A DNA stretch of 64,000 bases, from the NCBI RefSeq assembly GCF_000455125.1, contig NZ_AUWR01000022.1:29710-93709 (forward strand), given 5' to 3'. Origin of the DNA: Mycobacterium sp. UM_WGJ. Its GTDB lineage: Bacteria; Actinomycetota; Actinomycetes; Mycobacteriales; Mycobacteriaceae. Each line of letters opens with the position of its first letter. Position 1 is the first letter of the stretch. Under the pieces are notes generated by a model. That model was not told where the DNA came from. It did not search any database and was given only the letters and a program-made list of their open reading frames with translations. Shown here piece by piece: positions 1 through 64,000 of this stretch. A program made the position numbers and the translations under genes.

Positions 1-1797
1 CAACACCCGGCGGGCCAGCAGATACCCCGACAGCATTCCGGCGCCCGCACCGACGGTCACCGGCCCCGGACCGCGGCTCTGCCCCGCCCCGACACCGGGG
101 ATCGTCGCCCGAACCCCGCGAACCAAAAGCAGCCCGGCGATCGACGACGCCCCGATCGAGATCGCAACCCCACGCTCGGTGGCCGTCCGGGCAGCCGGCA
201 GCGCGCGCAGCACCTGCCATGCGCCGGCAAGGTCGGCCAGCAGCAGATCGGCATAAAAAGGTGGTGGGGTGTCGGCATGCTCGCTCGTCGGCATCACACC
301 CAGCGCCAGATCCGCCGACGCCAGCGCCTGCGCTGCCGAGGTGGACAACACCGCGACGGTACGGCCGGCCTGCTGCAGGTCGGCCACCGCCGCGGCCAGC
401 GCGGCGTCGATATCCTCACCCGAGACCGGCCGGATGTCGTCGAAACCGGGGCGCAGCTCGCTGAGGATCTCGGTGTCCACCGTGACCAGCTCAGCGCCGG
501 AGGCACGTGCTTCGAGGACCACCGCCGAGGCCAGCGCGTGATGCGCGGGCAGGATCAGCGCGTCCACCGGCTGCGTGCGGGTCGAGCCGCGGACTGTCAT
601 GCCCGGAACCCGGTGCCAGCCCGGACGCAATCCGGGCTTGTCGAGCAGGCTCTGCGCGCTGTTCCAGGCCTTCGGCAGCTCGTGCTCGCTGGCACCGCGG
701 ATCTGTACCACCCTGCGTTGTTCACCGGTCAGCGTCCGCGGGTCGATGACCACGGTGTCGATCTTGTCGAGGCGGCGCAGGCTGTCTGGCTGCAGCGGCA
801 GCACTCCGTGCGCGTCGGCCAGGCCCTGTCCCAGAGTCGCGGCGAACGATTCGCAACTGGTGCGCACCGCTTTCGGCGAGGTCGCCAGGATCGCGCTCGA
901 CGTCACGTCCAGGTTGCGGGTCAGTGCGCCCACCGCCCCGGCCGCGACTACCTGCGCCACCGCGGTGCGCTTCAGGTAGCGCTCAGCCAGACCGTCCGGC
1001 CGCGGGACAGGCCGCGCAGTGGTGTGCACGTCCGGGTGGTCGGCGTACCGGGCCAGCTCCGGCTCGTAGCGATTCCAGGCCAGCGCCCCGGCGCGCGTCT
1101 CGGAGGCTTTGAGGCCCTCCACCATCAGATCCACCGCCAGGATCGCCGGGGACAGGGTGATGACGTGCGACCCGAGCGAGACCAGGGAAAGCACCCGGTC
1201 GGTCTTGGCCGGACCGATCCGGCTCGCCAGCGCGTTGCGGACCAGCGGCTGGTAGCGGGCCACCGACGCCGCGGCGTCGAAGATCTTGGGCGCGGCCGGC
1301 CAGCGCATCGCGCTGCCCACGGTCGCGATCGCCAGCCCTACCGCGTTGGCCCCCACCATCGCGCCCTTGGTGGCCAGCAGCAGTCCATCGCCCGGCAATG
1401 CCGCGGTGTCGGTCGGGGAAAGTTCGATGCTTTTCTCGGCCGCTTCCACCGCGGCGCACAGGTCCGCCAGCGCAACGTGGTCACCGATCTCGACGACTAC
1501 CCGGGACAGCGGGCGGTTCAGCCGCACCGAGGTGACGCCGGGCTCGGCCCGCAGGGCTGCCAGAACCTCGGCACCGATGTCCACGCCGTCGGAGTCGTCG
1601 AGCCCGTGCACTTCGATCCAGGCCCGCCCGGCGCCGCGCCAGCTTCGTCGGCTGGTCAGATCGGAACGCTCACCGGCCAGGATCTTGGCGCCTTCGCGCA
1701 GTGGGATGGCGGCGAGGTCAACGCTGGCCCCCAAAACGGAGGATGCGGCGGCGCCGATGGCGTCCAGACCAAAACGGCCGATTGCGAAAACATCCAT
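1..1797 (-). CDS. CtpI-like cation-transporting P-type ATPase, N-terminal 599 residues (cut by window edge)
   Basis: The frame is open from an ATG to the left edge with no stop, so the C-terminal half lies outside. Residues about 50-95 look like a heavy-metal-associated type ferredoxin-like domain (WIEVHG, PGVTSVRLNRP) without a CxxC metal pair. Hydrophobic stretches follow, then DKIDTVVIDPRTLTG at about residue 345, where a working P-type ATPase has DKTGTLT; the phospho-accepting Asp motif is therefore degraded. M. tuberculosis CtpI is a double-length protein whose first half is a degenerate ATPase copy, and the visible part fits that half, with the active half expected beyond the edge. The ion is unknown. 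The gene is divergent from nothing nearby; galE1 lies upstream on the same strand. Family assignment is moderately sure. Confidence 0.7.
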   Translation of the reverse strand, partial: MDVFAIGRFGLDAIGAAASSVLGASVDLAAIPLREGAKILAGERSDLTSRRSWRGAGRAWIEVHGLDDSDGVDIGAEVLAALRAEPGVTSVRLNRPLSRVVVEIGDHVALADLCAAVEAAEKSIELSPTDTAALPGDGLLLATKGAMVGANAVGLAIATVGSAMRWPAAPKIFDAAASVARYQPLVRNALASRIGPAKTDRVLSLVSLGSHVITLSPAILAVDLMVEGLKASETRAGALAWNRYEPELARYADHPDVHTTARPVPRPDGLAERYLKRTAVAQVVAAGAVGALTRNLDVTSSAILATSPKAVRTSCESFAATLGQGLADAHGVLPLQPDSLRRLDKIDTVVIDPRTLTGEQRRVVQIRGASEHELPKAWNSAQSLLDKPGLRPGWHRVPGMTVRGSTRTQPVDALILPAHHALASAVVLEARASGAELVTVDTEILSELRPGFDDIRPVSGEDIDAALAAAVADLQQAGRTVAVLSTSAAQALASADLALGVMPTSEHADTPPPFYADLLLADLAGAWQVLRALPAARTATERGVAISIGASSIAGLLLVRGVRATIPGVGAGQSRGPGPVTVGAGAGMLSGYLLARRVL

Positions 1798-1904
1798 GGC
1801 TGGCCTCCAGCGTCATAGCAGCGCTGGAGGTCTCTTCCGCCGGTTGTCCGGCCCACAGCCCCGGTCACCCGATGACAGGCGACGTGATGACGACACTGCG
1901 AATT

Positions 1905-1918
1905 GGGGAATACTCCCC
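1905..1918. promoter_or_regulatory. short palindrome upstream of the P-type ATPase gene
   Basis: GGGGA-ATAC-TCCCC is a perfect 5-bp inverted repeat in the gap between galE1 and the P-type ATPase, about 108 bases before the ATPase start. Metal-transporter genes often carry a sensor operator here, but the motif does not match a mycobacterial operator that I can name. This is a weak candidate. Confidence 0.2.
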
Positions 1919-1945
1919 TCCGACCGGCCAGTATGCCACAAAGGT

Positions 1946-4716
<2,771 letters not shown>

Positions 4717-4761
4717 CGTCGCTGCAACCACCTGCGAGTAATCGCTGGTCACGAGGACAGG

Positions 4762-5499
4762 GTGGGCGCTACGGTGTCGCGCATGCGCATGCGTTCACCG
4801 CACTCGGCCGAGCCCCATAACGGCTCGCTGGCGTCGAAACTCAATTGGTTGCGCGCCGGGGTGTTGGGGGCCAACGACGGCATCGTCTCGATCGCGGGGA
4901 TCGTGGTCGGCGTCGCCGCCGCCACCGCGCAACGGGGTCCGATCTTCACCGCCGGTATCGCCGGCGTGGCCGCCGGCGCCGTGTCGATGGCCCTCGGTGA
5001 GTACGTGTCGGTGAGTACGCAACGTGACACCGAACAGGCTGTGCTGCATAAGGAGCGCCGCGAACTGCAACAAGACCCGGCGGCCGAACTCGAGGAACTT
5101 GCCGACTTATATGCGGCCAAGGGATTGTCGGCGGCGACGGCCAGGTTGGTGGCCGAAGAGCTGACCCACCACAATGCGTTCGCTGCGCACGCCGAGGCTG
5201 AATTGGGCATCGACCCGGACGATTTGACCAACCCGTGGCTGGCCGCGGCGGCGTCAGCCCTCGCGTTCACGGCGGGAGCGCTGTTGCCGATGGTCGCGAT
5301 CCTGCTGCCGCCGACCACATGGCGAGTCCCGTTGACCGTCCTGGTCGTGCTGCTGGCACTGATGCTCACCGGTGTGGTCTCGGCACGCTTGGGGGGCGCA
5401 AACGTCCGAAACGCCTTGGTCCGCAATACCACCGGCGGGGCGCTCGCGCTGGGCACCACGTACCTGATCGGCCAGCTGGTCGGCCACACGATCAGCTAG
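4762..5499 (+). CDS. VIT1/CCC1-family iron/manganese transporter
   Basis: This membrane protein of 245 residues belongs to the VIT1/CCC1 family, which moves Fe(II) or Mn(II) out of the cytosol, usually by proton exchange. The family signature LRAGVLGANDGIVSIAGIVVG lies at about residues 30-50, followed by GAVSMALGEYVSVSTQRD in the second helix. The metal-binding cytoplasmic hairpin with several Glu (ERRELQQDPAAELEELADLY) and TAxLVAEELTHHNAFAAHAEAELG come next, then three C-terminal membrane segments. The start is a GTG; ATG codons lie 7 and 9 residues later. It ends 11 bases before the next gene on the same strand and may be cotranscribed. It is not part of the usual Rv3635-Rv3644c synteny. 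Confidence 0.88.
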   Translation: MGATVSRMRMRSPHSAEPHNGSLASKLNWLRAGVLGANDGIVSIAGIVVGVAAATAQRGPIFTAGIAGVAAGAVSMALGEYVSVSTQRDTEQAVLHKERRELQQDPAAELEELADLYAAKGLSAATARLVAEELTHHNAFAAHAEAELGIDPDDLTNPWLAAAASALAFTAGALLPMVAILLPPTTWRVPLTVLVVLLALMLTGVVSARLGGANVRNALVRNTTGGALALGTTYLIGQLVGHTIS

Positions 5500-5510
5500 A
5501 CCTTGAGCTG

Positions 5511-6791
5511 ATGGACGGTCACACGACCCCTGATCCGCAGCCGACGTCCGGTGCGCTGCGCCGGCAGCTGGGCATGTTCGACGCGGTGACGATCGGGCTG
5601 GGCTCGATGCTTGGTGCCGGCATTTTCGTGGCATTGGCGCCGGCGGCCGCAGCGGCCGGTGCGGCGATGCTGATCGGGTTGATCGTGGCGGCGGTCATCG
5701 CCTACTGCAACGCGGTTTCCTCGGCGCGGCTCGCGGCACAGTATCCCGCCTCCGGCGGTACCTACGTATACGGGCGCGAACGGCTCGGACCGTTCTTCGG
5801 CTATCTGGCCGGGTGGGGCTTCATCGTCGGCAAGACCGCATCGTGCGCGGCGATGGCACTGACCGTGGGTTTCTACGCATGGCCCGCGCACGCGCACGCG
5901 ATCGCGGTGGCGGTGGTGCTGGGGCTGACCGCAATCAACGTGCTGGGGGTGCAGAAATCGGCGTGGCTGACCCGGCTGATCGTGGTAGTGGTGCTGGCGG
6001 TATTGGCAGCGGTTGTGGTGACCGCCCTGGGCTCCCAGGGCGTTGAAACCGCTCGGTTCGGCCACTCGTCAGTGTCGGTGCCAGGGGTGTTGCAGGCGGC
6101 GGGTCTGCTGTTCTTCGCGTTCGCCGGCTACGCCCGGATCGCCACGCTGGGTGAGGAGGTACGCGACCCCGCCCGCACCATTCCGCGGGCGATCCCGGCC
6201 GCGTTGGCCATCACCCTGGTGGTGTACGCCCTGGTGGCGGTAGCGGCACTGAATGTGCTTGGCGCAGAAGGTCTTGCCGGAGCATCGGCGCCCTTGGTGC
6301 AGGTGGTGAGGGTCGCCGGGGCGGCCAAACTGACCGTGATGGTCCAGATCGGAGCGATTCTCGCGGCGACCGGGTCCCTGCTGGCCCTGATCCTGGGGGT
6401 GTCGCGTACCACCCTGGCGATGGCCCGCGACCGGTATCTGCCCGGGTATCTGACCGCGGTGCATCCCCGGTTCGGGGTGCCGCATCGCGCCGAGATCGCG
6501 GTCGGCCTGGTGGTTGCCGTGCTGGCCGCCACCACCGATATCCGCGGTGCCATCGGGTTTTCCTCGTTCGCGGTCCTGGTCTACTACGCCGTGGCCAACG
6601 CCGCGGCCTGGACCCTGTCCCCCGCCGAGGGCCGTCCCCCGCGCCTGATCCCGATCATCGGCTCGGTGGGCTGCATCGTTGTCGCGTTCGCCTTGCCCGT
6701 CAGCTCGGTCCTGGCCGGACTCGCGGTGCTCGGCGCGGGTATTGCCACTTACGGCGTGCACCGTCGATCGGGCCGGCTCGGGCGCCGGTAG
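5511..6791 (+). CDS. APC-superfamily amino acid permease
   Basis: This protein of 426 residues probably imports amino acids. The first helix carries FDAVTIGLGSMLGAGIF, the APC family motif GxG(S/A)xxGxGIF that binds the substrate alpha-amino and carboxyl groups. About 12 membrane segments follow, with the FFAFAGYARIATLGEEVRDP motif at about residues 205-225 typical of cationic amino acid and YfnA-like carriers, and LSRTTLAMARDRYLP-like sequence (VSRTTLAMARDRYLPGY) near residue 300. The ATG chosen gives a 19-residue cytoplasmic lead before helix 1; upstream extension would run into the VIT gene. Substrate is unknown; closeness to the Pls-like synthetase downstream makes a building-block role tempting but unproven. 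Confidence 0.87.
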   Translation: MDGHTTPDPQPTSGALRRQLGMFDAVTIGLGSMLGAGIFVALAPAAAAAGAAMLIGLIVAAVIAYCNAVSSARLAAQYPASGGTYVYGRERLGPFFGYLAGWGFIVGKTASCAAMALTVGFYAWPAHAHAIAVAVVLGLTAINVLGVQKSAWLTRLIVVVVLAVLAAVVVTALGSQGVETARFGHSSVSVPGVLQAAGLLFFAFAGYARIATLGEEVRDPARTIPRAIPAALAITLVVYALVAVAALNVLGAEGLAGASAPLVQVVRVAGAAKLTVMVQIGAILAATGSLLALILGVSRTTLAMARDRYLPGYLTAVHPRFGVPHRAEIAVGLVVAVLAATTDIRGAIGFSSFAVLVYYAVANAAAWTLSPAEGRPPRLIPIIGSVGCIVVAFALPVSSVLAGLAVLGAGIATYGVHRRSGRLGRR

Positions 6792-6871
6792 TCCGCTACC
6801 GCGGCGAACAACGCGCCGAGCTGACAATGACGCGCTGCACTCCCCGACCGTGCTGGGTACGTTCTACAGTC

Positions 6872-9800
6872 GTGCCCTCACTGCAAGTCCCCGCGCAATA
6901 TCTGCGCGGCTCCTCGGCGCCGCAGCCCCGCACCCTGATCGACATTCTGCAAGAGACCGCCGCCCGCTACCCCGACGCTCCCGCCATCGACGACGGCAAT
7001 GTGGTGTTGACCTACGGGGAGCTGATCGAGGACATCACCGACAGTGTCGCCTGGCTGGCCGCCCGCGGTCTGGGCCGCGGCGATCGCATCGGCATTCGGA
7101 TGCCGTCCGGCAATTACGCGCTGTACGTGGCGATCCTGTCCACGCTGGCCACCGGCGCGGCCTACGTGCCGGTGGATGCCGACGATCCGCCCGAGCGCGC
7201 CGAGCTGGTGTTCAACGAAGCTCAGGTGGCGGCGGTGATCACCGAACAGGGTTTGACCCGCGGCCCCGGCGCGTCACGCGGCTGGCGGGCCACGGCGCCG
7301 CAGACCAGCGACGACGCCTGGATCATCTTCACCTCGGGGTCCACCGGAACCCCGAAGGGCGTGGCGATCACGCACCGCAACGCGGCGGCCTTCGTCGACG
7401 CCGAAGCCCAGCTGTTCTTGCAGGACAACCCGATCGGGCCCGGCGACCGGGTGCTGGCGGGACTGTCGGTCGCGTTCGACGCGTCCTGCGAGGAGATGTG
7501 GCTGGCGTGGCGCTACGGCGCCTGTCTGGTGCCGGCGCCGCGGTCGCTGGTACGCAGCGGCATGGACCTGGGTCCGTGGCTGGTGTCGCGCGACGTGACC
7601 GTGGTGTCCACCGTGCCCACCCTGGCGGCACTGTGGCCGGCCGAGGCGCTGGAGGCGGTGCGGCTGCTGATCTTCGGCGGTGAGGCCTGCCCACCGGAGC
7701 TGGTAGCCCGGCTGGCGGTGGAGGGCCGCGAGGTATGGAACACCTACGGCCCCACCGAGACCACGGTGGTGGCGTGCGCGGCGCAGCTCGACGGCACCGG
7801 CCCGGTCCAGATCGGGTTGCCGCTGTTGGGCTGGGACCTGGCCGTGCTCGGGCCCGACGGGGCCCCGGTGGCCGCCGGCGAAGTCGGCGAGCTGGTGATC
7901 GGCGGTGTCGGCTTGGGCCGCTACCTGGACCCCGGCCGTGACGCCGAGAAGTACGCAGCACTGCCCGAGCTGGACTGGCCGCGGGCCTACCGCAGCGGTG
8001 ATCTGGTGCGGCTGGATGCCGACGGGCTGGTGTTCTGCGGCCGGGCCGATGACCAGGTCAAGGTCGGCGGCCGGCGCATCGAGCTGGGTGAGGTGGACAG
8101 CGCCCTGGTGACGCTGCCCGGCGTCAGCGGCGGTGCGGCCGCGGTGCGGACCAGCGCCGCCGGGACCCCGCTGCTGGTCGGCTACCTGGCCAGCACCGAT
8201 CCGGACTTCGACCTGGGTGCTGCACGCGCCGCACTGGGCCGGCGACTGCCCGCCGCGCTGGTTCCCCGGCTGGTGCTGGTCGACGAACTGCCCACTCGCA
8301 CGTCGGGCAAGGTGGACCGCGATGCGCTGCCGTGGCCGGTGGGGCCGGAGCCGGGTGCCCTGCCCGGCGGAGGTCTCGGCGACGACCCGGACAGCACTCT
8401 GGGTTGGCTGGCCGGACTGTGGCGCGACGTGCTGGGCGCCCCGGTCGACGACGAACAGGCCGATTTCTTCGCGCTCGGCGGTGGATCGCTGCAAGCCGCT
8501 CAGCTGGTGGCCGCGGTGCGGCAGCGGTACCCGCAGACCACCGTCGCCCAGCTCTACGACCGCCCACGACTCGGCTCCCTGGCCGGGTTTCTCGACGACA
8601 TGGGCCGCAGTGAGCCCGGGGCCGAGGCAGCCTCCCGCGCGGTCGAACCCACGCCCCGGCGGGCCCAGGCCGCGCAGGTGCTGCTGTCGGTGCCGCTGGC
8701 CACGCTGACCGGGCTGCAATGGGTGACGTGGCTGGCGCTGATCAACAACGTGATGGCGGTGATGCATCCGCTGCCCTGGCTGGCGCGACTCGACTGGTGG
8801 TGGGTGATCTCCGCTTTCGTACTGTTCGTGACACCGCTGGGCCGGATGGGTATCGCCGCGCTGGGGGCGCGTGCGCTGCTGTCCAATCTGGCGCCGGGAA
8901 CGTACCGGCGCGGCGGCCCCGAGCACCTGCGGGTCTGGATCGCCGAACGGCTTGCCGCCGCCAGCGGCGCCGAGAATCTTTCCGGCGCACCGTGGCTGGT
9001 GTATTACGCGCGAGCGCTGGGTAACAAGATCGGCGAGGGCGTGGATCTGCACTCCGCCCCGCCGGTGACCGGGATGCTGACCCTGGGCCACCGGTGTTCC
9101 ATCGAGCCGGAGGTGGACCTGACCGGGCATTGGATCGACGGCGATACGTTCCACGTCGGCCCTGTCACGGTTGGCAACGACGCCACGATCGGTGCCCGCA
9201 CTACGCTGCTGCCCGGCGCCGTAATCGGCAAGGACGCCGATGTCGCGCCTGGGTCCGGGGTAGTCGGCGAGGTGAAGAAGGGCCAGTACTGGACCGGCTC
9301 GCCGGCGGTGAAATCCGGTAAGGCACACCACCCCTGGCCGGATCACCGGCCACCGCCGCGCCCGGTGTGGGCGGCGGTGTACGGGGTGACATCGATCCTG
9401 CTGGGCGGCTTGCCATTGGTGGCATTGGGTGTCGGGCTGTCGGTGGTGGGCTGGGCGGTGCGGGACTGCACCACGCTGATCGAAGCGATTCGGCCTGCGG
9501 CGCTGGCCACTGCGCCGGCCGCGCTGGTCGCGATGCTCAGCTACGCCGCTTTGACCATGGCCGGGGTGCGGCTGTTGTCGATCGGGCTGCGCGACGGCTA
9601 CCACCCGGTGCGCAGCCGGGTGGGTTGGCAGCTGTGGGCCACCGAACGTCTGATGGACGCCGCGCGCGACTATCTCTTCCCGGTGTACGCCAGCCTGATC
9701 ACGCCGTGGTGGCTGCGCTTACTGGGGGCCAAGGTAGGCCACGGCACCGAGATCTCCACCGCGCTGGTGATCCCGAAGTTCACCACGATCGCCGACGGCG

Positions 9801-10798
9801 CCTTTCTCGCCGACGACACCATGGTGGCCTCCTACGAATTGGGCGGCGGCTGGATCCACGTCGCACCGGCCACCATCGGCAAGCGCGCATTTCTGGGCAA
9901 TTCCGGGATCACTCAGCCGGGCAGGCGGGTCCCCGACAACTCCTTGGTGGCAGTGCTGTCGACGGCACCGCATAAGGCCAAGACCGGCTCGTCGTGGCTG
10001 GGCAGCCCGCCGGTACGCCTGCGGCGTAAAGCCGCCGACCTCGATGCCGAGCGCACTTTCGAACCCCCGCTGCGGCTGAAGCTGATGCGCGCCGTCATGG
10101 AGACATTCCGGCTGATCCCGGTCATCGTCACATTTGCCATCGGAACCGCGGTTTTGGGCGCGTTGCAGTGGGGGGTGACAAGGTTCGGCTACGGCTGGAC
10201 CGCGCTGGGGAGCGGCGTCACGCTGCTGGCCGCCGGTGCGGTGGCCGGCAGCAGCGCGGTGGTGGCGAAATGGCTTATCGTGGGCCGGATCCGGGCGTCA
10301 CAGCGCCCGCTGTGGTCGTCGTTCGTGTGGCGCAACGAGGTCTCCGACGCGTTCGTCGAAACGGTGGCTGCCCCGTGGTTCGCCCGCGCCGCAACCGGTA
10401 CCCCGGTGATGAACCTGTGGTTGCGGGCGCTCGGCGCCACCATCGGCCGCGGCGTGTGGTGCGAGACGTACTGGTTGCCCGAAGCCGACCTGGTGACGCT
10501 GGACACCGGCGCGACGGTGAACCGCGGCTGCGTGGTGCAGACCCACCTGTTCCACGACCGGATCATGCAGATGGACACGGTGACATTGGATGCAGGGGCC
10601 ACGCTGGGCCCCAACTGCGTGGCGCTGCCCGCGGCCCGGCTGGGCGCCGGTGCCACCGTCGGGCCGGCCTCGCTGGTGATGCGCGGCGACGAGGTCCCGG
10701 CCGCGACGCGCTGGCAGGGCAATCCGATTGCGCCGTGGCCGGTGTCGGGCAAGAAGCGCGGGGCTTCGGCTGCCGCGCGTCAGGAGCCCGCGGCATGA
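6872..10798 (+). CDS. Pls/PosA-like membrane nonribosomal peptide synthetase (A-T plus three beta-helix domains)
   Basis: This single-module synthetase has about 1308 residues. An adenylation domain fills residues 20-490: IIFTSGSTGTPKG near 150, NTYGPTETT near 290, YRSGDL, and RTSGKVDRD near 476. A carrier domain follows with LGGGSLQ, whose Ser at about 539 takes the phosphopantetheine arm. There is no condensation or thioesterase domain. Instead, groups of membrane helices alternate with three left-handed beta-helix (hexapeptide) domains near residues 740-815, 955-1045 and 1190-1290. This matches the plan of epsilon-poly-lysine synthetase Pls, whose three tandem domains make the isopeptide chain. 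I chose the GTG at 6872 because the protein similarity begins there; an ATG at 6827 is possible. The amino acid substrate is not known. The stop overlaps the aminopeptidase start. Confidence 0.85.
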   Translation: MPSLQVPAQYLRGSSAPQPRTLIDILQETAARYPDAPAIDDGNVVLTYGELIEDITDSVAWLAARGLGRGDRIGIRMPSGNYALYVAILSTLATGAAYVPVDADDPPERAELVFNEAQVAAVITEQGLTRGPGASRGWRATAPQTSDDAWIIFTSGSTGTPKGVAITHRNAAAFVDAEAQLFLQDNPIGPGDRVLAGLSVAFDASCEEMWLAWRYGACLVPAPRSLVRSGMDLGPWLVSRDVTVVSTVPTLAALWPAEALEAVRLLIFGGEACPPELVARLAVEGREVWNTYGPTETTVVACAAQLDGTGPVQIGLPLLGWDLAVLGPDGAPVAAGEVGELVIGGVGLGRYLDPGRDAEKYAALPELDWPRAYRSGDLVRLDADGLVFCGRADDQVKVGGRRIELGEVDSALVTLPGVSGGAAAVRTSAAGTPLLVGYLASTDPDFDLGAARAALGRRLPAALVPRLVLVDELPTRTSGKVDRDALPWPVGPEPGALPGGGLGDDPDSTLGWLAGLWRDVLGAPVDDEQADFFALGGGSLQAAQLVAAVRQRYPQTTVAQLYDRPRLGSLAGFLDDMGRSEPGAEAASRAVEPTPRRAQAAQVLLSVPLATLTGLQWVTWLALINNVMAVMHPLPWLARLDWWWVISAFVLFVTPLGRMGIAALGARALLSNLAPGTYRRGGPEHLRVWIAERLAAASGAENLSGAPWLVYYARALGNKIGEGVDLHSAPPVTGMLTLGHRCSIEPEVDLTGHWIDGDTFHVGPVTVGNDATIGARTTLLPGAVIGKDADVAPGSGVVGEVKKGQYWTGSPAVKSGKAHHPWPDHRPPPRPVWAAVYGVTSILLGGLPLVALGVGLSVVGWAVRDCTTLIEAIRPAALATAPAALVAMLSYAALTMAGVRLLSIGLRDGYHPVRSRVGWQLWATERLMDAARDYLFPVYASLITPWWLRLLGAKVGHGTEISTALVIPKFTTIADGAFLADDTMVASYELGGGWIHVAPATIGKRAFLGNSGITQPGRRVPDNSLVAVLSTAPHKAKTGSSWLGSPPVRLRRKAADLDAERTFEPPLRLKLMRAVMETFRLIPVIVTFAIGTAVLGALQWGVTRFGYGWTALGSGVTLLAAGAVAGSSAVVAKWLIVGRIRASQRPLWSSFVWRNEVSDAFVETVAAPWFARAATGTPVMNLWLRALGATIGRGVWCETYWLPEADLVTLDTGATVNRGCVVQTHLFHDRIMQMDTVTLDAGATLGPNCVALPAARLGAGATVGPASLVMRGDEVPAATRWQGNPIAPWPVSGKKRGASAAARQEPAA

Positions 10799-12144
10799 GC
10801 AAACCCACGAAGATTTCGGCAAAGCCAGCCAAGGCCCCGGCGCCTGTTCTTGACCCCTATCTGCCCGACAGCGGCAACAGCGGTTACCGGGTCTCGCGCT
10901 ACGAACTCGACCTGGAGTACAAGGTCAGCAGTAACCGGCTCTCGGGCACCGCGACCATCACCGCGGTCGCGCTGGACGCACTGCGCGAGGTCACCCTCGA
11001 CCTTGCCGACACGCTGTCGGTGGCCAAGGTCTGGGTCAACGGTCGCCCACCCAGCCGGTTCGCGACCTCGGCAGCCAAGCTGCGGATCACCCTGGCCGCC
11101 ACGGTACCGCCCGGCGCCGCACTGGTGATCGTCGTCCGGTATGCGGGATCACCGCGCCCCAGCGAAACGCTCTGGGGTGAAGTGGGTTTCGAGGAGTTAT
11201 CCGACGGAGCGCTGGTTTCCGGCCAGCCCAACGGCGCACCGTCATGGTTCCCCTGCGACGACCACCCCTACTCAAAAGCCAGCTACCGGATCCAGATCAG
11301 CACCGACAGCCCGTACTACGCGGTGGCTAACGGCGAACTGATATCGCGGCGTGCCCGGGCCACCCGCACCACCTGGACCTACGAGCAGCCCGAGCCGACC
11401 CCGACCTATCTGGTCACCCTGCAGATCGGCCGGTACGTGACCCGCCGGTTGCCGGGCTCGACGGTGGCGATCCGCGCGGTGCTGCCGGCCCGGCTGCAGG
11501 CCGAGTTCGAACAGGACTTCGCCGCGCAGGCACAGATGATGGAGCTGTTCGTGCGCCTGTTCGGGCCCTACCCGCTGGCAGCCGGCTACACCGTGCTGGT
11601 GACCGACGACAACCTAGAGATCCCCCTTGAAGCACAGGGGCTTTCGATCTTCGGCGCCAACCACTGCGACGGTACCGGGGGGTCCAACCGACTGATCGCC
11701 CACGAACTGGCCCACCAGTGGTTCGGCAACAGCGTCACCCTGCGACGCTGGAGCGATATCTGGCTGCATGAGGGGTTCGCGTGCTACGCCGAATGGCTGT
11801 GGTCGGAGCATTCCGGTGGGCCGAGCGCCGACCAGCTGGCGCGGCGTTATCACCGCCAGCTAGCGGGCCTGCCGCAGGATCTGCTGTTGGCCGATCCCGG
11901 GCCGGCCGACATGTTCGACGACCGGGTGTACAAGCGCGGCGCGATCACCCTGCATCAGTTGCGCGGCCGGCTCGGTGACGACGCCTTCTTCGCCCTGCTG
12001 CGGGACTGGACGTCGCGCTACCGCCACGGCAACGCCGGCACCGAAGACTTCACCGCGCTGGCCGCCGGATACGCGGGCGAACCGCTGCAGTCCTTGTGGC
12101 AGGCCTGGCTGTATTCCACTGCGGTGCCCCCGCTGACCAGCTGA
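10795..12144 (+). CDS. M1-family zinc aminopeptidase
   Basis: This protein of 449 residues has the gluzincin signature HELAHQW at residues 303-309, with the third zinc ligand Glu at about 326 in WLHEGFACYAEW. EAQGLSIFG near residue 280 stands in the position of the GxMEN exopeptidase motif. It has the N-terminal beta domain and the catalytic domain only; the helical C-terminal domain of full-length PepN-type enzymes is missing. No signal peptide is visible; the first 20 residues are Lys/Pro/Ala rich. The ATG overlaps the synthetase stop (ATGA), so the two are translationally coupled. In that context it could trim, release or degrade the synthetase product, or protect the cell from it. That role is inferred. 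Confidence 0.88.
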   Translation: MSKPTKISAKPAKAPAPVLDPYLPDSGNSGYRVSRYELDLEYKVSSNRLSGTATITAVALDALREVTLDLADTLSVAKVWVNGRPPSRFATSAAKLRITLAATVPPGAALVIVVRYAGSPRPSETLWGEVGFEELSDGALVSGQPNGAPSWFPCDDHPYSKASYRIQISTDSPYYAVANGELISRRARATRTTWTYEQPEPTPTYLVTLQIGRYVTRRLPGSTVAIRAVLPARLQAEFEQDFAAQAQMMELFVRLFGPYPLAAGYTVLVTDDNLEIPLEAQGLSIFGANHCDGTGGSNRLIAHELAHQWFGNSVTLRRWSDIWLHEGFACYAEWLWSEHSGGPSADQLARRYHRQLAGLPQDLLLADPGPADMFDDRVYKRGAITLHQLRGRLGDDAFFALLRDWTSRYRHGNAGTEDFTALAAGYAGEPLQSLWQAWLYSTAVPPLTS

Positions 12145-13372
12145 GGTCGAAGTCGACGACCAGCGCGGCCGGCACCGCCAGCGCTACCGGGGTGAACATC
12201 TGCGAGTCCTGTTCTCCGGCAATGCCGGTGAGGACCCGGCCGCCGTAGCCGTCGTCGGTACCGGGAACCGTGACGCGTACCCGCGCCGACGCCGCACCCG
12301 GGCGCGGGCGCAGGTAGAAAACGCTGCCCGGCTCCACCGGACCGGTCAACTCGTTGCCGTCGTCGTCCAGCAACACCGCACCCTCGGCGCTCAGGGCGGC
12401 AGAGTCGGCGACGGACAGGCGCAGCGGGCCCACCAGACCGTCGGCCACGGTGGCCGACGAGACGTTCAATCCGGGTGCGGTGGAGCGCGCCCGTGCCGCA
12501 CCGGCCAGCAGATACCGGTAGAGGGCCACGATGCGGTCGGCATTGCGATAGGTGCTGGTGCCGTTGAGCCAGAAGTCGACGTCGCCGAGCGTGGCCGATG
12601 GCCCCGGCCCGGCCACCGACAGGCGGTAGAACCGGTGGCCCCCGACGGTGGCACCCACGCCGAGCGCCTTGCGATGAGCGCCGGCGGCCGGGGCGGCCAG
12701 CCGCGACGAGGGCACCTCCCGCCAGCTACGGCCGTCGTCGGACTTGTGCAGGGTCAGCGTCACCGGCTCCGAGGCGACCAGTTCCAGGGTGTAGCCGCCC
12801 AACTCGAGGGCCTCTTCGAACTCGACGGTCACCCCGTCGGCGTCGCGCAACACCCGGACCGGCTCGGTGCGGGCGCGGGTGTCCAGCTCCAGACCGTTGG
12901 TGAGCCGCCAGATCGCGGCCTGGGTGGCGGCTATCGCCTCGTGCTCGGTGATGTTGCCGCGGCCCAGCTGGTGGCCGGCCGCACGCAGTCGACGGCTCAA
13001 TTCGACGGTGGTCAACCGTGGAACCGAGTTGCGCAGGATCCAGTCGACTTGAACTTCGCGGGGGTCACGGGCACCGGAGCGCAGGTTCGGAACCGCCGAC
13101 CAGGTGTCGATCCGGTAGGCCGACGGCCGGGTGGGGGCGATGCCGTGGAAGTCCAGCGAATAGGCCGCGATACCGGGATTCAGGCGAATCAGATCGGTGC
13201 GCGCGCTGGTGCCGTCGGTGAACACGATCCGGTCGACGGTGTGCGAATAGGTACCGCCGTGATAGCGGGTCATTCGGTCGATGTCGACGGCCGGGCGCGG
13301 TTGCACCCTGCGCCGGACGGTCACCGTGGGCTCGGTGTCGAGAAGAGGAAAAACGGAGGTTGAAACGGTCAT
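12050..13372 (-). CDS. TQXA (thioester) domain protein without cysteine
   Basis: Residues about 33-165 match the actinobacterial TQXA thioester domain: RYHGGTYSHTVD, RTDLIRLNPGI, VDWILRNS, and EHEAIAATQAAIWRLTNG holding the T150-Q151 pair. In surface-adhesin thioester domains a Cys in a YC motif bonds to that Gln. Here the matching place reads AYSLDF with Ser72, and the whole 440-residue protein has no Cys. No signal peptide, membrane anchor or LPxTG motif is visible, so it is probably cytoplasmic. The C-terminal two thirds are beta-rich with no fold that I recognise. It is divergent from the encapsulin operon across a 294-base gap, and its last 31 codons overlap the aminopeptidase gene convergently. 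Its function is unknown. Confidence 0.75.
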   Translation of the reverse strand: MTVSTSVFPLLDTEPTVTVRRRVQPRPAVDIDRMTRYHGGTYSHTVDRIVFTDGTSARTDLIRLNPGIAAYSLDFHGIAPTRPSAYRIDTWSAVPNLRSGARDPREVQVDWILRNSVPRLTTVELSRRLRAAGHQLGRGNITEHEAIAATQAAIWRLTNGLELDTRARTEPVRVLRDADGVTVEFEEALELGGYTLELVASEPVTLTLHKSDDGRSWREVPSSRLAAPAAGAHRKALGVGATVGGHRFYRLSVAGPGPSATLGDVDFWLNGTSTYRNADRIVALYRYLLAGAARARSTAPGLNVSSATVADGLVGPLRLSVADSAALSAEGAVLLDDDGNELTGPVEPGSVFYLRPRPGAASARVRVTVPGTDDGYGGRVLTGIAGEQDSQMFTPVALAVPAALVVDFDLSWSAGAPQWNTARPATRTAAVRPRIRRPAR

Positions 13373-13467
13373 GCCGAGTCGACTTTCTGGTCTGAAGCGC
13401 GCACGGCAGCATCTCGCCGAAGAAAGGGAGCGGGCTGCGACGCGGAGGAATCAGGGCGTCAGAGAAT

Positions 13468-13485
13468 CAACAACAACAACAACAA
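13468..13485. repeat. six CAA trinucleotide repeats
   Basis: A (CAA)6 tract lies in the 294-base gap between the divergent TQXA and encapsulin genes, about 95 bases before the TQXA start. Trinucleotide runs can vary in length by slippage and so alter promoter spacing; nothing here proves that. Confidence 0.8.
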
Positions 13486-13620
13486 CACGCGGCGAGGCGG
13501 CACAAAGCGTGCGGCTGTGGCAGCGTGATGTTCGACATACACATACCCTACGACATGTACCGCAGCGGCGCGAACTGCGAGGGATTCAATTCGCCCTGAG
13601 CGCAACTGGTGGGCAAACCC

Positions 13621-13632
13621 GGACCATGGTCC
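13621..13632. promoter_or_regulatory. 12-bp perfect palindrome before the encapsulin gene
   Basis: GGACCATGGTCC is a perfect palindrome ending 34 bases before the encapsulin ATG. A TACCCT sequence resembling a -10 box lies about 80 bases further upstream. The palindrome could be an operator for a sulfur or stress regulator. The start codon itself is preceded by a strong ribosome site, AGGAGG, six bases away. Confidence 0.35.
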
Positions 13633-13666
13633 ATGATTGGCGCCGTCACTCATCAGGAGGAAAGCA

Positions 13667-14590
13667 ATGACGTCCGCTCAGAACGAATCTCAGGCGCTCG
13701 GGGACCTCGCCGCACGGCAACTCGCGAATGCGACCAAGACCGTCCCGCAACTGGCCACCATCACCCCGCGCTGGCTGCTGCACCTGTTGAACTGGGTCCC
13801 CGTCGAAGCCGGTATCTACCGGGTCAACCGGGTGGTCAACCCCGGCCAGGTCGCCATTGCAGCCGAGCAGGGCGCCGGTTCGCAGGAGCCGCTGCCGCAG
13901 ACGTTCGTGGACTACGAGACCAGCCCGCGGGAGTACACCCTGCGGTCGATCTCGACCCTGCTGGATGTGCACACCCGGGTCTCTGACCTGTACTCCAGCC
14001 CGCACGACCAGGTCGCACAACAGCTGCGACTCACCATCGAGACCATCAAGGAACGCCAGGAGTACGAGCTGGTCAACAACCCGGAGTACGGCCTGTTGGC
14101 GCAGGTCACACCGGAGCAGACCATCTCCACGCTGACCGGCCCGCCCACCCCCGACGACCTGGACTCGCTGATCACCAAGGTGTGGAAGACCCCCGGGTTC
14201 TTCCTGACCCACCCGCTGGGGGTGGCCGCGTTCGGCCGCGAAGCCACCCGCCGCGGGGTCCCGCCGGTAGTGGTGAACCTGTTCGGCGCCCAGTTCATCA
14301 CCTGGCGCGGCATCCCGATCGTGCCGAGCGACAAGGTGCCGGTAGAGGATTCCAAGACCAAGATCCTGCTGGTGCGCACCGGGGAGGAACGCCAGGGTGT
14401 CGTCGGGCTGTTCCAGCCCGGCCTGGTCGGTGAGCAGGCGCCGGGCCTGTCAGTCCGGTTCACCGGCATCAACCGGTCGGCGATCGCGTCTTACCTGGTC
14501 ACGCTGTACAACTCGCTGGCCGTGCTCACCGATGATGCGCTCGCCGTGCTCGACGACGTCTCGGTGGACCGTTTCCATGAGTACAAGTGA
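13667..14590 (+). CDS. family 2A encapsulin shell protein (SrpI / major membrane protein I type)
   Basis: This 307-residue protein has the HK97 phage-capsid fold of the encapsulins and should self-assemble into a hollow shell. Residues such as ATITPRWLLHLLNWVPVEAG, YRVNRV, RSISTLLDVHTRVSDLYSSP (E-loop and N-arm region), EYELVNNPEYGLL and PGFFLTHPLGVAAFGREATRRG match the SrpI/MMP-I group, long known as a 35-kDa major antigen in M. leprae and M. avium. It lacks the inserted cyclic-nucleotide-binding domain of family 2B, so it is 2A. AGGAGG precedes the start. Its last 14 bases overlap the desulfurase start, which fixes the stoichiometric link of shell and cargo. M. tuberculosis H37Rv has lost it (recalled). 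Confidence 0.92.
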   Translation: MTSAQNESQALGDLAARQLANATKTVPQLATITPRWLLHLLNWVPVEAGIYRVNRVVNPGQVAIAAEQGAGSQEPLPQTFVDYETSPREYTLRSISTLLDVHTRVSDLYSSPHDQVAQQLRLTIETIKERQEYELVNNPEYGLLAQVTPEQTISTLTGPPTPDDLDSLITKVWKTPGFFLTHPLGVAAFGREATRRGVPPVVVNLFGAQFITWRGIPIVPSDKVPVEDSKTKILLVRTGEERQGVVGLFQPGLVGEQAPGLSVRFTGINRSAIASYLVTLYNSLAVLTDDALAVLDDVSVDRFHEYK

Positions 14591-16229
14591 TCCCGGGCCG
14601 GTAACCCCACCGGTCAGCGCCGCTGAGCTGGAGGTACTGGCCAACCAGCTGTATGCCGCCCGGCCCGGTCCGGACTCGCCGCCGCAGACCACCGCGGTGG
14701 CACCGCGCGGCGGCGTGCCCGACCCGTCGGGGCTGCTGCCGCCGGGGCTGGCCGACCTGTCGGCGTTCGCGGTGCCGAGCGGCATCGTGCCGACCGTGCC
14801 GGGGGTGCTGGCCGGCTCGCCGGCCGGGGCTGTCCCGGTTGCGCCACGTGGGTCGGCTCCCGGCTGGCCCGGGGGCGTGCCGGTGGTTCCGCAGCTGGAT
14901 TGGCATGACACCGCCGCGCCGGCCGCGGGTGGCGACGAGGCGAACTACGCCTTCTTGTCGCATCGGGTGCCGGCAGCCCAACCGGCTCCGACGGTGCCGG
15001 ACTCGCACGAAGTCTTCGACGTCAACGCGGTGCGCGCTGACTTCCCGATCCTGCGTGAGACGGTCAACGGCAAACCGTTGATCTGGTTCGACAACGCCGC
15101 CACCACGCAGAAGCCGCAGGCCGTGATCGACCGGCTGTCGTACTTCTACGCCCACGAGAACTCCAACATCCACCGGGCGGCTCACGAACTGGCCGCCCGC
15201 GCCACCGACGCCTACGAGGACGCCCGCGACACCGTGCGGCGATTTCTGGGTGCGCCGCGCAGCGAGGACATCATCTTCGTGCGCGGCACCACCGAGGCGA
15301 TCAATCTGGTGGCTTACGCCTGGGGCGGCAAGAACCTGCGCCCCGGCGATGAGATCGTCATCACTCACCTGGAGCACCACGCCAATATCGTTCCGTGGCA
15401 AATGATCTCGAAGAAGACCGGGGCGATTCTGAAGGTGGCCCCGGTGGACGAGGCGGGCAACCTGCTGCTGGGCGAATTCGAGGATCTGCTGGGCCCGCGG
15501 ACCAAACTGGTTGCCGCCACCCATGTCTCCAACGCGCTGGGCACCGTCACGCCGGTGCACGACATCGTCGAGCTCGGGCACCGCTACGGCGCTCGGGTGC
15601 TGATCGACGGGGCACAGTCGGTCCCGCATATCCCGATCGACGTGCAATCGCTGGGCGCGGACTTCTTCGTGTTCTCCGGGCACAAGATCTTCGGTCCCAC
15701 CGGTATCGGAGTGCTCTACGGCACCGCCGAGGCGCTGGCCGAGACGCCGCCGTGGCAGGGTGGAGGCAACATGATCGCCGACGTCACCCTGGAACGCTCC
15801 ATTTACCAAGATCCGCCGAACAAGTTTGAGGCGGGCACTGGCAACATCGCCGACGCGGTCGGTCTGGGTGAGGCCCTGCGCTATGTGGAACGGGTGGGCA
15901 TCGAGCGCATCGCCGCCTACGAGCACGCCCTGCTGGAGTACGCCACGCCACGCCTGGCCGATATTCCCGGGGTGCGGCTCGTCGGCACAGCCGACGAGAA
16001 GGCCAGTGTGTTGTCGTTCGTGCTGGCCGGCCACGAGCCGTTGGAAGTGGGCAAGGCGCTCAATGCCGAGGGCATCGCGGTGCGTGCCGGGCATCACTGT
16101 GCGCAGCCGATCCTGCGCCGCTACGGCCTGGAAGCCACCGTGCGACCGTCGTTCGCGTTCTACAACACTTTCGAAGAGATCGACGTCTTCACCCAGGCCG
16201 TACGGCGCATTGCTGAAGGGAGCGCATAG
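14577..16229 (+). CDS. encapsulin cargo cysteine desulfurase (SufS-like) with N-terminal loading domain
   Basis: This 550-residue enzyme has two parts. Residues 1-145 are Pro/Ala/Gly rich and disordered, with short conserved-looking islands: [14 protein letters not shown] at 14-28, [16 protein letters not shown] at 54-69 and YAFLSHRVP at 124-132. In characterised family 2A systems this extension docks the enzyme inside the shell. Residues 146-550 are a class V, group II (SufS/CsdB) aminotransferase fold: [24 protein letters not shown] with the PLP-binding Lys370, and RAGHHC with the catalytic Cys508. It converts cysteine to alanine and a persulfide. The start overlaps the shell gene by 14 bases in another frame. 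Mature SufS homologs are about 400 residues, so the extension is the extra part. Confidence 0.93.
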
Positions 16230-16263
16230 CACCTATGGCGGCCTTGGTAGGAAAGGGCATTTG

Positions 16264-17199
16264 ATGGGCAGGATCTACGACAACGTCACCGAGCTGATCG
16301 GCCACACACCGCTGGTGCGGCTCAACCGGCTGACCGAGGGACTGGGCGCTCAAGTGGCGGCCAAACTCGAGTTCTACAACCCGGCCAACAGCGTCAAGGA
16401 CCGCATCGGCGTTGCGATCATCGATGCCGCGGAGAAGTCCGGCCAGCTGCGCCCCGGGGGCACCATCGTCGAGGCCACCAGCGGCAACACCGGCATCGCC
16501 CTGGCGATGGTCGGTGCCGCTCGTGGCTACAAGGTGATCCTGACCATGCCGGACACCATGTCCACCGAGCGCCGGGTGATGCTGCGCGCCTACGGCGCGG
16601 AGATCGTGCTGACGCCCGGCTCCGAGGGCATGGCCGGCGCGGTGGCCAGGGCCAAGCAGATCGTTGCCGACACCCACAACGCCCTGTCCGCAGACCAGTT
16701 CGCCAACCCGGCCAACCCGGCCATCCACGAACGGACGACCGGCGAAGAGATCTGGAAGGACACCGACGGCGCGGTCGACATCTTCGTCGCCGGCATCGGT
16801 ACCGGTGGCACGCTGACCGGCGTCTCGCACACCCTGCGGGCCCACAAGCCCGAGGTCCAGATCGTCGGCGTGGAACCCAAGGACTCCGCGATCCTGCACG
16901 GCGCCGACCCCGGTCCGCACAAGATCCAGGGCCTGGGCGCCAACTTCGTCCCCGAGGTACTCGACCGCGACTGTTACGACGAGATCATCGACGCGCAATT
17001 CGACGACGCCATCCGGGTTGCTCGCGCGCTGGGCACCGAGGAAGGGATCCTCGGCGGAATCTCGGCCGGCGCCAACGTGTGGGCCGCCCTCGAGCTGGCC
17101 AAGCGCCCCGAGAACGCCGGGAAGCTGATCGTGGTGGTGGTCCCCGACTTCGGCGAGCGCTACATCTCCACGCCGCTGTTCGAGCACATTCGGGAATGA
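16264..17199 (+). CDS. cysK: O-acetylserine sulfhydrylase (cysteine synthase A)
   Basis: This PLP enzyme of 311 residues makes cysteine from O-acetylserine and sulfide in the cytoplasm. The PLP Lys45 sits in [24 protein letters not shown] at about 75-87 binds the substrate carboxylate; [13 protein letters not shown] near 178-190 grips the PLP phosphate. Full length for the CysK family. A ribosome site, AGGAAAGG, lies nine bases before the ATG. It sits 34 bases after the desulfurase gene and overlaps cysE by 4 bases, so it belongs to the encapsulin operon. It is the same gene pair as M. tuberculosis Rv2334-Rv2335 (recalled), which there stand without the encapsulin. Confidence 0.94.
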
Positions 17200-17795
17200 T
17201 CACACCTATGAGTGGTGTGTTGGCGCGGCTGCGCGAGGACCTGCGCAACGCGCGCGAGCATGACCCGGCCGCGCGCGGGGACTTCGAGAACGCGCTGGTC
17301 TATTCGGGTCTGCATGCGATCTGGTCGTATCGAATCGCGCATCGGCTGTGGGCCAGGCCGGCACTGCGCGGGGTGGCCCGCCTGCTGGCTCAGGCCACCC
17401 GATTCGCCACCGGCATCGAGATTCACCCGGGCGCGACCATCGGGCGGCGGTTCTTCATCGACCACGGCATGGGCGTGGTGATCGGCGAGACCACCGAGAT
17501 CGGCGATGACGTCATGGTCTATCACGGCGTCACCCTCGGCGGACGTTCGCTGAGTCACGGCAAGCGCCACCCGACCATCGGTAACGGTGTCACGGTGGGC
17601 GCCGGCGCGAAGGTCCTCGGTCCTATCACCGTCGGAGACGGCAGTGCGATCGGCGCCAATGCCGTTGTCACCCAGGATGTTCCGGCGGATTGCATCGCCA
17701 CCGGAATCCCGGCTGCGGTGCGCCATCGCACCGAGAAACAGCGGGAGCCGCTGGTGGACCCGACCAGTTACATCGACCCGGCGATGTACATCTAA
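17196..17795 (+). CDS. cysE: serine O-acetyltransferase
   Basis: This protein of 199 residues transfers acetyl from acetyl-CoA to serine, giving the O-acetylserine used by CysK. An N-terminal helical part ([18 protein letters not shown]) is followed by a left-handed beta-helix from about residue 70: [44 protein letters not shown], cut here into hexads, with the catalytic His in IDHG and the acetyl-CoA site in the late coils. It is the short EpsC/Cys4-like form, lacking the long N-terminal domain of enterobacterial CysE. The ATG overlaps the cysK stop; an ATG 12 bases later is an alternative. It closes the encapsulin operon, and converges on the methyltransferase gene. Confidence 0.93.
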
Positions 17796-17803
17796 AGCCA
17801 CGT

Positions 17804-18589
17804 TCAGGGCAGCGGTTCCGCGGCGATCACGTAGTCGTGACCGTGCCGCAGGCCACCTTCGCGCGCGAGGACGATCAGCGCTCGAAGCCGTAGCTCTTCG
17901 ACATACTGGAGCATCGAGCTGCCGACTGCAGAGGAATTGAAGCGTTCAAGTCGCCTGCGGCACATATCAAGCTGGCCGTTGACATGACGGGACCCGTATC
18001 GGATCGGAAAACGTCGACTCTCCACGACCCGGAACTCGGCCCGTTCGAGCTGCCGCAGCATCCATTCGAGGGGGTACTCACGGTAGGGCCGCTCGCCGGC
18101 CAGCAACAGGCACGCGTCGCGGACCCGGCCGATTTCCCAAATGATGCGGCCGCTTTCGGTCTTGGGCTTGTACTGAACGTAGGGTTCCAGCCCGATGACA
18201 TAGAGCCGGCCATTGTCGGCGACCAGGGGACGCAATCGTTCGAACGCCCGATCCTGCCAGTACGGGGCAAAGCCCTCGATCGCGCCGACGAGATAGTCGA
18301 CCAGCACGGTGTCGAAGGTTTCACCGGCCAGCAGGCTGTCATCGATCCAGTTGCCGACCAGTAGCCGGTCTTGTGGCCGCATTCCGTGGCCCAGCGCGGC
18401 ACGTGCCGCCTCGGCCATGCCAGGCGCCGCGGTGATCGCCGTCCACCGGTCGGTCGGCAGCGCCTGGATCCATTGCAGGGACTTCACTCCGGCGCCGGAA
18501 TCCAGCATGGCGCCCCACTCTCGGTCGGCGTGCAGGGTCTCCACGTAGCGAAAGAGTGACGAGACTTCGGGTTTGGGATTGGCGTACAA
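17804..18589 (-). CDS. class I SAM-dependent methyltransferase-like protein
   Basis: The protein has 261 residues. LDSGAGVKSLQWIQ at about 31-44 stands where class I methyltransferases have the glycine-rich SAM loop. VGNWIDD and FDTVLVDYLVGAIEGF at about 100-120 resemble the acidic post-beta4 segment, and LRPLVADNGRLYVIGLEPY the typical strand 5 turn. The substrate is unknown. It converges on cysE with only 8 bases between the stops, so it is not in that operon. Its own promoter region, starting about 80 bases before the ATG, carries a long Fur/Zur-like inverted repeat, which suggests control by metal supply. A link to metallophore or translation-factor modification is possible but unsupported. 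Confidence 0.7.
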   Translation of the reverse strand: MYANPKPEVSSLFRYVETLHADREWGAMLDSGAGVKSLQWIQALPTDRWTAITAAPGMAEAARAALGHGMRPQDRLLVGNWIDDSLLAGETFDTVLVDYLVGAIEGFAPYWQDRAFERLRPLVADNGRLYVIGLEPYVQYKPKTESGRIIWEIGRVRDACLLLAGERPYREYPLEWMLRQLERAEFRVVESRRFPIRYGSRHVNGQLDMCRRRLERFNSSAVGSSMLQYVEELRLRALIVLAREGGLRHGHDYVIAAEPLP

Positions 18590-18681
18590 GGAAATCGCTC
18601 ACTTCGCGTCGTGGTGTCGCCGCGCCTACAGCCGTGTGGACCAAGGCCGCGCTGCGCAGATCTCAGGGTAGCGCGATCTGA

Positions 18682-18710
18682 CGCTTATTGACAATCATTA
18701 TCAATAAGCG
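18682..18710. promoter_or_regulatory. Fur/Zur-like operator overlapping the methyltransferase promoter
   Basis: Arms CGCTTATTGA and TCAATAAGCG form a perfect 10-bp inverted repeat around a 9-base centre. The core TGACAATCATTATCA is a 7-1-7 inverted repeat with one mismatch, as Fur-family (Zur, FurA) boxes show. On the minus strand TTGTCA inside the repeat and TACCCT 18 bases on make a plausible -35/-10 pair for the methyltransferase gene, so a bound repressor would block polymerase. Which Fur-family member binds is not decided by sequence alone. Confidence 0.65.
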
Positions 18711-18844
18711 CGTGAATGACCTGACGTGGCGATCAGCGAGACCACCGAGATCGGCGCCGCAATCCCCCGAGGTGTCGCGGGTTTCAGCAGCGCCAAGGAG
18801 CAACCGAAACAGGCGTTAGGCGAACCTGAGAAACGTCAAACTTG

Positions 18845-18920
18845 TGGAGCCACCTAGGAGAATCGAACTCCTGACCTATTCATTACGAGTGAATTGCTCT
18901 ACCGACTGAGCTAAGGTGGC
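18845..18920 (-). tRNA. tRNA-Thr (anticodon CGT)
   Basis: The minus strand folds as a cloverleaf: acceptor arm GCCACCT with AGGTGGC, D arm with AGCTCAGTCGGTAGAGC, anticodon loop CTCGTAA between ATTCA and TGAAT, and T arm with GTTCGATTC. The anticodon CGU reads ACG. The 3' CCA is encoded, included in the span. It lies just upstream of nothing on its strand except the Fur-like promoter and separates the accessory block from the core holB gene. Confidence 0.95.
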
Positions 18921-18949
18921 GCGCCCCGCCTAAACCGGGCCGGGTCAGT

Positions 18950-20179
18950 CTACAGGTCGTCTCGCAGCGCCTGCCCGACGGTGGCCACCATGGCTCCGAC
19001 GGCGAAGCGGGGCTTGACGTTGGCCGCGAGGGCGTCGCGGCACTCGAGCACCGCCTCGATGCAGCGCAACAGCCGATCCGGCGACGCGTGAGCGGCGATC
19101 GCCGCCACCGCATCGGTCATGTCCGGATGGTTCGGCCGGGCGATGCCGGCCGAGCCCGTGGCCGCCAGCAGGGCGTCGCGGAAGTAGGTGGCCAGGTCGA
19201 TCAGGGCCCGGTCCAGCGCATCGCGGGCGGCCCGCTTCTGGCGCGAGTTCTGCCGGCGCTCCAGGTCTTTGATCACCCCGGCGGTGCCGCGCAGCGTACC
19301 GGCGGTGCCCTTGCCGGTGCCGCCGGCGCCCAGCGCGGTGCGCAGTTCCTCGGTCTCGGCTTCGTCGCGGTCGGCGGTCAGGTCCCGGGCCTCGGACTCC
19401 GCCGCGGCCACCAACTCGTCGACCGCGGTGAACGCCCGCGACGGGGTCGCCGCGTCGCGGGCCAGCGACAGGGCCCGCTGGCGACGCTGCCGGGCCTCAG
19501 AATCGGTGGCCAGCCGCCGGGCCCGCCCCACGTGCCCGCCGCTGACCGCGGCCGCCCAGTCCGCGGTCTCCCGGTCAAGCCCGTCGGCGTCGATGAGTAC
19601 CTGGGCGATAGCCGCCGGCGGCGGGGTCACCAGGGCCACGTGGCGGCACCGGGACCGCAGTGTGATGGCGATGTCCTCGGGGTCGACCGAGGGAGCGCAC
19701 AACAGGAACACCGTCGAAGGCGGCGGCTCCTCGACGACCTTGAGCAGGGCGTTGCCCGCGCCCTCGGTGAGCCGGTCGGCGTCCTCGACCACCACGATCT
19801 GCCAACGGCCGGTGCCGGGACGCCGGGAGGCGGCCTGCACGATGGCCCGCATCTCGTCGACGCCGATGGACAGCCCCTCCGGCACCACCCGCCGCACGTC
19901 GGCGTGGGTGCCGGCCATCGTCGTGGTGCAGGCACGGCACTGGCCGCAGCCGGGCCCGCCCTCGGACTCATCGGCCGTGCACTGCAGCGCCGCGGCAAAA
20001 CACACCGCTGCGATCGACCGGCCCGATCCGGGCGGGCCGGTGATCAGCCACGCGTGTGACATACCGCCGGCGGTCATGCCGCTGTGTGCTGAATCACGTC
20101 GAGATGCCCGCGCGGCAGCCAGCAGCTCGGCTTCGACCGACTGCTGGCCCACCAAACGCGCGAAAACCCCGGACATCAT
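18950..20179 (-). CDS. holB: DNA polymerase III subunit delta prime
   Basis: This clamp-loader subunit of 409 residues belongs to the polymerase III tau-delta-delta' complex that opens the beta clamp. The Walker A position reads GPPGSGRS (about 48-55), where the usual Lys is Arg, as expected for delta', which does not hydrolyse ATP. A zinc-module Cys set follows in CTADESEGGPGCGQCRAC (about 67-84). VEDADRLTEGAGNALLKVVEEPP and LRSRCRHVAL are family hallmarks (SRC arginine-finger region). The C-terminal 120 residues are variable. The first two codons are both ATG. Same place as Rv3644c, divergent from the cyclase gene. Confidence 0.93.
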   Translation of the reverse strand: MMSGVFARLVGQQSVEAELLAAARASRRDSAHSGMTAGGMSHAWLITGPPGSGRSIAAVCFAAALQCTADESEGGPGCGQCRACTTTMAGTHADVRRVVPEGLSIGVDEMRAIVQAASRRPGTGRWQIVVVEDADRLTEGAGNALLKVVEEPPPSTVFLLCAPSVDPEDIAITLRSRCRHVALVTPPPAAIAQVLIDADGLDRETADWAAAVSGGHVGRARRLATDSEARQRRQRALSLARDAATPSRAFTAVDELVAAAESEARDLTADRDEAETEELRTALGAGGTGKGTAGTLRGTAGVIKDLERRQNSRQKRAARDALDRALIDLATYFRDALLAATGSAGIARPNHPDMTDAVAAIAAHASPDRLLRCIEAVLECRDALAANVKPRFAVGAMVATVGQALRDDL

Positions 20180-20263
20180 CGGTCACAGTAGTGGCTTGAC
20201 CGGACATGCCCCGGACATGACAAGCCATCAGCCTCGGTCATTCCCCCTCTCGCCCGATACGGT

Positions 20264-21892
20264 GTGCTGGTGAGCACCACGACCCTGGTCGGGCGGATCA
20301 ACCGATTCGTCCGCTGGGTCGTGCGCACTCCCTGGCCGGTCTTCACGCTGAGCATGCTGCAGGCCGACATCATCGGATCGCTGTTCGTCTTCGGTTTTCT
20401 GCGGTTCGGCCTGCCGGACGAAGACCGGATCAATCTGCAGGACCTGCCGCGCCTGAACCTGGCGTTGTTCGCCGTGGTGCTGCTGTGCCTGTTCGCCTTC
20501 GGCTTTTCGGTCAGCACCGCCCTACTGATGCCGGTGTTCCGCTGGCAACGCCGCGAGGCCTTGCTCGCCGATCTGGAGACCAACGGCGATTCCGATCCGG
20601 CAGATACCGAGCTGGCGAGGTCGCGGGCGCTGCGGATGCCGTTCTACCGCTCGCTGATCAGCATCTGTTACTGGGCGGTGGGCGGCGTGGTGTTCGTCGT
20701 GATCAGCTGGCAGGTGGTCTACGACGTCGTACCGATCGTGGTGACCGCGACCGCCCTGGGCGCCGCCGCCACCGCGATCATCGGCTACCTGCAGTCCGAG
20801 CGGGTGCTGCGCCCCGTGGCCGTCGCGGCGCTGCGTGACGGCACGCCGGAGAATCTGCGGGCACCCGGAGTCATCCTGCGCCAGCTGCTGACCTGGCTGC
20901 TGTCGACTGGGGTACCGGTACTGGCGATTGTGCTTTCGGTGCTGGCCGACAAGGCGTCGTTGCTCAACGCCTCACCGGACAAACTGTTCACCCCGATCCT
21001 GCTGATGGCATTGGCCGCCCTGGTCATCGGTCTGGCCGGCACCGTGCTGGTGTCCATGTCGATCGCCGACCCGCTGCGGCAGTTGCGCTGGGCGCTGGGC
21101 GAGGTGCAGCGCGGCAACTACAACGCGCACATGCAGATCTACGACGCCAGCGAGCTCGGGCTGCTGCAGGCCGGGTTCAACGACATGGTGCGTGACCTGG
21201 CCGAGCGGCAGCGGCTACGCGACCTGTTCGGCCGGTACGTCGGCGAGGATGTCGCGCGGCGCGCCTTGGAGCGTGGCACCGAGTTGGGCGGCCAGGAACG
21301 CGACGTGGCGGTGCTCTTCATCGACTTGGTGGGTTCCACCCAGCTGGCCGCGACTCGGCCGCCCAGCGAGGTCGTCAACCTGCTCAACGAGTTCTTCCGG
21401 GTCGTGGTCGAGGCCGTTGGACGGCACGGCGGTTTCGTCAACAAGTTCCAGGGCGACGCGGCGCTGGCCATCTTCGGAGCGCCCATCGAGCATCCGGACG
21501 CCTCGAGCGCGGCCTTGGCAGCGGCCCGCGAACTGCACGACGGCCTGCTGCCGGTGCTTGAGTCCGAAGAGTTCGGCATCGGGGTGTCGGCCGGACGGGC
21601 CATCGCCGGGCACATCGGCGCCCGCGCCCGTTTCGAGTACACCGTGATCGGCGACCCGGTCAACGAGGCCGCCCGGCTGACCGAGCTGGCCAAGCTGGAG
21701 CCGGGCCACGTGCTGGCTTCGGCGGTGGCGGTCAGCGGCGCGGTCGACGCCGAGGCGCTGTGCTGGGAAGTGGGCGAGATCGTCGAACTGCGCGGACGTG
21801 CCGCTCCCACTCAGCTGGCGCGACCGTTGAATCTCGCTGCGCTGGAACCGATTCCGGCCGAGGACGCCGAGCCCGCGGCCGCAGCCGACTGA
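20264..21892 (+). CDS. membrane adenylate cyclase with HAMP domain, Rv3645-like
   Basis: This class III cyclase of 542 residues makes cyclic AMP from ATP. Six membrane helices fill residues about 15-265. A HAMP linker follows (ADPLRQLRWALGEVQRGNY, then EFELGLLQAGFN-like SELGLLQAGFNDMV). The C-terminal cyclase domain starts near residue 345: VAVLFIDLVGSTQLA holds the first metal Asp, FQGDAALAIFGAP the second, and GRAIAGHIGARARFEYTVIGDPVNEAARL the transition-state region. The start is GTG; a second in-frame GTG lies two codons on. In M. tuberculosis Rv3645 is a main cAMP source, linked to fatty-acid sensing. Crp, a cAMP receptor, is encoded 23 kb away in this window. Confidence 0.93.
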   Translation: MLVSTTTLVGRINRFVRWVVRTPWPVFTLSMLQADIIGSLFVFGFLRFGLPDEDRINLQDLPRLNLALFAVVLLCLFAFGFSVSTALLMPVFRWQRREALLADLETNGDSDPADTELARSRALRMPFYRSLISICYWAVGGVVFVVISWQVVYDVVPIVVTATALGAAATAIIGYLQSERVLRPVAVAALRDGTPENLRAPGVILRQLLTWLLSTGVPVLAIVLSVLADKASLLNASPDKLFTPILLMALAALVIGLAGTVLVSMSIADPLRQLRWALGEVQRGNYNAHMQIYDASELGLLQAGFNDMVRDLAERQRLRDLFGRYVGEDVARRALERGTELGGQERDVAVLFIDLVGSTQLAATRPPSEVVNLLNEFFRVVVEAVGRHGGFVNKFQGDAALAIFGAPIEHPDASSAALAAARELHDGLLPVLESEEFGIGVSAGRAIAGHIGARARFEYTVIGDPVNEAARLTELAKLEPGHVLASAVAVSGAVDAEALCWEVGEIVELRGRAAPTQLARPLNLAALEPIPAEDAEPAAAAD

Positions 21893-21893
21893 C

Positions 21894-24710
21894 TCAGCTC
21901 TTGGCGGCCTTCTTCGCGGCAGCCTTCTTCGCCGGTGACTTTTTCGCCGGCGCCTTGCGGGCGGTCTTCTTGGCGGCCTTCTTAGCCGGCCCGCGCGCCC
22001 GCCGGTCGGCGAGCAGTTCGGCGGCACGCTCATCGGTGATCGTGGCCACTTCATCGCCCTTGCGCAGACTGGCGTTGGTCTCGCCGTCGGTCACGTACGG
22101 ACCGAATCGGCCGTCCTTGATCACCATCGGCTTGCCGCTCGCCGGGTCGGCACCCAACTCCCGCAGCGCCGCGGTCGCCGCTGCTTGGCGGCCACGGCGT
22201 TTCGGCTCGGCGTAGATCTTCAGCGCCTCTTCGAGGGAGATCTCGAAGATCTGCTCCTCGGTGGCCAGCGACCGAGAATCGGTGCCGCGCTTCAGGTATG
22301 GACCGTAGCGGCCGTTCTGCGCGGTGATCTCATCGCCGGACTCTGGGTCGACACCGACCACCCGCGGCAACGACAGCAGCTTCAGGGCGTCGTCGAGTGT
22401 GACGGTTTCCAGGGTCATGCTGCGCAGCAGCGAACCGGTGCGCGGCTTCGGGCCGGTCGGCTTCTTACCCTTCTTGGCGGTGCTGCCGGACTCGTCGTCC
22501 GGGGGCGGCGGCAGAACCTCGGTGACATACGGTCCGTAGCGGCCGTCCTTGGCGACGACCTCGTGCCCGCTGACCGGGTCGATGCCGAGCGACCGGCCCT
22601 CCTGCGGGGTGGCGAAGCGTTCCTCGGCCAGCGCCAGGGTCAGCTCGTCCGGCGGCAGCGAGTCATCCAGGTTGGCCCGCTGCGGAGTCGGCTCGCCGTC
22701 GTCACCGGTGACCATCCGTTCCAGGTAGGGCCCATTCTTTCCCACCCGCACATAAACCGGCCTGCCCTCGGCGTCATCGAACAGCCGGATCGAGTTGATC
22801 TCTCGGGCGTCGATGCCCTCCAGGTTGACCCCGACCAGCTTCTTCAGGCCGCCGGCCCGGGCGATCGAGTCCTCGACCCCGTAGTCGCCACCGAAGTAGA
22901 AGTTGTGCAGCCAGTCGACCCGGCGCTGGCGCCCGGCGGCGATCCCGTCGAGCTCGTCCTCCATGGCGGCGGTGAAGTCGTAGTCGACCAACCGGCCGAA
23001 GTGCTGCTCGAGCAGGCCGATCACCGCGAAGGCCACCCAGGTGGGCACCAGGGCGCTGCCCTTCTTGTAGACGTAGCCGCGGTCCTGGATGGTCTTGATG
23101 ATCGAGGAGTACGTCGACGGCCGGCCGATGCCCAGCTCTTCGAGCGCCTTGACCAGTGAGGCCTCGGTGTAGCGCGCGGGCGGGTTGGTGGCGTGCCCGT
23201 CGGGGGTCAGCTCGGTGGCGTCCACCCGCTGGCCCTGGGTCAGCTGGGGCAGTCGCCGCTCGGCGTCGTCGGCTTCACCGCCGGCCAGCTCATCGACGGT
23301 CTCCACGTAGGCCTTGAGGAAGCCGGCGAAGGTGATGGTGCGGCCGCTGGCGGCAAACGTCACCTGCTGAGACCCGGAGTTCCCGCCGATCCGCAGGCTC
23401 AGGGTGGTGCCGCGGGCGTCGGCCATCTGCGAGGCGACGGTGCGCTGCCAGATCAGCTCATAGAGCCGGAACTCGTCGCTGCCCAGCTCGTTGCGCACCG
23501 CGTCGGGGGTGGCGAACGTCTCGCCGGCCGGCCGGATCGCCTCGTGGGCTTCCTGGGCGTTCTTGACCTTGCGGGTGTACTGCCGCGGCGAGGGCGACAC
23601 GTACTCCTCGCCGTAGAGCTGGCGGGCCTGCGTGCGGGCGGCATCAATAGCGCTGGCCGACAACGTCGTCGAGTCGGTACGCATATAGGTGATGTAGCCG
23701 TTTTCGTAGAGCCGCTGGGCGATGCTCATCGTCCGCTCGGCGGAGAACCGCAGCTTGCGGCCGGCTTCCTGCTGCAACGTCGAGGTCATGAACGGCGCGT
23801 AGGGCCGCCGGGTGTAGGGCTTCTCCTCCACCGAGGTGACCGACAGCGACGCGCCTTGCAGGCCGGTGGCCAGTGCGGTGGCCGCGGCCTCGTCGAGGAC
23901 GGTGACTTCGGAAGGCTTCTTCAGCGCGCCCAGCGAGTCGAAGTCGCGGCCGCTGGCCACCCGCAGCTCGTCGACGGCGACCAGGCGGGCGCTGAAGTTG
24001 GGCGGGGAGGCCGACGGGTCGGAGACGCTGGCGTCCAGTTGGGCGACCACGTCCCAGTAGGAGGCACTGCGGAACGCCATCCGCTCGCGTTCGCGCTGCA
24101 CGATGATGCGGGTGGCCACCGACTGGACGCGGCCCGCCGACAGCTTCGGCGCGACCTTCTTCCACAGCACGGGGCTGACCTCGTAGCCGTACAGCCGGTC
24201 CAGGACGCGTCGGGTCTCCTGCGCATCTACCAGGTCGATGTCCAGGTCGCGGGGGTTCTCCGCGGCGTTGCGGATCGCCGGCTCGGTGATCTCGTGGAAC
24301 ACCATCCGTTTGACCGGGATGCGCGGTTTCAGGGTCTCCAGCAGGTGCCAGGCGATCGCCTCACCCTCCCGGTCACCATCGGTGGCCAGATAGAGCTCGT
24401 CGACGTCTTTGAGCAGGCCCTTGAGCTCGGCAACGGTGCTCCTTTTGTCGGGGCTGACGATGTAGAGCGGTTCGAAGTCGGCGTCGACGTTGACGCCCAA
24501 CCGCGCCCACGCCTCGGTCTTGTACTTCGCCGGTACGTCGGCGGCGTTGCGCGGCAGGTCCCGGATATGTCCTCGGGAGGACTCCACGACGTAATTGCGT
24601 CCCAGGTAGCTCGCAATTTTCCGTGCCTTGGTCGGCGACTCGACAATGACGAGCCGCCGCACGGGTGTTTGATCGCCATTGCGGGCGCTCACCGTCTTAG
24701 AGTCAGCCAC
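21894..24710 (-). CDS. topA: DNA topoisomerase I
   Basis: This type IA topoisomerase of 938 residues relaxes negative supercoils. The Toprim domain starts at RRLVIVESPTKARKIASYLG (about 17-36) and holds the metal motif DGDREGEAIAWHL. The catalytic Tyr is in GYITYMRTDST near residue 340. GYVYKKGSALVPTWVAFAVIGLLE closes the core. The C-terminal third has four repeated Topo_C-terminal modules with the motif (K)xGRYGPYV/L, without zinc fingers, and ends in a Lys/Ala-rich tail typical of mycobacterial TopA that helps strand passage. I chose the GTG giving VADSKTV because homologs start there; an upstream ATG at 24782 is less likely. It converges on the cyclase gene with one base between stops. Confidence 0.96.
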   Translation of the reverse strand: MADSKTVSARNGDQTPVRRLVIVESPTKARKIASYLGRNYVVESSRGHIRDLPRNAADVPAKYKTEAWARLGVNVDADFEPLYIVSPDKRSTVAELKGLLKDVDELYLATDGDREGEAIAWHLLETLKPRIPVKRMVFHEITEPAIRNAAENPRDLDIDLVDAQETRRVLDRLYGYEVSPVLWKKVAPKLSAGRVQSVATRIIVQRERERMAFRSASYWDVVAQLDASVSDPSASPPNFSARLVAVDELRVASGRDFDSLGALKKPSEVTVLDEAAATALATGLQGASLSVTSVEEKPYTRRPYAPFMTSTLQQEAGRKLRFSAERTMSIAQRLYENGYITYMRTDSTTLSASAIDAARTQARQLYGEEYVSPSPRQYTRKVKNAQEAHEAIRPAGETFATPDAVRNELGSDEFRLYELIWQRTVASQMADARGTTLSLRIGGNSGSQQVTFAASGRTITFAGFLKAYVETVDELAGGEADDAERRLPQLTQGQRVDATELTPDGHATNPPARYTEASLVKALEELGIGRPSTYSSIIKTIQDRGYVYKKGSALVPTWVAFAVIGLLEQHFGRLVDYDFTAAMEDELDGIAAGRQRRVDWLHNFYFGGDYGVEDSIARAGGLKKLVGVNLEGIDAREINSIRLFDDAEGRPVYVRVGKNGPYLERMVTGDDGEPTPQRANLDDSLPPDELTLALAEERFATPQEGRSLGIDPVSGHEVVAKDGRYGPYVTEVLPPPPDDESGSTAKKGKKPTGPKPRTGSLLRSMTLETVTLDDALKLLSLPRVVGVDPESGDEITAQNGRYGPYLKRGTDSRSLATEEQIFEISLEEALKIYAEPKRRGRQAAATAALRELGADPASGKPMVIKDGRFGPYVTDGETNASLRKGDEVATITDERAAELLADRRARGPAKKAAKKTARKAPAKKSPAKKAAAKKAAKS

Positions 24711-24826
24711 CTTGCGCTTACCACTCCACTTCTGTCCGCACCGCCGCGTCACGCCGCCGGTGGACAACTGACAATCTCGCACTCACGCCCGTGCCGACGC
24801 AAACCGGCGCTCAGCAGTGCATTGTC

Positions 24827-25438
24827 TCAAAGACCGCCCGCATGGCCCGGAATCGTGGCTCCGACACGCGGCCATTGACCCAACGCCTCGGGGTCCGCGG
24901 GCGGTTCCCCGACGTTTTCGACCAGCCGCGACAACCTGCGGCGGCCGGTGATCCGCAGCGCCGGATGGCCGCCACGAGTCCCGATCAGGGTGGGCGCGAT
25001 CCCCACCCGCATCATCGCCGAGGCCAGCGGCTCATGGGTGTCCGGCGCGTGCGGGTCGAGGCCGAGTAGGTATCGGTCGTCCTCGGCGGTTCCGGCCGCC
25101 AGTGTCCATGCTCGTAGTTCACGTGGTCCCGGCAGCCATTGCGGCGGCACCGTTTTGACCGCCCCGCGGGTCCAGGCCTGCGCCAGCGCGCGCAGGCGCG
25201 TGTCAACCGCAGTCCGCACCAGCGGGGTGTCTTCCTCGGTGCGCGTGACCTCGGACGGCAGACCGGCTTCGCCGATCAACTCGGCCAGTGCCACAGCTCG
25301 CCAGGGGGCGTCGACCACGACCGACAGTCGCGCGCCATCGCCTACCACGACGATCTGTCCCGGGCCAGCCAGCACCCCGGTGAGGTCGGCAACGCTGGGC
25401 GGCACCGACTCTGCCGAAAAGAAGGAAAGCTGGCTCAC
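24827..25438 (-). CDS. conserved hypothetical protein, Rv3647c-like
   Basis: This protein of about 203 residues has no domain that I recognise. It is Ala/Val/Leu rich without membrane helices or signal peptide. The N-terminal SQLSFFSAESVPPSVADLTGVLAGPGQIVVV and the C-terminal LRITGRRRLSRLVENVGEPP are the parts that look conserved with Rv3647c from memory. The GTG chosen gives the SQLSFF start; an ATG nine codons upstream is possible. It lies between topA and cspA on the same strand, 116 bases upstream of the topA start, and may share its transcript. Confidence 0.75.
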   Translation of the reverse strand: MSQLSFFSAESVPPSVADLTGVLAGPGQIVVVGDGARLSVVVDAPWRAVALAELIGEAGLPSEVTRTEEDTPLVRTAVDTRLRALAQAWTRGAVKTVPPQWLPGPRELRAWTLAAGTAEDDRYLLGLDPHAPDTHEPLASAMMRVGIAPTLIGTRGGHPALRITGRRRLSRLVENVGEPPADPEALGQWPRVGATIPGHAGGL

Positions 25439-25564
25439 GTCACCGACAGTAAGCCGGTCCACCATCCGGCGGCAGCCGGGGCGGTCCTACCTGCCCGAAA
25501 CGAAACCCCCCGGCTTAGCTCCGTTGGCGGGAGCTGCCCGGGGGGTGACGTCAAATTCCGTGGC

Positions 25565-25768
25565 TCAGACGGCGCGGACGCCCGTGGCCTGAGGACCCTT
25601 GGGGCTCTGGCCGACCTCGAACTCCACCCGCTGGTTCTCCTCGAGGGTGCGAAAGCCGGACCCTTGGATTTCCGTGTAGTGGACAAACACGTCCGCCGAC
25701 CCGTCTTCAGGCGCAATGAAGCCGAAGCCCTTTTCTGCGTTGAACCACTTCACAGTTCCCTGTGGCAT
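25565..25768 (-). CDS. cspA: cold shock protein A
   Basis: This single cold-shock domain of 67 residues binds single-stranded RNA and DNA and acts as an RNA chaperone. RNP1 reads KGFGFI at residues 13-18 and RNP2 VFVHY at 27-31. The start [14 protein letters not shown] is the family's invariant beginning. GAAAGG-like ribosome site lies just upstream. It matches Rv3648c in place. The 361-base region before it is long enough for the structured leader usual in cold-shock genes. Confidence 0.95.
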
Positions 25769-26129
25769 TTGTCGATCTTTCCTTACTCTTCTTGCCCGGT
25801 GCAGTGCGCACCGTTGTTCGGGGCACCGATTTTCGCTGCCCCGGGCCTGTTCCGGCCGCCGTACCCTGGCGGTCGGTCGATGCTGCCACCGACACACCCC
25901 CGCGGGTACTGCGGCCGCAACCACAGATCCTGCGAAGGCTTAACACGAACACAGAAGCTACGACCGTCCATCAGTCAACCATGTTCGTCGCGCCGAGGAC
26001 AGACTGCGGTGCCGAAATCTCGGCCGAAGGGTGAACAATACGGCGGCGGACATTCGAGGCCGGCGGTTCAGCGAGGCTCGACGTAGGAGAGGCGAAGCTG
26101 GGACCGCCGCATAAACCGGGCAATTTAAG
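25769..26129. other. divergent intergenic region between cspA and the helicase gene
   Basis: No gene is seen in these 361 bases. On the cspA strand TTGACT occurs about 205 bases before the cspA ATG, which could mark a promoter for a long leader, but no well-spaced -10 box accompanies it. No strong hairpin was found. Confidence 0.4.
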
Positions 26130-28502
26130 ATGGGACCAACGATGGCGAGTTTCGGCGGTGAATTGCTGGCCGCCGCGCTCGCCGGGGTGGAAACGGGCGA
26201 GGATCCACTGCGTCACGTCGCCGACCTGCCGGCGTCGGCGGGCCGTACCGCAGCCTGGCCGAAGTGGGCCGATCCCGACGTGATCAGCGCCTTTACCGGG
26301 CGCGGGATCGAGGCGCCGTGGTCGCATCAGCTGGCCGCCGCCGACCTGGCGCACGCCGGGAGTCACGTGGTGATCAGCACCGGTACGGCGTCGGGGAAAT
26401 CGCTGGCCTATCAACTCCCGGTGCTGCAGGCACTGGCGACCGATCCGCGCGCCCGGGTGCTCTACCTGTCACCGACCAAGGCGCTGGGGCACGATCAGCT
26501 GCGCGCGGCGCACAGCCTGACCGCGGCGGTGCCACGCCTCAGTGGCGCTGCCGGAGCCGTGGCGCCCACCGCCTACGACGGCGACAGCGCCGCCGAGATC
26601 CGCCGGTTCGCCCGGGAGCGGTCTCGCTGGGTGTTCTCCAACCCGGACATGATCCACCTGTCGCTGCTGCGCAACCACGTCCGCTGGGCGGCCTACCTGC
26701 GCGGGCTGCGCTTCGTGATCGTCGACGAGTGCCACTACTACCGGGGAATCTTCGGCTCACACGTGGCGATGGTGCTGCGACGGCTGCTGCGGTTGTGCGA
26801 GCGCTATGCGGCGCCGGGTGCGGCGGCCGGGCCCACCCTGATCTTCGCCAGCGCGACCACCGCGGCACCGGGCGCCAGCGCGTCGGCGCTGATCGGCCGG
26901 CCCGTCGCCGAGGTCACCGAGGACGGCTCGCCGCACGGGGCCCGGACGGTGGCGCTGTGGGAGCCGGCGCTGCGCACCGATATGACGGGTGAGAACGGTG
27001 CGCCGGTGCGCCGCGCCGCCGGTACCGAGGCGGCCCGGGTGATGGCCGATCTGATCGCCGAGGGGGCCCGCACCCTGACCTTCGTGCGCTCGCGTCGCGG
27101 GGCGGAACTCACCGCGCTGGCGGCCCGCACCCGGCTGGAATCGGTCGCCCCGGCGCTGGTCGACAAGGTCGCCTCCTACCGGGCCGGCTACCTGGCCGAG
27201 GATCGCCGTGCCTTGGAGCGCGCGCTGGCCGACGGTGAGCTCTATGGCCTGGCGACTACCAACGCCCTGGAACTCGGTGTGGACATCGCCGGGTTGGATG
27301 CGGTGGTGATGGCCGGCTTCCCCGGCACGGTGACCTCGTTCTGGCAGCAGGCCGGCCGGTCGGGTAGGCGGGGCCAGACGGCACTGATCGTCTTGGTCGC
27401 TCGCGACGACCCGCTGGACACCTATTTGGTGCATCACCCCGCGGCGCTGCTGGACAAGCCGATCGAACAGGTGGTGATCGACCCGGGAAACCCCTATGTG
27501 CTGGGGCCGCAGCTGCTGTGTGCGGCCGCCGAACTGCCGTTGACCGTCGCCGAAGTGGCGCAGTTGGGCGCCGAGCAGGTGGCCGACGGTCTGGTCGACG
27601 ACGGACTGTTGCGACGGCGGTCGCAGAAGTACTTCCCAGCGCCCGGGCTCGACCCGCACGCGACGGTGGAGATCCGCGGGTCGGCGGGCGGGCAGGTGGT
27701 GATCGTGGAAGCCGACACCGGCCGCCTGCTGGGCAGCGTCGACGCCGGGCGAGCGCCGGCCACGGTGCACACCGGCGCGGTGTATTTGCATCAGGGTGAA
27801 AGTTATGTGGTCGATTCGCTGGATACCGAGCGGCAGATCGCGTTCGTGCACGCCGAGGACCCCGGCTACGCCACATTCGCACGCGAGATCACCGCCATCG
27901 ACGTGACGGGGGAAGGCGAACGCGCCTGGTTCGGTCCGGTCAGTCTCGGCCTGGTCCCGGTGACGGTGACGCGCCAGATCGTCGGCTATCTGCGGCGGCT
28001 GCCGACCGGGGAGGTACTGGATTTCATCGACCTGGACGTTCCGGCGGCGACGTTGCCCACCATGGCGGTGGTCTACACCATCACTGCCGAGGCGCTGGCG
28101 GACCGCGGGGTCGCCGAACCTGCGATCCCCGGGGCGTTGCACGCCGCCGAGCACGCGGCGATCGGGCTGCTCCCGCTGGTGGCCAGCTGCGATCGCGGCG
28201 ACATCGGAGGCCTGTCCACCGCGGTGGGCCCGGACGCGCTGGGCGGCCTTCCCAGTGTCTTTGTCTACGACGGCCACCCCGGTGGCGCCGGCTTCGCCGA
28301 GCGCGGGTTCCGCGCGGCAGCCACCTGGCTTACCGCCACCGCGGAGGCGATCGAATCCTGCGAGTGCCCGCACGGCTGCCCGTCGTGCGTGCAATCGCCC
28401 AAGTGCGGTAACGGCAATGACCCGTTGGACAAGGAAGGCGCGGTGCGAGTGCTGCGATTGGTGCTCGGCAACCTCGACGGCTCGCCCGCGGGCCCGGAAT
28501 GA
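26130..28502 (+). CDS. superfamily 2 helicase with DUF1998 zinc module (Hrq1/MrfA-like)
   Basis: This 790-residue protein has Walker A in STGTASGKSLAYQLP near residue 90, and a DECH box (VDECHYYRG) near 198. TNALELGVDIAGLDAVVMAGFPG and QQAGRSGRRGQ are motifs V and VI. The C-terminal DUF1998 part holds the zinc-binding Cys cluster CECPHGCPSCVQSPKCGNGN near residues 750-770. This plan matches Hrq1 and the Bacillus MrfA repair helicases, which act as 3'-5' helicases in crosslink or mitomycin damage repair; function here is inferred. No MrfB-type exonuclease is adjacent. ATG codons at 26130 and 26142 are both possible. It corresponds to Rv3649. Confidence 0.88.
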   Translation: MGPTMASFGGELLAAALAGVETGEDPLRHVADLPASAGRTAAWPKWADPDVISAFTGRGIEAPWSHQLAAADLAHAGSHVVISTGTASGKSLAYQLPVLQALATDPRARVLYLSPTKALGHDQLRAAHSLTAAVPRLSGAAGAVAPTAYDGDSAAEIRRFARERSRWVFSNPDMIHLSLLRNHVRWAAYLRGLRFVIVDECHYYRGIFGSHVAMVLRRLLRLCERYAAPGAAAGPTLIFASATTAAPGASASALIGRPVAEVTEDGSPHGARTVALWEPALRTDMTGENGAPVRRAAGTEAARVMADLIAEGARTLTFVRSRRGAELTALAARTRLESVAPALVDKVASYRAGYLAEDRRALERALADGELYGLATTNALELGVDIAGLDAVVMAGFPGTVTSFWQQAGRSGRRGQTALIVLVARDDPLDTYLVHHPAALLDKPIEQVVIDPGNPYVLGPQLLCAAAELPLTVAEVAQLGAEQVADGLVDDGLLRRRSQKYFPAPGLDPHATVEIRGSAGGQVVIVEADTGRLLGSVDAGRAPATVHTGAVYLHQGESYVVDSLDTERQIAFVHAEDPGYATFAREITAIDVTGEGERAWFGPVSLGLVPVTVTRQIVGYLRRLPTGEVLDFIDLDVPAATLPTMAVVYTITAEALADRGVAEPAIPGALHAAEHAAIGLLPLVASCDRGDIGGLSTAVGPDALGGLPSVFVYDGHPGGAGFAERGFRAAATWLTATAEAIESCECPHGCPSCVQSPKCGNGNDPLDKEGAVRVLRLVLGNLDGSPAGPE

Positions 28503-28506
28503 CTGC

Positions 28507-28540
28507 GGGAGTCGGCCGACCCCCCGAACGGCCGACTCCC
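28507..28540. terminator. strong hairpin with a C-rich loop after the helicase gene
   Basis: GGGAGTCGGCC and GGCCGACTCCC form a perfect 11-bp stem around the loop GACCCCCCGAAC, beginning four bases after the helicase stop. There is no U tract, so it may be an I-shaped mycobacterial terminator or a processing site. The six-C loop resembles those of 6C RNA. Confidence 0.6.
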
Positions 28541-28798
28541 CCGAGCCCTTACCCCGTCAACTGCGTCGCAGTGACGAGCGTCACCGCGCGAAAGGACACG
28601 CGGGACAGTAAGACGAACGGTCGAGAGATGCGATCCGTTCCCAAACCGGCACATGACCGGATGCGGCCGTAAGTTACCGGCTGCAACGGACCCCCCGCAA
28701 CTCGGGGGCGCGGCGCACGGCGGCAAGCGAGCGTCGAATCCGGGAAATTACTCACTGTTGACGCTGGTAGAAGGGCAGTAGTCGTAATATCCCGACTT

Positions 28799-29833
28799 AT
28801 GGCGCACGACTGGTTGCTGGTAGAAACCCTCGGGAGTGAACCGGTAGTCGTCGCGCAGGGCCGCCAGCTGAAGAACCTCGTGTCGCTGGCCCAGTTCCTG
28901 AGACGCAGCCCACACCTCGCGGCTATTCACACCGCGATCGCCGAATCGGTTCGGACCGGGCAGGCCCTGGCCAGCATCACGCCCCGCCGCGATCGGGTGA
29001 TCCGCACCGAACCGGTGGTGATGTCCGATGGCCGGGTGCACGGGGTGCACGTCTGGACGGGACCGGCCGACATGGAGCCGCCCGAGCGCCCCATCCCCGG
29101 CCCGTTGAAGTGGGACCTGACGCTGGGGGTGGCCACCGACACCAGGGAGTCGCTGATCAATAGCGGCAAGGACCCGGAGGTGGAGGCCACTCACGGCCGC
29201 GCGTTCGTCGAAGAGTTGCCCGCCCGTGAGTTCAGCCCGAACGAGAACAAGGTGCTGGCCCTGGCGATCCGCGCCGAGCCCGGACAGACCATCTGCAGCA
29301 GTTGGGATGTCACCGATTTCACCGGTGAGACCATTCGGGTGGGCTTCGTGGTCCGCACGGCGCGCGAGACCGTCCCCGGCGGGCGGGTGCATCTGGTGAC
29401 ACGCGGGATGAACTGGCGCTGCCAGTTCGATGGCGTAGTGCAACGCCCCGACTACTTGGCACAGCAGATCCTGCGCGCACTGGCCCAGCCGGGCGTGTAC
29501 CGGGCCATGGGCGATCTGTCCAACCGGCGACTGCTGAAGTGGCTGGATGAGCCGTGCCCGCTCTACGACTGGCGCAGTCCGGCGGCATCGCGGGTTCACC
29601 CAGACGACCAGGAGCAGGCCACCCGGATGGAGAACGAGATGGCCCGCTCGCAAGGGCCGGTCAGCGGGGTGCTGCGACTGCGCCAGCACGACGGCGGCTG
29701 GGCGCCGGTCCACGTGACCATCACCCAGGTGGAACTCGACGAGGGGACCGTGGCCGGCATGGTCGCGCTGCGACTGCCTGACGACGCCGAACTCGCCGAG
29801 GCCGGCTTGAGCGCCGCGGGGGAGGCTCCCTAG
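28799..29833 (+). CDS. PAS/GAF-like conserved protein, Rv3651-like
   Basis: This protein of 344 residues starts MAHDWLLVETLG and has no membrane segment or signal peptide. The middle third (VHGVHVWTGP, GVATDTRES) and the C-terminal third (YDWRSPAASRVHPDDQEQATRMENEMARSQ) look like GAF and PAS sensory folds; HPDDQE is a common PAS-loop pattern. No output domain (kinase, cyclase or DNA-binding) is attached. The M. tuberculosis ortholog has been placed in lipid and cholesterol-related signalling as I recall, but no ligand can be read here. It overlaps the TadG-like gene by 4 bases convergently. The 258 bases between the preceding hairpin and its start hold no gene that I can support. Confidence 0.75.
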   Translation: MAHDWLLVETLGSEPVVVAQGRQLKNLVSLAQFLRRSPHLAAIHTAIAESVRTGQALASITPRRDRVIRTEPVVMSDGRVHGVHVWTGPADMEPPERPIPGPLKWDLTLGVATDTRESLINSGKDPEVEATHGRAFVEELPAREFSPNENKVLALAIRAEPGQTICSSWDVTDFTGETIRVGFVVRTARETVPGGRVHLVTRGMNWRCQFDGVVQRPDYLAQQILRALAQPGVYRAMGDLSNRRLLKWLDEPCPLYDWRSPAASRVHPDDQEQATRMENEMARSQGPVSGVLRLRQHDGGWAPVHVTITQVELDEGTVAGMVALRLPDDAELAEAGLSAAGEAP

Positions 29834-30141
29834 CCGACCGGCCCGGCCCGCGCCGTCGCCGAGGCGGGACCGAGGCGCCAGCCGGGCACCGGCATTGCGA
29901 CGGTGACCACTACATCGAGACCATCTGCTGTGCAGGTGATTTCACCGGCATGCATCCGCGCGCCCAGCATCTTGACCCGTGTGCAGGCCTCGGCGGGCCC
30001 GGCGGGAAGCCGGCCCGCACCGGCCAGCGCCGCCAAGTCGGCGATGGCCTGGGCACGGTGTCGGGCGATGACCGCCCCACCGAGCACGAAGCCGCCGCCG
30101 GTGACGCTGAGCAGCACCGCGACCATCGCGGCCGCGGCCAC
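29830..30141 (-). CDS. TadG-like secreted/pilus-associated protein, Rv3654c-like
   Basis: About 103 residues. One hydrophobic N-terminal segment (AAAAMVAVLLSVTGGGFVLGGAVIA) is followed by RHRAQAIADLAALAGA, the typical R-x-x-A-D-A/L-AALAGA pattern of TadG/TadE-like minor pilins and of the helicase/secretion neighbourhood TadE-like proteins. Two Cys (CTRVK, CTADG) in the extracytoplasmic part could form a disulfide. The GTG start is chosen because it follows the preceding stop by 16 bases; an ATG five codons later is also possible. Last gene of the tad-like locus. Confidence 0.72.
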   Translation of the reverse strand: MAAAAMVAVLLSVTGGGFVLGGAVIARHRAQAIADLAALAGAGRLPAGPAEACTRVKMLGARMHAGEITCTADGLDVVVTVAMPVPGWRLGPASATARAGPVG

Positions 30142-30157
30142 GGTGGCCCCGCCGGCC

Positions 30158-30505
30158 TCACCGCGACTGCTCGACCGCGGAGACCGCTTCGGCGCTGATC
30201 GCCAAGCCGGGCAACAGAGCCGGCCGGGCGGTGACGCGGGCAACCACCACGTCACCTTCGGAGCGCAGCCGGACCGTCGCACCGTCGGGCGCGATTCGTC
30301 GTACCACCACGGCGACCGCTGAGGCGTCGCCGCGCGCCGCGAGCCGGGCGGCTTCCCGCGCGGCGTCGACGCAGCGGATTTGGGCGGACACCGCGGTGAT
30401 CCCGGCCAGGCAGAACACCAGCACGCAGACCAGGGTCGCCAGCGCGAACGCCGCCTCGACCGTGCTGGCGCCGGTGTCCCCGACGAATCGCGCACGGCCG
30501 CGCAC
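30158..30505 (-). CDS. TadE-like pilus assembly protein, Rv3655c-like
   Basis: This protein of 115 residues carries GDTGASTVEAAFALATLV at about 9-26: a prepilin-type cleavage Gly, Glu at position +5 of the mature part, and a hydrophobic stalk helix, the TadE pseudopilin pattern. RCVDAAREAARLAARGD (about 44-60) is the conserved post-helix segment of the family. It lies 6 bases after the pilin gene and 16 before the TadG-like gene, so it is cotranscribed. Confidence 0.85.
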   Translation of the reverse strand: MRGRARFVGDTGASTVEAAFALATLVCVLVFCLAGITAVSAQIRCVDAAREAARLAARGDASAVAVVVRRIAPDGATVRLRSEGDVVVARVTARPALLPGLAISAEAVSAVEQSR

Positions 30506-30511
30506 GACCCG

Positions 30512-30733
30512 TCAGACCTTGGTGTTCAGCGCGCGCCCGATCACCCGGTTCAGTGCCGACACGATCGAATCACCGGTGACCACCGTGTAGAGGATCGCGC
30601 CGAACGCCGCAGCAGCGATCGTCCCGATTGCATATTCCACCGTGGACATCCCGGAGTCATCGGATGCCAGCAGCACCATCTTCAGTGATAGAACGCGAAA
30701 CATGTTGCGCGTCTGAGTTATACGTGTGCTCAC
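30512..30733 (-). CDS. Flp-type pilin (DUF4244), Rv3656c-like
   Basis: This 73-residue protein is the probable major pilin of the tad-like machine. ESG-type cleavage site appears in DDSGMSTVEYAIGTIAAAAFG: after the Gly, Glu and Tyr occupy mature positions 5 and 6 as in Flp pilins, followed by a membrane/polymerisation helix. The GTG start is set by a strong ribosome site, AAGGAGG, four bases upstream. The 62-base gap to the upstream gene is the widest in the cluster and may hold a separate promoter or processing site for higher pilin output. Confidence 0.87.
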   Translation of the reverse strand: MSTRITQTRNMFRVLSLKMVLLASDDSGMSTVEYAIGTIAAAAFGAILYTVVTGDSIVSALNRVIGRALNTKV

Positions 30734-30795
30734 ACAACCTCCTTCATCGGTAACCTTTTCCGGCTGGTGGGGCCTGTCGGCGATGCATCGCCCGA

Positions 30796-31386
30796 TCACA
30801 GCAGGCCCGACCGCAGCACATCGCCGGCCAGGCCGGCCACGACGGGCACGATGCCCAGGCACACGAATGCGGGCAGAAAGCACAGTCCGAGCGGCCCGGC
30901 GATCAACACCCCGGCCCGCTCTGCGGCGGCCGTCGCCGAATGCGCCGCCTCGTCGCGACACTGCGTGGCAAGTTCGCCGAGCCCACCGGCCAGCGCGGTA
31001 CCCGATGATCCCGAACGTCGGGCCATGCGTAGCACCGCGGTGGTCGTCGGGTCGAGTGCGCCGGCAGCCTGACCGTTCGGCGCGGACCAGGCCACGCCCG
31101 GTTCGGCACCCAGCGCCAGCAGGTCCGCGCCGCGGTGCAATGCCGCCGCGAGCGCCGGCGACGCGTGCCGGGCGGTGGCCGTAGCCGCCCCGGACACGGA
31201 CATCCCCGCGGTCAGACAGAGCGCGAACACCTCGAGGTCGGCCGCCAGGGCCAACGCATCGGAGCCTGGGACTGGCTGCCGTGGGGACGGCCGCTCTGGC
31301 CGGGGTGGCCGGGCCCGTCCCCGCGCCGTCGCCGGTCCGGCGGCAGCGAGCACCGCCACCGCCAGCAAGATCGCAGCGGCGCTCAT
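30796..31386 (-). CDS. TadC-like inner membrane platform protein, Rv3657c-like
   Basis: This protein of 196 residues belongs to the type II secretion F domain family. It has a first membrane helix at 3-22, a cytoplasmic segment with SGAATATARHASPALAAALHRGADLL and ARRSGSSGTALAGGLGELATQCRDE (F-domain helices), and a last hydrophobic pair AGVLIAGPLGLCFLPAFVCLGIVPVVAGL. With the TadB-like protein it should form the platform on which the ATPase drives pilin addition. The ATG overlaps the upstream gene's stop. Confidence 0.83.
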   Translation of the reverse strand: MSAAAILLAVAVLAAAGPATARGRARPPRPERPSPRQPVPGSDALALAADLEVFALCLTAGMSVSGAATATARHASPALAAALHRGADLLALGAEPGVAWSAPNGQAAGALDPTTTAVLRMARRSGSSGTALAGGLGELATQCRDEAAHSATAAAERAGVLIAGPLGLCFLPAFVCLGIVPVVAGLAGDVLRSGLL

Positions 31387-32195
31387 AGGACACCGCCCGC
31401 CTGAGCGGTGATCCGGTCTGACCACAGCAGCCCGGCACAGACCAGACCTATCCCGATCAGCGACAGCACCCCGCCCGTTCCGCCGAGCAGAAAGACCACC
31501 GGGCGAGCTCCGATGAGCTGGCCCAGCAGCACGCCGAGCAGCGGCAGACAGGCCAAGAGCGTCGCCGAGGCCCGGGCGCCGGCCATGCCGGCTTCGGCAC
31601 GCGCCGAGAACCTTTGCCGGGCAGCGATATCGCGTTGCGCGGCTTGCATCAACGTGGCGATCGCCAAGCCGTGGTGCCCGCCGAGTTCCCAATAGGCCGC
31701 CAGCCGCTCCCACTGCGACGGCAGCGCCGAGGACACGGAGGCCTCACGCAGGCCGGTCGCGACATCGGCCCCGAGCCGCGCCCGAGCGGCGACACCGCCC
31801 AGGCCGGCGGCCACCGCGGGATGCTCGGATTCGGCGGCCGCCAGAGCGAACGCCCGCACCGGGTGCGCTCCGACGCGCAGCTCACCGGTCAGCGCATCCA
31901 GCGCGGTCTCCAGGGCGCGCGCCTCCGCGACGGCCCGACCCCGGCGCAGACCACGGCGGCGACGCAGGACGGCAGTGGTTCCCAACACGACGGCAGCCAG
32001 ACAGGTGCTGCGCGGCAGGACCAGTGCGGCCAGCACAGCGACGCCGGCCACCCCGCCGATAAGGCTCCCACGACTGACCCACCCGGCGACCGCACCGCGG
32101 CCCGGGCGGCCGGCCGGTGCGATGCGGCGGCGTGGCGAAGCACCGAGCAGGATCGCCGCTGCCAGCGCCAGTGCCGCAGTCGCGGGCCCGCTCAC
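31383..32195 (-). CDS. TadB-like inner membrane platform protein, Rv3658c-like
   Basis: This protein of 270 residues has membrane helices at about 4-18, 45-75, and a pair at 205-262, with the F-domain helices between (LETALDALTGELRVGAHPVRAFALAAAE; SALPSQWERLAAYWELGGHHGLAIATLM). It starts with a GTG overlapping the ATPase stop by two bases (GTGA) and ends overlapping the TadC gene start, so the whole cluster is translationally coupled. Role: partner of TadC in the pilus motor platform. Confidence 0.83.
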   Translation of the reverse strand: MSGPATAALALAAAILLGASPRRRIAPAGRPGRGAVAGWVSRGSLIGGVAGVAVLAALVLPRSTCLAAVVLGTTAVLRRRRGLRRGRAVAEARALETALDALTGELRVGAHPVRAFALAAAESEHPAVAAGLGGVAARARLGADVATGLREASVSSALPSQWERLAAYWELGGHHGLAIATLMQAAQRDIAARQRFSARAEAGMAGARASATLLACLPLLGVLLGQLIGARPVVFLLGGTGGVLSLIGIGLVCAGLLWSDRITAQAGGVL

Positions 32196-33373
32196 GCCGG
32201 CATCCGCTCGCGCAGCAGGGCGCGGAATTCGGCGGCGTGGTCGGTCAGTCCGCGTCCGATTTGCCACACCGCCGCGACCTGCACCTGCCCGGCGGCAGTG
32301 CGGCACAGCATCGAGATGTCCCTGAGTCGCCGCAGGCCGGCGCGGTCCCGCGCGACGTGCATCAGCACCTGGACCGCTGACGCCAGCTGACTGTGCAGGC
32401 CGGCGCGGTCCAGACCACCCAGTGCGGCAAGCGCTTCCAGGCGGGCCGGAACCTCGGCCGAACTGTTGGCGTGTACGGTTCCGGCACCCCCGTCGTGGCC
32501 GGTGTTCAATGCGGCCAGCAGGTCGACCACTTCGGCGCCCCGCACCTCGCCGACCACCAACCGATCCGGCCGCATCCGCAGCGCTTGCCGGACCAGATCG
32601 CGCAAGCTCACCTCGCCGGCACCTTCGACGTTGGCCGCACGGGCCACCAGTCGGACCAGGTGGGGGTGGCGCGGTTGCAGCTCGGCCGCGTCCTCCACGC
32701 ACACCACCCGCTCGCCTGCGCTGACTGCGCCGAGCAGAGCGGCCAGCAGGGTTGTCTTTCCGGCTCCCGTACCGCCGGAGACCAGAAATGCCAGCCGGGC
32801 GGCGATGATCTCGGACAGCAGGGCGGCGGCCTGCGGCGCAATGGCGCCGGCGGCGGTCAGTGCGACCAGGTCCTGGGTGGCCGGACGCAGCACCCGCAAC
32901 GACAAGCACGTCCCGTCGGCCGCAACCGGCGGCAGAATCGCGTGCAGGCGCACGCTGAACTCGCCGGTGCCGCCGACGTTGAAGCCGTGCAGCTGCCCGT
33001 CTACCCACGGCTGGGCGTCGTCGAGCCGACGTCCCGCAGCGACCGCCAGCCGCTGCGCCAGCCGTCGCACAGCGGCTTCATCGGCAAACCGGATATCGCT
33101 GCGCCGCAATCCCGCTCCGTCGTCGACCCACACCGCGTCGGGGGCGGTGACGAGAACGTCGGTGGTGCCCGGGGCACACAGCAGTGGTTCCAGCACGCCG
33201 GCGCCGGTCAGTTCGGTCTGCAGAACGCGAAGGCTGGAGAGCATTTCGGTATCGCCGAGCACACCGCCGGATTCAGCCCGGATCGCTGCGGCCACGGCCC
33301 GGGGGTGCAGCTCCGAGGTCCCCGACTCTGCGGCCAGGCGTTCCCGGACCCGGTCGATCAGCGAATCCCTCAT
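32192..33373 (-). CDS. TadA/VirB11-type secretion ATPase, Rv3659c-like
   Basis: This 393-residue ATPase powers pilus assembly or secretion. Walker A is GGTGAGKTT at 200-208; CVEDAAELQ is the Asp box; RPDRLVVGEVRGAEVVDLLAALNTGHDG is Walker B with the His box, and GTVHANS follows. The N-terminal domain (LLCAPGTTDVLVTAPDAVWVDD) is of the CpaF type. The ATG overlaps the preceding stop (ATGA). Confidence 0.92.
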   Translation of the reverse strand: MRDSLIDRVRERLAAESGTSELHPRAVAAAIRAESGGVLGDTEMLSSLRVLQTELTGAGVLEPLLCAPGTTDVLVTAPDAVWVDDGAGLRRSDIRFADEAAVRRLAQRLAVAAGRRLDDAQPWVDGQLHGFNVGGTGEFSVRLHAILPPVAADGTCLSLRVLRPATQDLVALTAAGAIAPQAAALLSEIIAARLAFLVSGGTGAGKTTLLAALLGAVSAGERVVCVEDAAELQPRHPHLVRLVARAANVEGAGEVSLRDLVRQALRMRPDRLVVGEVRGAEVVDLLAALNTGHDGGAGTVHANSSAEVPARLEALAALGGLDRAGLHSQLASAVQVLMHVARDRAGLRRLRDISMLCRTAAGQVQVAAVWQIGRGLTDHAAEFRALLRERMPA

Positions 33374-34452
33374 GACGCCAGGTCTTTGCGCTGTGGCAAC
33401 AGTTGAAGGACCCGGCCGGCCGCCGCCGTCAGTGCGGAGCGGCGATGCAAGCGCAGACCCGCGTGTTCGAGGCGCTCCGCCAGTCGGGGTTCGGCGCGCA
33501 ACGCGGCCAGCAGCGGCAACCCGACGATCTCTGCCACCTCCGCAGCCCGAAGTCCGCCGGGAGACGGTCCGCGCACGACCAGGCCGACGTGGGGATTCAC
33601 CGCGCGCAACCGCGGTGCGACCGCGGCGCCGGCCACGCACGACCGTACGTCGCAGGAGCTGACCACCACCACGAGATCGGCGGCGCTCAGTGCGGTTTCG
33701 GCGGGATCGACCAACGACCGGGGAAGGTCGCAGACCACGGTGACCCCGCCACGACGGCCCGCATCCACGACAGCGTCGACGGTGCCGGCGTCGACGTCAG
33801 TGGCCTGATAGGCCGAGTCGCCCCGGCTGGCACTGGAGAGGACACTGACCCCGCGCTGGCGGGGCAGCGCTCCGCGCAGCGCCGGCCAGGTCAGTCGCCC
33901 GCTGTGCTGGGCCAAGTCGCGCCAGCGCAGGCCGGCAGCGTTCTCGGTGCCTACCAGCAGATCGATGCCTCCGCCCCACGCGTCGAGGTCGACCAGCAGC
34001 GCATCACCGGCATGCTGGGCCAGTGCCGTTGCCAGCAGCGATGCGCCCGCTCCCCCGCGGGCGCCGATCACCGCGATGACGTCGCCGCGGCGCGCCCCGT
34101 CGCGCACCGACTCACCGGCTTCGGCCAGCGCGGCCACCAGCTCATTGCCTTCGGCGGGCAGGGCAAGCACCCGGTGCGCCCCGACGGCGACGCCGGCTTG
34201 CCAGGTGAGGGTGCTGGGTGGGCCGCCGGCGAGCACGACGACGTGGGGGCGGCGCGGCAACCGGGCCGGACCGCACCGGGCGGCAGCCTCCTCGTCCAGC
34301 ACCACGGCGGCGGCAGCCGACCACGCCCTGCGGTTCGGTATCTCGGCGCCGAGGTGAATGACGCGTACACCCGCCGCCGCGGCCACCCGGTCCAGCTCGT
34401 CGCGCAGCACCGGTTCGGTAACAAGGGCCAGCAGGCCGGCGGCTGTGCTCAC
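33370..34452 (-). CDS. CpaE/TadZ-like MinD-family protein, Rv3660c-like
   Basis: About 360 residues. A receiver-like N-terminal domain (LLALVTEPVLRDELDRVAAAAGVRVIHLG) precedes a MinD/ParA-like domain. Its deviant P loop reads GARGGAGASLLATALA: the signature and catalytic Lys residues of KGGxGKT are absent, so ATP hydrolysis is doubtful. LLVDLDAWGGGIDLLVG is the switch region and VTVVCDLPR the Walker B-like strand. TadZ/CpaE proteins place the pilus machine at the pole; the M. tuberculosis homolog is annotated as a septum site determining protein. A GTG at 34452 fits homologs; ATG at 34488 is an alternative. First gene of the tad-like operon. Confidence 0.8.
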   Translation of the reverse strand: MSTAAGLLALVTEPVLRDELDRVAAAAGVRVIHLGAEIPNRRAWSAAAAVVLDEEAAARCGPARLPRRPHVVVLAGGPPSTLTWQAGVAVGAHRVLALPAEGNELVAALAEAGESVRDGARRGDVIAVIGARGGAGASLLATALAQHAGDALLVDLDAWGGGIDLLVGTENAAGLRWRDLAQHSGRLTWPALRGALPRQRGVSVLSSASRGDSAYQATDVDAGTVDAVVDAGRRGGVTVVCDLPRSLVDPAETALSAADLVVVVSSCDVRSCVAGAAVAPRLRAVNPHVGLVVRGPSPGGLRAAEVAEIVGLPLLAALRAEPRLAERLEHAGLRLHRRSALTAAAGRVLQLLPQRKDLAS

Positions 34453-34637
34453 CGCCTCACTGTGGCGCGACGCCGCCCGGCGCAACACCCGATCACTGGC
34501 AGGTGTGGATGAAATTTCCGACTGTGGATAACTCGAAGTTATGTGTTATCGCCAAAACCAAACTAATCGTATGAAAAGCTGAATCTGTAACACGTTCCAG
34601 TCAGTCTGAGGACTCTCCGGCGAACTAATTACCGGAT

Positions 34638-34733
34638 AAAAAAGACGACCCCCGCCAGGGGGGGGAGGAGGCGGAGGTCGTCGCGTATCAACCCCGGGGG
34701 GTCGGGCCGATACACCCTCAGCATAAGCCGAGT
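34638..34733 (-). ncRNA. 6C small RNA (B11)
   Basis: The minus strand carries a -10 box TATAGT at 34745-34740 and then an RNA of about 96 bases with two hairpins. The first pairs GTATC with GATAC and shows CCCCCC in its top part. The second pairs GACGACCTCCGCC with GGCGGGGGTCGTC around a loop with eight C and ends in TTTTTT, a clear Rho-independent terminator. Two C-rich loops define the actinobacterial 6C family, and M. tuberculosis B11 lies at this same place between Rv3660c and Rv3661. 6C pairs with G-rich ribosome sites of many mRNAs. Ends are estimated to within a few bases. Confidence 0.85.
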
Positions 34734-34874
34734 GATGCCACTATACACACGAATGGGTGGTACGGCGCAAGTGTTTGCAAGTGTTGCTATCAAATGGCGA
34801 CTTAAATCTCGCACTACGTGTGAAGTGCTCTTTCTTCCGTAGCACCCGGTTAGCAGACCGCTCGCACCTATGCT

Positions 34875-35747
34875 GTGGCGGTGACCGCATCCACCCCGCA
34901 GCCGCACTCAGCGCCTACGTCAGCAACCGACTCTGCGGCACCTTTCCCGGCCCCTCGAACCCGTACAGCAGCGTTCCTGGACCTCGATCAGACGGTCATT
35001 GCGAAGTCCAGCGCGCTGGCCTTCAGCAAACCCTTTATGGACCAAGGACTGATCAACCGCCGGACCGTGCTCAAGTCGAGTTATGCACAATTCCTGATGC
35101 TGTTGTCCGGCGCCGACCACGACCAGATGGAGCGGATGCGCGCCCACCTGACCAACATGTGCACCGGCTGGAACGTGGAACAGGTCAAGGCGATCGTCAA
35201 CGAGACGATGCACGACATCGTCACGCCGCTGATCTTCGCCGAGGCGGCTGAGCTGATCGCCGATCACAAACTCTGCGGCCGCGACGTGGTGGTGGTGTCG
35301 GCCTCCGGCGAGGAGATCGTGGCGCCCATCGCCCGAGCCCTGGGCGCCACCCATGCCATGGCGACGCGGATGGTCGTGGCCGACGGCAAGTACACCGGCG
35401 AGATCGCGTTCTACTGCTACGGCGAAGGCAAAGTGCAGGCCATCCGCGAGCTGGCCGCCCGCGAGGGCTATCCGCTGGAGCACTGCTACGCCTACTCGGA
35501 CTCGATCACCGACCTGCCGATGCTGCAGGTGGTCGGGCACCCGTCGGCGGTGAACCCCGACCGCGCACTCCGCAAAGAGGCGATCGCCAACGGCTGGCCG
35601 GTGCTGACCTTCTCGCGGCCGGTGTCGCTGCGTGACCGCATCCCCGCGCCCTCCGGTGCCGCGCTGGCCACCACTGCCGCGGTCGGCGTCAGCGCACTGG
35701 CTGCCGGCGCGCTGACCTACTCCCTGCTGCGCCGACTGGTGCCCTGA
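34875..35747 (+). CDS. HAD-superfamily phosphatase, SerB2-like, Rv3661-like
   Basis: This 290-residue protein has the HAD nucleophile motif FLDLDQT with Asp36 and Asp38, motif II VVVSASGEE, a Lys in EGKVQAI, and motif III/IV in YAYSDSITDLPML. This is the phosphoserine-phosphatase-like subclass with a helical cap (residues 50-140). The C-terminus has one hydrophobic segment (AALATTAAVGVSALAAGALTYSLL) and may anchor it to the membrane, which SerB enzymes lack; a dephosphorylation of lipid or wall precursors is therefore as likely as serine synthesis. GTG start; a second GTG lies two codons on. It stands between two small RNA genes. Confidence 0.85.
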   Translation: MAVTASTPQPHSAPTSATDSAAPFPAPRTRTAAFLDLDQTVIAKSSALAFSKPFMDQGLINRRTVLKSSYAQFLMLLSGADHDQMERMRAHLTNMCTGWNVEQVKAIVNETMHDIVTPLIFAEAAELIADHKLCGRDVVVVSASGEEIVAPIARALGATHAMATRMVVADGKYTGEIAFYCYGEGKVQAIRELAAREGYPLEHCYAYSDSITDLPMLQVVGHPSAVNPDRALRKEAIANGWPVLTFSRPVSLRDRIPAPSGAALATTAAVGVSALAAGALTYSLLRRLVP

Positions 35748-35849
35748 TCCCGCCTCCAGCAAATATCGCTGATCACAATCCGATGACGCGGCACACGCCA
35801 TATGCGATTGGGCCTTGCTGTGTCGTGCGTCACGTAGTACAAAGGAAGC

Positions 35850-36150
35850 ACGGAAGCCGGTAAGGCCAGGGTCGACCCGGAAGAGAAGGATCGATCTCCC
35901 GAGCCGCACTTCCCAGTACGGAGAGCGGTACCCACGCGGAGCCACAGCCGCGAAGATGGCAGAAGTGTTGCGGGCCTGCGTAATTGCGGAACGTGATCGG
36001 TGTTGCCAACCCTTTGGGTGGGGTTGCAGCCGAAGAACACCGCAGGAGCGCCGAGGCCACCCACGCAGCCCAAGTTGGACGCTTGGTAACCGTGTACCGT
36101 GCTAGCGGGCGGCGAGCCGAATCATTCGGAGCGCCGCCCGCTTCGTTAGT
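35850..36150 (+). ncRNA. Ms1/MTS2823-type RNA-polymerase-binding small RNA
   Basis: About 436 bases between the HAD gene and the next gene hold no credible protein. A promoter fits TTGCTG, 17 bases, TACAAA, ending at 35843. About 300 bases on, AGCGGGCGGCG pairs with CGCCGCCCGCT around an inner CCGAAT/ATTCGG stem, giving a large terminal hairpin (36104-36142) followed by TTCGTTAG. Length, strand and position between the Rv3661 and Rv3662c orthologs match MTS2823/Ms1, an abundant stationary-phase RNA that binds core RNA polymerase. The identification rests on position and architecture, not on an alignment. Confidence 0.75.
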
Positions 36151-36183
36151 TCCAGGTCCTGTTCGAGCGGCCCGAATCGGCGC

Positions 36184-36930
36184 CTAGCGACCCGCCTCAG
36201 CAATCCCCAGCGCATCGAGCGCACCGGTGCGCATCGCACCGCAACACAGCAGCAGCCAGGCGCTGACACCCTCGGTTGAACCGGTCGCGAAGTCGGCCGC
36301 CGCCCGCCGGTAGTCGCGCGCGTTGCGCATCCAGGTCACCTCGGGCACTCCCAGCCCATGACGGTCCAAACCGCTGGCGATCGTGACCAGCCGGGCCGCC
36401 CCGCGGGCCACCACTCCGTCGGCGCTGCCGAACGGCGCCAGCGTCAGCAGCTCACCGTGCACCACCGCGGCGAACACCGGGGCGGCCACCGACGTGCCAC
36501 CGGTGGCCAGGTCGGCCAGCATCTCGAGCCGGCGCCCGACCGCCGCGCCGCCTTCGGGCCGGCCGAGGCGCTCCTCGTCGACGAGGTCCGCGGCAGCCAA
36601 CACGTGCAGCCGGGCCAAGGCCTGCAGTGGCGCACGACGCCACACCTCGACCAGGGAGGTCTCCCCGCCTTCCAGAGCCTGGGCCACCCTCAGAGCGCCG
36701 GCGAACACCGGGTCAGCGGTCGAGGCGGCGTCCACGGCCGCGGGACCTCCGTCGAGCACCGACGACGCCCGCGCCGCCCGCAGCGAGGCCTCCGCGGCGC
36801 TGACCGGCCAGCCCCGCATGTTGGTCTTGTGGCGATGCACCCGAGCCAGCTCGTCGCGTACCTGTTCACTGGCCTCAGAGATACCGGGCAGCTGAACTAA
36901 CGGGGCAAGCGGATCCTCCTCAGTGGTCAC
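36184..36930 (-). CDS. conserved hypothetical protein, Rv3662c-like
   Basis: This protein of about 248 residues has no membrane segment and no domain that I can name. It is rich in Ala, Leu and Arg. RGWPVSAAEASLRAARASSVLDGG near residues 35-58 recalls the N-terminal helical segment of Fic-type proteins (RASSALEG), but no HPFxxGNGR motif follows, so it is not a Fic enzyme. APLQALARLHVLAAADLVDEERLGRP and LLTLAPFGSADGVVARGAARLV look conserved with Rv3662c. The GTG start gives the TTEEDPLAPL beginning. It is divergent from acs, with 35 bases between starts. Confidence 0.72.
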   Translation of the reverse strand: MTTEEDPLAPLVQLPGISEASEQVRDELARVHRHKTNMRGWPVSAAEASLRAARASSVLDGGPAAVDAASTADPVFAGALRVAQALEGGETSLVEVWRRAPLQALARLHVLAAADLVDEERLGRPEGGAAVGRRLEMLADLATGGTSVAAPVFAAVVHGELLTLAPFGSADGVVARGAARLVTIASGLDRHGLGVPEVTWMRNARDYRRAAADFATGSTEGVSAWLLLCCGAMRTGALDALGIAEAGR

Positions 36931-36965
36931 GGGCTGTGACACTACCGCCGCGGTGATTAGGCTCG

Positions 36966-38924
36966 GTGACCGTGACCGCAACCCCTGCCGCTTCTGCGCC
37001 GTCGTACCCGCCCGCCGCTGCGTTCGCCGCCCAAGCCAACGCGGGCCCCGACCTGTACCGCGCAGCCGAAGCGGATCGACTCGCGTTCTGGGCCGAGCAG
37101 GCAAACCGGCTCAGTTGGGCGACGCCCTTCACCGAGGTGCTCGACTACGCGGACGCGCCGTTCGCGCGCTGGTTTGCCGACGGCAAGCTCAACGTCGCCT
37201 ACAACTGCGTGGATCGCCACGTCGAAGCCGGCCACGGCGACCGGGTGGCGATCCACTGGGAGGGCGAGCCCGACGGCGACACCCGCACCATCACCTACGC
37301 CGACCTGCTCGCCGAGGTCTCCCGGGCCGCGAACGCGCTGACCGGGCTCGGCCTGGTCGCCGGTGACCGGGTGGCGATCTACCTGCCGATGATCCCGGAG
37401 GCGGTCATCGCGATGTTGGCGTGCGCGCGGTTGGGCGTTCTGCACACCGTGGTGTTCGCCGGTTTCTCCGCGCACGCGCTGCGTTCCCGGATCGACGATG
37501 CCGAGGCGAAGGTGGTCATCACCTCCGACGGGCAGTTCCGCCGCGGCCAGCCCGCACCGCTCAAGCCCGCGGTCGACGAGGCGGTAGCCGAGGCCGCAAG
37601 TGTCGAGCACGTGCTGGTGGTGCGCCGCACCGGTGGCGAGGTGTCGTGGAACCCCGACCGCGACCTGTGGTGGCACGACGTGGTGGATCCTGCCGCACCG
37701 CAGCACATCCCGGAGGCGTTCGAGGCCGAGCAGCCGCTGTTTCTGCTGTACACGTCGGGCACCACGGGCAAGCCGAAGGGCATCGTGCACACCAGCGGCG
37801 GTTATCTGACGCAGGCGGCCTACACCCACTACTACGTCTTCGACCTCAAGGCCGCCTCCGACGTCTTCTGGTGCACTGCCGACATCGGGTGGGTCACCGG
37901 CCACACCTACGCGGTGTATGGGCCGCTGGCCAACGGCGCCACCGAGGTGATCTACGAGGGCACCCCGGATTTCCCGGACCAGCACCGGCATTTCCAGATC
38001 ATCGAAAAATACGGTGTCACCATCTATTACACGGCACCCACCTTGATCCGCACGTTCATGAAGTGGGGCCGCGAGATCCCCGACGCTCACGACCTGTCCA
38101 GTCTGCGACTGTTGGGTTCGGTCGGCGAACCGATCAACCCGGAGGCCTGGCGCTGGTATCGGCGGGTGATCGGCGCGGACGCGCTCCCGGTGGTGGACAC
38201 CTGGTGGCAGACCGAGACCGGCGCGGCCATGATCACCCCGCTGCCCGGTGTGGCCGCGGCCAAGCCGGGTGCCGCGATGACTCCACTGCCCGGGATCTCC
38301 GCTCGTATCGTCGACGATCACGGCGATCTGTTGTCTCCGGATAATGCTGCCGGGGAACCGGTGTCGGGCTACCTGGTCATCGACCAGCCATGGCCGTCGA
38401 TGACCCGCGGAATCTGGGGCGACTCGGAGCGTTTCATCGAGACCTACTGGTCGCGCTTTGCCGAGCAGGGCTGGTACTTCGCCGGTGACGGCGCCCGCTA
38501 CGACGCCGACGGCGACATCTGGGTGCTGGGCCGGATAGACGACGTGATGAACGTGTCGGGGCACCGCATCTCCACCGCCGAGGTGGAGTCCGCTCTGGTC
38601 GGCCACGAGGCGGTGGCCGAGGCCGCCGTCGTCGGCGCCATCGATGAGCAGACCGGCCAACGGATCTGCGCGTTCGTGGTGCTGGCGGCATCGCACAGCC
38701 ACAGCGGCGGCACGATCGTCGACGAACTGCGCGAGCGCGTCACGGTGGAGATTTCGCCGATCGCCAAGCCCCGCAACGTCCATATCGTCCCGGAGCTGCC
38801 CAAGACCCGCAGCGGCAAGATCATGCGGCGGCTGCTGCGCGATATCGCCGACGGGCGCGAACTCGGCGACACCTCAACCCTGGTGGACCCCAGCGTGTTC
38901 GACGCGATCCGGGCAGCCGACTAG
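36966..38924 (+). CDS. acs: acetyl-CoA synthetase
   Basis: This enzyme of 652 residues makes acetyl-CoA from acetate, ATP and Co[20 protein letters not shown] near 262-280 is the AMP-binding P loop, WWQTETG near 413 the A5 motif, and [10 protein letters not shown] near 617 holds the Lys whose acetylation switches the enzyme off in mycobacteria and other bacteria. Length and the N-terminal ACAS domain are standard. GTG start with RBS-poor upstream. In M. tuberculosis a dpp peptide transporter operon lies between Rv3662c and acs; here the two are adjacent. Confidence 0.96.
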
Positions 38925-38947
38925 GGCTTGACAGCCACAGTCCAGGC

Positions 38948-39727
38948 CTAGCCGATCGGGACGAAGCCCGCGCCCGGCCGGTCGTTGGCGTTGATGTCGC
39001 CCAGCACCGCGTTGATCGAGACCACGACGGCGGGCGTGTGCAACGGGATGTACTTGATCACGCAGGTCGGCAGCGCGTCGCTGAACGCCCCGTGGATCAT
39101 GCCTACCAGCATGTTGTTCACCACCACCGGACCGCCGGAATCGCCGGGCCGTCCGCAGACCTGCATCACGATGGTGCCCGGGTCCTGGCCCGGTCCCCAG
39201 GTCATGCCGCAGGAGTTGCCGGTGGTGCGGCCCTGCTTGCAGGCGATCTGACCGACGCTGGGGTCCGGCCCGATCCCGCTGATCACGAAGCCGCCGAAGT
39301 TGGACACCGGCGTCACCTTGTTCGGGTCGAACTCGATCACCGCGTAGTCCAGGCCGTCGTTGCCGGCCACCATCTGGCCGATCGTGCCGTTGCCTTCTGA
39401 GCCCTCCGCGGCCACCAGGGCGCCCGGGCCACCGCAGTGTGCGGAGGTGAAACCGATCAGCGCACCGGTCTTGTCGTGGCCGATCGAGGTCAGCGTGCAC
39501 AGGGTGTCCTCGTCGACCACGATCCCGGCGCCACCGCCCATCACCACCTTGTCGTCGGCGGCCACCGGGCCCGCCGGCGCGACCACCGTGGCCAGGGCGG
39601 CAAGGGTCACCCACGCCAACAACGCCGGCGCGGCGCGCAGCAACCAGCGGTGTGCGATCTGCACTGCGGTTCTCCCGTCGATCAACTCCACCCCCGGTGG
39701 TAGAGAACAGCCTAATGGGAATCGCAA
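38948..39727 (-). CDS. secreted trypsin-like serine protease, Rv3668c-like
   Basis: 259 residues. A hydrophobic export signal spans about 28-56 (LLRAAPALLAWVTLAALATVVAPAG). The mature chymotrypsin fold has His97 in TSAHCG, Asp127 in GLDYAVI and Ser197 in GDSGGP, so the triad is complete. Cys pairs 77/98, 163/173 and 191/222 could give disulfides, expected for an exported enzyme. Substrate unknown. The start could be a GTG 12 codons later, which gives a more usual signal length. It converges on acs with a 23-base gap. Confidence 0.88.
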   Translation of the reverse strand: MRFPLGCSLPPGVELIDGRTAVQIAHRWLLRAAPALLAWVTLAALATVVAPAGPVAADDKVVMGGGAGIVVDEDTLCTLTSIGHDKTGALIGFTSAHCGGPGALVAAEGSEGNGTIGQMVAGNDGLDYAVIEFDPNKVTPVSNFGGFVISGIGPDPSVGQIACKQGRTTGNSCGMTWGPGQDPGTIVMQVCGRPGDSGGPVVVNNMLVGMIHGAFSDALPTCVIKYIPLHTPAVVVSINAVLGDINANDRPGAGFVPIG

Positions 39728-39860
39728 GAACGACGGAGCCGGACGCGCGGGCCGCCGCCATGGGCCCCGGGATCTGCTGCAGCTTTTCCGGGGTCACTCG
39801 TCGGGTCAGCTACCGCATGGCAACATTAAGCCGCGACGACGGCGAACGGGAGGACAGCCA

Positions 39861-40415
39861 GTGAGCAAGGGCGATCGCAGGAATGCATCACGCGCCGCAG
39901 CCAGGGCGGACCGCAACGGCGTGCCCAACACCTTGGCGACCATCCCATTGGCCGACCCGCATGCGCTGCCCGCCGACCCGTCCCTGGGCGACCTCGTCAA
40001 GGATGCCACGGCGCAGATGTCGACACTGGTACGTGCGGAGGTCGAACTGGCCCGCGCCGAGATCACTCGGGACGTCAAGAAGGGCCTGACAGGCAGCGTG
40101 TTCTTCATCGCGGCCCTGGTGGTGTTGTTCTACTCCACCTTCTTTTTCTTCTTCTTCGTCGCCGAGCTACTCAACATGTGGCTACAGGACTGGGCCGCCT
40201 ACCTGATCGTGTTCGGGATCATGCTGGTGGTGACCGTGGCCCTGGCGCTGCTCGGCTTCCTGCGGGTGCGCCGGATCCGCGGGCCGCGCCAAACGATCGA
40301 ATCGGTGCGTGAGACCGCGGAGGCGCTGCGCCCCGATCCGGACCGCCTGCACGGCTCGTCGGCGTCACCGGCGGGCTCGCCCGGCAGGCCGACCACCGAT
40401 CCCTCGGGCTGGTAG
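39861..40415 (+). CDS. phage-holin-family (DUF1469-like) membrane protein, Rv3669-like
   Basis: 184 residues. A cytoplasmic N-terminus ends in DLVKDATAQMSTLVRAEVELARAEI, the amphipathic helix typical of the actinobacterial holin-superfamily III proteins, followed by two membrane helices at about 77-102 (with six Phe in a row) and 112-134, and a basic tail (RVRRIRGPRQ). Despite the family name such chromosomal proteins are not phage lysis proteins. GTG start with GAGGACAG upstream. It overlaps the next gene by one base. Confidence 0.8.
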   Translation: MSKGDRRNASRAAARADRNGVPNTLATIPLADPHALPADPSLGDLVKDATAQMSTLVRAEVELARAEITRDVKKGLTGSVFFIAALVVLFYSTFFFFFFVAELLNMWLQDWAAYLIVFGIMLVVTVALALLGFLRVRRIRGPRQTIESVRETAEALRPDPDRLHGSSASPAGSPGRPTTDPSGW

Positions 40416-41380
40416 TGCCGCCACCGGATCCGTCGATCACCCGCATCGACGGGCCGTGGCGACACTGGGACATCCACGCCAACGGCATTCGGTTCCATGT
40501 CGTCGAGGCGACAACGGTCGGCAAAGACGCGGCCAGCGCCGCTGACGCCCCGCCGACGTCGCGGCCGCTGGTGATGCTGCTGCACGGTTTCGGCTCGTTC
40601 TGGTGGACCTGGCGTCATCAGCTGCGCGGGCTGAGCGATGCGCGGGTCGTCGCCGTCGATCTGCGTGGCTACGGTGGCAGCGACAAGCCTCCCCGCGGCT
40701 ACGACGGCTGGACGCTTGCCGGCGACACCGCCGGGCTGATCCGGGCCCTGGGACACTCCTCGGCTACCCTGGTCGGCCACGCCGACGGAGGCCTGGTGTG
40801 CTGGGCGACCGCGCTGCTGCACCCCCGCTTGGTGCGCGACATCGCCGTCATCAGCTCGCCGCATCCGGCGGCGCTGCGCAACTCGGCGCTGACCCACGCC
40901 GATCAGGGCCGGGCGCTGTTGCCGTGGTTGCTGCGGTACCAGGTGCCGTTCTGGCCGGAACGCTCCTTGACCCGCCGCGAGGGAGCCGGGCTAGAGCGCT
41001 TGGTGCGCAGTAGAGCCGGGGCGAACTGGCAGGCGAGTGCGGATTTCGCCGAGACCATCAGTCACCTGCGCACCGCGGTACAGATTCCGTCGGCGGCCCA
41101 TTGCGCGCTGGAGTACCAGCGCTGGGCGGTGCGCAGTCAGCTCCGCGCTGAAGGCCGGCGGTTCATGAAGGCGTTGGACCTGCGCACGCTGAACATTCCG
41201 CTGCTGCACCTACGCGGCGAGGACGACCCCTACGTGCTGGCCGACCCGGTCGACAAGACCCGGCGGTACGCGCCGCACGGGCAGTATGTGTCGGTGCCCG
41301 GCGCAGGGCATTTCGCTCACGAAGAGTCACCCGAGGTGGTCAACGACCACCTGAGGCAATTCTTGAGCGGCAGAGACTAA
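40415..41380 (+). CDS. ephE: alpha/beta hydrolase, EphE-like
   Basis: 321 residues with the alpha/beta-hydrolase core: LLHGFGSFWWTW oxyanion segment at 55-66, DLRGYGGSDKP at 82-92, and the acid/His end in HLRGEDDPYVL and GAGHFAHEESP. The nucleophile elbow reads LVGHADGG (119-126): the residue in the nucleophile place is Ala123, not Ser or Asp, with Asp124 next. A true epoxide hydrolase has GHDWG. Either Asp124 is shifted into use or the protein is not catalytic in the usual way, so the epoxide hydrolase name is tentative. GTG start overlaps the previous stop. It precedes the convergent marP gene by one base. Confidence 0.8.
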   Translation: MPPPDPSITRIDGPWRHWDIHANGIRFHVVEATTVGKDAASAADAPPTSRPLVMLLHGFGSFWWTWRHQLRGLSDARVVAVDLRGYGGSDKPPRGYDGWTLAGDTAGLIRALGHSSATLVGHADGGLVCWATALLHPRLVRDIAVISSPHPAALRNSALTHADQGRALLPWLLRYQVPFWPERSLTRREGAGLERLVRSRAGANWQASADFAETISHLRTAVQIPSAAHCALEYQRWAVRSQLRAEGRRFMKALDLRTLNIPLLHLRGEDDPYVLADPVDKTRRYAPHGQYVSVPGAGHFAHEESPEVVNDHLRQFLSGRD

Positions 41381-41381
41381 C

Positions 41382-42575
41382 TCACTCTCCCCCGACGCAG
41401 GTCTGCGTCGAGACCGGCTGGGTGTCGCCGATGCGGGCGAGCTGACCCGCCACCTCTTCAGCGGTCATCACGAAACCGGTGTCAGCGTCGTCGACCGCCG
41501 CACCGAACACCACGCCGATCACCCGCCCGTCCATGTCGATCATGGGGCCACCGGAATTACCTTGCTGCACAGTGCCTCTGATGGTGTAAACCCGGCGGGT
41601 GACGGTGGTGTTGCGATAGATGTCGGGGCCCTCAAGGTTGATGACGTCGCGGATACGGGCCGGGGTGGCCTCGAAGACCCCGCCGCCGGGGTAGCCCAGG
41701 ACCAGTGCATCGGTGTCGGCCTGCGCTGGCGACGGGGCGAACGGCAACGGCGGCAACGGCAGATCGGGCACCGCCAGGATGGAGATGTCTTCCTTGGGGT
41801 CGAAGGAGATCACCGTGGCGTCATACGATTTGGTGCCGCTCTCCACGGTGACGCTGTCCGAGCCGGCCACCACGTGCGCGTTCGTCATCACCCGATTGGG
41901 CGAGATGACGAATCCGGTGCCTTCCAAGACTTTCTGGCAGTTGGGCGCCACACCGCGGATCCGCAGCACGCTCGGCGCAGTGGCTTCCACCACAGGACTG
42001 GCGGCCAGTTCCGGGTCGGGGGCATCCACCGCGGCGATCGGGGCGTGACTGAAGGGCTCCAGTACGGCCGGCAGCCCGGAGTCGTCGAGCACCGCCGAGA
42101 GCCGGCGAGGCACGTTCTTGAGCCACTGCGGCGCGACGTCGTCGACCTGACGCAACACTCGCGAATCGTTGACGGCGGCGGCCAGGCTCGGCTGATCGGA
42201 TGCGGTCAGTGGGGTGGCCAGCAGCCAGGCCGCGATCAGCACCACCCCGAGCTGCAGCACCACCCCGACGATGGAGTCGACGCCGCGGACACCGGGGTTG
42301 CGGATCGCTCCGCGCACCGCCCGGCCCAGCACGACTCCGGCGACCTCGCCGATGACCACCATGGCCAAGATCAGAAACAGCGCGGCGAACAGTTTCAGCC
42401 GCGCACCGGAGACGCTCTCGATCAGGTGCGGGGCCAGCAGCACCCCGGCCATCGCCCCCAACGCAACACCGACGAAGGACAGCAGGGAGCCCAGCGCGCC
42501 GGAACGCCAGCCAGACACTGCGGCAACGAAGGCGATCGCCAGCACGGCGATGTCCAGCCACTGCGACGACGTCAT
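41382..42575 (-). CDS. marP: membrane-bound periplasmic serine protease MarP
   Basis: 397 residues, the family length. Four membrane helices (about 8-26, 30-50, 62-85, 100-122, CvpA-like) anchor a chymotrypsin-like domain with His234 in TNAHVV, Asp263 in KEDISIL and Ser341 in GNSGGP. Cys213 and Cys393 are placed for the disulfide known to regulate this protease. MarP in M. tuberculosis protects the cell from acid and oxidative stress by cleaving the peptidoglycan hydrolase RipA. The ATG overlaps the nudix gene stop, so it ends an operon nth-thioredoxin-nudix-marP. Confidence 0.95.
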   Translation of the reverse strand: MTSSQWLDIAVLAIAFVAAVSGWRSGALGSLLSFVGVALGAMAGVLLAPHLIESVSGARLKLFAALFLILAMVVIGEVAGVVLGRAVRGAIRNPGVRGVDSIVGVVLQLGVVLIAAWLLATPLTASDQPSLAAAVNDSRVLRQVDDVAPQWLKNVPRRLSAVLDDSGLPAVLEPFSHAPIAAVDAPDPELAASPVVEATAPSVLRIRGVAPNCQKVLEGTGFVISPNRVMTNAHVVAGSDSVTVESGTKSYDATVISFDPKEDISILAVPDLPLPPLPFAPSPAQADTDALVLGYPGGGVFEATPARIRDVINLEGPDIYRNTTVTRRVYTIRGTVQQGNSGGPMIDMDGRVIGVVFGAAVDDADTGFVMTAEEVAGQLARIGDTQPVSTQTCVGGE

Positions 42576-43381
42576 ATCCCTGTCATCCCCGTTCCACCAG
42601 GTTCTTCTCCAACCAAAGCCATGGCCTCGTTCAACCCGAGTACCTCGCTGGTGTCCCAGGGCTGTGCCCAACCGGCCACATCCAGCATCGCCGAGATCAC
42701 CTGGGCGGTGAATCCCCAGACCAGCATCTGGTTGAGCCGGAAAGCCGGCATAGCCCAACGCCGACTGCGCGCATCACGGTAAACCATCAACCGGTTCTCG
42801 GGGTTGATGAATGCCCGGACTGGAACGCGGGCCACGATCGCGGTCTCGCCCGGGTCCACCGCAGTCACCGGTCCGGGATCCTCGGAGTAGGCCAAAACCG
42901 GCACCACGTGGAACCCCGAGGGGGCGATGAAGACCTTGTCCAGCGTGACCAACGGGTGCACCCGGACCGGGTCGATCCCGGTCTCCTCGTTGGCCTCCCG
43001 CAACGCGGTGGCAATCGGCCCGTCGTCGTCGGGATCGACCGCTCCGCCCGGAAATGCGGCCTGGCCGGCGTGATGACGCAGCGTCGAGGCGCGCACCGTG
43101 ACCAGCAGGTCAGCGGCTTCCGATATCGCTTCCGGCGGGCCGCCAGGCGGGCCGGAGAACAGCACCAGTACGGCCGCCTCGCGCCGGCGTCCGGTGACGC
43201 TGGCCTTGGCGTTGGCCGCCATGATCATCGCGCGGACATCGGCGGGCAGCCGGTGCAGGTATGCCGTCGGCAACTTCTCGACGTTGTCGACGAGCGGGCG
43301 CAACCACGACGGGGCACAGGCCTGGGACTCGCCAGCGCTCACCGCGCCTCCCTTGCGTGCCGGATCCTGATCACCCCACAT
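42572..43381 (-). CDS. NUDIX hydrolase, CoA-diphosphatase type, Rv3672c-like
   Basis: 269 residues. RHHAGQAAFPGGAVDPDDDG with ALREANEETGI (about 103-136) is the Nudix box in the CoA pyrophosphatase (NudL/PCD1) variant, where FPGG-x-D is preceded by the UPF0035 segment. It probably cleaves CoA or related diphosphates. ATG overlaps the thioredoxin stop (ATGA); a GTG 13 codons later would give a shorter protein. Downstream overlap with marP implies translational coupling. Confidence 0.87.
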   Translation of the reverse strand: MWGDQDPARKGGAVSAGESQACAPSWLRPLVDNVEKLPTAYLHRLPADVRAMIMAANAKASVTGRRREAAVLVLFSGPPGGPPEAISEAADLLVTVRASTLRHHAGQAAFPGGAVDPDDDGPIATALREANEETGIDPVRVHPLVTLDKVFIAPSGFHVVPVLAYSEDPGPVTAVDPGETAIVARVPVRAFINPENRLMVYRDARSRRWAMPAFRLNQMLVWGFTAQVISAMLDVAGWAQPWDTSEVLGLNEAMALVGEEPGGTGMTGI

Positions 43382-44013
43382 CAGCGGCCGCTGTTCTCGA
43401 CGGCGGCGGCGATCTCTTCGGCATTGGCGAAGGGCTGCGGCAGGATGCGCGCAACGCTACCGTCCGCGGCCAGCACCACCGTCGCGGGCATCACATTGGG
43501 CACCCGTAACGCCGCCGCCAGCTGCCGTCGGCCGTCTTGCAGGGTGGGCAGCCGCACGCCCAGCTCGGCCAGCAGGGCCAATCCGGCGGCTTGGTTGTCG
43601 TCTTGATGCACCGTCACCACTGTCACGGTCGGCCCGGCCCGGCGCTGGTATTCGGCGAACGCCCGCAGTTCGTCTCGGCACGGCCCACACCAGTACGCCC
43701 ACAGATTGAGCACCACCTTCCGGCCGGCGAACATCGCCGCCACGTCGACGGGCGAACCGTCAGCTGCGCACTCGACGGTGACCCCGCGCAGGGCGCTCGG
43801 CCCGCTGTCGCCCGGGCCCGCCTGGCAGGGTGGCAGGTCGGCGCGCTGGCGCAGCGCGGCCAGGTCCGCTGCAGCGCCGGCCGCGGACCCGCTGCGGCCC
43901 GGCTCCGTGGCGGCCGGTTCGCGGCGCAGTTCGGTCACCAGCCCGGCGAGCAGTGCGGCCACCACCACCAATACGGCTAGGCCGGTCAGCGTCCATCCGC
44001 TCGGTCGGCTCAT
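43381..44013 (-). CDS. membrane-anchored thioredoxin-like protein, Rv3673c-like
   Basis: 210 residues. One N-terminal membrane helix (7-28), then a periplasmic TlpA/ResA-type thioredoxin fold with WAYWCGPC; the active-site Cys pair is 109/112 and the cis-Pro lies in VPNVMPATVV. Two more Cys at 63 and 82 sit in the insert before the fold. It should reduce disulfides outside the membrane, for example in cytochrome c assembly or in its neighbour MarP, whose disulfide matters. That link is inferred from the operon. Confidence 0.88.
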   Translation of the reverse strand: MSRPSGWTLTGLAVLVVVAALLAGLVTELRREPAATEPGRSGSAAGAAADLAALRQRADLPPCQAGPGDSGPSALRGVTVECAADGSPVDVAAMFAGRKVVLNLWAYWCGPCRDELRAFAEYQRRAGPTVTVVTVHQDDNQAAGLALLAELGVRLPTLQDGRRQLAAALRVPNVMPATVVLAADGSVARILPQPFANAEEIAAAVENSGR

Positions 44014-44038
44014 CGTCGCAATCTGATCCAGGGATCCG

Positions 44039-44785
44039 CTACAACCCGGCCAGGGCCAGCAGATGCTCGGTCTCGGGGCCCTTGACCAGCGCAGCAGCCT
44101 CCATCGGGGAGGTAGGCCCGATGCCGAATGACGGGCAGTCCTTGGCCAGCACGCACACCCCGCAGGCCGGCTTGCGGGAGTGACAGACCCGCCGGCCGTG
44201 GAAGATCACCCGGTGGCTGAGCAAGGTCCATTCCTTGCGTTCGATGAGCTCCCCGACCGCGTGCTCGACTTTGACCGGGTCTTCCTCGCTGGTCCAGGCC
44301 CAGCGTCGCACCAGGCGGCCGAAGTGGGTGTCGACCGTGATGCCCGGCACCCCGAACGCGTTGCCGAGGATCACGTTGGCGGTCTTGCGGCCCACCCCGG
44401 GCAGGCGCACCAGCTCGTCCATGGTGTCGGGCAGTTCGCCGTCGAAGCGTTCCACCAGGGCCTGGCCAAGGTTGATCAGCGAAGCCGCCTTGTTGCGGTA
44501 GAAGCCGGTGGGCCGAATCAGCTCCTCCAGCTCCGCGCGATCGGCCTGGGCGTAGGCCAGCGCGGTGGGATAGCGGGCGAACAACACCGGCGTCGTCAGG
44601 TTCACCCGCACGTCGGTGCATTGCGCCGACAGCACGGTGGCGACGGCCAACTCCAGGGGCGTGGTGAAGTCCAACTCGCAGTGGGCGTCGGGAAAGGCCT
44701 GGGCCAGAGTCCGATTCATCCGACGTGCCCGCCGGACCAGTCCGGTCCGGGTTTCGGTCCGCGCCGGGCGCGAGGCTTTGTCCAC
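44039..44785 (-). CDS. nth: endonuclease III
   Basis: 248 residues, a bifunctional DNA glycosylase/lyase for oxidised pyrimidines. The helix-hairpin-helix reads [14 protein letters not shown] with the catalytic Lys, the catalytic Asp lies in [11 protein letters not shown], and the iron-sulfur motif C-x6-C-x2-C-x5-C lies in [18 protein letters not shown] chose the GTG with GGAGG five bases upstream over longer versions. First gene of the operon that runs to marP. Confidence 0.94.
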
Positions 44786-44851
44786 TGTCACCTCCGACAG
44801 GGTACTAATCTGTGACCCCAACGAGACCTTGCCCATGTTTACTGACGACTT

Positions 44852-44992
44852 GTGTCCTGGTTGCTGATCACCGCGATCCCGACGCTGCTGATGCTGTCGG
44901 CGGTCGGGCTGGAACGCATCGAAACCGGGCTGAGCCGGGAACAGAAGGCGAATCCCCGGTTTCCTCCGAATCGGCATGCCAATCGTGCGTAG
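44852..44992 (+). CDS. small membrane protein, 46 residues (Rv3675-like position)
   Basis: A GTG-started frame encodes [20 protein letters not shown], a membrane helix, then [17 protein letters not shown] and a basic end. It lies divergent from nth and just before crp on the crp strand, where M. tuberculosis has the possible membrane protein Rv3675. The hydrophobic-then-charged pattern and the place support a real gene; no strong ribosome site is seen and it is shorter than the recalled ortholog, so it may be truncated. Confidence 0.5.
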
Positions 44993-45097
44993 CGTTGTAA
45001 CCTCGCTTGACGCCTGGCTCTAGACTCAGGTGGCTGGCCGGGTAGCGGCCCGCGCTTACCGCTTTAAAACCTTCATCAAAAACATCTAAGGGGCATC

Positions 45098-45772
45098 GTG
45101 GACGAGATCCTGGCGAGGGCCGGAATCTTCCAGGGAGTTGAGCCCAGCGCGGTAGCCGCGCTGACCAAGCAGCTTCAGCCCGTGGATTTTCCGCGTGGAC
45201 ACACCGTGTTCGCCGAGGGAGAGCCCGGCGACAGGCTGTACATCATCGTCTCCGGGAAAGTGAAGATCGGCCGACGGTCGCCCGACGGCCGGGAGAACCT
45301 CCTGACCATCATGGGCCCCTCGGACATGTTCGGTGAGTTGTCGATCTTCGACCCGGGTCCCCGGACCTCGAGCGCGACCACCATCACCGAAGTGCGCGCG
45401 GTCTCGATGGACCGTGACGCCCTGCGGTCGTGGATCTCTGATCGGCCCGAGATCGCCGAGCAGCTGCTGCGGGTGTTGGCCCGCCGGCTGCGCCGCACCA
45501 ACAACAACCTGGCCGACCTGATCTTCACCGACGTGCCCGGTCGGGTCGCCAAGCAGCTGCTGCAGCTGGCGCAACGGTTCGGCACCCAGGAAGGTGGGGC
45601 CCTGCGGGTCACCCACGACCTGACTCAGGAAGAGATCGCCCAGCTGGTCGGGGCCTCGCGCGAGACGGTGAACAAGGCGCTGGCCGACTTCGCCCACCGC
45701 GGCTGGATCCGGCTCGAGGGCAAAAGCGTGCTGATCTCCGACTCCGAGCGGCTGGCCCGCCGAGCGCGGTAG
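45098..45772 (+). CDS. crp: cAMP receptor protein Crp
   Basis: 224 residues, the size of M. tuberculosis Crp (Rv3676). The N-terminal cyclic-nucleotide-binding barrel includes [20 protein letters not shown] and [25 protein letters not shown] (phosphate-binding cassette with Arg and Glu). The C-terminal winged helix has [30 protein letters not shown], whose recognition helix matches the family. It binds TGTGA-type palindromes when loaded with cAMP and regulates whiB1, rpfA and others in M. tuberculosis. GTG start with AAGGGGC nearby. The gap before the gene has AT-rich TTTAAAACCTTCATCAAAAA, probably promoter or leader. Confidence 0.96.
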
Positions 45773-45780
45773 TCACTCGG

Positions 45781-45812
45781 CCAAAGCCCCTCGCTCGACC
45801 AAAGCCCCTCGC
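45781..45812. repeat. tandem 18-bp direct repeat after crp
   Basis: CCAAAGCCCCTCGC occurs twice with an 18-base period directly after the crp stop and before the long inverted repeat. Confidence 0.85.
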
Positions 45813-45869
45813 CGAGCCTGTAGTTAGCGCGGAAAAGTACGAGTAGCCGCCGCGCTAACTACAGGCTCG
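45813..45869. terminator. 20-bp perfect inverted repeat between crp and the convergent gene
   Basis: CGAGCCTGTAGTTAGCGCGG and its exact reverse complement flank a 17-base loop. It sits between two convergent genes, so a bidirectional terminator without U tract is the plain reading. The perfect 20-bp arms and the neighbouring tandem repeat also resemble a small intergenic repeat element that could be present elsewhere in the genome. Confidence 0.7.
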
Positions 45870-45900
45870 CGAGCGGGAGGTGCCCCCAGCCTCGCGCGGG

Positions 45901-46677
45901 TCAGCCCCGCAGGTAGTTCAGCTGGGCCTGCACCGACCATTCGGCGGCGCCCCACAGCTCTTCGTCGACGTCGGTGTAGACGTATTCGACGACTTGGCGG
46001 GCCGTGGCGTCCTCACCCAACGCGGCCAGCGCGGAGCGCACCTGGTCGAGCCGTTGTTCGCGGTGAGCCAGATAGCCGTCGGCCACCGCTTCGATGTTCG
46101 GCAGCTCCGGTCCGTGCCCGGGCAGCACCATGCGTCCGCCCAGCCCGCGCAGGCGCCGCAGCGAATCCAGGTAGCGCGTCAGGTCGCCGTCCTCGGAGTC
46201 GATGACGGTGGTGCCGCGACCCAGCACGGTGTCGGCGGTCAAGACGGCGTCGTCGAGCACGAACGACAGCGAGTCAGCGGTGTGGCCCGGAGTGGCGAAC
46301 ACGGTGATACGCAGGCCTGCGGCGTCGATCACCTGACCGTCGATCAGCCCGCCGCCGAGCCGCCGCTGAAATCCGCTACCCGCGGAGTACACCGGTGCCC
46401 CGACGGCGTCCACCAGCTTGTCGATGCCGTCGGTGTGATCGAAGTGCCGGTGGCTGATCAGCACCAGGGCGATCCGGCCGACCTCGGCCAGCCGGCCGAG
46501 GTGCTCGTCGTCATCGGGCCCCGGGTCGACGATCACCACCTCGTCGCTGCCGCGGCCACGCAGCACCCAGGTGTTGGTGCCGTCCAGCGTCATCAGCCCA
46601 GGGTTGTCGGCCAGCAGCACCGACGCGGTCTCGGTGACCGGCCGCAGCCGACCGTACGCGGGATGACTGGCCGACAC
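45901..46677 (-). CDS. metallo-beta-lactamase-fold hydrolase, Rv3677c-like
   Basis: 258 residues with the zinc motif HRHFDH at 76-81, GHT near 134, DTVLG, and PGHGPE near 185 giving the remaining ligands. The C-terminal helical part (REQRLDQVRSALAALGEDATARQVVEYVYTDV) is of the glyoxalase II/LACTB2 type, so an endoribonuclease or thioester hydrolase is more likely than a beta-lactamase. No signal peptide. It follows the RidA gene with 7 bases between, on the same strand. Confidence 0.86.
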   Translation of the reverse strand: MSASHPAYGRLRPVTETASVLLADNPGLMTLDGTNTWVLRGRGSDEVVIVDPGPDDDEHLGRLAEVGRIALVLISHRHFDHTDGIDKLVDAVGAPVYSAGSGFQRRLGGGLIDGQVIDAAGLRITVFATPGHTADSLSFVLDDAVLTADTVLGRGTTVIDSEDGDLTRYLDSLRRLRGLGGRMVLPGHGPELPNIEAVADGYLAHREQRLDQVRSALAALGEDATARQVVEYVYTDVDEELWGAAEWSVQAQLNYLRG

Positions 46678-46684
46678 CGCCCGG

Positions 46685-47152
46685 CTACTCCGCCGCGGCC
46701 TTCAGCTCGATGATCAGTTCGACCTCCACCGGTGCATCCAGCGGCAACTCGGCCACCCCGACCGCGGAGCGGGCGTGCTGGCCGCAATCGCCGAACACCT
46801 CACCCAACAGTTCGGAGGCCCCGTTGACCACACCGGGCTGCCCGTTGAAGTTCGGCGCCGACGCGACGAACCCGACCACCTTGACCACCCGGGCCACGGC
46901 ATCGAGGCCGACCAGGGCATCCACCGCGGCCAGCGCGTTGAGCGCGCAGATCCGGGCCAGCGCGCGCCCCTCCTCCGGGCTGACCTGCGCGCCCACCTTG
47001 CCGGTGCGCGGCAATTCGCCGGCCTGCATCGGCAACTGACCCGAGGTGTAGACGACGTTGCCGGTGCGCACCGCTGGCACGTAGGCCGCCAGCGGCGCCA
47101 CCACGTCGGGCAGCTCGATCCCGAGTTCGGTCAGCCGTGCCCGCCAGCTCAT
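46685..47152 (-). CDS. RidA/YjgF-family protein, Rv3678c-like
   Basis: 155 residues. VVYTSGQLPM, the NALAAVDALVGLDAVARVVKVVGFVAS segment and VAELPLDAPVEVELIIE are RidA-family features; canonical members hydrolyse reactive enamines and imines. The Arg that binds the carboxylate in true RidA (near the C-terminal RxxV) is not evident (SAVGVAELP), so it belongs to an Rid subgroup whose activity is uncertain. The ATG overlaps the preceding DUF4177-like stop. Confidence 0.84.
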   Translation of the reverse strand: MSWRARLTELGIELPDVVAPLAAYVPAVRTGNVVYTSGQLPMQAGELPRTGKVGAQVSPEEGRALARICALNALAAVDALVGLDAVARVVKVVGFVASAPNFNGQPGVVNGASELLGEVFGDCGQHARSAVGVAELPLDAPVEVELIIELKAAAE

Positions 47153-47310
47153 CGCGGGCGTTTCAGGAAGGCGATGAGCTGCTCACCGGAGGGCCCGGGC
47201 AGCACCGAGACCAGCTCCCAGCCGTCTTCTCCCCATTGGTCGAGGATCTGCTTGGTGGCGTGCGTGATCAAGGGGACGGTGGCGTACTCCCAGACCGTGC
47301 GTTGACTCAT
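47149..47310 (-). CDS. DUF4177-like small protein, Rv3678A-like
   Basis: 53 residues: YATVPLITHATKQILDQWGEDGWELVSVLPG is the DUF4177 pattern (WEYxxV, LNxxGxxGWELVxV). Cytoplasmic, function unknown. It is first in the short operon with RidA and the metallo-beta-lactamase-fold gene and divergent from the ATPase pair with 50 bases between starts. Confidence 0.85.
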   Translation of the reverse strand: MSQRTVWEYATVPLITHATKQILDQWGEDGWELVSVLPGPSGEQLIAFLKRPR

Positions 47311-47360
47311 GGCAGCGAGCTTATCGCTAGGACGCTCAAGCACTTGGTTAGCATGCAGTA

Positions 47361-48380
47361 GTGACAGCCACATCCAGCAGCGAGCCGCTTCTCGGCTGGC
47401 CTTCGCGATTGACGAAGGCCCGGCTGCATTTCGTGACCGGCAAGGGCGGTACCGGCAAGACGACGGTGGCGGCCGCGCTCGCGCTATCGCTCGCGGCCGG
47501 CGGACGCCGAGTCCTTCTAGTGGAAGTCGAAGAACGCCAAGGCATTGCGCAAATCTTCGATGTGCCTCCGCTGCCCATCGCCCCGCTCAAGGTCGCGACC
47601 GCCGAGGGCGGCGGGCAGGTCGATGCGCTGGCGATGGACATCGAGGCCGCGTTCCTGGAATACCTCGACTTGTTCTACAACCTGGGGATCGCCGGGCGGG
47701 CGATGCGGCGCGTCGGGGCGGTCGAGTTCGCCACCACCATCGCGCCCGGTCTGCGAGACGTCATCCTCACCGGCAAGATCAAGTACCACGTGATCCAGAC
47801 CGACAAGAACAACAAGCCGGTCTACGACGCGATTGTGGTGGATGCGCCGCCGACCGGGCGGATCGCGCGGTTCCTCGACGTCACCAAGGCGGTGTCGCAG
47901 CTGGCCAAGGGCGGCCCGGTGCACTCGCAGGCCGACGGCGTGGTGAAGCTGCTGCACTCCGACCAGACCGCGATCCATCTGGTGACGCTGCTGGAGGCCC
48001 TGCCGATGCAGGAGACCCTGGAGGCCATCGACGAGCTGCGCGAGCTGGACCTGCCGATCGGCAGCGTGATCGTCAACCGCGACATCGCCGTTCATCTGGA
48101 TCCCGCCGACCTGGCGAAGGCGGCCGAAGGTGTCGTCGACGCGGACGCGGTCCGAAGCGGGCTGGCCGCGGCGGGGATCACGCTGTCCGACGAGAACTTC
48201 GCCGGTCTGCTGACCGAAACCATCCAGCACGCCACTCGCATCAGTGCCCGGACGGAAACGGCCGATCAGCTGCAGCAGTTGGATGTGCCGCGGCTGCACC
48301 TGCCGACGATCGCCGACGGGGTCGACCTCGGCAGCCTCTATGAACTTTCCGAAATTCTCGGCCAACAGGGGGTTCGATGA
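47361..48380 (+). CDS. Get3/ArsA-like ATPase, Rv3679-like
   Basis: 339 residues. Deviant Walker [12 protein letters not shown] at 26-35 with the signature Lys; [14 protein letters not shown] gives the switch II/Walker B. The fold is the anion-pump/Get3 family of dimeric ATPases. In M. tuberculosis Rv3679 and Rv3680 work as a heteromer (BagA/BagB-like) in tolerance to nitric-oxide-type and glycerol stress as I recall. GTG start. It overlaps its partner by 4 bases. Confidence 0.9.
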
Positions 48381-49534
48381 CACCCGATACGACCGGCAAA
48401 CCGCTGGCACTGGACTTGGCGGCGATCCTGGCCGATACCGCCAATCGGGTGGTGGTGTGCTGCGGCGCCGGCGGTGTGGGCAAGACCACCACCGCGGCGT
48501 CGATGGCGCTGCGGGCCGCCGAATACGGCCGCACCGTGGTGGTGCTGACCATCGACCCCGCCCGTCGGCTGGCACAGGCGCTGGGCATCGACGACTTGGG
48601 CAACCACCCACAGCGGGTGCCACTGCCCGCGGAGGTGCCAGGTGAGCTGCACGCGATGATGCTCGACATGCGTCGCACCTTCGACGAGATGGTGACGCAG
48701 TACTCCGGCCCGGAGCGGGCCGAGGCGATCCTGGGCAACCAGTTCTACCAAACGGTAGCGACCTCGCTCTCCGGCACGCAGGAGTACATGGCGATGGAGA
48801 AGCTCGGCCAGCTGCTCGCCGAGGACCGCTGGGATCTGGTGGTCGTGGACACCCCTCCGTCGCGCAATGCCTTGGACTTCCTGGACGCGCCGAAACGGCT
48901 GGGCAGCTTCATGGACAGCCGGCTGTGGAAGTTGCTGCTGGGCCCGGGGCGGGGCATCGGCAAGCTGGTCGCCGGCGCGCTCGGCCTGGCGATGAAGGCC
49001 CTTTCGACGGTGCTGGGTTCGCAAATGCTTTCCGATGCAGCGAATTTCGTGCAGTCCCTCGATGCCACTTTCGGCGGTTTCCGGGAGAAGGCCGACCGCA
49101 CCTATGACCTGCTCAAACGCCGCGGCACCCAGTTCGTGGTGGTGTCGGCAGCCGAACCCGACGCGTTGCGCGAGGCGTCGTTCTTCGTCGACCGGCTCTC
49201 CCAAGAGCACATGCCGCTGGCGGGGCTGATTCTCAACCGCACCCATCCGATGTTGTGCGACCTGCCGATCGAGCGCGCCATCGACGCGATCGAGACGCTG
49301 CAGGAGCCCCAGATCGGTGCGTCGCTGCCCGACGGGGCGAAGGCACTCACCACCGCGGCGCTACAGATTCACGCCGAACGCGGTGCTACCGCAAAGCGTG
49401 AGATCCGGCTGCTCTCGCGTTTCACCCGGGCCAACCCGCGGGTTCCCATCGTGGGGGTGCCGTCATTGCCGTTCGACGTCTCCGATCTGGAGGCGCTCGG
49501 CGCGATCGCCGATCAGCTGACGGCGAAAAAGTAG
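48377..49534 (+). CDS. Get3/ArsA-like ATPase, Rv3680-like
   Basis: 385 residues. Walker [16 protein letters not shown] (28-42) has the conserved Lys36 but lacks the signature Lys of the partner; [20 protein letters not shown] is the switch II segment. A hydrophobic helix-rich insert near 185-235 could be the client-binding part. The ATG overlaps the previous stop (ATGA), so 1:1 synthesis with the partner is expected. It converges on whiB4. Confidence 0.9.
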
Positions 49535-49564
49535 AAGAAGACGCGAAGAAGGCTCAGCCGGGCA

Positions 49565-49900
49565 TCAGCCGGCGTCACGCTGCTTACGCTGCGCGACGAA
49601 GTACTCGCGCCAGGAGGTCACTTCGGGGTGCTGCTTGAGCAGCGCCCGGCGTTGCCGCTCTGTCATGCCGCCCCAGACACCGAACTCGACCCGGTTGTCG
49701 AGGGCGTCGGCCAGACACTCGAGCACGACCGGGCAGTGCCGACAGATCACTGCGGCTTTGCGTTGCGCCGCACCGCGTACGAAGAGTTCATCGGGGTCCG
49801 CACCGCGGCAGACGGCCTTGGAAACCCAGGCGATTCGACTCTCGTCCTGCACGCCGCGCAAGACGGTTCGGGGGGGTTGGGATGCTGAAGCCATTGGCAT
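49565..49900 (-). CDS. whiB4: WhiB-family iron-sulfur regulator WhiB4
   Basis: About 111 residues. Four Cys at 31, 53, 56 and 62 (C-x21-C-x2-C-x5-C) hold a 4Fe-4S cluster, followed by GVWGGMTERQRRAL, the WhiB turn and DNA-contact region. FVRGAAQRKAAVICRHCPV is characteristic of WhiB4, a redox sensor that condenses DNA and represses antioxidant genes. The ATG at 49900 gives the expected length; longer starts are possible. It converges on the ATPase pair. Confidence 0.93.
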   Translation of the reverse strand: MPMASASQPPRTVLRGVQDESRIAWVSKAVCRGADPDELFVRGAAQRKAAVICRHCPVVLECLADALDNRVEFGVWGGMTERQRRALLKQHPEVTSWREYFVAQRKQRDAG

Positions 49901-50293
49901 GCTGGTGTTGTGAACCGCTGTCCCTGCAACAGACACTGACGATCCTCCGTCCCGGCCGCCGCCGGCAGCCACCTATTCAACATCGGCGTCGACCGACACA
50001 CTGCGATCTGCGCCACATCGTGTCATCAGTGTTACCTGAATCGCACTTGATGTCCAAGTTAGGTGGTCAGGTGCTGTCTGCGCAACAGGTTGGTCGGCAC
50101 ATTTTTGGGACGACCGTGCCGTCCGATCATGATCTGAGCCGCGATCAGCGACGCGACCCGGCACGGACCGCCATTTTTTAACACGTGCGTCAATTGAAGC
50201 AGTGCGGGGTTCCCCGACGGCGGGGCGGGCCGATGGCGACGGCCCGCTTCGCCCGGCTCCGCCGCGCTTGCGACCACCGCTAGTGTGTTAGCC
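49901..50293. other. divergent intergenic region between whiB4 and ponA2
   Basis: These 393 bases separate two divergent genes and must hold both promoters. I see no gene, no strong terminator and no operator that I can name. A T-rich TTTTTTAACACGTG lies in the middle on the ponA2 side. Confidence 0.5.
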
Positions 50294-52714
50294 ATGTCGG
50301 AGCGCCCCCCGACCGGCCCTACTGTGCTCAAACTGGCCGGGTGTTGTCTGCTCGCCGCCGTCTTGCTCGCGGCGCTGCTGTTTCCCGTCGCCGGCGGTGT
50401 CGGCCTGATGTCCAACCGCGCCTCCGACGTGGTGGCCAACGGATCGGCCCAGCTGGTCAGCGGTGATGTGCCCGCGGTGTCGACGATGGTCGACGCCAAG
50501 GGCAACACGATCGCGTGGTTGTACTCGCAGCGCCGGTTCGAGGTGCCCAGCGACAAGATCGCCGACACGATGAAGCTGGCGATCGTCTCCATCGAAGACA
50601 AGCGGTTCGCCGAACACAGTGGGGTGGACTGGAAGGGCACGCTGACCGGTCTGGCCGGCTACGCCTCCGGGGACATCGACACCCGCGGCGGTTCGACGCT
50701 GGAGCAGCAGTACATCAAGAACTACCAGCTGCTGGTGCTGGCCCAGACCGATGCCGAGAAGCGCGCTGCGATCGAGACCACCCCGGCGCGCAAGCTCCGG
50801 GAAATCCGGATGGCGCTCACCCTGGACCGGACCTTCACCAAGCCGCAGCTGCTGACCCGCTACCTCAACCTGGTGTCGTTCGGGAACAACTCGTTCGGCG
50901 TCCAAGACGCGGCCCAGACCTACTTCGGCGTGGATGCGGTGGACCTGAACTGGCAGCAGTCGGCCCTGTTGGCCGGCATGGTGCAGTCGACCAGCACGCT
51001 GAACCCCTACACCAATCCCGAGGGCGCACTGGCACGACGGAACCTGGTGCTGGACACCATGATCGAAAACATCCCCGGCGAGGCCGACGCGCTGCGCGCG
51101 GCCAAGCAGGAGCCGCTGGGCATCCTGCCGCAGCCCAATGAGCTGCCCCGGGGCTGCATCGCGGCGGGCGACCGGGCCTTCTTCTGCGACTACGTGCAGG
51201 AGTACCTGACGCGGGCGGGGATCAGCAAGGAGCAAGTGGCCCGCGGCGGCTACGTCATCCACACCACGCTGGACCCAGACGTGCAGGCCCCGATCAAGCA
51301 GGCGATCGACAACTTCGCCAACCCCAACGTGCAGGGCATCGCCAGCGTGATGAGCGTGATCAAGCCCGGCAGTGACGCACACCCGGTGCTGGCCATGGCC
51401 AGCAACCGCACCTACGGGCTCAACGCCGACCTCGGCGAGACCATGCGGCCGCAACCGTTCTCACTGGTCGGCGACGGCGCCGGGTCGATCTTCAAGACAT
51501 TCACCGTGGCCGCGGCTCTCGAGATGGGCATGGGCATCAGCGCCGATCTCGAAGTGCCCGGCCGGTTCCAGACCAAGGGCATGGGCAGCGGCGGCGCCAA
51601 GGGCTGCCCCAAAGAGACCTGGTGCGTGGTCAACGTCGCGCCTTACCGGTCGCCGATGAACGTCTCCACCGCGCTGGCCACCTCGCCCAACACCGCGTTC
51701 GCGAAGCTGATCTCCCAGGTCGGCGTCGGCCGCACGGTGGACATGGCGATCAAGCTGGGCCTGCGTTCCTACGCCGACCCGGGCACGGCCCGCGACTACG
51801 ACCCGGACAGCAACGAGAGCCTGGCCGACTTCGTCAAACGCCAGAACCTGGGCTCATTCACCCTGGGCCCGATCGAGGTCAACGCGCTGGAGTTGTCCAA
51901 CGTTGCCGCCACCTTGGCCTCCGGTGGGGTCTGGTGCCCGCCGAACCCGATCGACAAGGTCTTCGACCGCAACGGCAACGAGGTGGCTGTGACCACCGAG
52001 ACCTGTGAGCGAGTGGTTCCCGAAGGGCTCGCGAACACGCTGGCCAACGCCTTGAGCAAGGATATCCAGGGCGGCGGGACCGCGGCACCGGCCGCCGGTT
52101 CGGTGGGCTGGGATCTGCCGATGGCCGGCAAGACCGGCACCACCGAGGCCCACCGCTCGTCGGGCTTTCTGGGCTTCACCAACCGCTACGCTGCGGCCAA
52201 CTACATCTTCGACGATTCCAGCTCGCCGTCGGATCTGTGTTCCTTCCCGCTGCGGCACTGCGGGGACGGGGACCTCTACGGCGGCAACGAGCCGGCCCGC
52301 ACCTGGTTCGCGGCGATGAAGCCGATCGCCACCGACTTCGGCGATGTCATCATGCCGCCGACCGAGCCGCGGTACGTCGACGGCGGCCCCAATTCCCGGG
52401 TGCCCAGCGTTGTGGGCCTGGAAGTGGATGCCGCGCGCCTGCGCCTCAAGGAATCCGGATTCCAGGTCGCCGACCAGCCGAACTGGGTCAACAGCAGCGC
52501 CCGTTCCGGGGCGGTCGTCGGCACCTCACCGAACGGTCAGACCATTCCCGGCTCGATCGTCACCATCGAGGTCAGCAACGGCATCCCGCCGCCACCGCCA
52601 CCGCCGCCGGACGGTCTGCCGCCGATCGGGCCGGTGGGTTCGACGGTGGTGGAGATTCCCGGGTTGCCGCCGATCACCATTCCGCTGCTGCCGCCCCCCG
52701 CGCCGCCGCCTTAA
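50294..52714 (+). CDS. ponA2: bifunctional class A penicillin-binding protein PonA2
   Basis: 806 residues. A membrane helix at 10-38, then the transglycosylase domain with IVSIEDKRFAEHSGVDW and RGGSTLEQQYIKNY (catalytic Glu and motif 2). The transpeptidase has SPNTAFAKLI-type sequence and KTGTTEAHRS; the SxxK serine region is GDGAGSIFKTF. A PASTA domain (VPSVVGLEVDAARLRLKESGFQV) and a Pro-rich tail end the protein. It builds peptidoglycan and matters for survival in non-growing cells. The ATG gives the MSERPP start; one three codons upstream is less likely. Confidence 0.97.
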   Translation: MSERPPTGPTVLKLAGCCLLAAVLLAALLFPVAGGVGLMSNRASDVVANGSAQLVSGDVPAVSTMVDAKGNTIAWLYSQRRFEVPSDKIADTMKLAIVSIEDKRFAEHSGVDWKGTLTGLAGYASGDIDTRGGSTLEQQYIKNYQLLVLAQTDAEKRAAIETTPARKLREIRMALTLDRTFTKPQLLTRYLNLVSFGNNSFGVQDAAQTYFGVDAVDLNWQQSALLAGMVQSTSTLNPYTNPEGALARRNLVLDTMIENIPGEADALRAAKQEPLGILPQPNELPRGCIAAGDRAFFCDYVQEYLTRAGISKEQVARGGYVIHTTLDPDVQAPIKQAIDNFANPNVQGIASVMSVIKPGSDAHPVLAMASNRTYGLNADLGETMRPQPFSLVGDGAGSIFKTFTVAAALEMGMGISADLEVPGRFQTKGMGSGGAKGCPKETWCVVNVAPYRSPMNVSTALATSPNTAFAKLISQVGVGRTVDMAIKLGLRSYADPGTARDYDPDSNESLADFVKRQNLGSFTLGPIEVNALELSNVAATLASGGVWCPPNPIDKVFDRNGNEVAVTTETCERVVPEGLANTLANALSKDIQGGGTAAPAAGSVGWDLPMAGKTGTTEAHRSSGFLGFTNRYAAANYIFDDSSSPSDLCSFPLRHCGDGDLYGGNEPARTWFAAMKPIATDFGDVIMPPTEPRYVDGGPNSRVPSVVGLEVDAARLRLKESGFQVADQPNWVNSSARSGAVVGTSPNGQTIPGSIVTIEVSNGIPPPPPPPPDGLPPIGPVGSTVVEIPGLPPITIPLLPPPAPPP

Positions 52715-52752
52715 CCGCGGTAGCGCGCGCTGGGCGCAGTAGTCTGAACGCC

Positions 52753-53718
52753 ATGGCCCCTTCACCTGCCCTGACCCGGTCCGTGGTCGCCGCTTCGGCG
52801 GCGCTCGGGCCGGCGGCTCTCGCTATCGGCTACGGCGCGCTCATCGAACGCAATGCGTTCGTGGTGCGAGAGGCGACGATGCCGGTGCTGGCTCCCGGAT
52901 CTTCACCGCTGCGGGTGCTGCATATCAGCGACATCCACATGCGCCCCGGGCAGCGCCGCAAGCAGGCCTGGTTGCGGGAGCTGGTGCGCCTGGAGCCCGA
53001 CCTGGTGGTCAACACCGGCGACAATCTCGCCCACCCGAAGGCGGTCCCGGCGGTGGTGCAGGCCCTCGGTGACCTGCTGTCGGTGCCGGGCGTGTTCGTG
53101 TTCGGCAGCAACGACTACTTCGGTCCGCGGCTGAAGAACCCGGCGAAGTACCTGACCAAGCCGACACATCGCATCCACGGCGTCCCGTTGCCCTGGCAGG
53201 ACCTGCGGGCGGCCTTCACCGAGCGGGGTTGGCTGGATCTGACCCACAACCGTCGTGAATTCGACGTGGCCGGCCATCGGATTGCCGCAGCCGGCGTCGA
53301 CGACCCGCACATCGAGCGGGACCGCTATGACACCATCTCCGGTCCGGCCGACCTGACCGCCGATCTGCGCCTGGGGCTGACCCATTCGCCGGAGCCACGC
53401 GTGCTGGACCGGTTCGCCGCCGACGGCTATCAGCTGGTGATGGCCGGCCACACCCACGGCGGCCAGCTGTGCGTGCCGTTCTACGGCGCACTGGTGACCA
53501 ACTGCGGGCTGGATCGCTCCCGGGTCAAGGGGCCCTCGCAGTGGGGTGCGCACATGCGCCTGCACGTCTCAGCGGGGATCGGCACCTCACCGTTCGCGCC
53601 GGTGCGGTTCGCCTGCCGCCCCGAAGCCAGCCTGCTGACCCTGGTGGCGGCGCCCACCGGCGGTGACGACTCGCAGCTCACCCGCGGCTCGACCGAGCCC
53701 TCCGTGTCGGCCCGTTGA
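52753..53718 (+). CDS. membrane-linked metallophosphoesterase, Rv3683-like
   Basis: 321 residues. HISDIHMRPGQ at 58-68, NTGDNLAH near 93, GSNDYFG near 118 and the GHTHGG near 235 supply the two-metal site of calcineurin-like phosphoesterases. An N-terminal hydrophobic segment may anchor it. The substrate is probably a lipid or nucleotide phosphate (YkuE/LpxH-like), which cannot be decided. It lies 38 bases after ponA2 and is probably cotranscribed. Confidence 0.88.
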   Translation: MAPSPALTRSVVAASAALGPAALAIGYGALIERNAFVVREATMPVLAPGSSPLRVLHISDIHMRPGQRRKQAWLRELVRLEPDLVVNTGDNLAHPKAVPAVVQALGDLLSVPGVFVFGSNDYFGPRLKNPAKYLTKPTHRIHGVPLPWQDLRAAFTERGWLDLTHNRREFDVAGHRIAAAGVDDPHIERDRYDTISGPADLTADLRLGLTHSPEPRVLDRFAADGYQLVMAGHTHGGQLCVPFYGALVTNCGLDRSRVKGPSQWGAHMRLHVSAGIGTSPFAPVRFACRPEASLLTLVAAPTGGDDSQLTRGSTEPSVSAR

Positions 53719-53763
53719 CTGGGCGGATCGTCGAAGCCGAGCGGATCGCCGCCGGCACCTGAA

Positions 53764-53958
53764 TTACGACGAAGACTGGCCGGCGCAGCAAGGGCTGGAC
53801 CCGACAGGTCCGGCCGCAGTCTTGGCCGCGTTCGAGAGGTCCTGCCGGTTCGCGTTCGCCTGAGCCCGCTCTTCGGCTGCGTCGGGGTTGGTGGCGGCAA
53901 GCCACACCGCAGCCAGAGCGAAGAAACCGGCGTACACCGCTCCGCCTAACAGCGTCAT
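53764..53958 (-). CDS. small membrane-anchored hypothetical protein
   Basis: 64 residues: MTLLGGAVYAGFFALAAVWL is a membrane helix or signal, then AEERAQANANRQDLSNAAKTAAG, a charged helical part, and an end with two adjacent Cys (SSPCCAGQSSS). AAAGGGAG lies eight bases before the ATG. No family is recognised. It is convergent with the phosphoesterase. Confidence 0.55.
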   Translation of the reverse strand: MTLLGGAVYAGFFALAAVWLAATNPDAAEERAQANANRQDLSNAAKTAAGPVGSSPCCAGQSSS

Positions 53959-54202
53959 GATCTGACTCCCTTTGCACTAAACCTTGTTAGTCAGTCTGCC
54001 TAAGCCCGCCTATGTTTGCGAGCTCCACACGCCGCAATGTGGGGCGTTTCATGCTCCGGGAGGCTAGTGAGCTGGACCTCGATATCGGTTTCGCGGAGAC
54101 TGGCACGCGCGGCGAAGCCGGACGTAGCCGGTCCCTGCCGGGCCTGCAACCAGGCGTTTGGGTGACCGGCGGCGCGGTGCGATACGCTGTCGTGGCTTCA
54201 CA

Positions 54203-54276
54203 CGGGGTGTGGCGCAGCTTGGTAGCGTGCTTCGTTCGGGACGAAGAGGTCGTGGGTTCGAATCCCGCCACCCCGA
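54203..54276 (+). tRNA. tRNA-Pro (anticodon CGG)
   Basis: Acceptor CGGGGTG pairs with CACCCCG; D arm GCGCAGCTTGGTAGCG; anticodon stem CTTCG/CGAAG with loop TTCGGGA giving CGG, which reads CCG; T arm GTGGGTTCGAATCCCGC. The CCA is not encoded. It stands alone, in the place of M. tuberculosis proY. Confidence 0.96.
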
Positions 54277-54303
54277 CAGTGTGATGTCGCAAGACATCGG
54301 AAT

Positions 54304-54336
54304 AGCTCTGAACCTGCATTAGGTTCGGGGCTTTTT
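54304..54336 (+). terminator. Rho-independent terminator after tRNA-Pro
   Basis: AGCTCTGAACCT and AGGTTCGGGGCT pair (with G-U pairs) around GCATT, followed by TTTTTCCGTTTT. Confidence 0.85.
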
Positions 54337-54399
54337 CCGTTTTGGCCCGGGTGGGACTCCGCGGTTCCCGAACGAGGGTCGGGGACCGCGGAGCCGCCA

Positions 54400-55209
54400 T
54401 CATCCGTCAATCCGGTCCAGATAGCTTCGGCGTTTGCCTTCGTCGAAGTGCCCGGGGGGCTCGTTGCGCGTGGCGAGCCGCTTCATTTTCTGCATGAGCG
54501 GTTCGGGCGTGATGTCTTCGATAAGGCCGAACGGCGACAACCACCGGGGCACCGTCACCTCTCGCCCGGGCCGGCGGGCGCTGTCGACGATTGCCGCCGC
54601 GATCTGCTCCGGCTGCCGAGTGGGCAACAGGCTCAGGTTCACTCCCGCTGTCAGCTCGGTATGGACCGCGGTGGGCATGATCGTGGTGATCGTCACTCGG
54701 GTGTCCGCGATCTCGGCACGGACGGCTCGCGACAGCGCTGCCACCGCATACTTCGTCGCACAGTAGACCGACATGCCCGGAGTCGTCACCTTGGCCGCCA
54801 TGGACGACACGTTCACGATGTGGCCGTGGTTGCGGGCCACCATGTCGGGCAGAAATTCGTGCATGCCATTGATGACCCCGCCCAGATTCACGGCCATTTC
54901 CCGGTGATAGGCGGAGAGTTTCTGATCGACAAACCGGCCCATGTGTTGGATTCCCGCGTTGTTGACCAGCATGTCCACCGGGCCGTCCGCGGCAGCCGAA
55001 CGGTGGAATGCCGCGACACTGGCCTCGTCGGTCACGTCCAAGTGGGTCGATTTGGCACCGAGCTCGTGAGCCGTGCGGGCGGCTTCGTCGGCGTCCAGGT
55101 CGCCGATCCACACCGTGGCGCCCCGCCGCCGCAGAGCCGCCGCGGTGGCTCGCCCGATGCCGCGGGCACCCCCGGTCACACAGACCACGGCACCGTCGAG
55201 TTCGATCAT
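54400..55209 (-). CDS. short-chain dehydrogenase/reductase
   Basis: 269 residues, classical SDR: VTGGARGIGRATA binds NAD(P), NNAG near 87, catalytic Ser in NVSSMAAK near 136 and YCATKYA near 150. WIGDLDAD after strand 2 has an acidic residue, suggesting NAD(H) preference. The C-terminal extension LMQKMKRLATRNEPPGHFDEGKRRSYL is typical of actinobacterial SDRs near lipid and monooxygenase genes. Substrate unknown. ATG overlaps the upstream stop, so it is cotranscribed with the unknown 226-residue gene. Confidence 0.88.
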   Translation of the reverse strand: MIELDGAVVCVTGGARGIGRATAAALRRRGATVWIGDLDADEAARTAHELGAKSTHLDVTDEASVAAFHRSAAADGPVDMLVNNAGIQHMGRFVDQKLSAYHREMAVNLGGVINGMHEFLPDMVARNHGHIVNVSSMAAKVTTPGMSVYCATKYAVAALSRAVRAEIADTRVTITTIMPTAVHTELTAGVNLSLLPTRQPEQIAAAIVDSARRPGREVTVPRWLSPFGLIEDITPEPLMQKMKRLATRNEPPGHFDEGKRRSYLDRIDG

Positions 55210-55886
55210 CGATTCGGCCCTTCCTCGGTGAACTGCCGCAATCCGAAGTAGGCGATAAGACGAATCTCTCCGCTGTGCATCGTCAGCAGCGCGCGTCCGA
55301 GATACAGGCCCGGGACGAGCTCAACCACTTCGTCGCGGGTCCGTTTGATGGGGAAGGTGCGCACGCTGGGATTGCGGTATTCGGCGGGACTGTAGTCCAA
55401 AGCACGAACCTTGATGGAAGGCGCGATCGCGGCGGTGTCGATCCGATGATTGAATTCGAAACCCACCATCTCGGATCCGGCTCGACGAAGCCCTCCGTAG
55501 AGCGGCGCGATGACGCGCATCGCGTACTTGGCCAGTGGCGCAAGCCTGTTGAAACCGGTCTCGGCGTCGAAAGTCTTACCGCGCCACGTCGGGTTGATCT
55601 TCAACAAGGGGTTGGCCAGGTACGCCTCGGGAATCCCGAACAGGTTCCCGACGATCAGGCCTTCCAGCGCGCCCCGAATCTCCTCGGGAGCGTGTCCGCG
55701 CTCAAACAGGGCCGCAAGTTGGTCACGCCGACCGACCTTCCCGAGTTCCTGCAGGTAGCTCCAGCCCTGTTGCCGCGCCAGAACCGGCGCGCTGAGCGAT
55801 AGAGCCCGAAGGTCGTTGAGCACAGATGCGCTGGCCCGCTCCTGAGCTTGGTTATCGGCGCGGGAATTAGGGGCCGAAGTTGTCAT
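55206..55886 (-). CDS. unknown 226-residue protein partner of the SDR
   Basis: I do not recognise this protein. It has no clear membrane helix and no signal peptide. TWRGKTF at about 127 resembles a GxWxG/WxGK motif found in small lipocalin-like proteins, and the end RALLTMHSGEIRLIAYFGL is beta-rich; both hints are weak. GHAPEEIRGALEGLIVGNLFGI suggests a helical N-terminal part. It is translationally coupled to the SDR and divergent from the TetR regulator, with two operator-like repeats in the gap, so it is likely the first gene of the regulated unit. Confidence 0.75.
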   Translation of the reverse strand: MTTSAPNSRADNQAQERASASVLNDLRALSLSAPVLARQQGWSYLQELGKVGRRDQLAALFERGHAPEEIRGALEGLIVGNLFGIPEAYLANPLLKINPTWRGKTFDAETGFNRLAPLAKYAMRVIAPLYGGLRRAGSEMVGFEFNHRIDTAAIAPSIKVRALDYSPAEYRNPSVRTFPIKRTRDEVVELVPGLYLGRALLTMHSGEIRLIAYFGLRQFTEEGPNR

Positions 55887-55909
55887 GAGTCCTCCCGATC
55901 GGTTCATCT

Positions 55910-55949
55910 GGTACGAAATCGTGCCTATTAACTGGTACGAGACCGTGCC
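55910..55949. promoter_or_regulatory. two operator repeats between the SDR operon and tetR-type gene
   Basis: GGTACGAAATCGTGCC and GGTACGAGACCGTGCC are near-identical partial palindromes (GGTACGA/TCGTGCC type) spaced 24 bases start to start, in the gap between the divergent genes. TetR-family repressors usually bind such sites next to their own gene, so control of both directions is expected. Confidence 0.75.
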
Positions 55950-55960
55950 AGAATTCTCGG

Positions 55961-56668
55961 GTGGTGTCAACGGGCAATCAACTGGGTTCGGTCAGCGGGT
56001 GCGACGATCTAGTGGTGCCCGAGACACCACAGCGCGCCTATGGGGGGCAGTCCGCTGAGACGCGTCGACAACTTCGGCGAACACGGCTCTTGGAAGCCGC
56101 TATGGACGCCATGGCGCGCAATGAATGGCGTAGCGCAACAGTCGATAAGCTTTGTGCCGCAGCGAATCTGAACAAAAGATACTTTTATGAGAGCTTTAGG
56201 GACCTGGACGGTCTGTCCGCTGCGGTGGTGGACGATATCGCCGAGGACGTCCGCGCTGCGACCGTCGCCGCTGCGGAAGCCGTCGGACCGGAGTCGCTGG
56301 AAACCCAAGCTCTTGCCGGGGTCGCCGCTGCCGTGCGCTCCCTTGTCGATGATCCTCGCCGTGCGCGAGTCCTTCTGGGCGGCGTCGCGGCCTCGCCGGA
56401 ATTAGACGCCCACCGCACGCTGGTGATGCACCGCCTCACCGAAGTTCTGATCGACCACGGACGCAAGGTGCACGGCGTCGAACTCGAAGTCGATCCGCTG
56501 GCCAAGGTCGCGCCTGCGTTCATCGTCGGTGGCACGGCCGACGCGATCCTGGACTTCGTCAACGGGGAGGTCGACTTGTCTCTCGACGATTTCATCGCAC
56601 AACTGGCCACCCTCTGGCTCATCACCGGCAGCGGCGCAGCCCAGTTCGCGCGGGCACGAGTGCCCTAG
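55961..56668 (+). CDS. TetR-family transcriptional regulator
   Basis: Up to 235 residues. The helix-turn-helix is RRTRLLEAAMDAMARNEWRSATVDKLCAAANLNKRYFYESFRDLD, shown here as residues about 38-82, the usual TetR_N pattern ending with YFYE-F. The C-terminal ligand domain is not recognised. The longest start (GTG) sits 11 bases from an operator copy; a GTG at 56015 is a reasonable alternative and would move the start off the operator. It is divergent from the unknown-SDR pair, which it likely represses. Confidence 0.87.
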   Translation: MVSTGNQLGSVSGCDDLVVPETPQRAYGGQSAETRRQLRRTRLLEAAMDAMARNEWRSATVDKLCAAANLNKRYFYESFRDLDGLSAAVVDDIAEDVRAATVAAAEAVGPESLETQALAGVAAAVRSLVDDPRRARVLLGGVAASPELDAHRTLVMHRLTEVLIDHGRKVHGVELEVDPLAKVAPAFIVGGTADAILDFVNGEVDLSLDDFIAQLATLWLITGSGAAQFARARVP

Positions 56669-56764
56669 CATTCAGCACCCGCCGACCGCAGTCCTGTCGC
56701 CGGTTGGACCGGCCTTACCCGTCGTTTCCTCAATCGGGTCCACCGGCCGCCTCGGCCGTAGACA

Positions 56765-57175
56765 ATGGCTCCCGTGGACTTCCCGATGCGCTACGACCGG
56801 TGGTATCGACCGCTGGCCACCGTGTTGGGCCTGGGTCCCGGGCGGGCGAGCATCCGGGTTGCCGACGGGCTGCTGCAGATCCGCAGCGGATGGGCGTTCG
56901 CCATGGACATCGCGGTGAACAACATCGAATCCGCCTGTCCGGCCCCGGAACGCATGTGGGGCTGGGGCGTGCACCAGGCCTGTAATGGCTGGCTGGTCAA
57001 CGGATCCCGGCACGGAATGGTCCAGATAAAGCTGGTCCACGGCGTCAAGCCCAGCAAAGCGCCGACGGCCGGACTGTTCAACAAACCCGTCCGCAGCCTC
57101 TATGTCAGCGTCACCGACCCCGACGGCTTCATCGCCGCGCTGACGGGCTGGCAGTTGCCGGCAACCGGTTCCTAG
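56765..57175 (+). CDS. conserved hypothetical protein, 136 residues
   Basis: Beta-rich, no membrane helix or signal peptide. RYDRWYRPLATVLGLGPGRASIRVADGLLQIRSGWAFAMDI and the late RSLYVSVTDPDGFIAALTG are suggestive of a small PH-like fold, which is a guess. Function unknown. Its stop overlaps the end of the convergent yqeY-type gene by 4 bases. Confidence 0.65.
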   Translation: MAPVDFPMRYDRWYRPLATVLGLGPGRASIRVADGLLQIRSGWAFAMDIAVNNIESACPAPERMWGWGVHQACNGWLVNGSRHGMVQIKLVHGVKPSKAPTAGLFNKPVRSLYVSVTDPDGFIAALTGWQLPATGS

Positions 57176-57636
57176 AGCCGTTCCCGGACCGCGGCCGACA
57201 ACCGCGAACCATCGGCCTTACCCGCGGCGATCGCGGTGGCGGCCTTCATCACCTGGCCCATGTGCTTCATGTGCGGACGCTCCCCGATCGCCTCGGCGAC
57301 CTGCGCCAGCGCGGTGTCGACGACGTCGGCCAGTTCGGCGTCGCTGAGCGGCGCGGGAAGGTACTCGGCGATGATCCGAGCCTCGGCGTGCTCTTCGGCG
57401 GCGAGGTCACCCCGGCCGTTCTGGGTGTAGATCGTCGCGGACTCCGCCCGCTTGCGGGCTTCGCGCGCCAGCACCTTCAGGACATCCTCGTCGGTCAGTT
57501 CCCGGGCCTGTTTGCCGGCGACCTCTTCGGCCTGGATCGCAGCCAACAACATTCGCAGGGTCGCCGTGCGCAGCTTGTCCTGCGCCTTCATCGCCGCCGT
57601 CAGATCGGTACGCAACTGGGATTTGAGTTCCGCCAT
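57172..57636 (-). CDS. GatB/YqeY-domain protein
   Basis: 154 residues, the standalone YqeY form: MAELKSQLRTDLTAAMKAQDKLRTATLRMLLAAI at the start, then EYLPAPLSDAELADVV, and GQVMKAATAIAAGKADGSRLSAAVRERL at the end, the tRNA-binding YqeY tail of amidotransferase GatB. Its exact role alone is unknown. Rv3688c-like. Divergent from the PPGY-repeat membrane protein, with 25 bases between starts. Confidence 0.92.
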   Translation of the reverse strand: MAELKSQLRTDLTAAMKAQDKLRTATLRMLLAAIQAEEVAGKQARELTDEDVLKVLAREARKRAESATIYTQNGRGDLAAEEHAEARIIAEYLPAPLSDAELADVVDTALAQVAEAIGERPHMKHMGQVMKAATAIAAGKADGSRLSAAVRERL

Positions 57637-57661
57637 GCCCCATAACGCTACGCTCAGCCAC

Positions 57662-58936
57662 ATGGTGAATCCGCCTCCGCCCGGCTACCCTGGACCTGGT
57701 TTTCCGCCTCCCGGCTACGGCCCGCCACTGGGCTATGGCCCGCCGCCTCCGGGCTACGGCCCCCCGCCCGGTTATGGACCCCCGCCGCCGGGCTACGGTG
57801 CCCCGCCTCCGGGTTACGGTCCCCCACCCGGCTACGGAGCACCGCCGCCGGGTTACGGTCCCCCGCCCTCGGGTTACGGTCCTCCGCCCTCGGGTTACGG
57901 TCCCCCGCCCGGCCATGGCCCGCCGCCGGGATACGGCGCCCCGGTGGGCTATCCGCAGCCTGAACTCAAGCCCGGCATCATTCCGCTGCGCCCACTGAGC
58001 CTCACCGACATCTACAACGGCGCCGTCGGCTACATCCGGGCCAACCCCAAGACCGTGCTCGGGCTGACCGCCGTGGTCGTGGTGGCCACCCAGATCATCA
58101 GCGGGATCGCCCTGTTCGGCCTGCTGTCGGCGCTCGGCCCGTCGGGTCCGGGGAGATCGCCGTCGGAGCTCTCCGGCGGTGACGTGGCGGCATGGCTGAC
58201 CGGTTCTGTCGGCGCGGCAATCGTGACCGCCCTGGGCACCATCGTGTTGACCGGCCTGCTGACTGTGGTGGTCGGGCGCGCGGTGTTCGGATCGCCGATC
58301 AGCATCGCCGAAGCCTGGGCGATCGTGCGTGATCGCTTCGGTCCACTGATCGGCCTGACCGCCCTGATCGGCCTGGCCGCGGCGGTGCTGTGTGGCTTCG
58401 CGGCGGCCCTGATCGCCATTGCCGGCGGAGCGGGCGGCACCGGCGCCGCGGTGTTGATCGCCGTGCCGCTCGTACCGGCACTGATCGCAGCATTGGCCTA
58501 CGGCTACACCGTGCTGGTCTTCGCGCCGACCGTGATCGTGCTGGAGCGCCAACCCGTGTTCGAGGCGATGCGCCGCTCGTTCTACTTGGTGCGCAACAGT
58601 TTCTGGCGAGTGCTGGGCATCATGGCGCTGACCGCATTGATCGTCGCCCTGATCAGCAGCGCAGTGGCGTTTCCCTTCAACATCTTCGGGATGATCGTCA
58701 CCCATGGCAGCGACGCCCTGACCGGCGGTGCGCAGTTGAGCCTGTTCTCCCGGATCGGCACCACGATCGGGGAGATCATCGTGCTGCCCTTCAGCGCCGG
58801 GGTGTCGGTACTGCTCTACACCGACCGCCGCATCCGGGGCGAGGCCTTCGACCTGGTGCTGCGAACCGGCGCCACCGGCGGACCGTACGTCGGCGGGTGG
58901 ACCGACAACCTCTGGCTGACCCGGCCCCCGGGGTAA
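57662..58936 (+). CDS. repeat-fronted membrane protein, Rv3689-like
   Basis: 424 residues. Residues 2-100 are a disordered Pro/Gly/Tyr tract built of about 14 GYGPPP or GYGAPP units. Five to six membrane helices follow (about 125-150, 185-210, 230-275, 320-345, 380-400), in a pattern found in the membrane domain of glycerophosphodiester phosphodiesterase-like proteins; no catalytic part is present. It heads a run of tightly spaced genes including moxR2, so a role with that envelope-linked system is possible. Confidence 0.82.
   Translation: MVNPPPPGYPGPGFPPPGYGPPLGYGPPPPGYGPPPGYGPPPPGYGAPPPGYGPPPGYGAPPPGYGPPPSGYGPPPSGYGPPPGHGPPPGYGAPVGYPQPELKPGIIPLRPLSLTDIYNGAVGYIRANPKTVLGLTAVVVVATQIISGIALFGLLSALGPSGPGRSPSELSGGDVAAWLTGSVGAAIVTALGTIVLTGLLTVVVGRAVFGSPISIAEAWAIVRDRFGPLIGLTALIGLAAAVLCGFAAALIAIAGGAGGTGAAVLIAVPLVPALIAALAYGYTVLVFAPTVIVLERQPVFEAMRRSFYLVRNSFWRVLGIMALTALIVALISSAVAFPFNIFGMIVTHGSDALTGGAQLSLFSRIGTTIGEIIVLPFSAGVSVLLYTDRRIRGEAFDLVLRTGATGGPYVGGWTDNLWLTRPPG
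57665..57960 (+). repeat. PPGYG-coding repeat tract
   Basis: Degenerate 15-18-base units coding for G-Y-G-P/A-P-P, about 14 copies, at the start of the membrane protein gene. Such tracts may vary in copy number between strains. Confidence 0.9.
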
Positions 58937-58946
58937 GGATCCTCGG

Positions 58947-59555
58947 GTGCCCACCGTCGACGTCGACCGCGAAGCCGCCCGCGAGGCGGCCGAACGCGAG
59001 CTGGCAAAACCGATGTACCCGCGGCCCTCGCCCAAGCAGCAGTTCCTGGACTTCATCGAGACGCTGGTACGCCGGTTGGTGCTCAAGGGTGCCGAGTTGC
59101 CCGGCGGCTGGTTCACCATCAGCGTGTTGCTGATCATCCTCGCGGCAGCCGTGGTGGCCGCCGTCCACGTCAGCCGCCGCATGTTGCACGACGGCCACCG
59201 CGGCGATCCGTTGTACGGCGCAACACAACTCAGCGCCGCCGGACACCGCGCGGCCGCGCAACAGCATGCCGCAGCGGGAGACTGGGTCGAAGCGATCCGG
59301 CACCGCCTGCGGGCCGTAGCTCGCGCACTCGAGGAGAACGGGGTCCTGCGTCCCGCCACGGGCCGTACCGCCACCGAACTTGCCCGCGATGCCGGTGCGG
59401 CGATGCCCGCCCTGACCGGTGAGCTGTTCCGGGCCGCCGAAACCTTCAACGACGTCAACTACGGCGAGCTGCCCGCCACCCCGGAGGGATATCGGATCGT
59501 CACAGACCTCGACGAGCGGGTGCAGGCCACAACACAGGCCCGGCAGCACCGATGA
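58947..59555 (+). CDS. DUF4129-type membrane protein, Rv3690-like
   Basis: 202 residues: one membrane helix at about 57-77 (FTISVLLIILAAAVVAAVHVS) after a basic cytoplasmic lead, then a helical domain ending in TATELARDAGAAMPALTGELFRAAETFNDVNYG, the DUF4129 signature (TxxExxR..., F..V.YG). Such domains sit in MoxR/DUF58 clusters and transglutaminase proteins. GTG start; overlaps the next gene by 4 bases. Confidence 0.85.
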   Translation: MPTVDVDREAAREAAERELAKPMYPRPSPKQQFLDFIETLVRRLVLKGAELPGGWFTISVLLIILAAAVVAAVHVSRRMLHDGHRGDPLYGATQLSAAGHRAAAQQHAAAGDWVEAIRHRLRAVARALEENGVLRPATGRTATELARDAGAAMPALTGELFRAAETFNDVNYGELPATPEGYRIVTDLDERVQATTQARQHR

Positions 59556-60657
59556 CGACCAGGCGACGGACATGGCTGTGGGTCGCGACGGCCTTGGCCG
59601 TGATCGTGGCGGTTTCGGCGGTGGGCGCCTACCTGACCACACCGCGGCCGGGCGGCCGAATGGATCCCAATGCCACCGGGCCCGAGGGCGCGCACGCGCT
59701 GGTGACACTGCTGCGTCACCGCGGGGTCGAGGTCATTGCGGCCGCAACCGTCGAGGACGTCGCACGGCAAGCACGTCCCGACACGTTGGTTCTGGTGGCT
59801 CAGACCCCGCGCATCGCCGGCAGTGAGCTGATGAACCGGCTGGCCGATCTGCCCGGCGACCTGCTGCTGGTGGCACCGGATGCGCTGGCCCGCAAGGCGC
59901 TCGCGCCCGGCATCCGGTCCGGCCCCGCACGGGCGTACACCCACCAACCCGGTTGCAGCCTGCGTGAAACGCAACGGGCCGGAGCAGTCGACCTGCGCAC
60001 AACTGCTACCTACGTTGCAAACAAAGGCTATTCGCTGGACAGCTGCTACGACGGCGCCCTGGTGCGCTATCGCGACGGCAAGCGGACCATCACCGTGATC
60101 GGCAGCGACACATTCATGACCAACGCCGACCTGGCCCGGGAAGGCAACGCCGCGCTGGCAATGAATCTTGCCGGCACCTCAGATCGCCTGATCTGGTATG
60201 CGCCCCAACACGTTCAAGGAGCAAAGTCGAGGAAAGCCGCGATCGCCGGCCTCATCCCGCAGAACCTGCGATGGCTGTTCTGGCAACTGTGTGTGGCACT
60301 GGCCCTGGCCGCCGTCTGGAAGGGCCGCCGGCTAGGCCCCCTGGTCGCCGAACAGTTGCCCGTCGTCGTCCGCGCATCGGAGACCGTGGAGGGACTCGGC
60401 CGGCTCTACCGCGCGCATCGGGCGCGTGATCGGGCAGCCACCGCCCTGCGCACCGCGACCCTGCGCCGACTGGCTCCACGGCTGGGATTAGGCCCGGAAC
60501 CGGAGCCGCCCGCGGTGGTCGCGGCAGTGTCGACACGCATCGCGGCACACCCGGACGGGTTGTGGCACTTACTGTTCGGTCCGCTCCCGGATTCCGACGA
60601 TGCCCTGGTCGCCCTGGCCCACGCACTCGACGACATCGAAAGGCAGGTCACCCTCTC

Positions 60658-60661
<4 letters not shown>
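59552..60661 (+). CDS. DUF4350 membrane protein, Rv3691-like
   Basis: 369 residues. An N-terminal helix at 9-29, a DUF4350-like extracytoplasmic part (GPEGAHALVTLLRHRGVEV, TLVLVAQTPRIAG, YTHQPGCS), a second helix near 238-258, and a cytoplasmic tail. DUF4350 domains resemble GATase-like Rossmann folds and accompany MoxR. Two Cys in the outer part may pair. The stop overlaps the moxR2 start (GTGA). Confidence 0.84.
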
Positions 60662-61631
<970 letters not shown>

Positions 61632-61635
<4 letters not shown>

Positions 61636-62951
61636 TTCTGACCGGTCGCGCCGCGCTGATCGCACTGCTTTGCGCCGTGCCGATCGCGTTGGCCCCGTGG
61701 CCGGCGGCCGCTTTCGCGATGCTGCTGGCCGGGCTCACCACGGCAGTGCTGCTCGACGTCGCGTTGACGACAGATCCCGCCACGCTGCAGATCGACCGGT
61801 CCATGGACAACGCGGTAAGGCTCGGCCAGACGATCCCGACCACGTTGTGGATAGTCAACGGCGATAGTCCATTCCGCGGTCAGCTACGTGACGCCTGGTC
61901 GCCCAGTGCCTGCGCCACACCGCGCTCGCATCCGCTGGAGCTGGCGGCCGGCCAGCTCTCCCGAGTGGTCACCGAGCTACGGCCGACCCGCCGCGGCGAC
62001 CAGCAGGCCGCCCGGGTCACGGTGCGCTCGATCGGGCCGCTGGGGCTGGCCGGGCGGCAGCGGTCTCGGCAGGTGCCGGGGCAGGTGCGGGTGCTTCCGC
62101 CCTTCTTATCCCGCCGGCATCTGCCGGCCCGGCTGGCCCGGCTCCGCGAGATCGACGGCAATCTTCCGGTGCTGGTGCGCGGCCAGGGCAGCGAATTCGA
62201 CTCGCTGCGCGAGTACGTTGCCGGCGACGACGTGCGCTCGATCGACTGGCGGGCCACCGCCCGGCGCTCGGAGGTGGTGGTGCGCACCTGGCGGCCCGAG
62301 CGTGACCGGCGGGTCGTCATCGTGCTCGACACCGGCCGGACCGCTGCCGGCCGGATCGGGGTGGACCCCACCGCCCGCGATCCCGCGGGCTGGCCGCGGC
62401 TGGACTGGTCGATGGATGCCGCACTGTTGCTGGCGGCGTTGGCATTACGCGCCGGCGATCACGTCGATCTGCTCGCCCACGATCAGGTGCCCCGGGCCGG
62501 GGTGTTCGGGGCGTCGAGGACCCGGCTGTTCGCTCAGTTGGTCGACGCGATGGCACCGCTGCAGCCGGCGCTGGTCGAATCCGATGCCGCGGCGATGCTG
62601 GCCACCTTGTCCCGACGTGCGCGCCGCGGCAACCTCGTTGTGCTGTTGACCGATCTCAACCCCTCTGCCCTGGAGGAGGGGTTGCTGCCGGTGTTGCCGA
62701 ATCTGACCGCGGCCCACCAGGTGATCCTCGCGGCGGTCGCCGATCCGCGAGTGGAGCGGCTGGCTCGGGGACGCGGCGACGCGGCCGCGGTCTATGACGC
62801 CGGCGCTGCTGAGCGGGCGCGCAATGACCGCCGCGCGATGGCAGCCCGATTGCGTCACAGCGGCGTGCAGGTCATCGACGCCCCACCCGAGGATCTGGCC
62901 CCGGCGCTGGCCGATGCCTACCTGGCGATGAAAGCCGCCGGGCGGCTGTGA
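61632..62951 (+). CDS. DUF58 (von Willebrand-like) membrane protein, Rv3693-like
   Basis: 439 residues. Two membrane helices at about 3-45, then a beta domain, then the DUF58 core with RGQGSEFDSLREYVAGDDVRSIDWRATAR near 185-213 and VVIVLDTGRT (metal-ion-dependent adhesion site-like start). GTG start overlapping moxR2 by 4 bases: the ATPase and DUF58 protein should be made together as partners. Confidence 0.92.
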
Positions 62952-62977
62952 TCGCGGTCGCGCGCAGCACCGGGTAG

Positions 62978-63970
62978 CTAGCCGGTGGGGACCACGTCGG
63001 GGGCATCGGCGACGTCCCCGGTCTCGCCGGCGGCCACGGCCTTGCGACCGAAGTACACCACGTAGACCAGAAATGCCGCCTCCACCGCGGTCCCGATGCC
63101 GATTCGCAGCCAGGTCGGCAGTGGCGACGGAGTCACCACCGCCTCGAGCAGCCCGGCCACCGCGAACACCACGACCAACCCCACGGCGACCGCGACGACG
63201 GCCCGGCCCTGTTCGGCGAGCGCCTGTGTGCGGGGCCGATCACCCGGGGCGATCACCGTCCAGCCCAGGCGCATCCCCACCGCGCCGGCCAAGAACACCG
63301 CCGTCAGCTCCAGCAGCCCGTGCGGGGCAAGCAGTCCCAGCATGAAACCGCCCCGGCCGGCATGGAACATCAGCCCGAGCCCCAAGCCGAGGTTGGCCGC
63401 GTTGGCGAACAGCAGCGCCGGGATCGGCAGGCCCAGCAACACCGAGAAGGCAATGGCGCGGGCGGCCACCCAGGCGTTGTTCACCCAGACCTGCAGCGCA
63501 AAGGACCCGGCCGGGTGGTCGCTGTAGTAGGCGGCGAAGTCGTGGTTGACCAGCCGGTCGATCTCCGCGGGGGTGCCGATCACCGCCTGCACGTCGGGGT
63601 TGCCGGCCACCCAGCAGGCGATGACCGCCGACACCGCCAGGAACACCGCGGCGGTGCTCAGCCACCACCGCCAAGCACGGTAGGCGACCACCGGAAACGA
63701 CACCGTCACGAACCGGACGAATTCCGAGGCCAACGGCGCATGCGCACCGGTGACGGCGGCACGCGCCCGTGCCACTAGGGCGGAAAGTCGGCCGATGAGC
63801 GCGGCATCCGAGGACGACGAGCGCACCAGCGACAGTTGGGTGGACACCCGCTGATAGAGGTCGACCAGCTCGTCGACCTCAGCGCCGGTGAGCCGGCGCC
63901 GGTGCTTGACCAGTGCCTCCAGCCGATCCCAGGCTGGTCGATGGGTCAGCACGAAGGCGTCGACATCCAC
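62978..63970 (-). CDS. stage II sporulation protein M-like (DUF95) membrane protein, Rv3694c-like
   Basis: About 330 residues. A helical cytoplasmic lead, then five membrane helices with NNAWVAARAIAFSVLLGLPIPALLFANAANLG and LLAPHGLLELTAVFLAGAVGMRLGW, the SpoIIM/DUF95 core (PHG-E motif). This family accompanies RDD and MoxR-DUF58 genes in bacteria that do not sporulate. I chose the GTG giving VDVDAFVLTHRP because homologs start there; longer versions reach the window edge. It converges on the DUF58 gene. Confidence 0.88.
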   Translation of the reverse strand: MDVDAFVLTHRPAWDRLEALVKHRRRLTGAEVDELVDLYQRVSTQLSLVRSSSSDAALIGRLSALVARARAAVTGAHAPLASEFVRFVTVSFPVVAYRAWRWWLSTAAVFLAVSAVIACWVAGNPDVQAVIGTPAEIDRLVNHDFAAYYSDHPAGSFALQVWVNNAWVAARAIAFSVLLGLPIPALLFANAANLGLGLGLMFHAGRGGFMLGLLAPHGLLELTAVFLAGAVGMRLGWTVIAPGDRPRTQALAEQGRAVVAVAVGLVVVFAVAGLLEAVVTPSPLPTWLRIGIGTAVEAAFLVYVVYFGRKAVAAGETGDVADAPDVVPTG

Positions 63971-64000
63971 CCGGCCGAGCCTAGCGAGGACTGCGAGCAC

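Follow-up and report, generated by a model that had tools for sequence, protein, structure and literature searches.

A mycobacterial family 2A encapsulin operon opposite a TQXA-domain gene with a putative cysteine-sensing leader

Which system is formed when genes of cysteine synthesis stand directly behind an encapsulin shell gene and its desulfurase gene, and does this locus end with these four genes? The locus lies in a stretch of 64,000 nucleotides of Mycobacterium sp. UM_WGJ (contig NZ_AUWR01000022.1), here called the window, from a genome belonging to Mycolicibacter. The operon itself is an already known kind of system. Judged from its sequence, the start of the gene that faces the shell gene resembles an inbuilt sensor responding to a lack of cysteine, and we regard it as likely that the whole locus is a divergon that senses cysteine and links cysteine synthesis, desulfuration inside the shell and a TQXA partner protein.

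The encapsulin operon

The genes for the shell, the cargo, CysK and CysE are all open and intact and are encoded on the plus strand (Table 1). Originally, four genes in one direction were described with an overlap of 14 bases between shell and cargo gene and of 4 bases between cysK and cysE, and the coordinates agree, the latter overlap given the first ATG of cysE; a second in-frame ATG follows 12 bases past the first. Cargo gene and cysK are separated by 34 bases in the window, abut in one relative (gap 0, L083) and overlap by one base in another (L016). That the operon is a complete one of family 2A, with a desulfurase as cargo and with CysK and CysE, is borne out by the curated models, all four of which score above their cut-offs. 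The shell reaches 504.8 bits for NF041162 (encap_f2a; cut-off 380); the model for 2B shells also scores above its cut-off (414.8 vs 400), covering residues 60-301 only. The shell consists of one Pfam domain, SrpI-like, and is devoid of the cNMP domain of 2B shells, which places it in family 2A, and the solved shells of close relatives match with E ~1e-180. By composition count it contains no cysteine and no internal methionine; across 81 loci, the shell is free of cysteine in 75 and of internal methionine in 80. The cargo scores 851.4 bits for NF041166 (f2_encap_cargo1; cut-off 800) and is built from an N-terminal arm of ~140 amino acids with conserved short motifs, followed by the catalytic domain; a desulfurase with such a long arm adjoining the shell gene again assigns the system to family 2A. 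Lys370 and Cys508 of the cargo are unchanged across 18 aligned rows, and we presume their roles by analogy with SufS.

Toward the 3' side the operon is followed by tRNA-Thr, the gene for DNA polymerase III delta' and topA; an ORF between the latter two matched no NCBIfam model and is presumably cyclase-like. These neighbours fit the position first given for the locus, which we take to be that of Rv3636-Rv3643, and the placement differs from that of the M. leprae-type locus, as had been stated. Rfam at gathering threshold gave no match at the locus. A plasmid origin of the locus was considered and rejected, as only partial matches with 60-80% identity were found, in 10 records.

Table 1. Features of the locus, in positions of the window
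Feature	Position	Strand	Basis
TQXA/thioester-domain protein, 440 aa	12050..13372	-	TIGR03934, PF08341
TQXA ribosome-binding region, predicted paired with 13460-13471	13378..13389	-	folding
3' end of short ORF and following bases, predicted pairing with TQXA ribosome-binding region	13460..13471	-	folding
Leaderless polycysteine short ORF upstream of TQXA gene, 23 codons and stop	13467..13538	-	locus survey
-10-like element TAGGGT, 6 bases before ATG of short ORF	13545..13550	-	TAnnnT scan
AGGAGG ribosome-binding site of shell gene	13655..13660	+	identical in 7 aligned Mycolicibacter rows
Family 2A encapsulin shell (SrpI / MMP-I type), 307 aa	13667..14590	+	NF041162, PF19307, PDB 9ksl/8wol
Cargo SufS-like cysteine desulfurase, 550 aa	14577..16229	+	NF041166, PDB 8kg1, alignment
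cysK, O-acetylserine sulfhydrylase, 311 aa	16264..17199	+	TIGR01139, 446.8 bits (cut-off 350.95)
cysE, serine O-acetyltransferase, 199 aa	17196..17795	+	TIGR01172, 231.9 bits (cut-off 210.65)

The divergent TQXA gene and its leader

The original prediction contained neither the divergent TQXA gene nor the polycysteine leader in front of it, and the unit is larger than four genes. The encoded protein scores 48.4 bits for TIGR03934 (TQXA_dom; cut-off 30.4) and 34.2 for PF08341 (TED; cut-off 22). Of 248 genomes, a TQXA match is present in all 91 shell-positive ones of the genus, the other 157 yielding four partial matches, and in each of the 79 named loci that extend far enough the gene is divergent from the shell gene. 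Across 28 aligned rows the Thr-Gln of the TQXA motif, including Gln151, is invariant; none of these rows carries a cysteine at the expected thioester position, judged by eye from the motif, which sets the proteins apart from thioester adhesins. By composition count the TQXA protein of the window is devoid of any cysteine. No signal sequence or wall anchor was evident by eye in the aligned proteins, and the best match among solved structures was 2xi9/4bug (ANCILLARY PROTEIN 1) with E 0.51.

The leader ORF, the only one of its kind in the window, is found on the TQXA strand in 80 of 80 loci and in 3 of 4000 shuffles, by criteria that were fixed after a first look at the data. An ORF of the same kind was also sought on the shell strand and rejected there (0 of 80 loci); a looser first rule had, in some loci, also picked up sporadic ORFs on the shell strand in which two cysteines stand side by side. 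The TAnnnT element is spaced 6 or 7 bases from the start codon in all 80 loci, the scan itself demanding it within 4-8 bases. Start codons are ATG in 79 loci and GTG in one, and every ORF ends in cysteine codons followed by TGA. In 76 of the 80 loci the ORF encodes 21-25 residues, and by eye its middle part is alike in many of them, as would be expected if it encoded a functional cysteine-rich peptide, for example a sulfur acceptor, instead of an attenuator. This reading we consider very improbable: the cysteine codons are biased toward TGT (TGT:TGC 333:96 vs 5:24 in five window genes), the short ORF fits the published attenuator class, and its 3' end is predicted to match the TQXA ribosome-binding site at the RNA level.

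The predicted pairing energy of this match is -11.9 kcal/mol for a locus's own pair of segments and -10.5 for foreign pairs, with 0 of 5000 permutations as low, the own segment being better than the foreign mean in 49 of 70 types only. TCCTG is partnered by CAGGAA in 23 of 27 loci and TTCTG or CTCTG by CAGAAA in 25 of 40; these changes track clades, and a recognised partner motif is absent in 9 of 80 loci. The fold of the window leader is not unusually stable (z -1.39; 19 of 200 shuffles equally good).

For the attenuator reading, the following course of events is proposed. The shell would enclose the desulfurase, which would take sulfur from cysteine supplied by CysE and CysK as the cell's own pair. 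The operon would be joined in a divergon with the TQXA gene, the transcript of which would start with the leaderless polycysteine ORF. When cysteine is ample, the ribosome would pass the ORF, the 3' end of which would then base-pair with the ribosome-binding site of TQXA, keeping TQXA off; when cysteine is scarce, the ribosome would stall at the cysteine codons, leaving the site free so that TQXA is made. A cysteine switch of this form, the loading of the cargo, sulfur storage and a single transcript for the four genes are expectations for this locus. Since cysK-cysE lie off the attenuated strand here and none of the 80 loci has such an ORF on the shell strand, there is no sign that the operon itself is controlled by cysteine. 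The TQXA protein might act on the shell or on the shell's sulfur. A further-reaching proposal, which we offer tentatively and with more doubt than confidence, is that it represents a cytosolic part of mycobacterial sulfur encapsulins that has not been described before: originally a thioester-domain protein, it would have lost the thioester and been taken on as a shell partner induced by cysteine starvation, releasing or receiving stored sulfur; the leader would make the locus a cysteine-sensing storage-recall device, with a sulfur-free shell costing almost no sulfur.

The place of cysteine synthesis at the locus

It had been suggested that CysE and CysK are dedicated feeders, i.e., that cysteine is made at the shell and its sulfur channelled inside. 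The tight gene order, with junctions that abut or overlap in the two relatives mentioned, would suit such an arrangement, as would the C-terminal isoleucine of CysE found in 60 of 61 loci, the window among them; this residue is suited to the CysK/CysE complex. Furthermore, two CysK lineages that are distant from each other both have cysK-cysE linked to shell loci; type A lies on the strand of the cargo gene, type B either there or on the TQXA strand. The CysK tree covers 39 of 61 rows (13 of the 35 TQXA-side rows), with bootstrap support that is not settled. However, a search of the genome itself returned the operon cysK as the only close CysK (next best 45% identical) and the operon cysE as the only CysE, apart from two weak partial matches, so that CysK and CysE are the cell's cysteine-making pair. 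Moreover, the close relatives G150 and G016 (CysK 95-96% identical) give no shell match and keep cysK-cysE; the genes downstream of the pair are the same in both, and those upstream of it agree in G016 and differ in G150. Finally, cysK is missing from the stretch examined in 32 of the 80 named shell loci, four of these stretches being short. The role of dedicated feeders is contradicted by these findings and appears quite improbable.

Among the remaining loci, 8 have cysK on the strand of the cargo gene and 36 have it on that of the TQXA gene, two of the latter being partial or broken; in 4 it lies ~9 kb off. The 36 are slow growers by name, and Mycolicibacter has cysK-cysE behind the cargo gene. 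Among the 91 shell-positive genomes, 25 have no CysK match at 1e-100. Given this spread of positions, the order of the four genes is one arrangement among others. The comparison with other mycobacteria that was asked for at the outset returned a constant part, the shell with its divergent TQXA gene, and a four-gene order that is not general.

Another explanation is mere co-location, in which shell, cargo and TQXA genes came to lie beside a resident cysK-cysE with its own promoter inside the cargo gene, without functional coupling. It is in line with the two shell-less relatives, which have retained cysK-cysE together with short, mutually overlapping remnants of the cargo gene and may reflect one shared deletion. 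This relic of 80 or 41 bases precedes cysK in G150 and G016, and for their lineage it rules out a recent gain of the shell beside cysK-cysE. A scan for sigma-70 consensus promoters and terminators between the operon genes gave nothing informative. Co-location is nevertheless unlikely, as the linkage exists in both CysK lineages and at two positions, cysK stands behind TQXA and the leader in the 36 loci named above, and leader ORF and cysK-cysE persist where the shell has decayed or is gone (L121, L122). The cysteine-sensing divergon, in turn, offers a reason for the presence of cysK-cysE at the locus in two lineages and two positions. The conserved sensor on the facing strand would provide a handle to predict when the TQXA gene is made, and TQXA becomes a candidate partner protein of mycobacterial 2A shells.

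Comparison with known systems

Storage of elemental sulfur is known for other family 2A encapsulin systems. With the systems SrpI of Synechococcus elongatus and MMP-I of mycobacteria the operon shares the curated-model matches and the long cargo arm. Serine O-acetyltransferase genes are named as enriched accessory genes of family 2A encapsulins in a passage of PMC8346489, and passages of PMC8049743 report a sulfur-starvation response of the S. elongatus encapsulin, the mycobacterial 2A shell as a strong antigen in leprosy and its isolation together with the desulfurase from M. avium subsp. paratuberculosis. Two non-mycobacterial 2A loci encode shell and cargo, and TQXA, cysK-cysE and a polycysteine ORF are absent within 15 kb; compared with these, the window adds the divergent TQXA partner with its polycysteine leader. 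Their shells hold six cysteine or internal methionine residues each, in contrast to none in the shell of the window.

Cysteine attenuation was described for other mycobacterial genes (excerpts of PMC9031893, PMC9094748, PMC13236596). An excerpt of PMC4633059 puts attenuation forward as a hypothesis and reports leaderless short ORFs with cysteine codons to be conserved among mycobacteria; according to the former three papers, polycysteine leaders were tested in M. smegmatis by Canestrari 2020. In the literature search no paper on a link between polycysteine leader, TQXA and encapsulin was found. In the leaders of cysA2, nirA and Rv0485, too, the short ORF is leaderless and its cysteine codons are clustered; unlike in these, the first gene behind the window leader encodes a TQXA-domain protein and is divergent from an encapsulin gene. 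A uORF was reported before the TQXA gene MAB_0219 (in a part of PMC4974804), which is not equated here with the encapsulin-facing TQXA gene. With TQXA/thioester surface proteins the protein shares the domain matches and the invariant Thr-Gln, and it differs from them, by eye in the 28 rows, in the missing thioester-position cysteine and the lack of an evident signal. The equivalog cysK and cysE and the C-terminal isoleucine of CysE are shared with CysK1-CysE, which we take to be Rv2334-Rv2335. Unlike in CysK1-CysE, the cysK gene of the window lies behind the desulfurase gene, and its product is ~62% identical to the CysK of the M. leprae-type loci.

The operon and its divergent neighbour in relatives

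The original prediction of a family 2A encapsulin operon was confirmed: all four genes are open, lie on the plus strand at the positions claimed and overlap as described. The host belongs to Mycolicibacter, and the top five named shell matches are Mycolicibacter species with 97-99% identity. The nearest solved shells are the MMP-I structures 9ksl and 8wol, and the nearest solved desulfurase is 8kg1; K370 and C508 of the cargo are invariant in an alignment of 18 rows. The operon is followed 3' by tRNA-Thr, DNA polymerase III delta' and topA. No known regulator site was recognised in the conserved block 5' of the shell gene.

Features in the window, with their basis
Feature	Position	Strand	Basis or description
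Shell	13667-14590	+	Curated model, family 2A shell, over cut-off
Cargo	14577-16229	+	Curated model, 2A cargo desulfurase, over cut-off
cysK	16264-17199	+	Curated model cysK, over cut-off
cysE	17196-17795	+	Curated model cysE, over cut-off
TQXA gene	12050-13372	-	440 aa; TQXA_dom and TED, both over cut-off
Leader ORF	13467-13538	-	23 residues, the last six cysteines
3' end of leader ORF	13460-13471		GUUGAUUCUCUG
TQXA ribosome-binding region	13378-13389		Predicted pairing partner
Conserved block	13580-13640		Kept in seven Mycolicibacter rows
Possible -10, CATGAT	13632-13637		Inside the conserved block
Ms1 small RNA	35850-36149	+	Over Rfam gathering score
6C RNA	34640-34716	-	Over Rfam gathering score
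Non-ribosomal peptide synthetase-like gene	6827-10798	+	Pls/PosA family; 5' of aminopeptidase-like gene

The window's genes were placed on 80 named loci, the best 80 of 382 confirmed. A TQXA-domain gene is adjacent to and divergent from the shell gene in all 79 loci with enough DNA (L037 starts near a contig end), and the desulfurase lies 3' of the shell in 77/80, the stretches of L052, L056 and L077 ending less than 300 bases from the shell. The position of cysK varies. Eight of the 80 loci have it on the cargo strand: six named Mycolicibacter, L084 and L089. In 36 it is on the TQXA strand (partial in L038, broken in L051), and those of the 36 with a species name are slow growers. In four it is about 9 kb off, and in 32 it was not found within the fetched stretch, four of these stretches being short.

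Within the genus, 91 of 248 genomes have a shell match (E <= 0.001) and all 91 a TQXA match, while four other genomes have a TQXA match only, in each case a partial one. Among the 91, the shell is present only as fragments in G105, G241, G184 and G089 and is split in two in G076. Order-wide, 14 of 298 genomes pass the 2A cut-off and 47 more match the model below it. Twelve of the 14 are in the genus, each with a nearly full-length TQXA; the two from other families (G276, G323) hold shell and cargo, and no TQXA, cysKE or polycysteine ORF was found within 15 kb.

In G241, a long ORF next to TQXA, transporter-like and by eye resembling a permease, carries the first 35 encapsulin residues as an in-frame fusion (locus L116, 1847-3430, minus), and this N-terminal piece recurs next to the desulfurase gene in another part of that genome. 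In G184 it stands at the ends of contigs (L119, L120); no shell body was found in G241 or G184. G098 carries two shell-desulfurase copies (L123, L124), with TQXA and the polycysteine ORF at one only. In G206 (L126, 2719-4534) the desulfurase match consists of two pieces in different frames, possibly by a frameshift between arm and catalytic domain.

Copies and history of cysK-cysE

CysE and CysK had been proposed as dedicated feeders of the shell, which was not borne out. Protein searches of the window's assembly returned a single CysK at 100%, with the second-best match at 45%, and no second CysE except two weak partial matches, so that cysK-cysE is taken as the cell's own pair. Three other desulfurase-like genes are present, the best at 46%. 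At E <= 1e-100, CysK matches were obtained in 134 genomes, exactly one per genome. A long branch with support of 99/100 separates type A (window, Mycolicibacter, fast growers) from type B (TQXA-strand loci, L084, L128) in a tree built from 39 CysK rows, with a bootstrap that had not settled and a very distant outgroup. Shell loci are linked to both types, at differing positions.

The close relatives G150 and G016, which have no shell, retain cargo-gene pieces of 80 and 41 bases, 87-90% identical, directly before cysK; shell and cargo were therefore lost there, perhaps in a single event. The leader ORF and cysKE are kept in G105, where shell, cargo and TQXA are decayed, and in G233, where the shell is gone and cargo and TQXA are relics. 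A second type of short ORF ending in cysteines (terminal motif ALIAVG..AVADV..CC) was seen in L024, L033, L045, L114, L115 and L126, at most about 6 kb from cysK or between cysK and shell.

The polycysteine leader and the TQXA protein

The shell-TQXA gap holds a short ORF on the TQXA strand in 80/80 cases (79 loci and the window), defined by a start codon after a TAnnnT element and at least three cysteines in the last nine residues. Such an ORF is found on the shell strand in 0/80 and in 3/4000 dinucleotide shuffles; the criteria were fixed after a first, looser look, which in some loci also gave shell-strand ORFs, scattered and with a pair of adjacent cysteines. It is the sole such ORF in the 64-kb window. 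The TAnnnT-to-start spacing is 6 or 7 bases, the stop codon is TGA in 80/80, and cysteine is encoded by 333 TGT and 96 TGC codons; in five window genes the counts are 5 and 24.

For the 3' end of the window's leader ORF, pairing with the TQXA ribosome-binding region is predicted, with a single mismatch. Over 70 distinct pairs, predicted binding is stronger for own than for foreign partners (-11.9 and -10.5 kcal/mol), some partner windows being poorly placed; the own partner beats the foreign mean in 49/70, and 0/5000 permutations, which ignore kinship, were as low as the own pairs. TCCTG occurs with CAGGAA in 23/27 loci, and CAGAAA accompanies TTCTG or CTCTG in 25/40; changes in these motifs track clades, and no recognised partner motif was found in 9/80. 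The whole leader shows no unusually good fold (z -1.39; 19/200 shuffles equally good).

The Thr-Gln pair is invariant in 28 aligned TQXA rows. By eye, none of these rows has a cysteine at the expected thioester position or an evident signal sequence, and judging from these sequences a working thioester adhesin is therefore unlikely. The protein may be a sulfur acceptor, a release factor or a shell-binding protein.

Sulfur content, a putative switch and known systems

The aligned shells lack cysteine in 75/81 loci and internal methionine in 80/81, and in 73/78 the cargo contains a single cysteine; the window's CysK and CysE show no such depletion. Across 592 background ORFs, Cys plus Met averages 1.97%, and 17 of these ORFs have none; at this rate one 306-residue shell would lack both with a chance of 0.0023, the 81 shells being related and not independent. 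In contrast, the two non-mycobacterial 2A shells have six Cys or internal Met residues each; by eye, the aligned chains 8t6r and 6x8m have several, while 9ksl, the nearest solved shell, has one Cys and one internal Met. The depletion therefore looks derived in mycobacteria, and low sulfur content would benefit a protein made under sulfur shortage.

Gene content, order, leader and pairing potential are seen in the sequence, whereas transcription units, loading, switching and the role of TQXA are inferred. The right-hand transcript would give shell and cargo together with CysK and CysE, and the enclosed desulfurase would draw sulfur from cysteine. Elemental sulfur storage is known from other 2A systems. 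When charged cysteine tRNA is scarce, the ribosome would stall on the left-hand leader and TQXA would be made. In loci with cysK-cysE behind TQXA, this switch could also raise expression of the pair. In Mycolicibacter the pair is on the shell side.

For S. elongatus, passages of one study report induction by sulfur starvation (PMC8049743). The window's leader has the same anatomy as published cysteine-responsive attenuators (Canestrari 2020, as excerpted in the citing papers PMC9031893, PMC9094748 and PMC13236596), a mechanism put forward as a hypothesis in passages of Shell 2015 (PMC4633059). Passages of a 2016 paper (PMC4974804) describe a uORF before the TQXA-domain gene MAB_0219 of M. abscessus, which may be the gene facing the encapsulin there. 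The literature search returned no paper joining encapsulin with a thioester domain or polycysteine; encapsulin together with leaderless gave one review, on synthetic biology, and TQXA in mycobacteria led to the 2016 paper. The operon belongs to a known family, and CysE is an accessory gene of a kind already reported in passages of PMC8346489; the putative cysteine-sensing divergon, with its degenerate TQXA partner, is a variant not described before within the reach of these searches.
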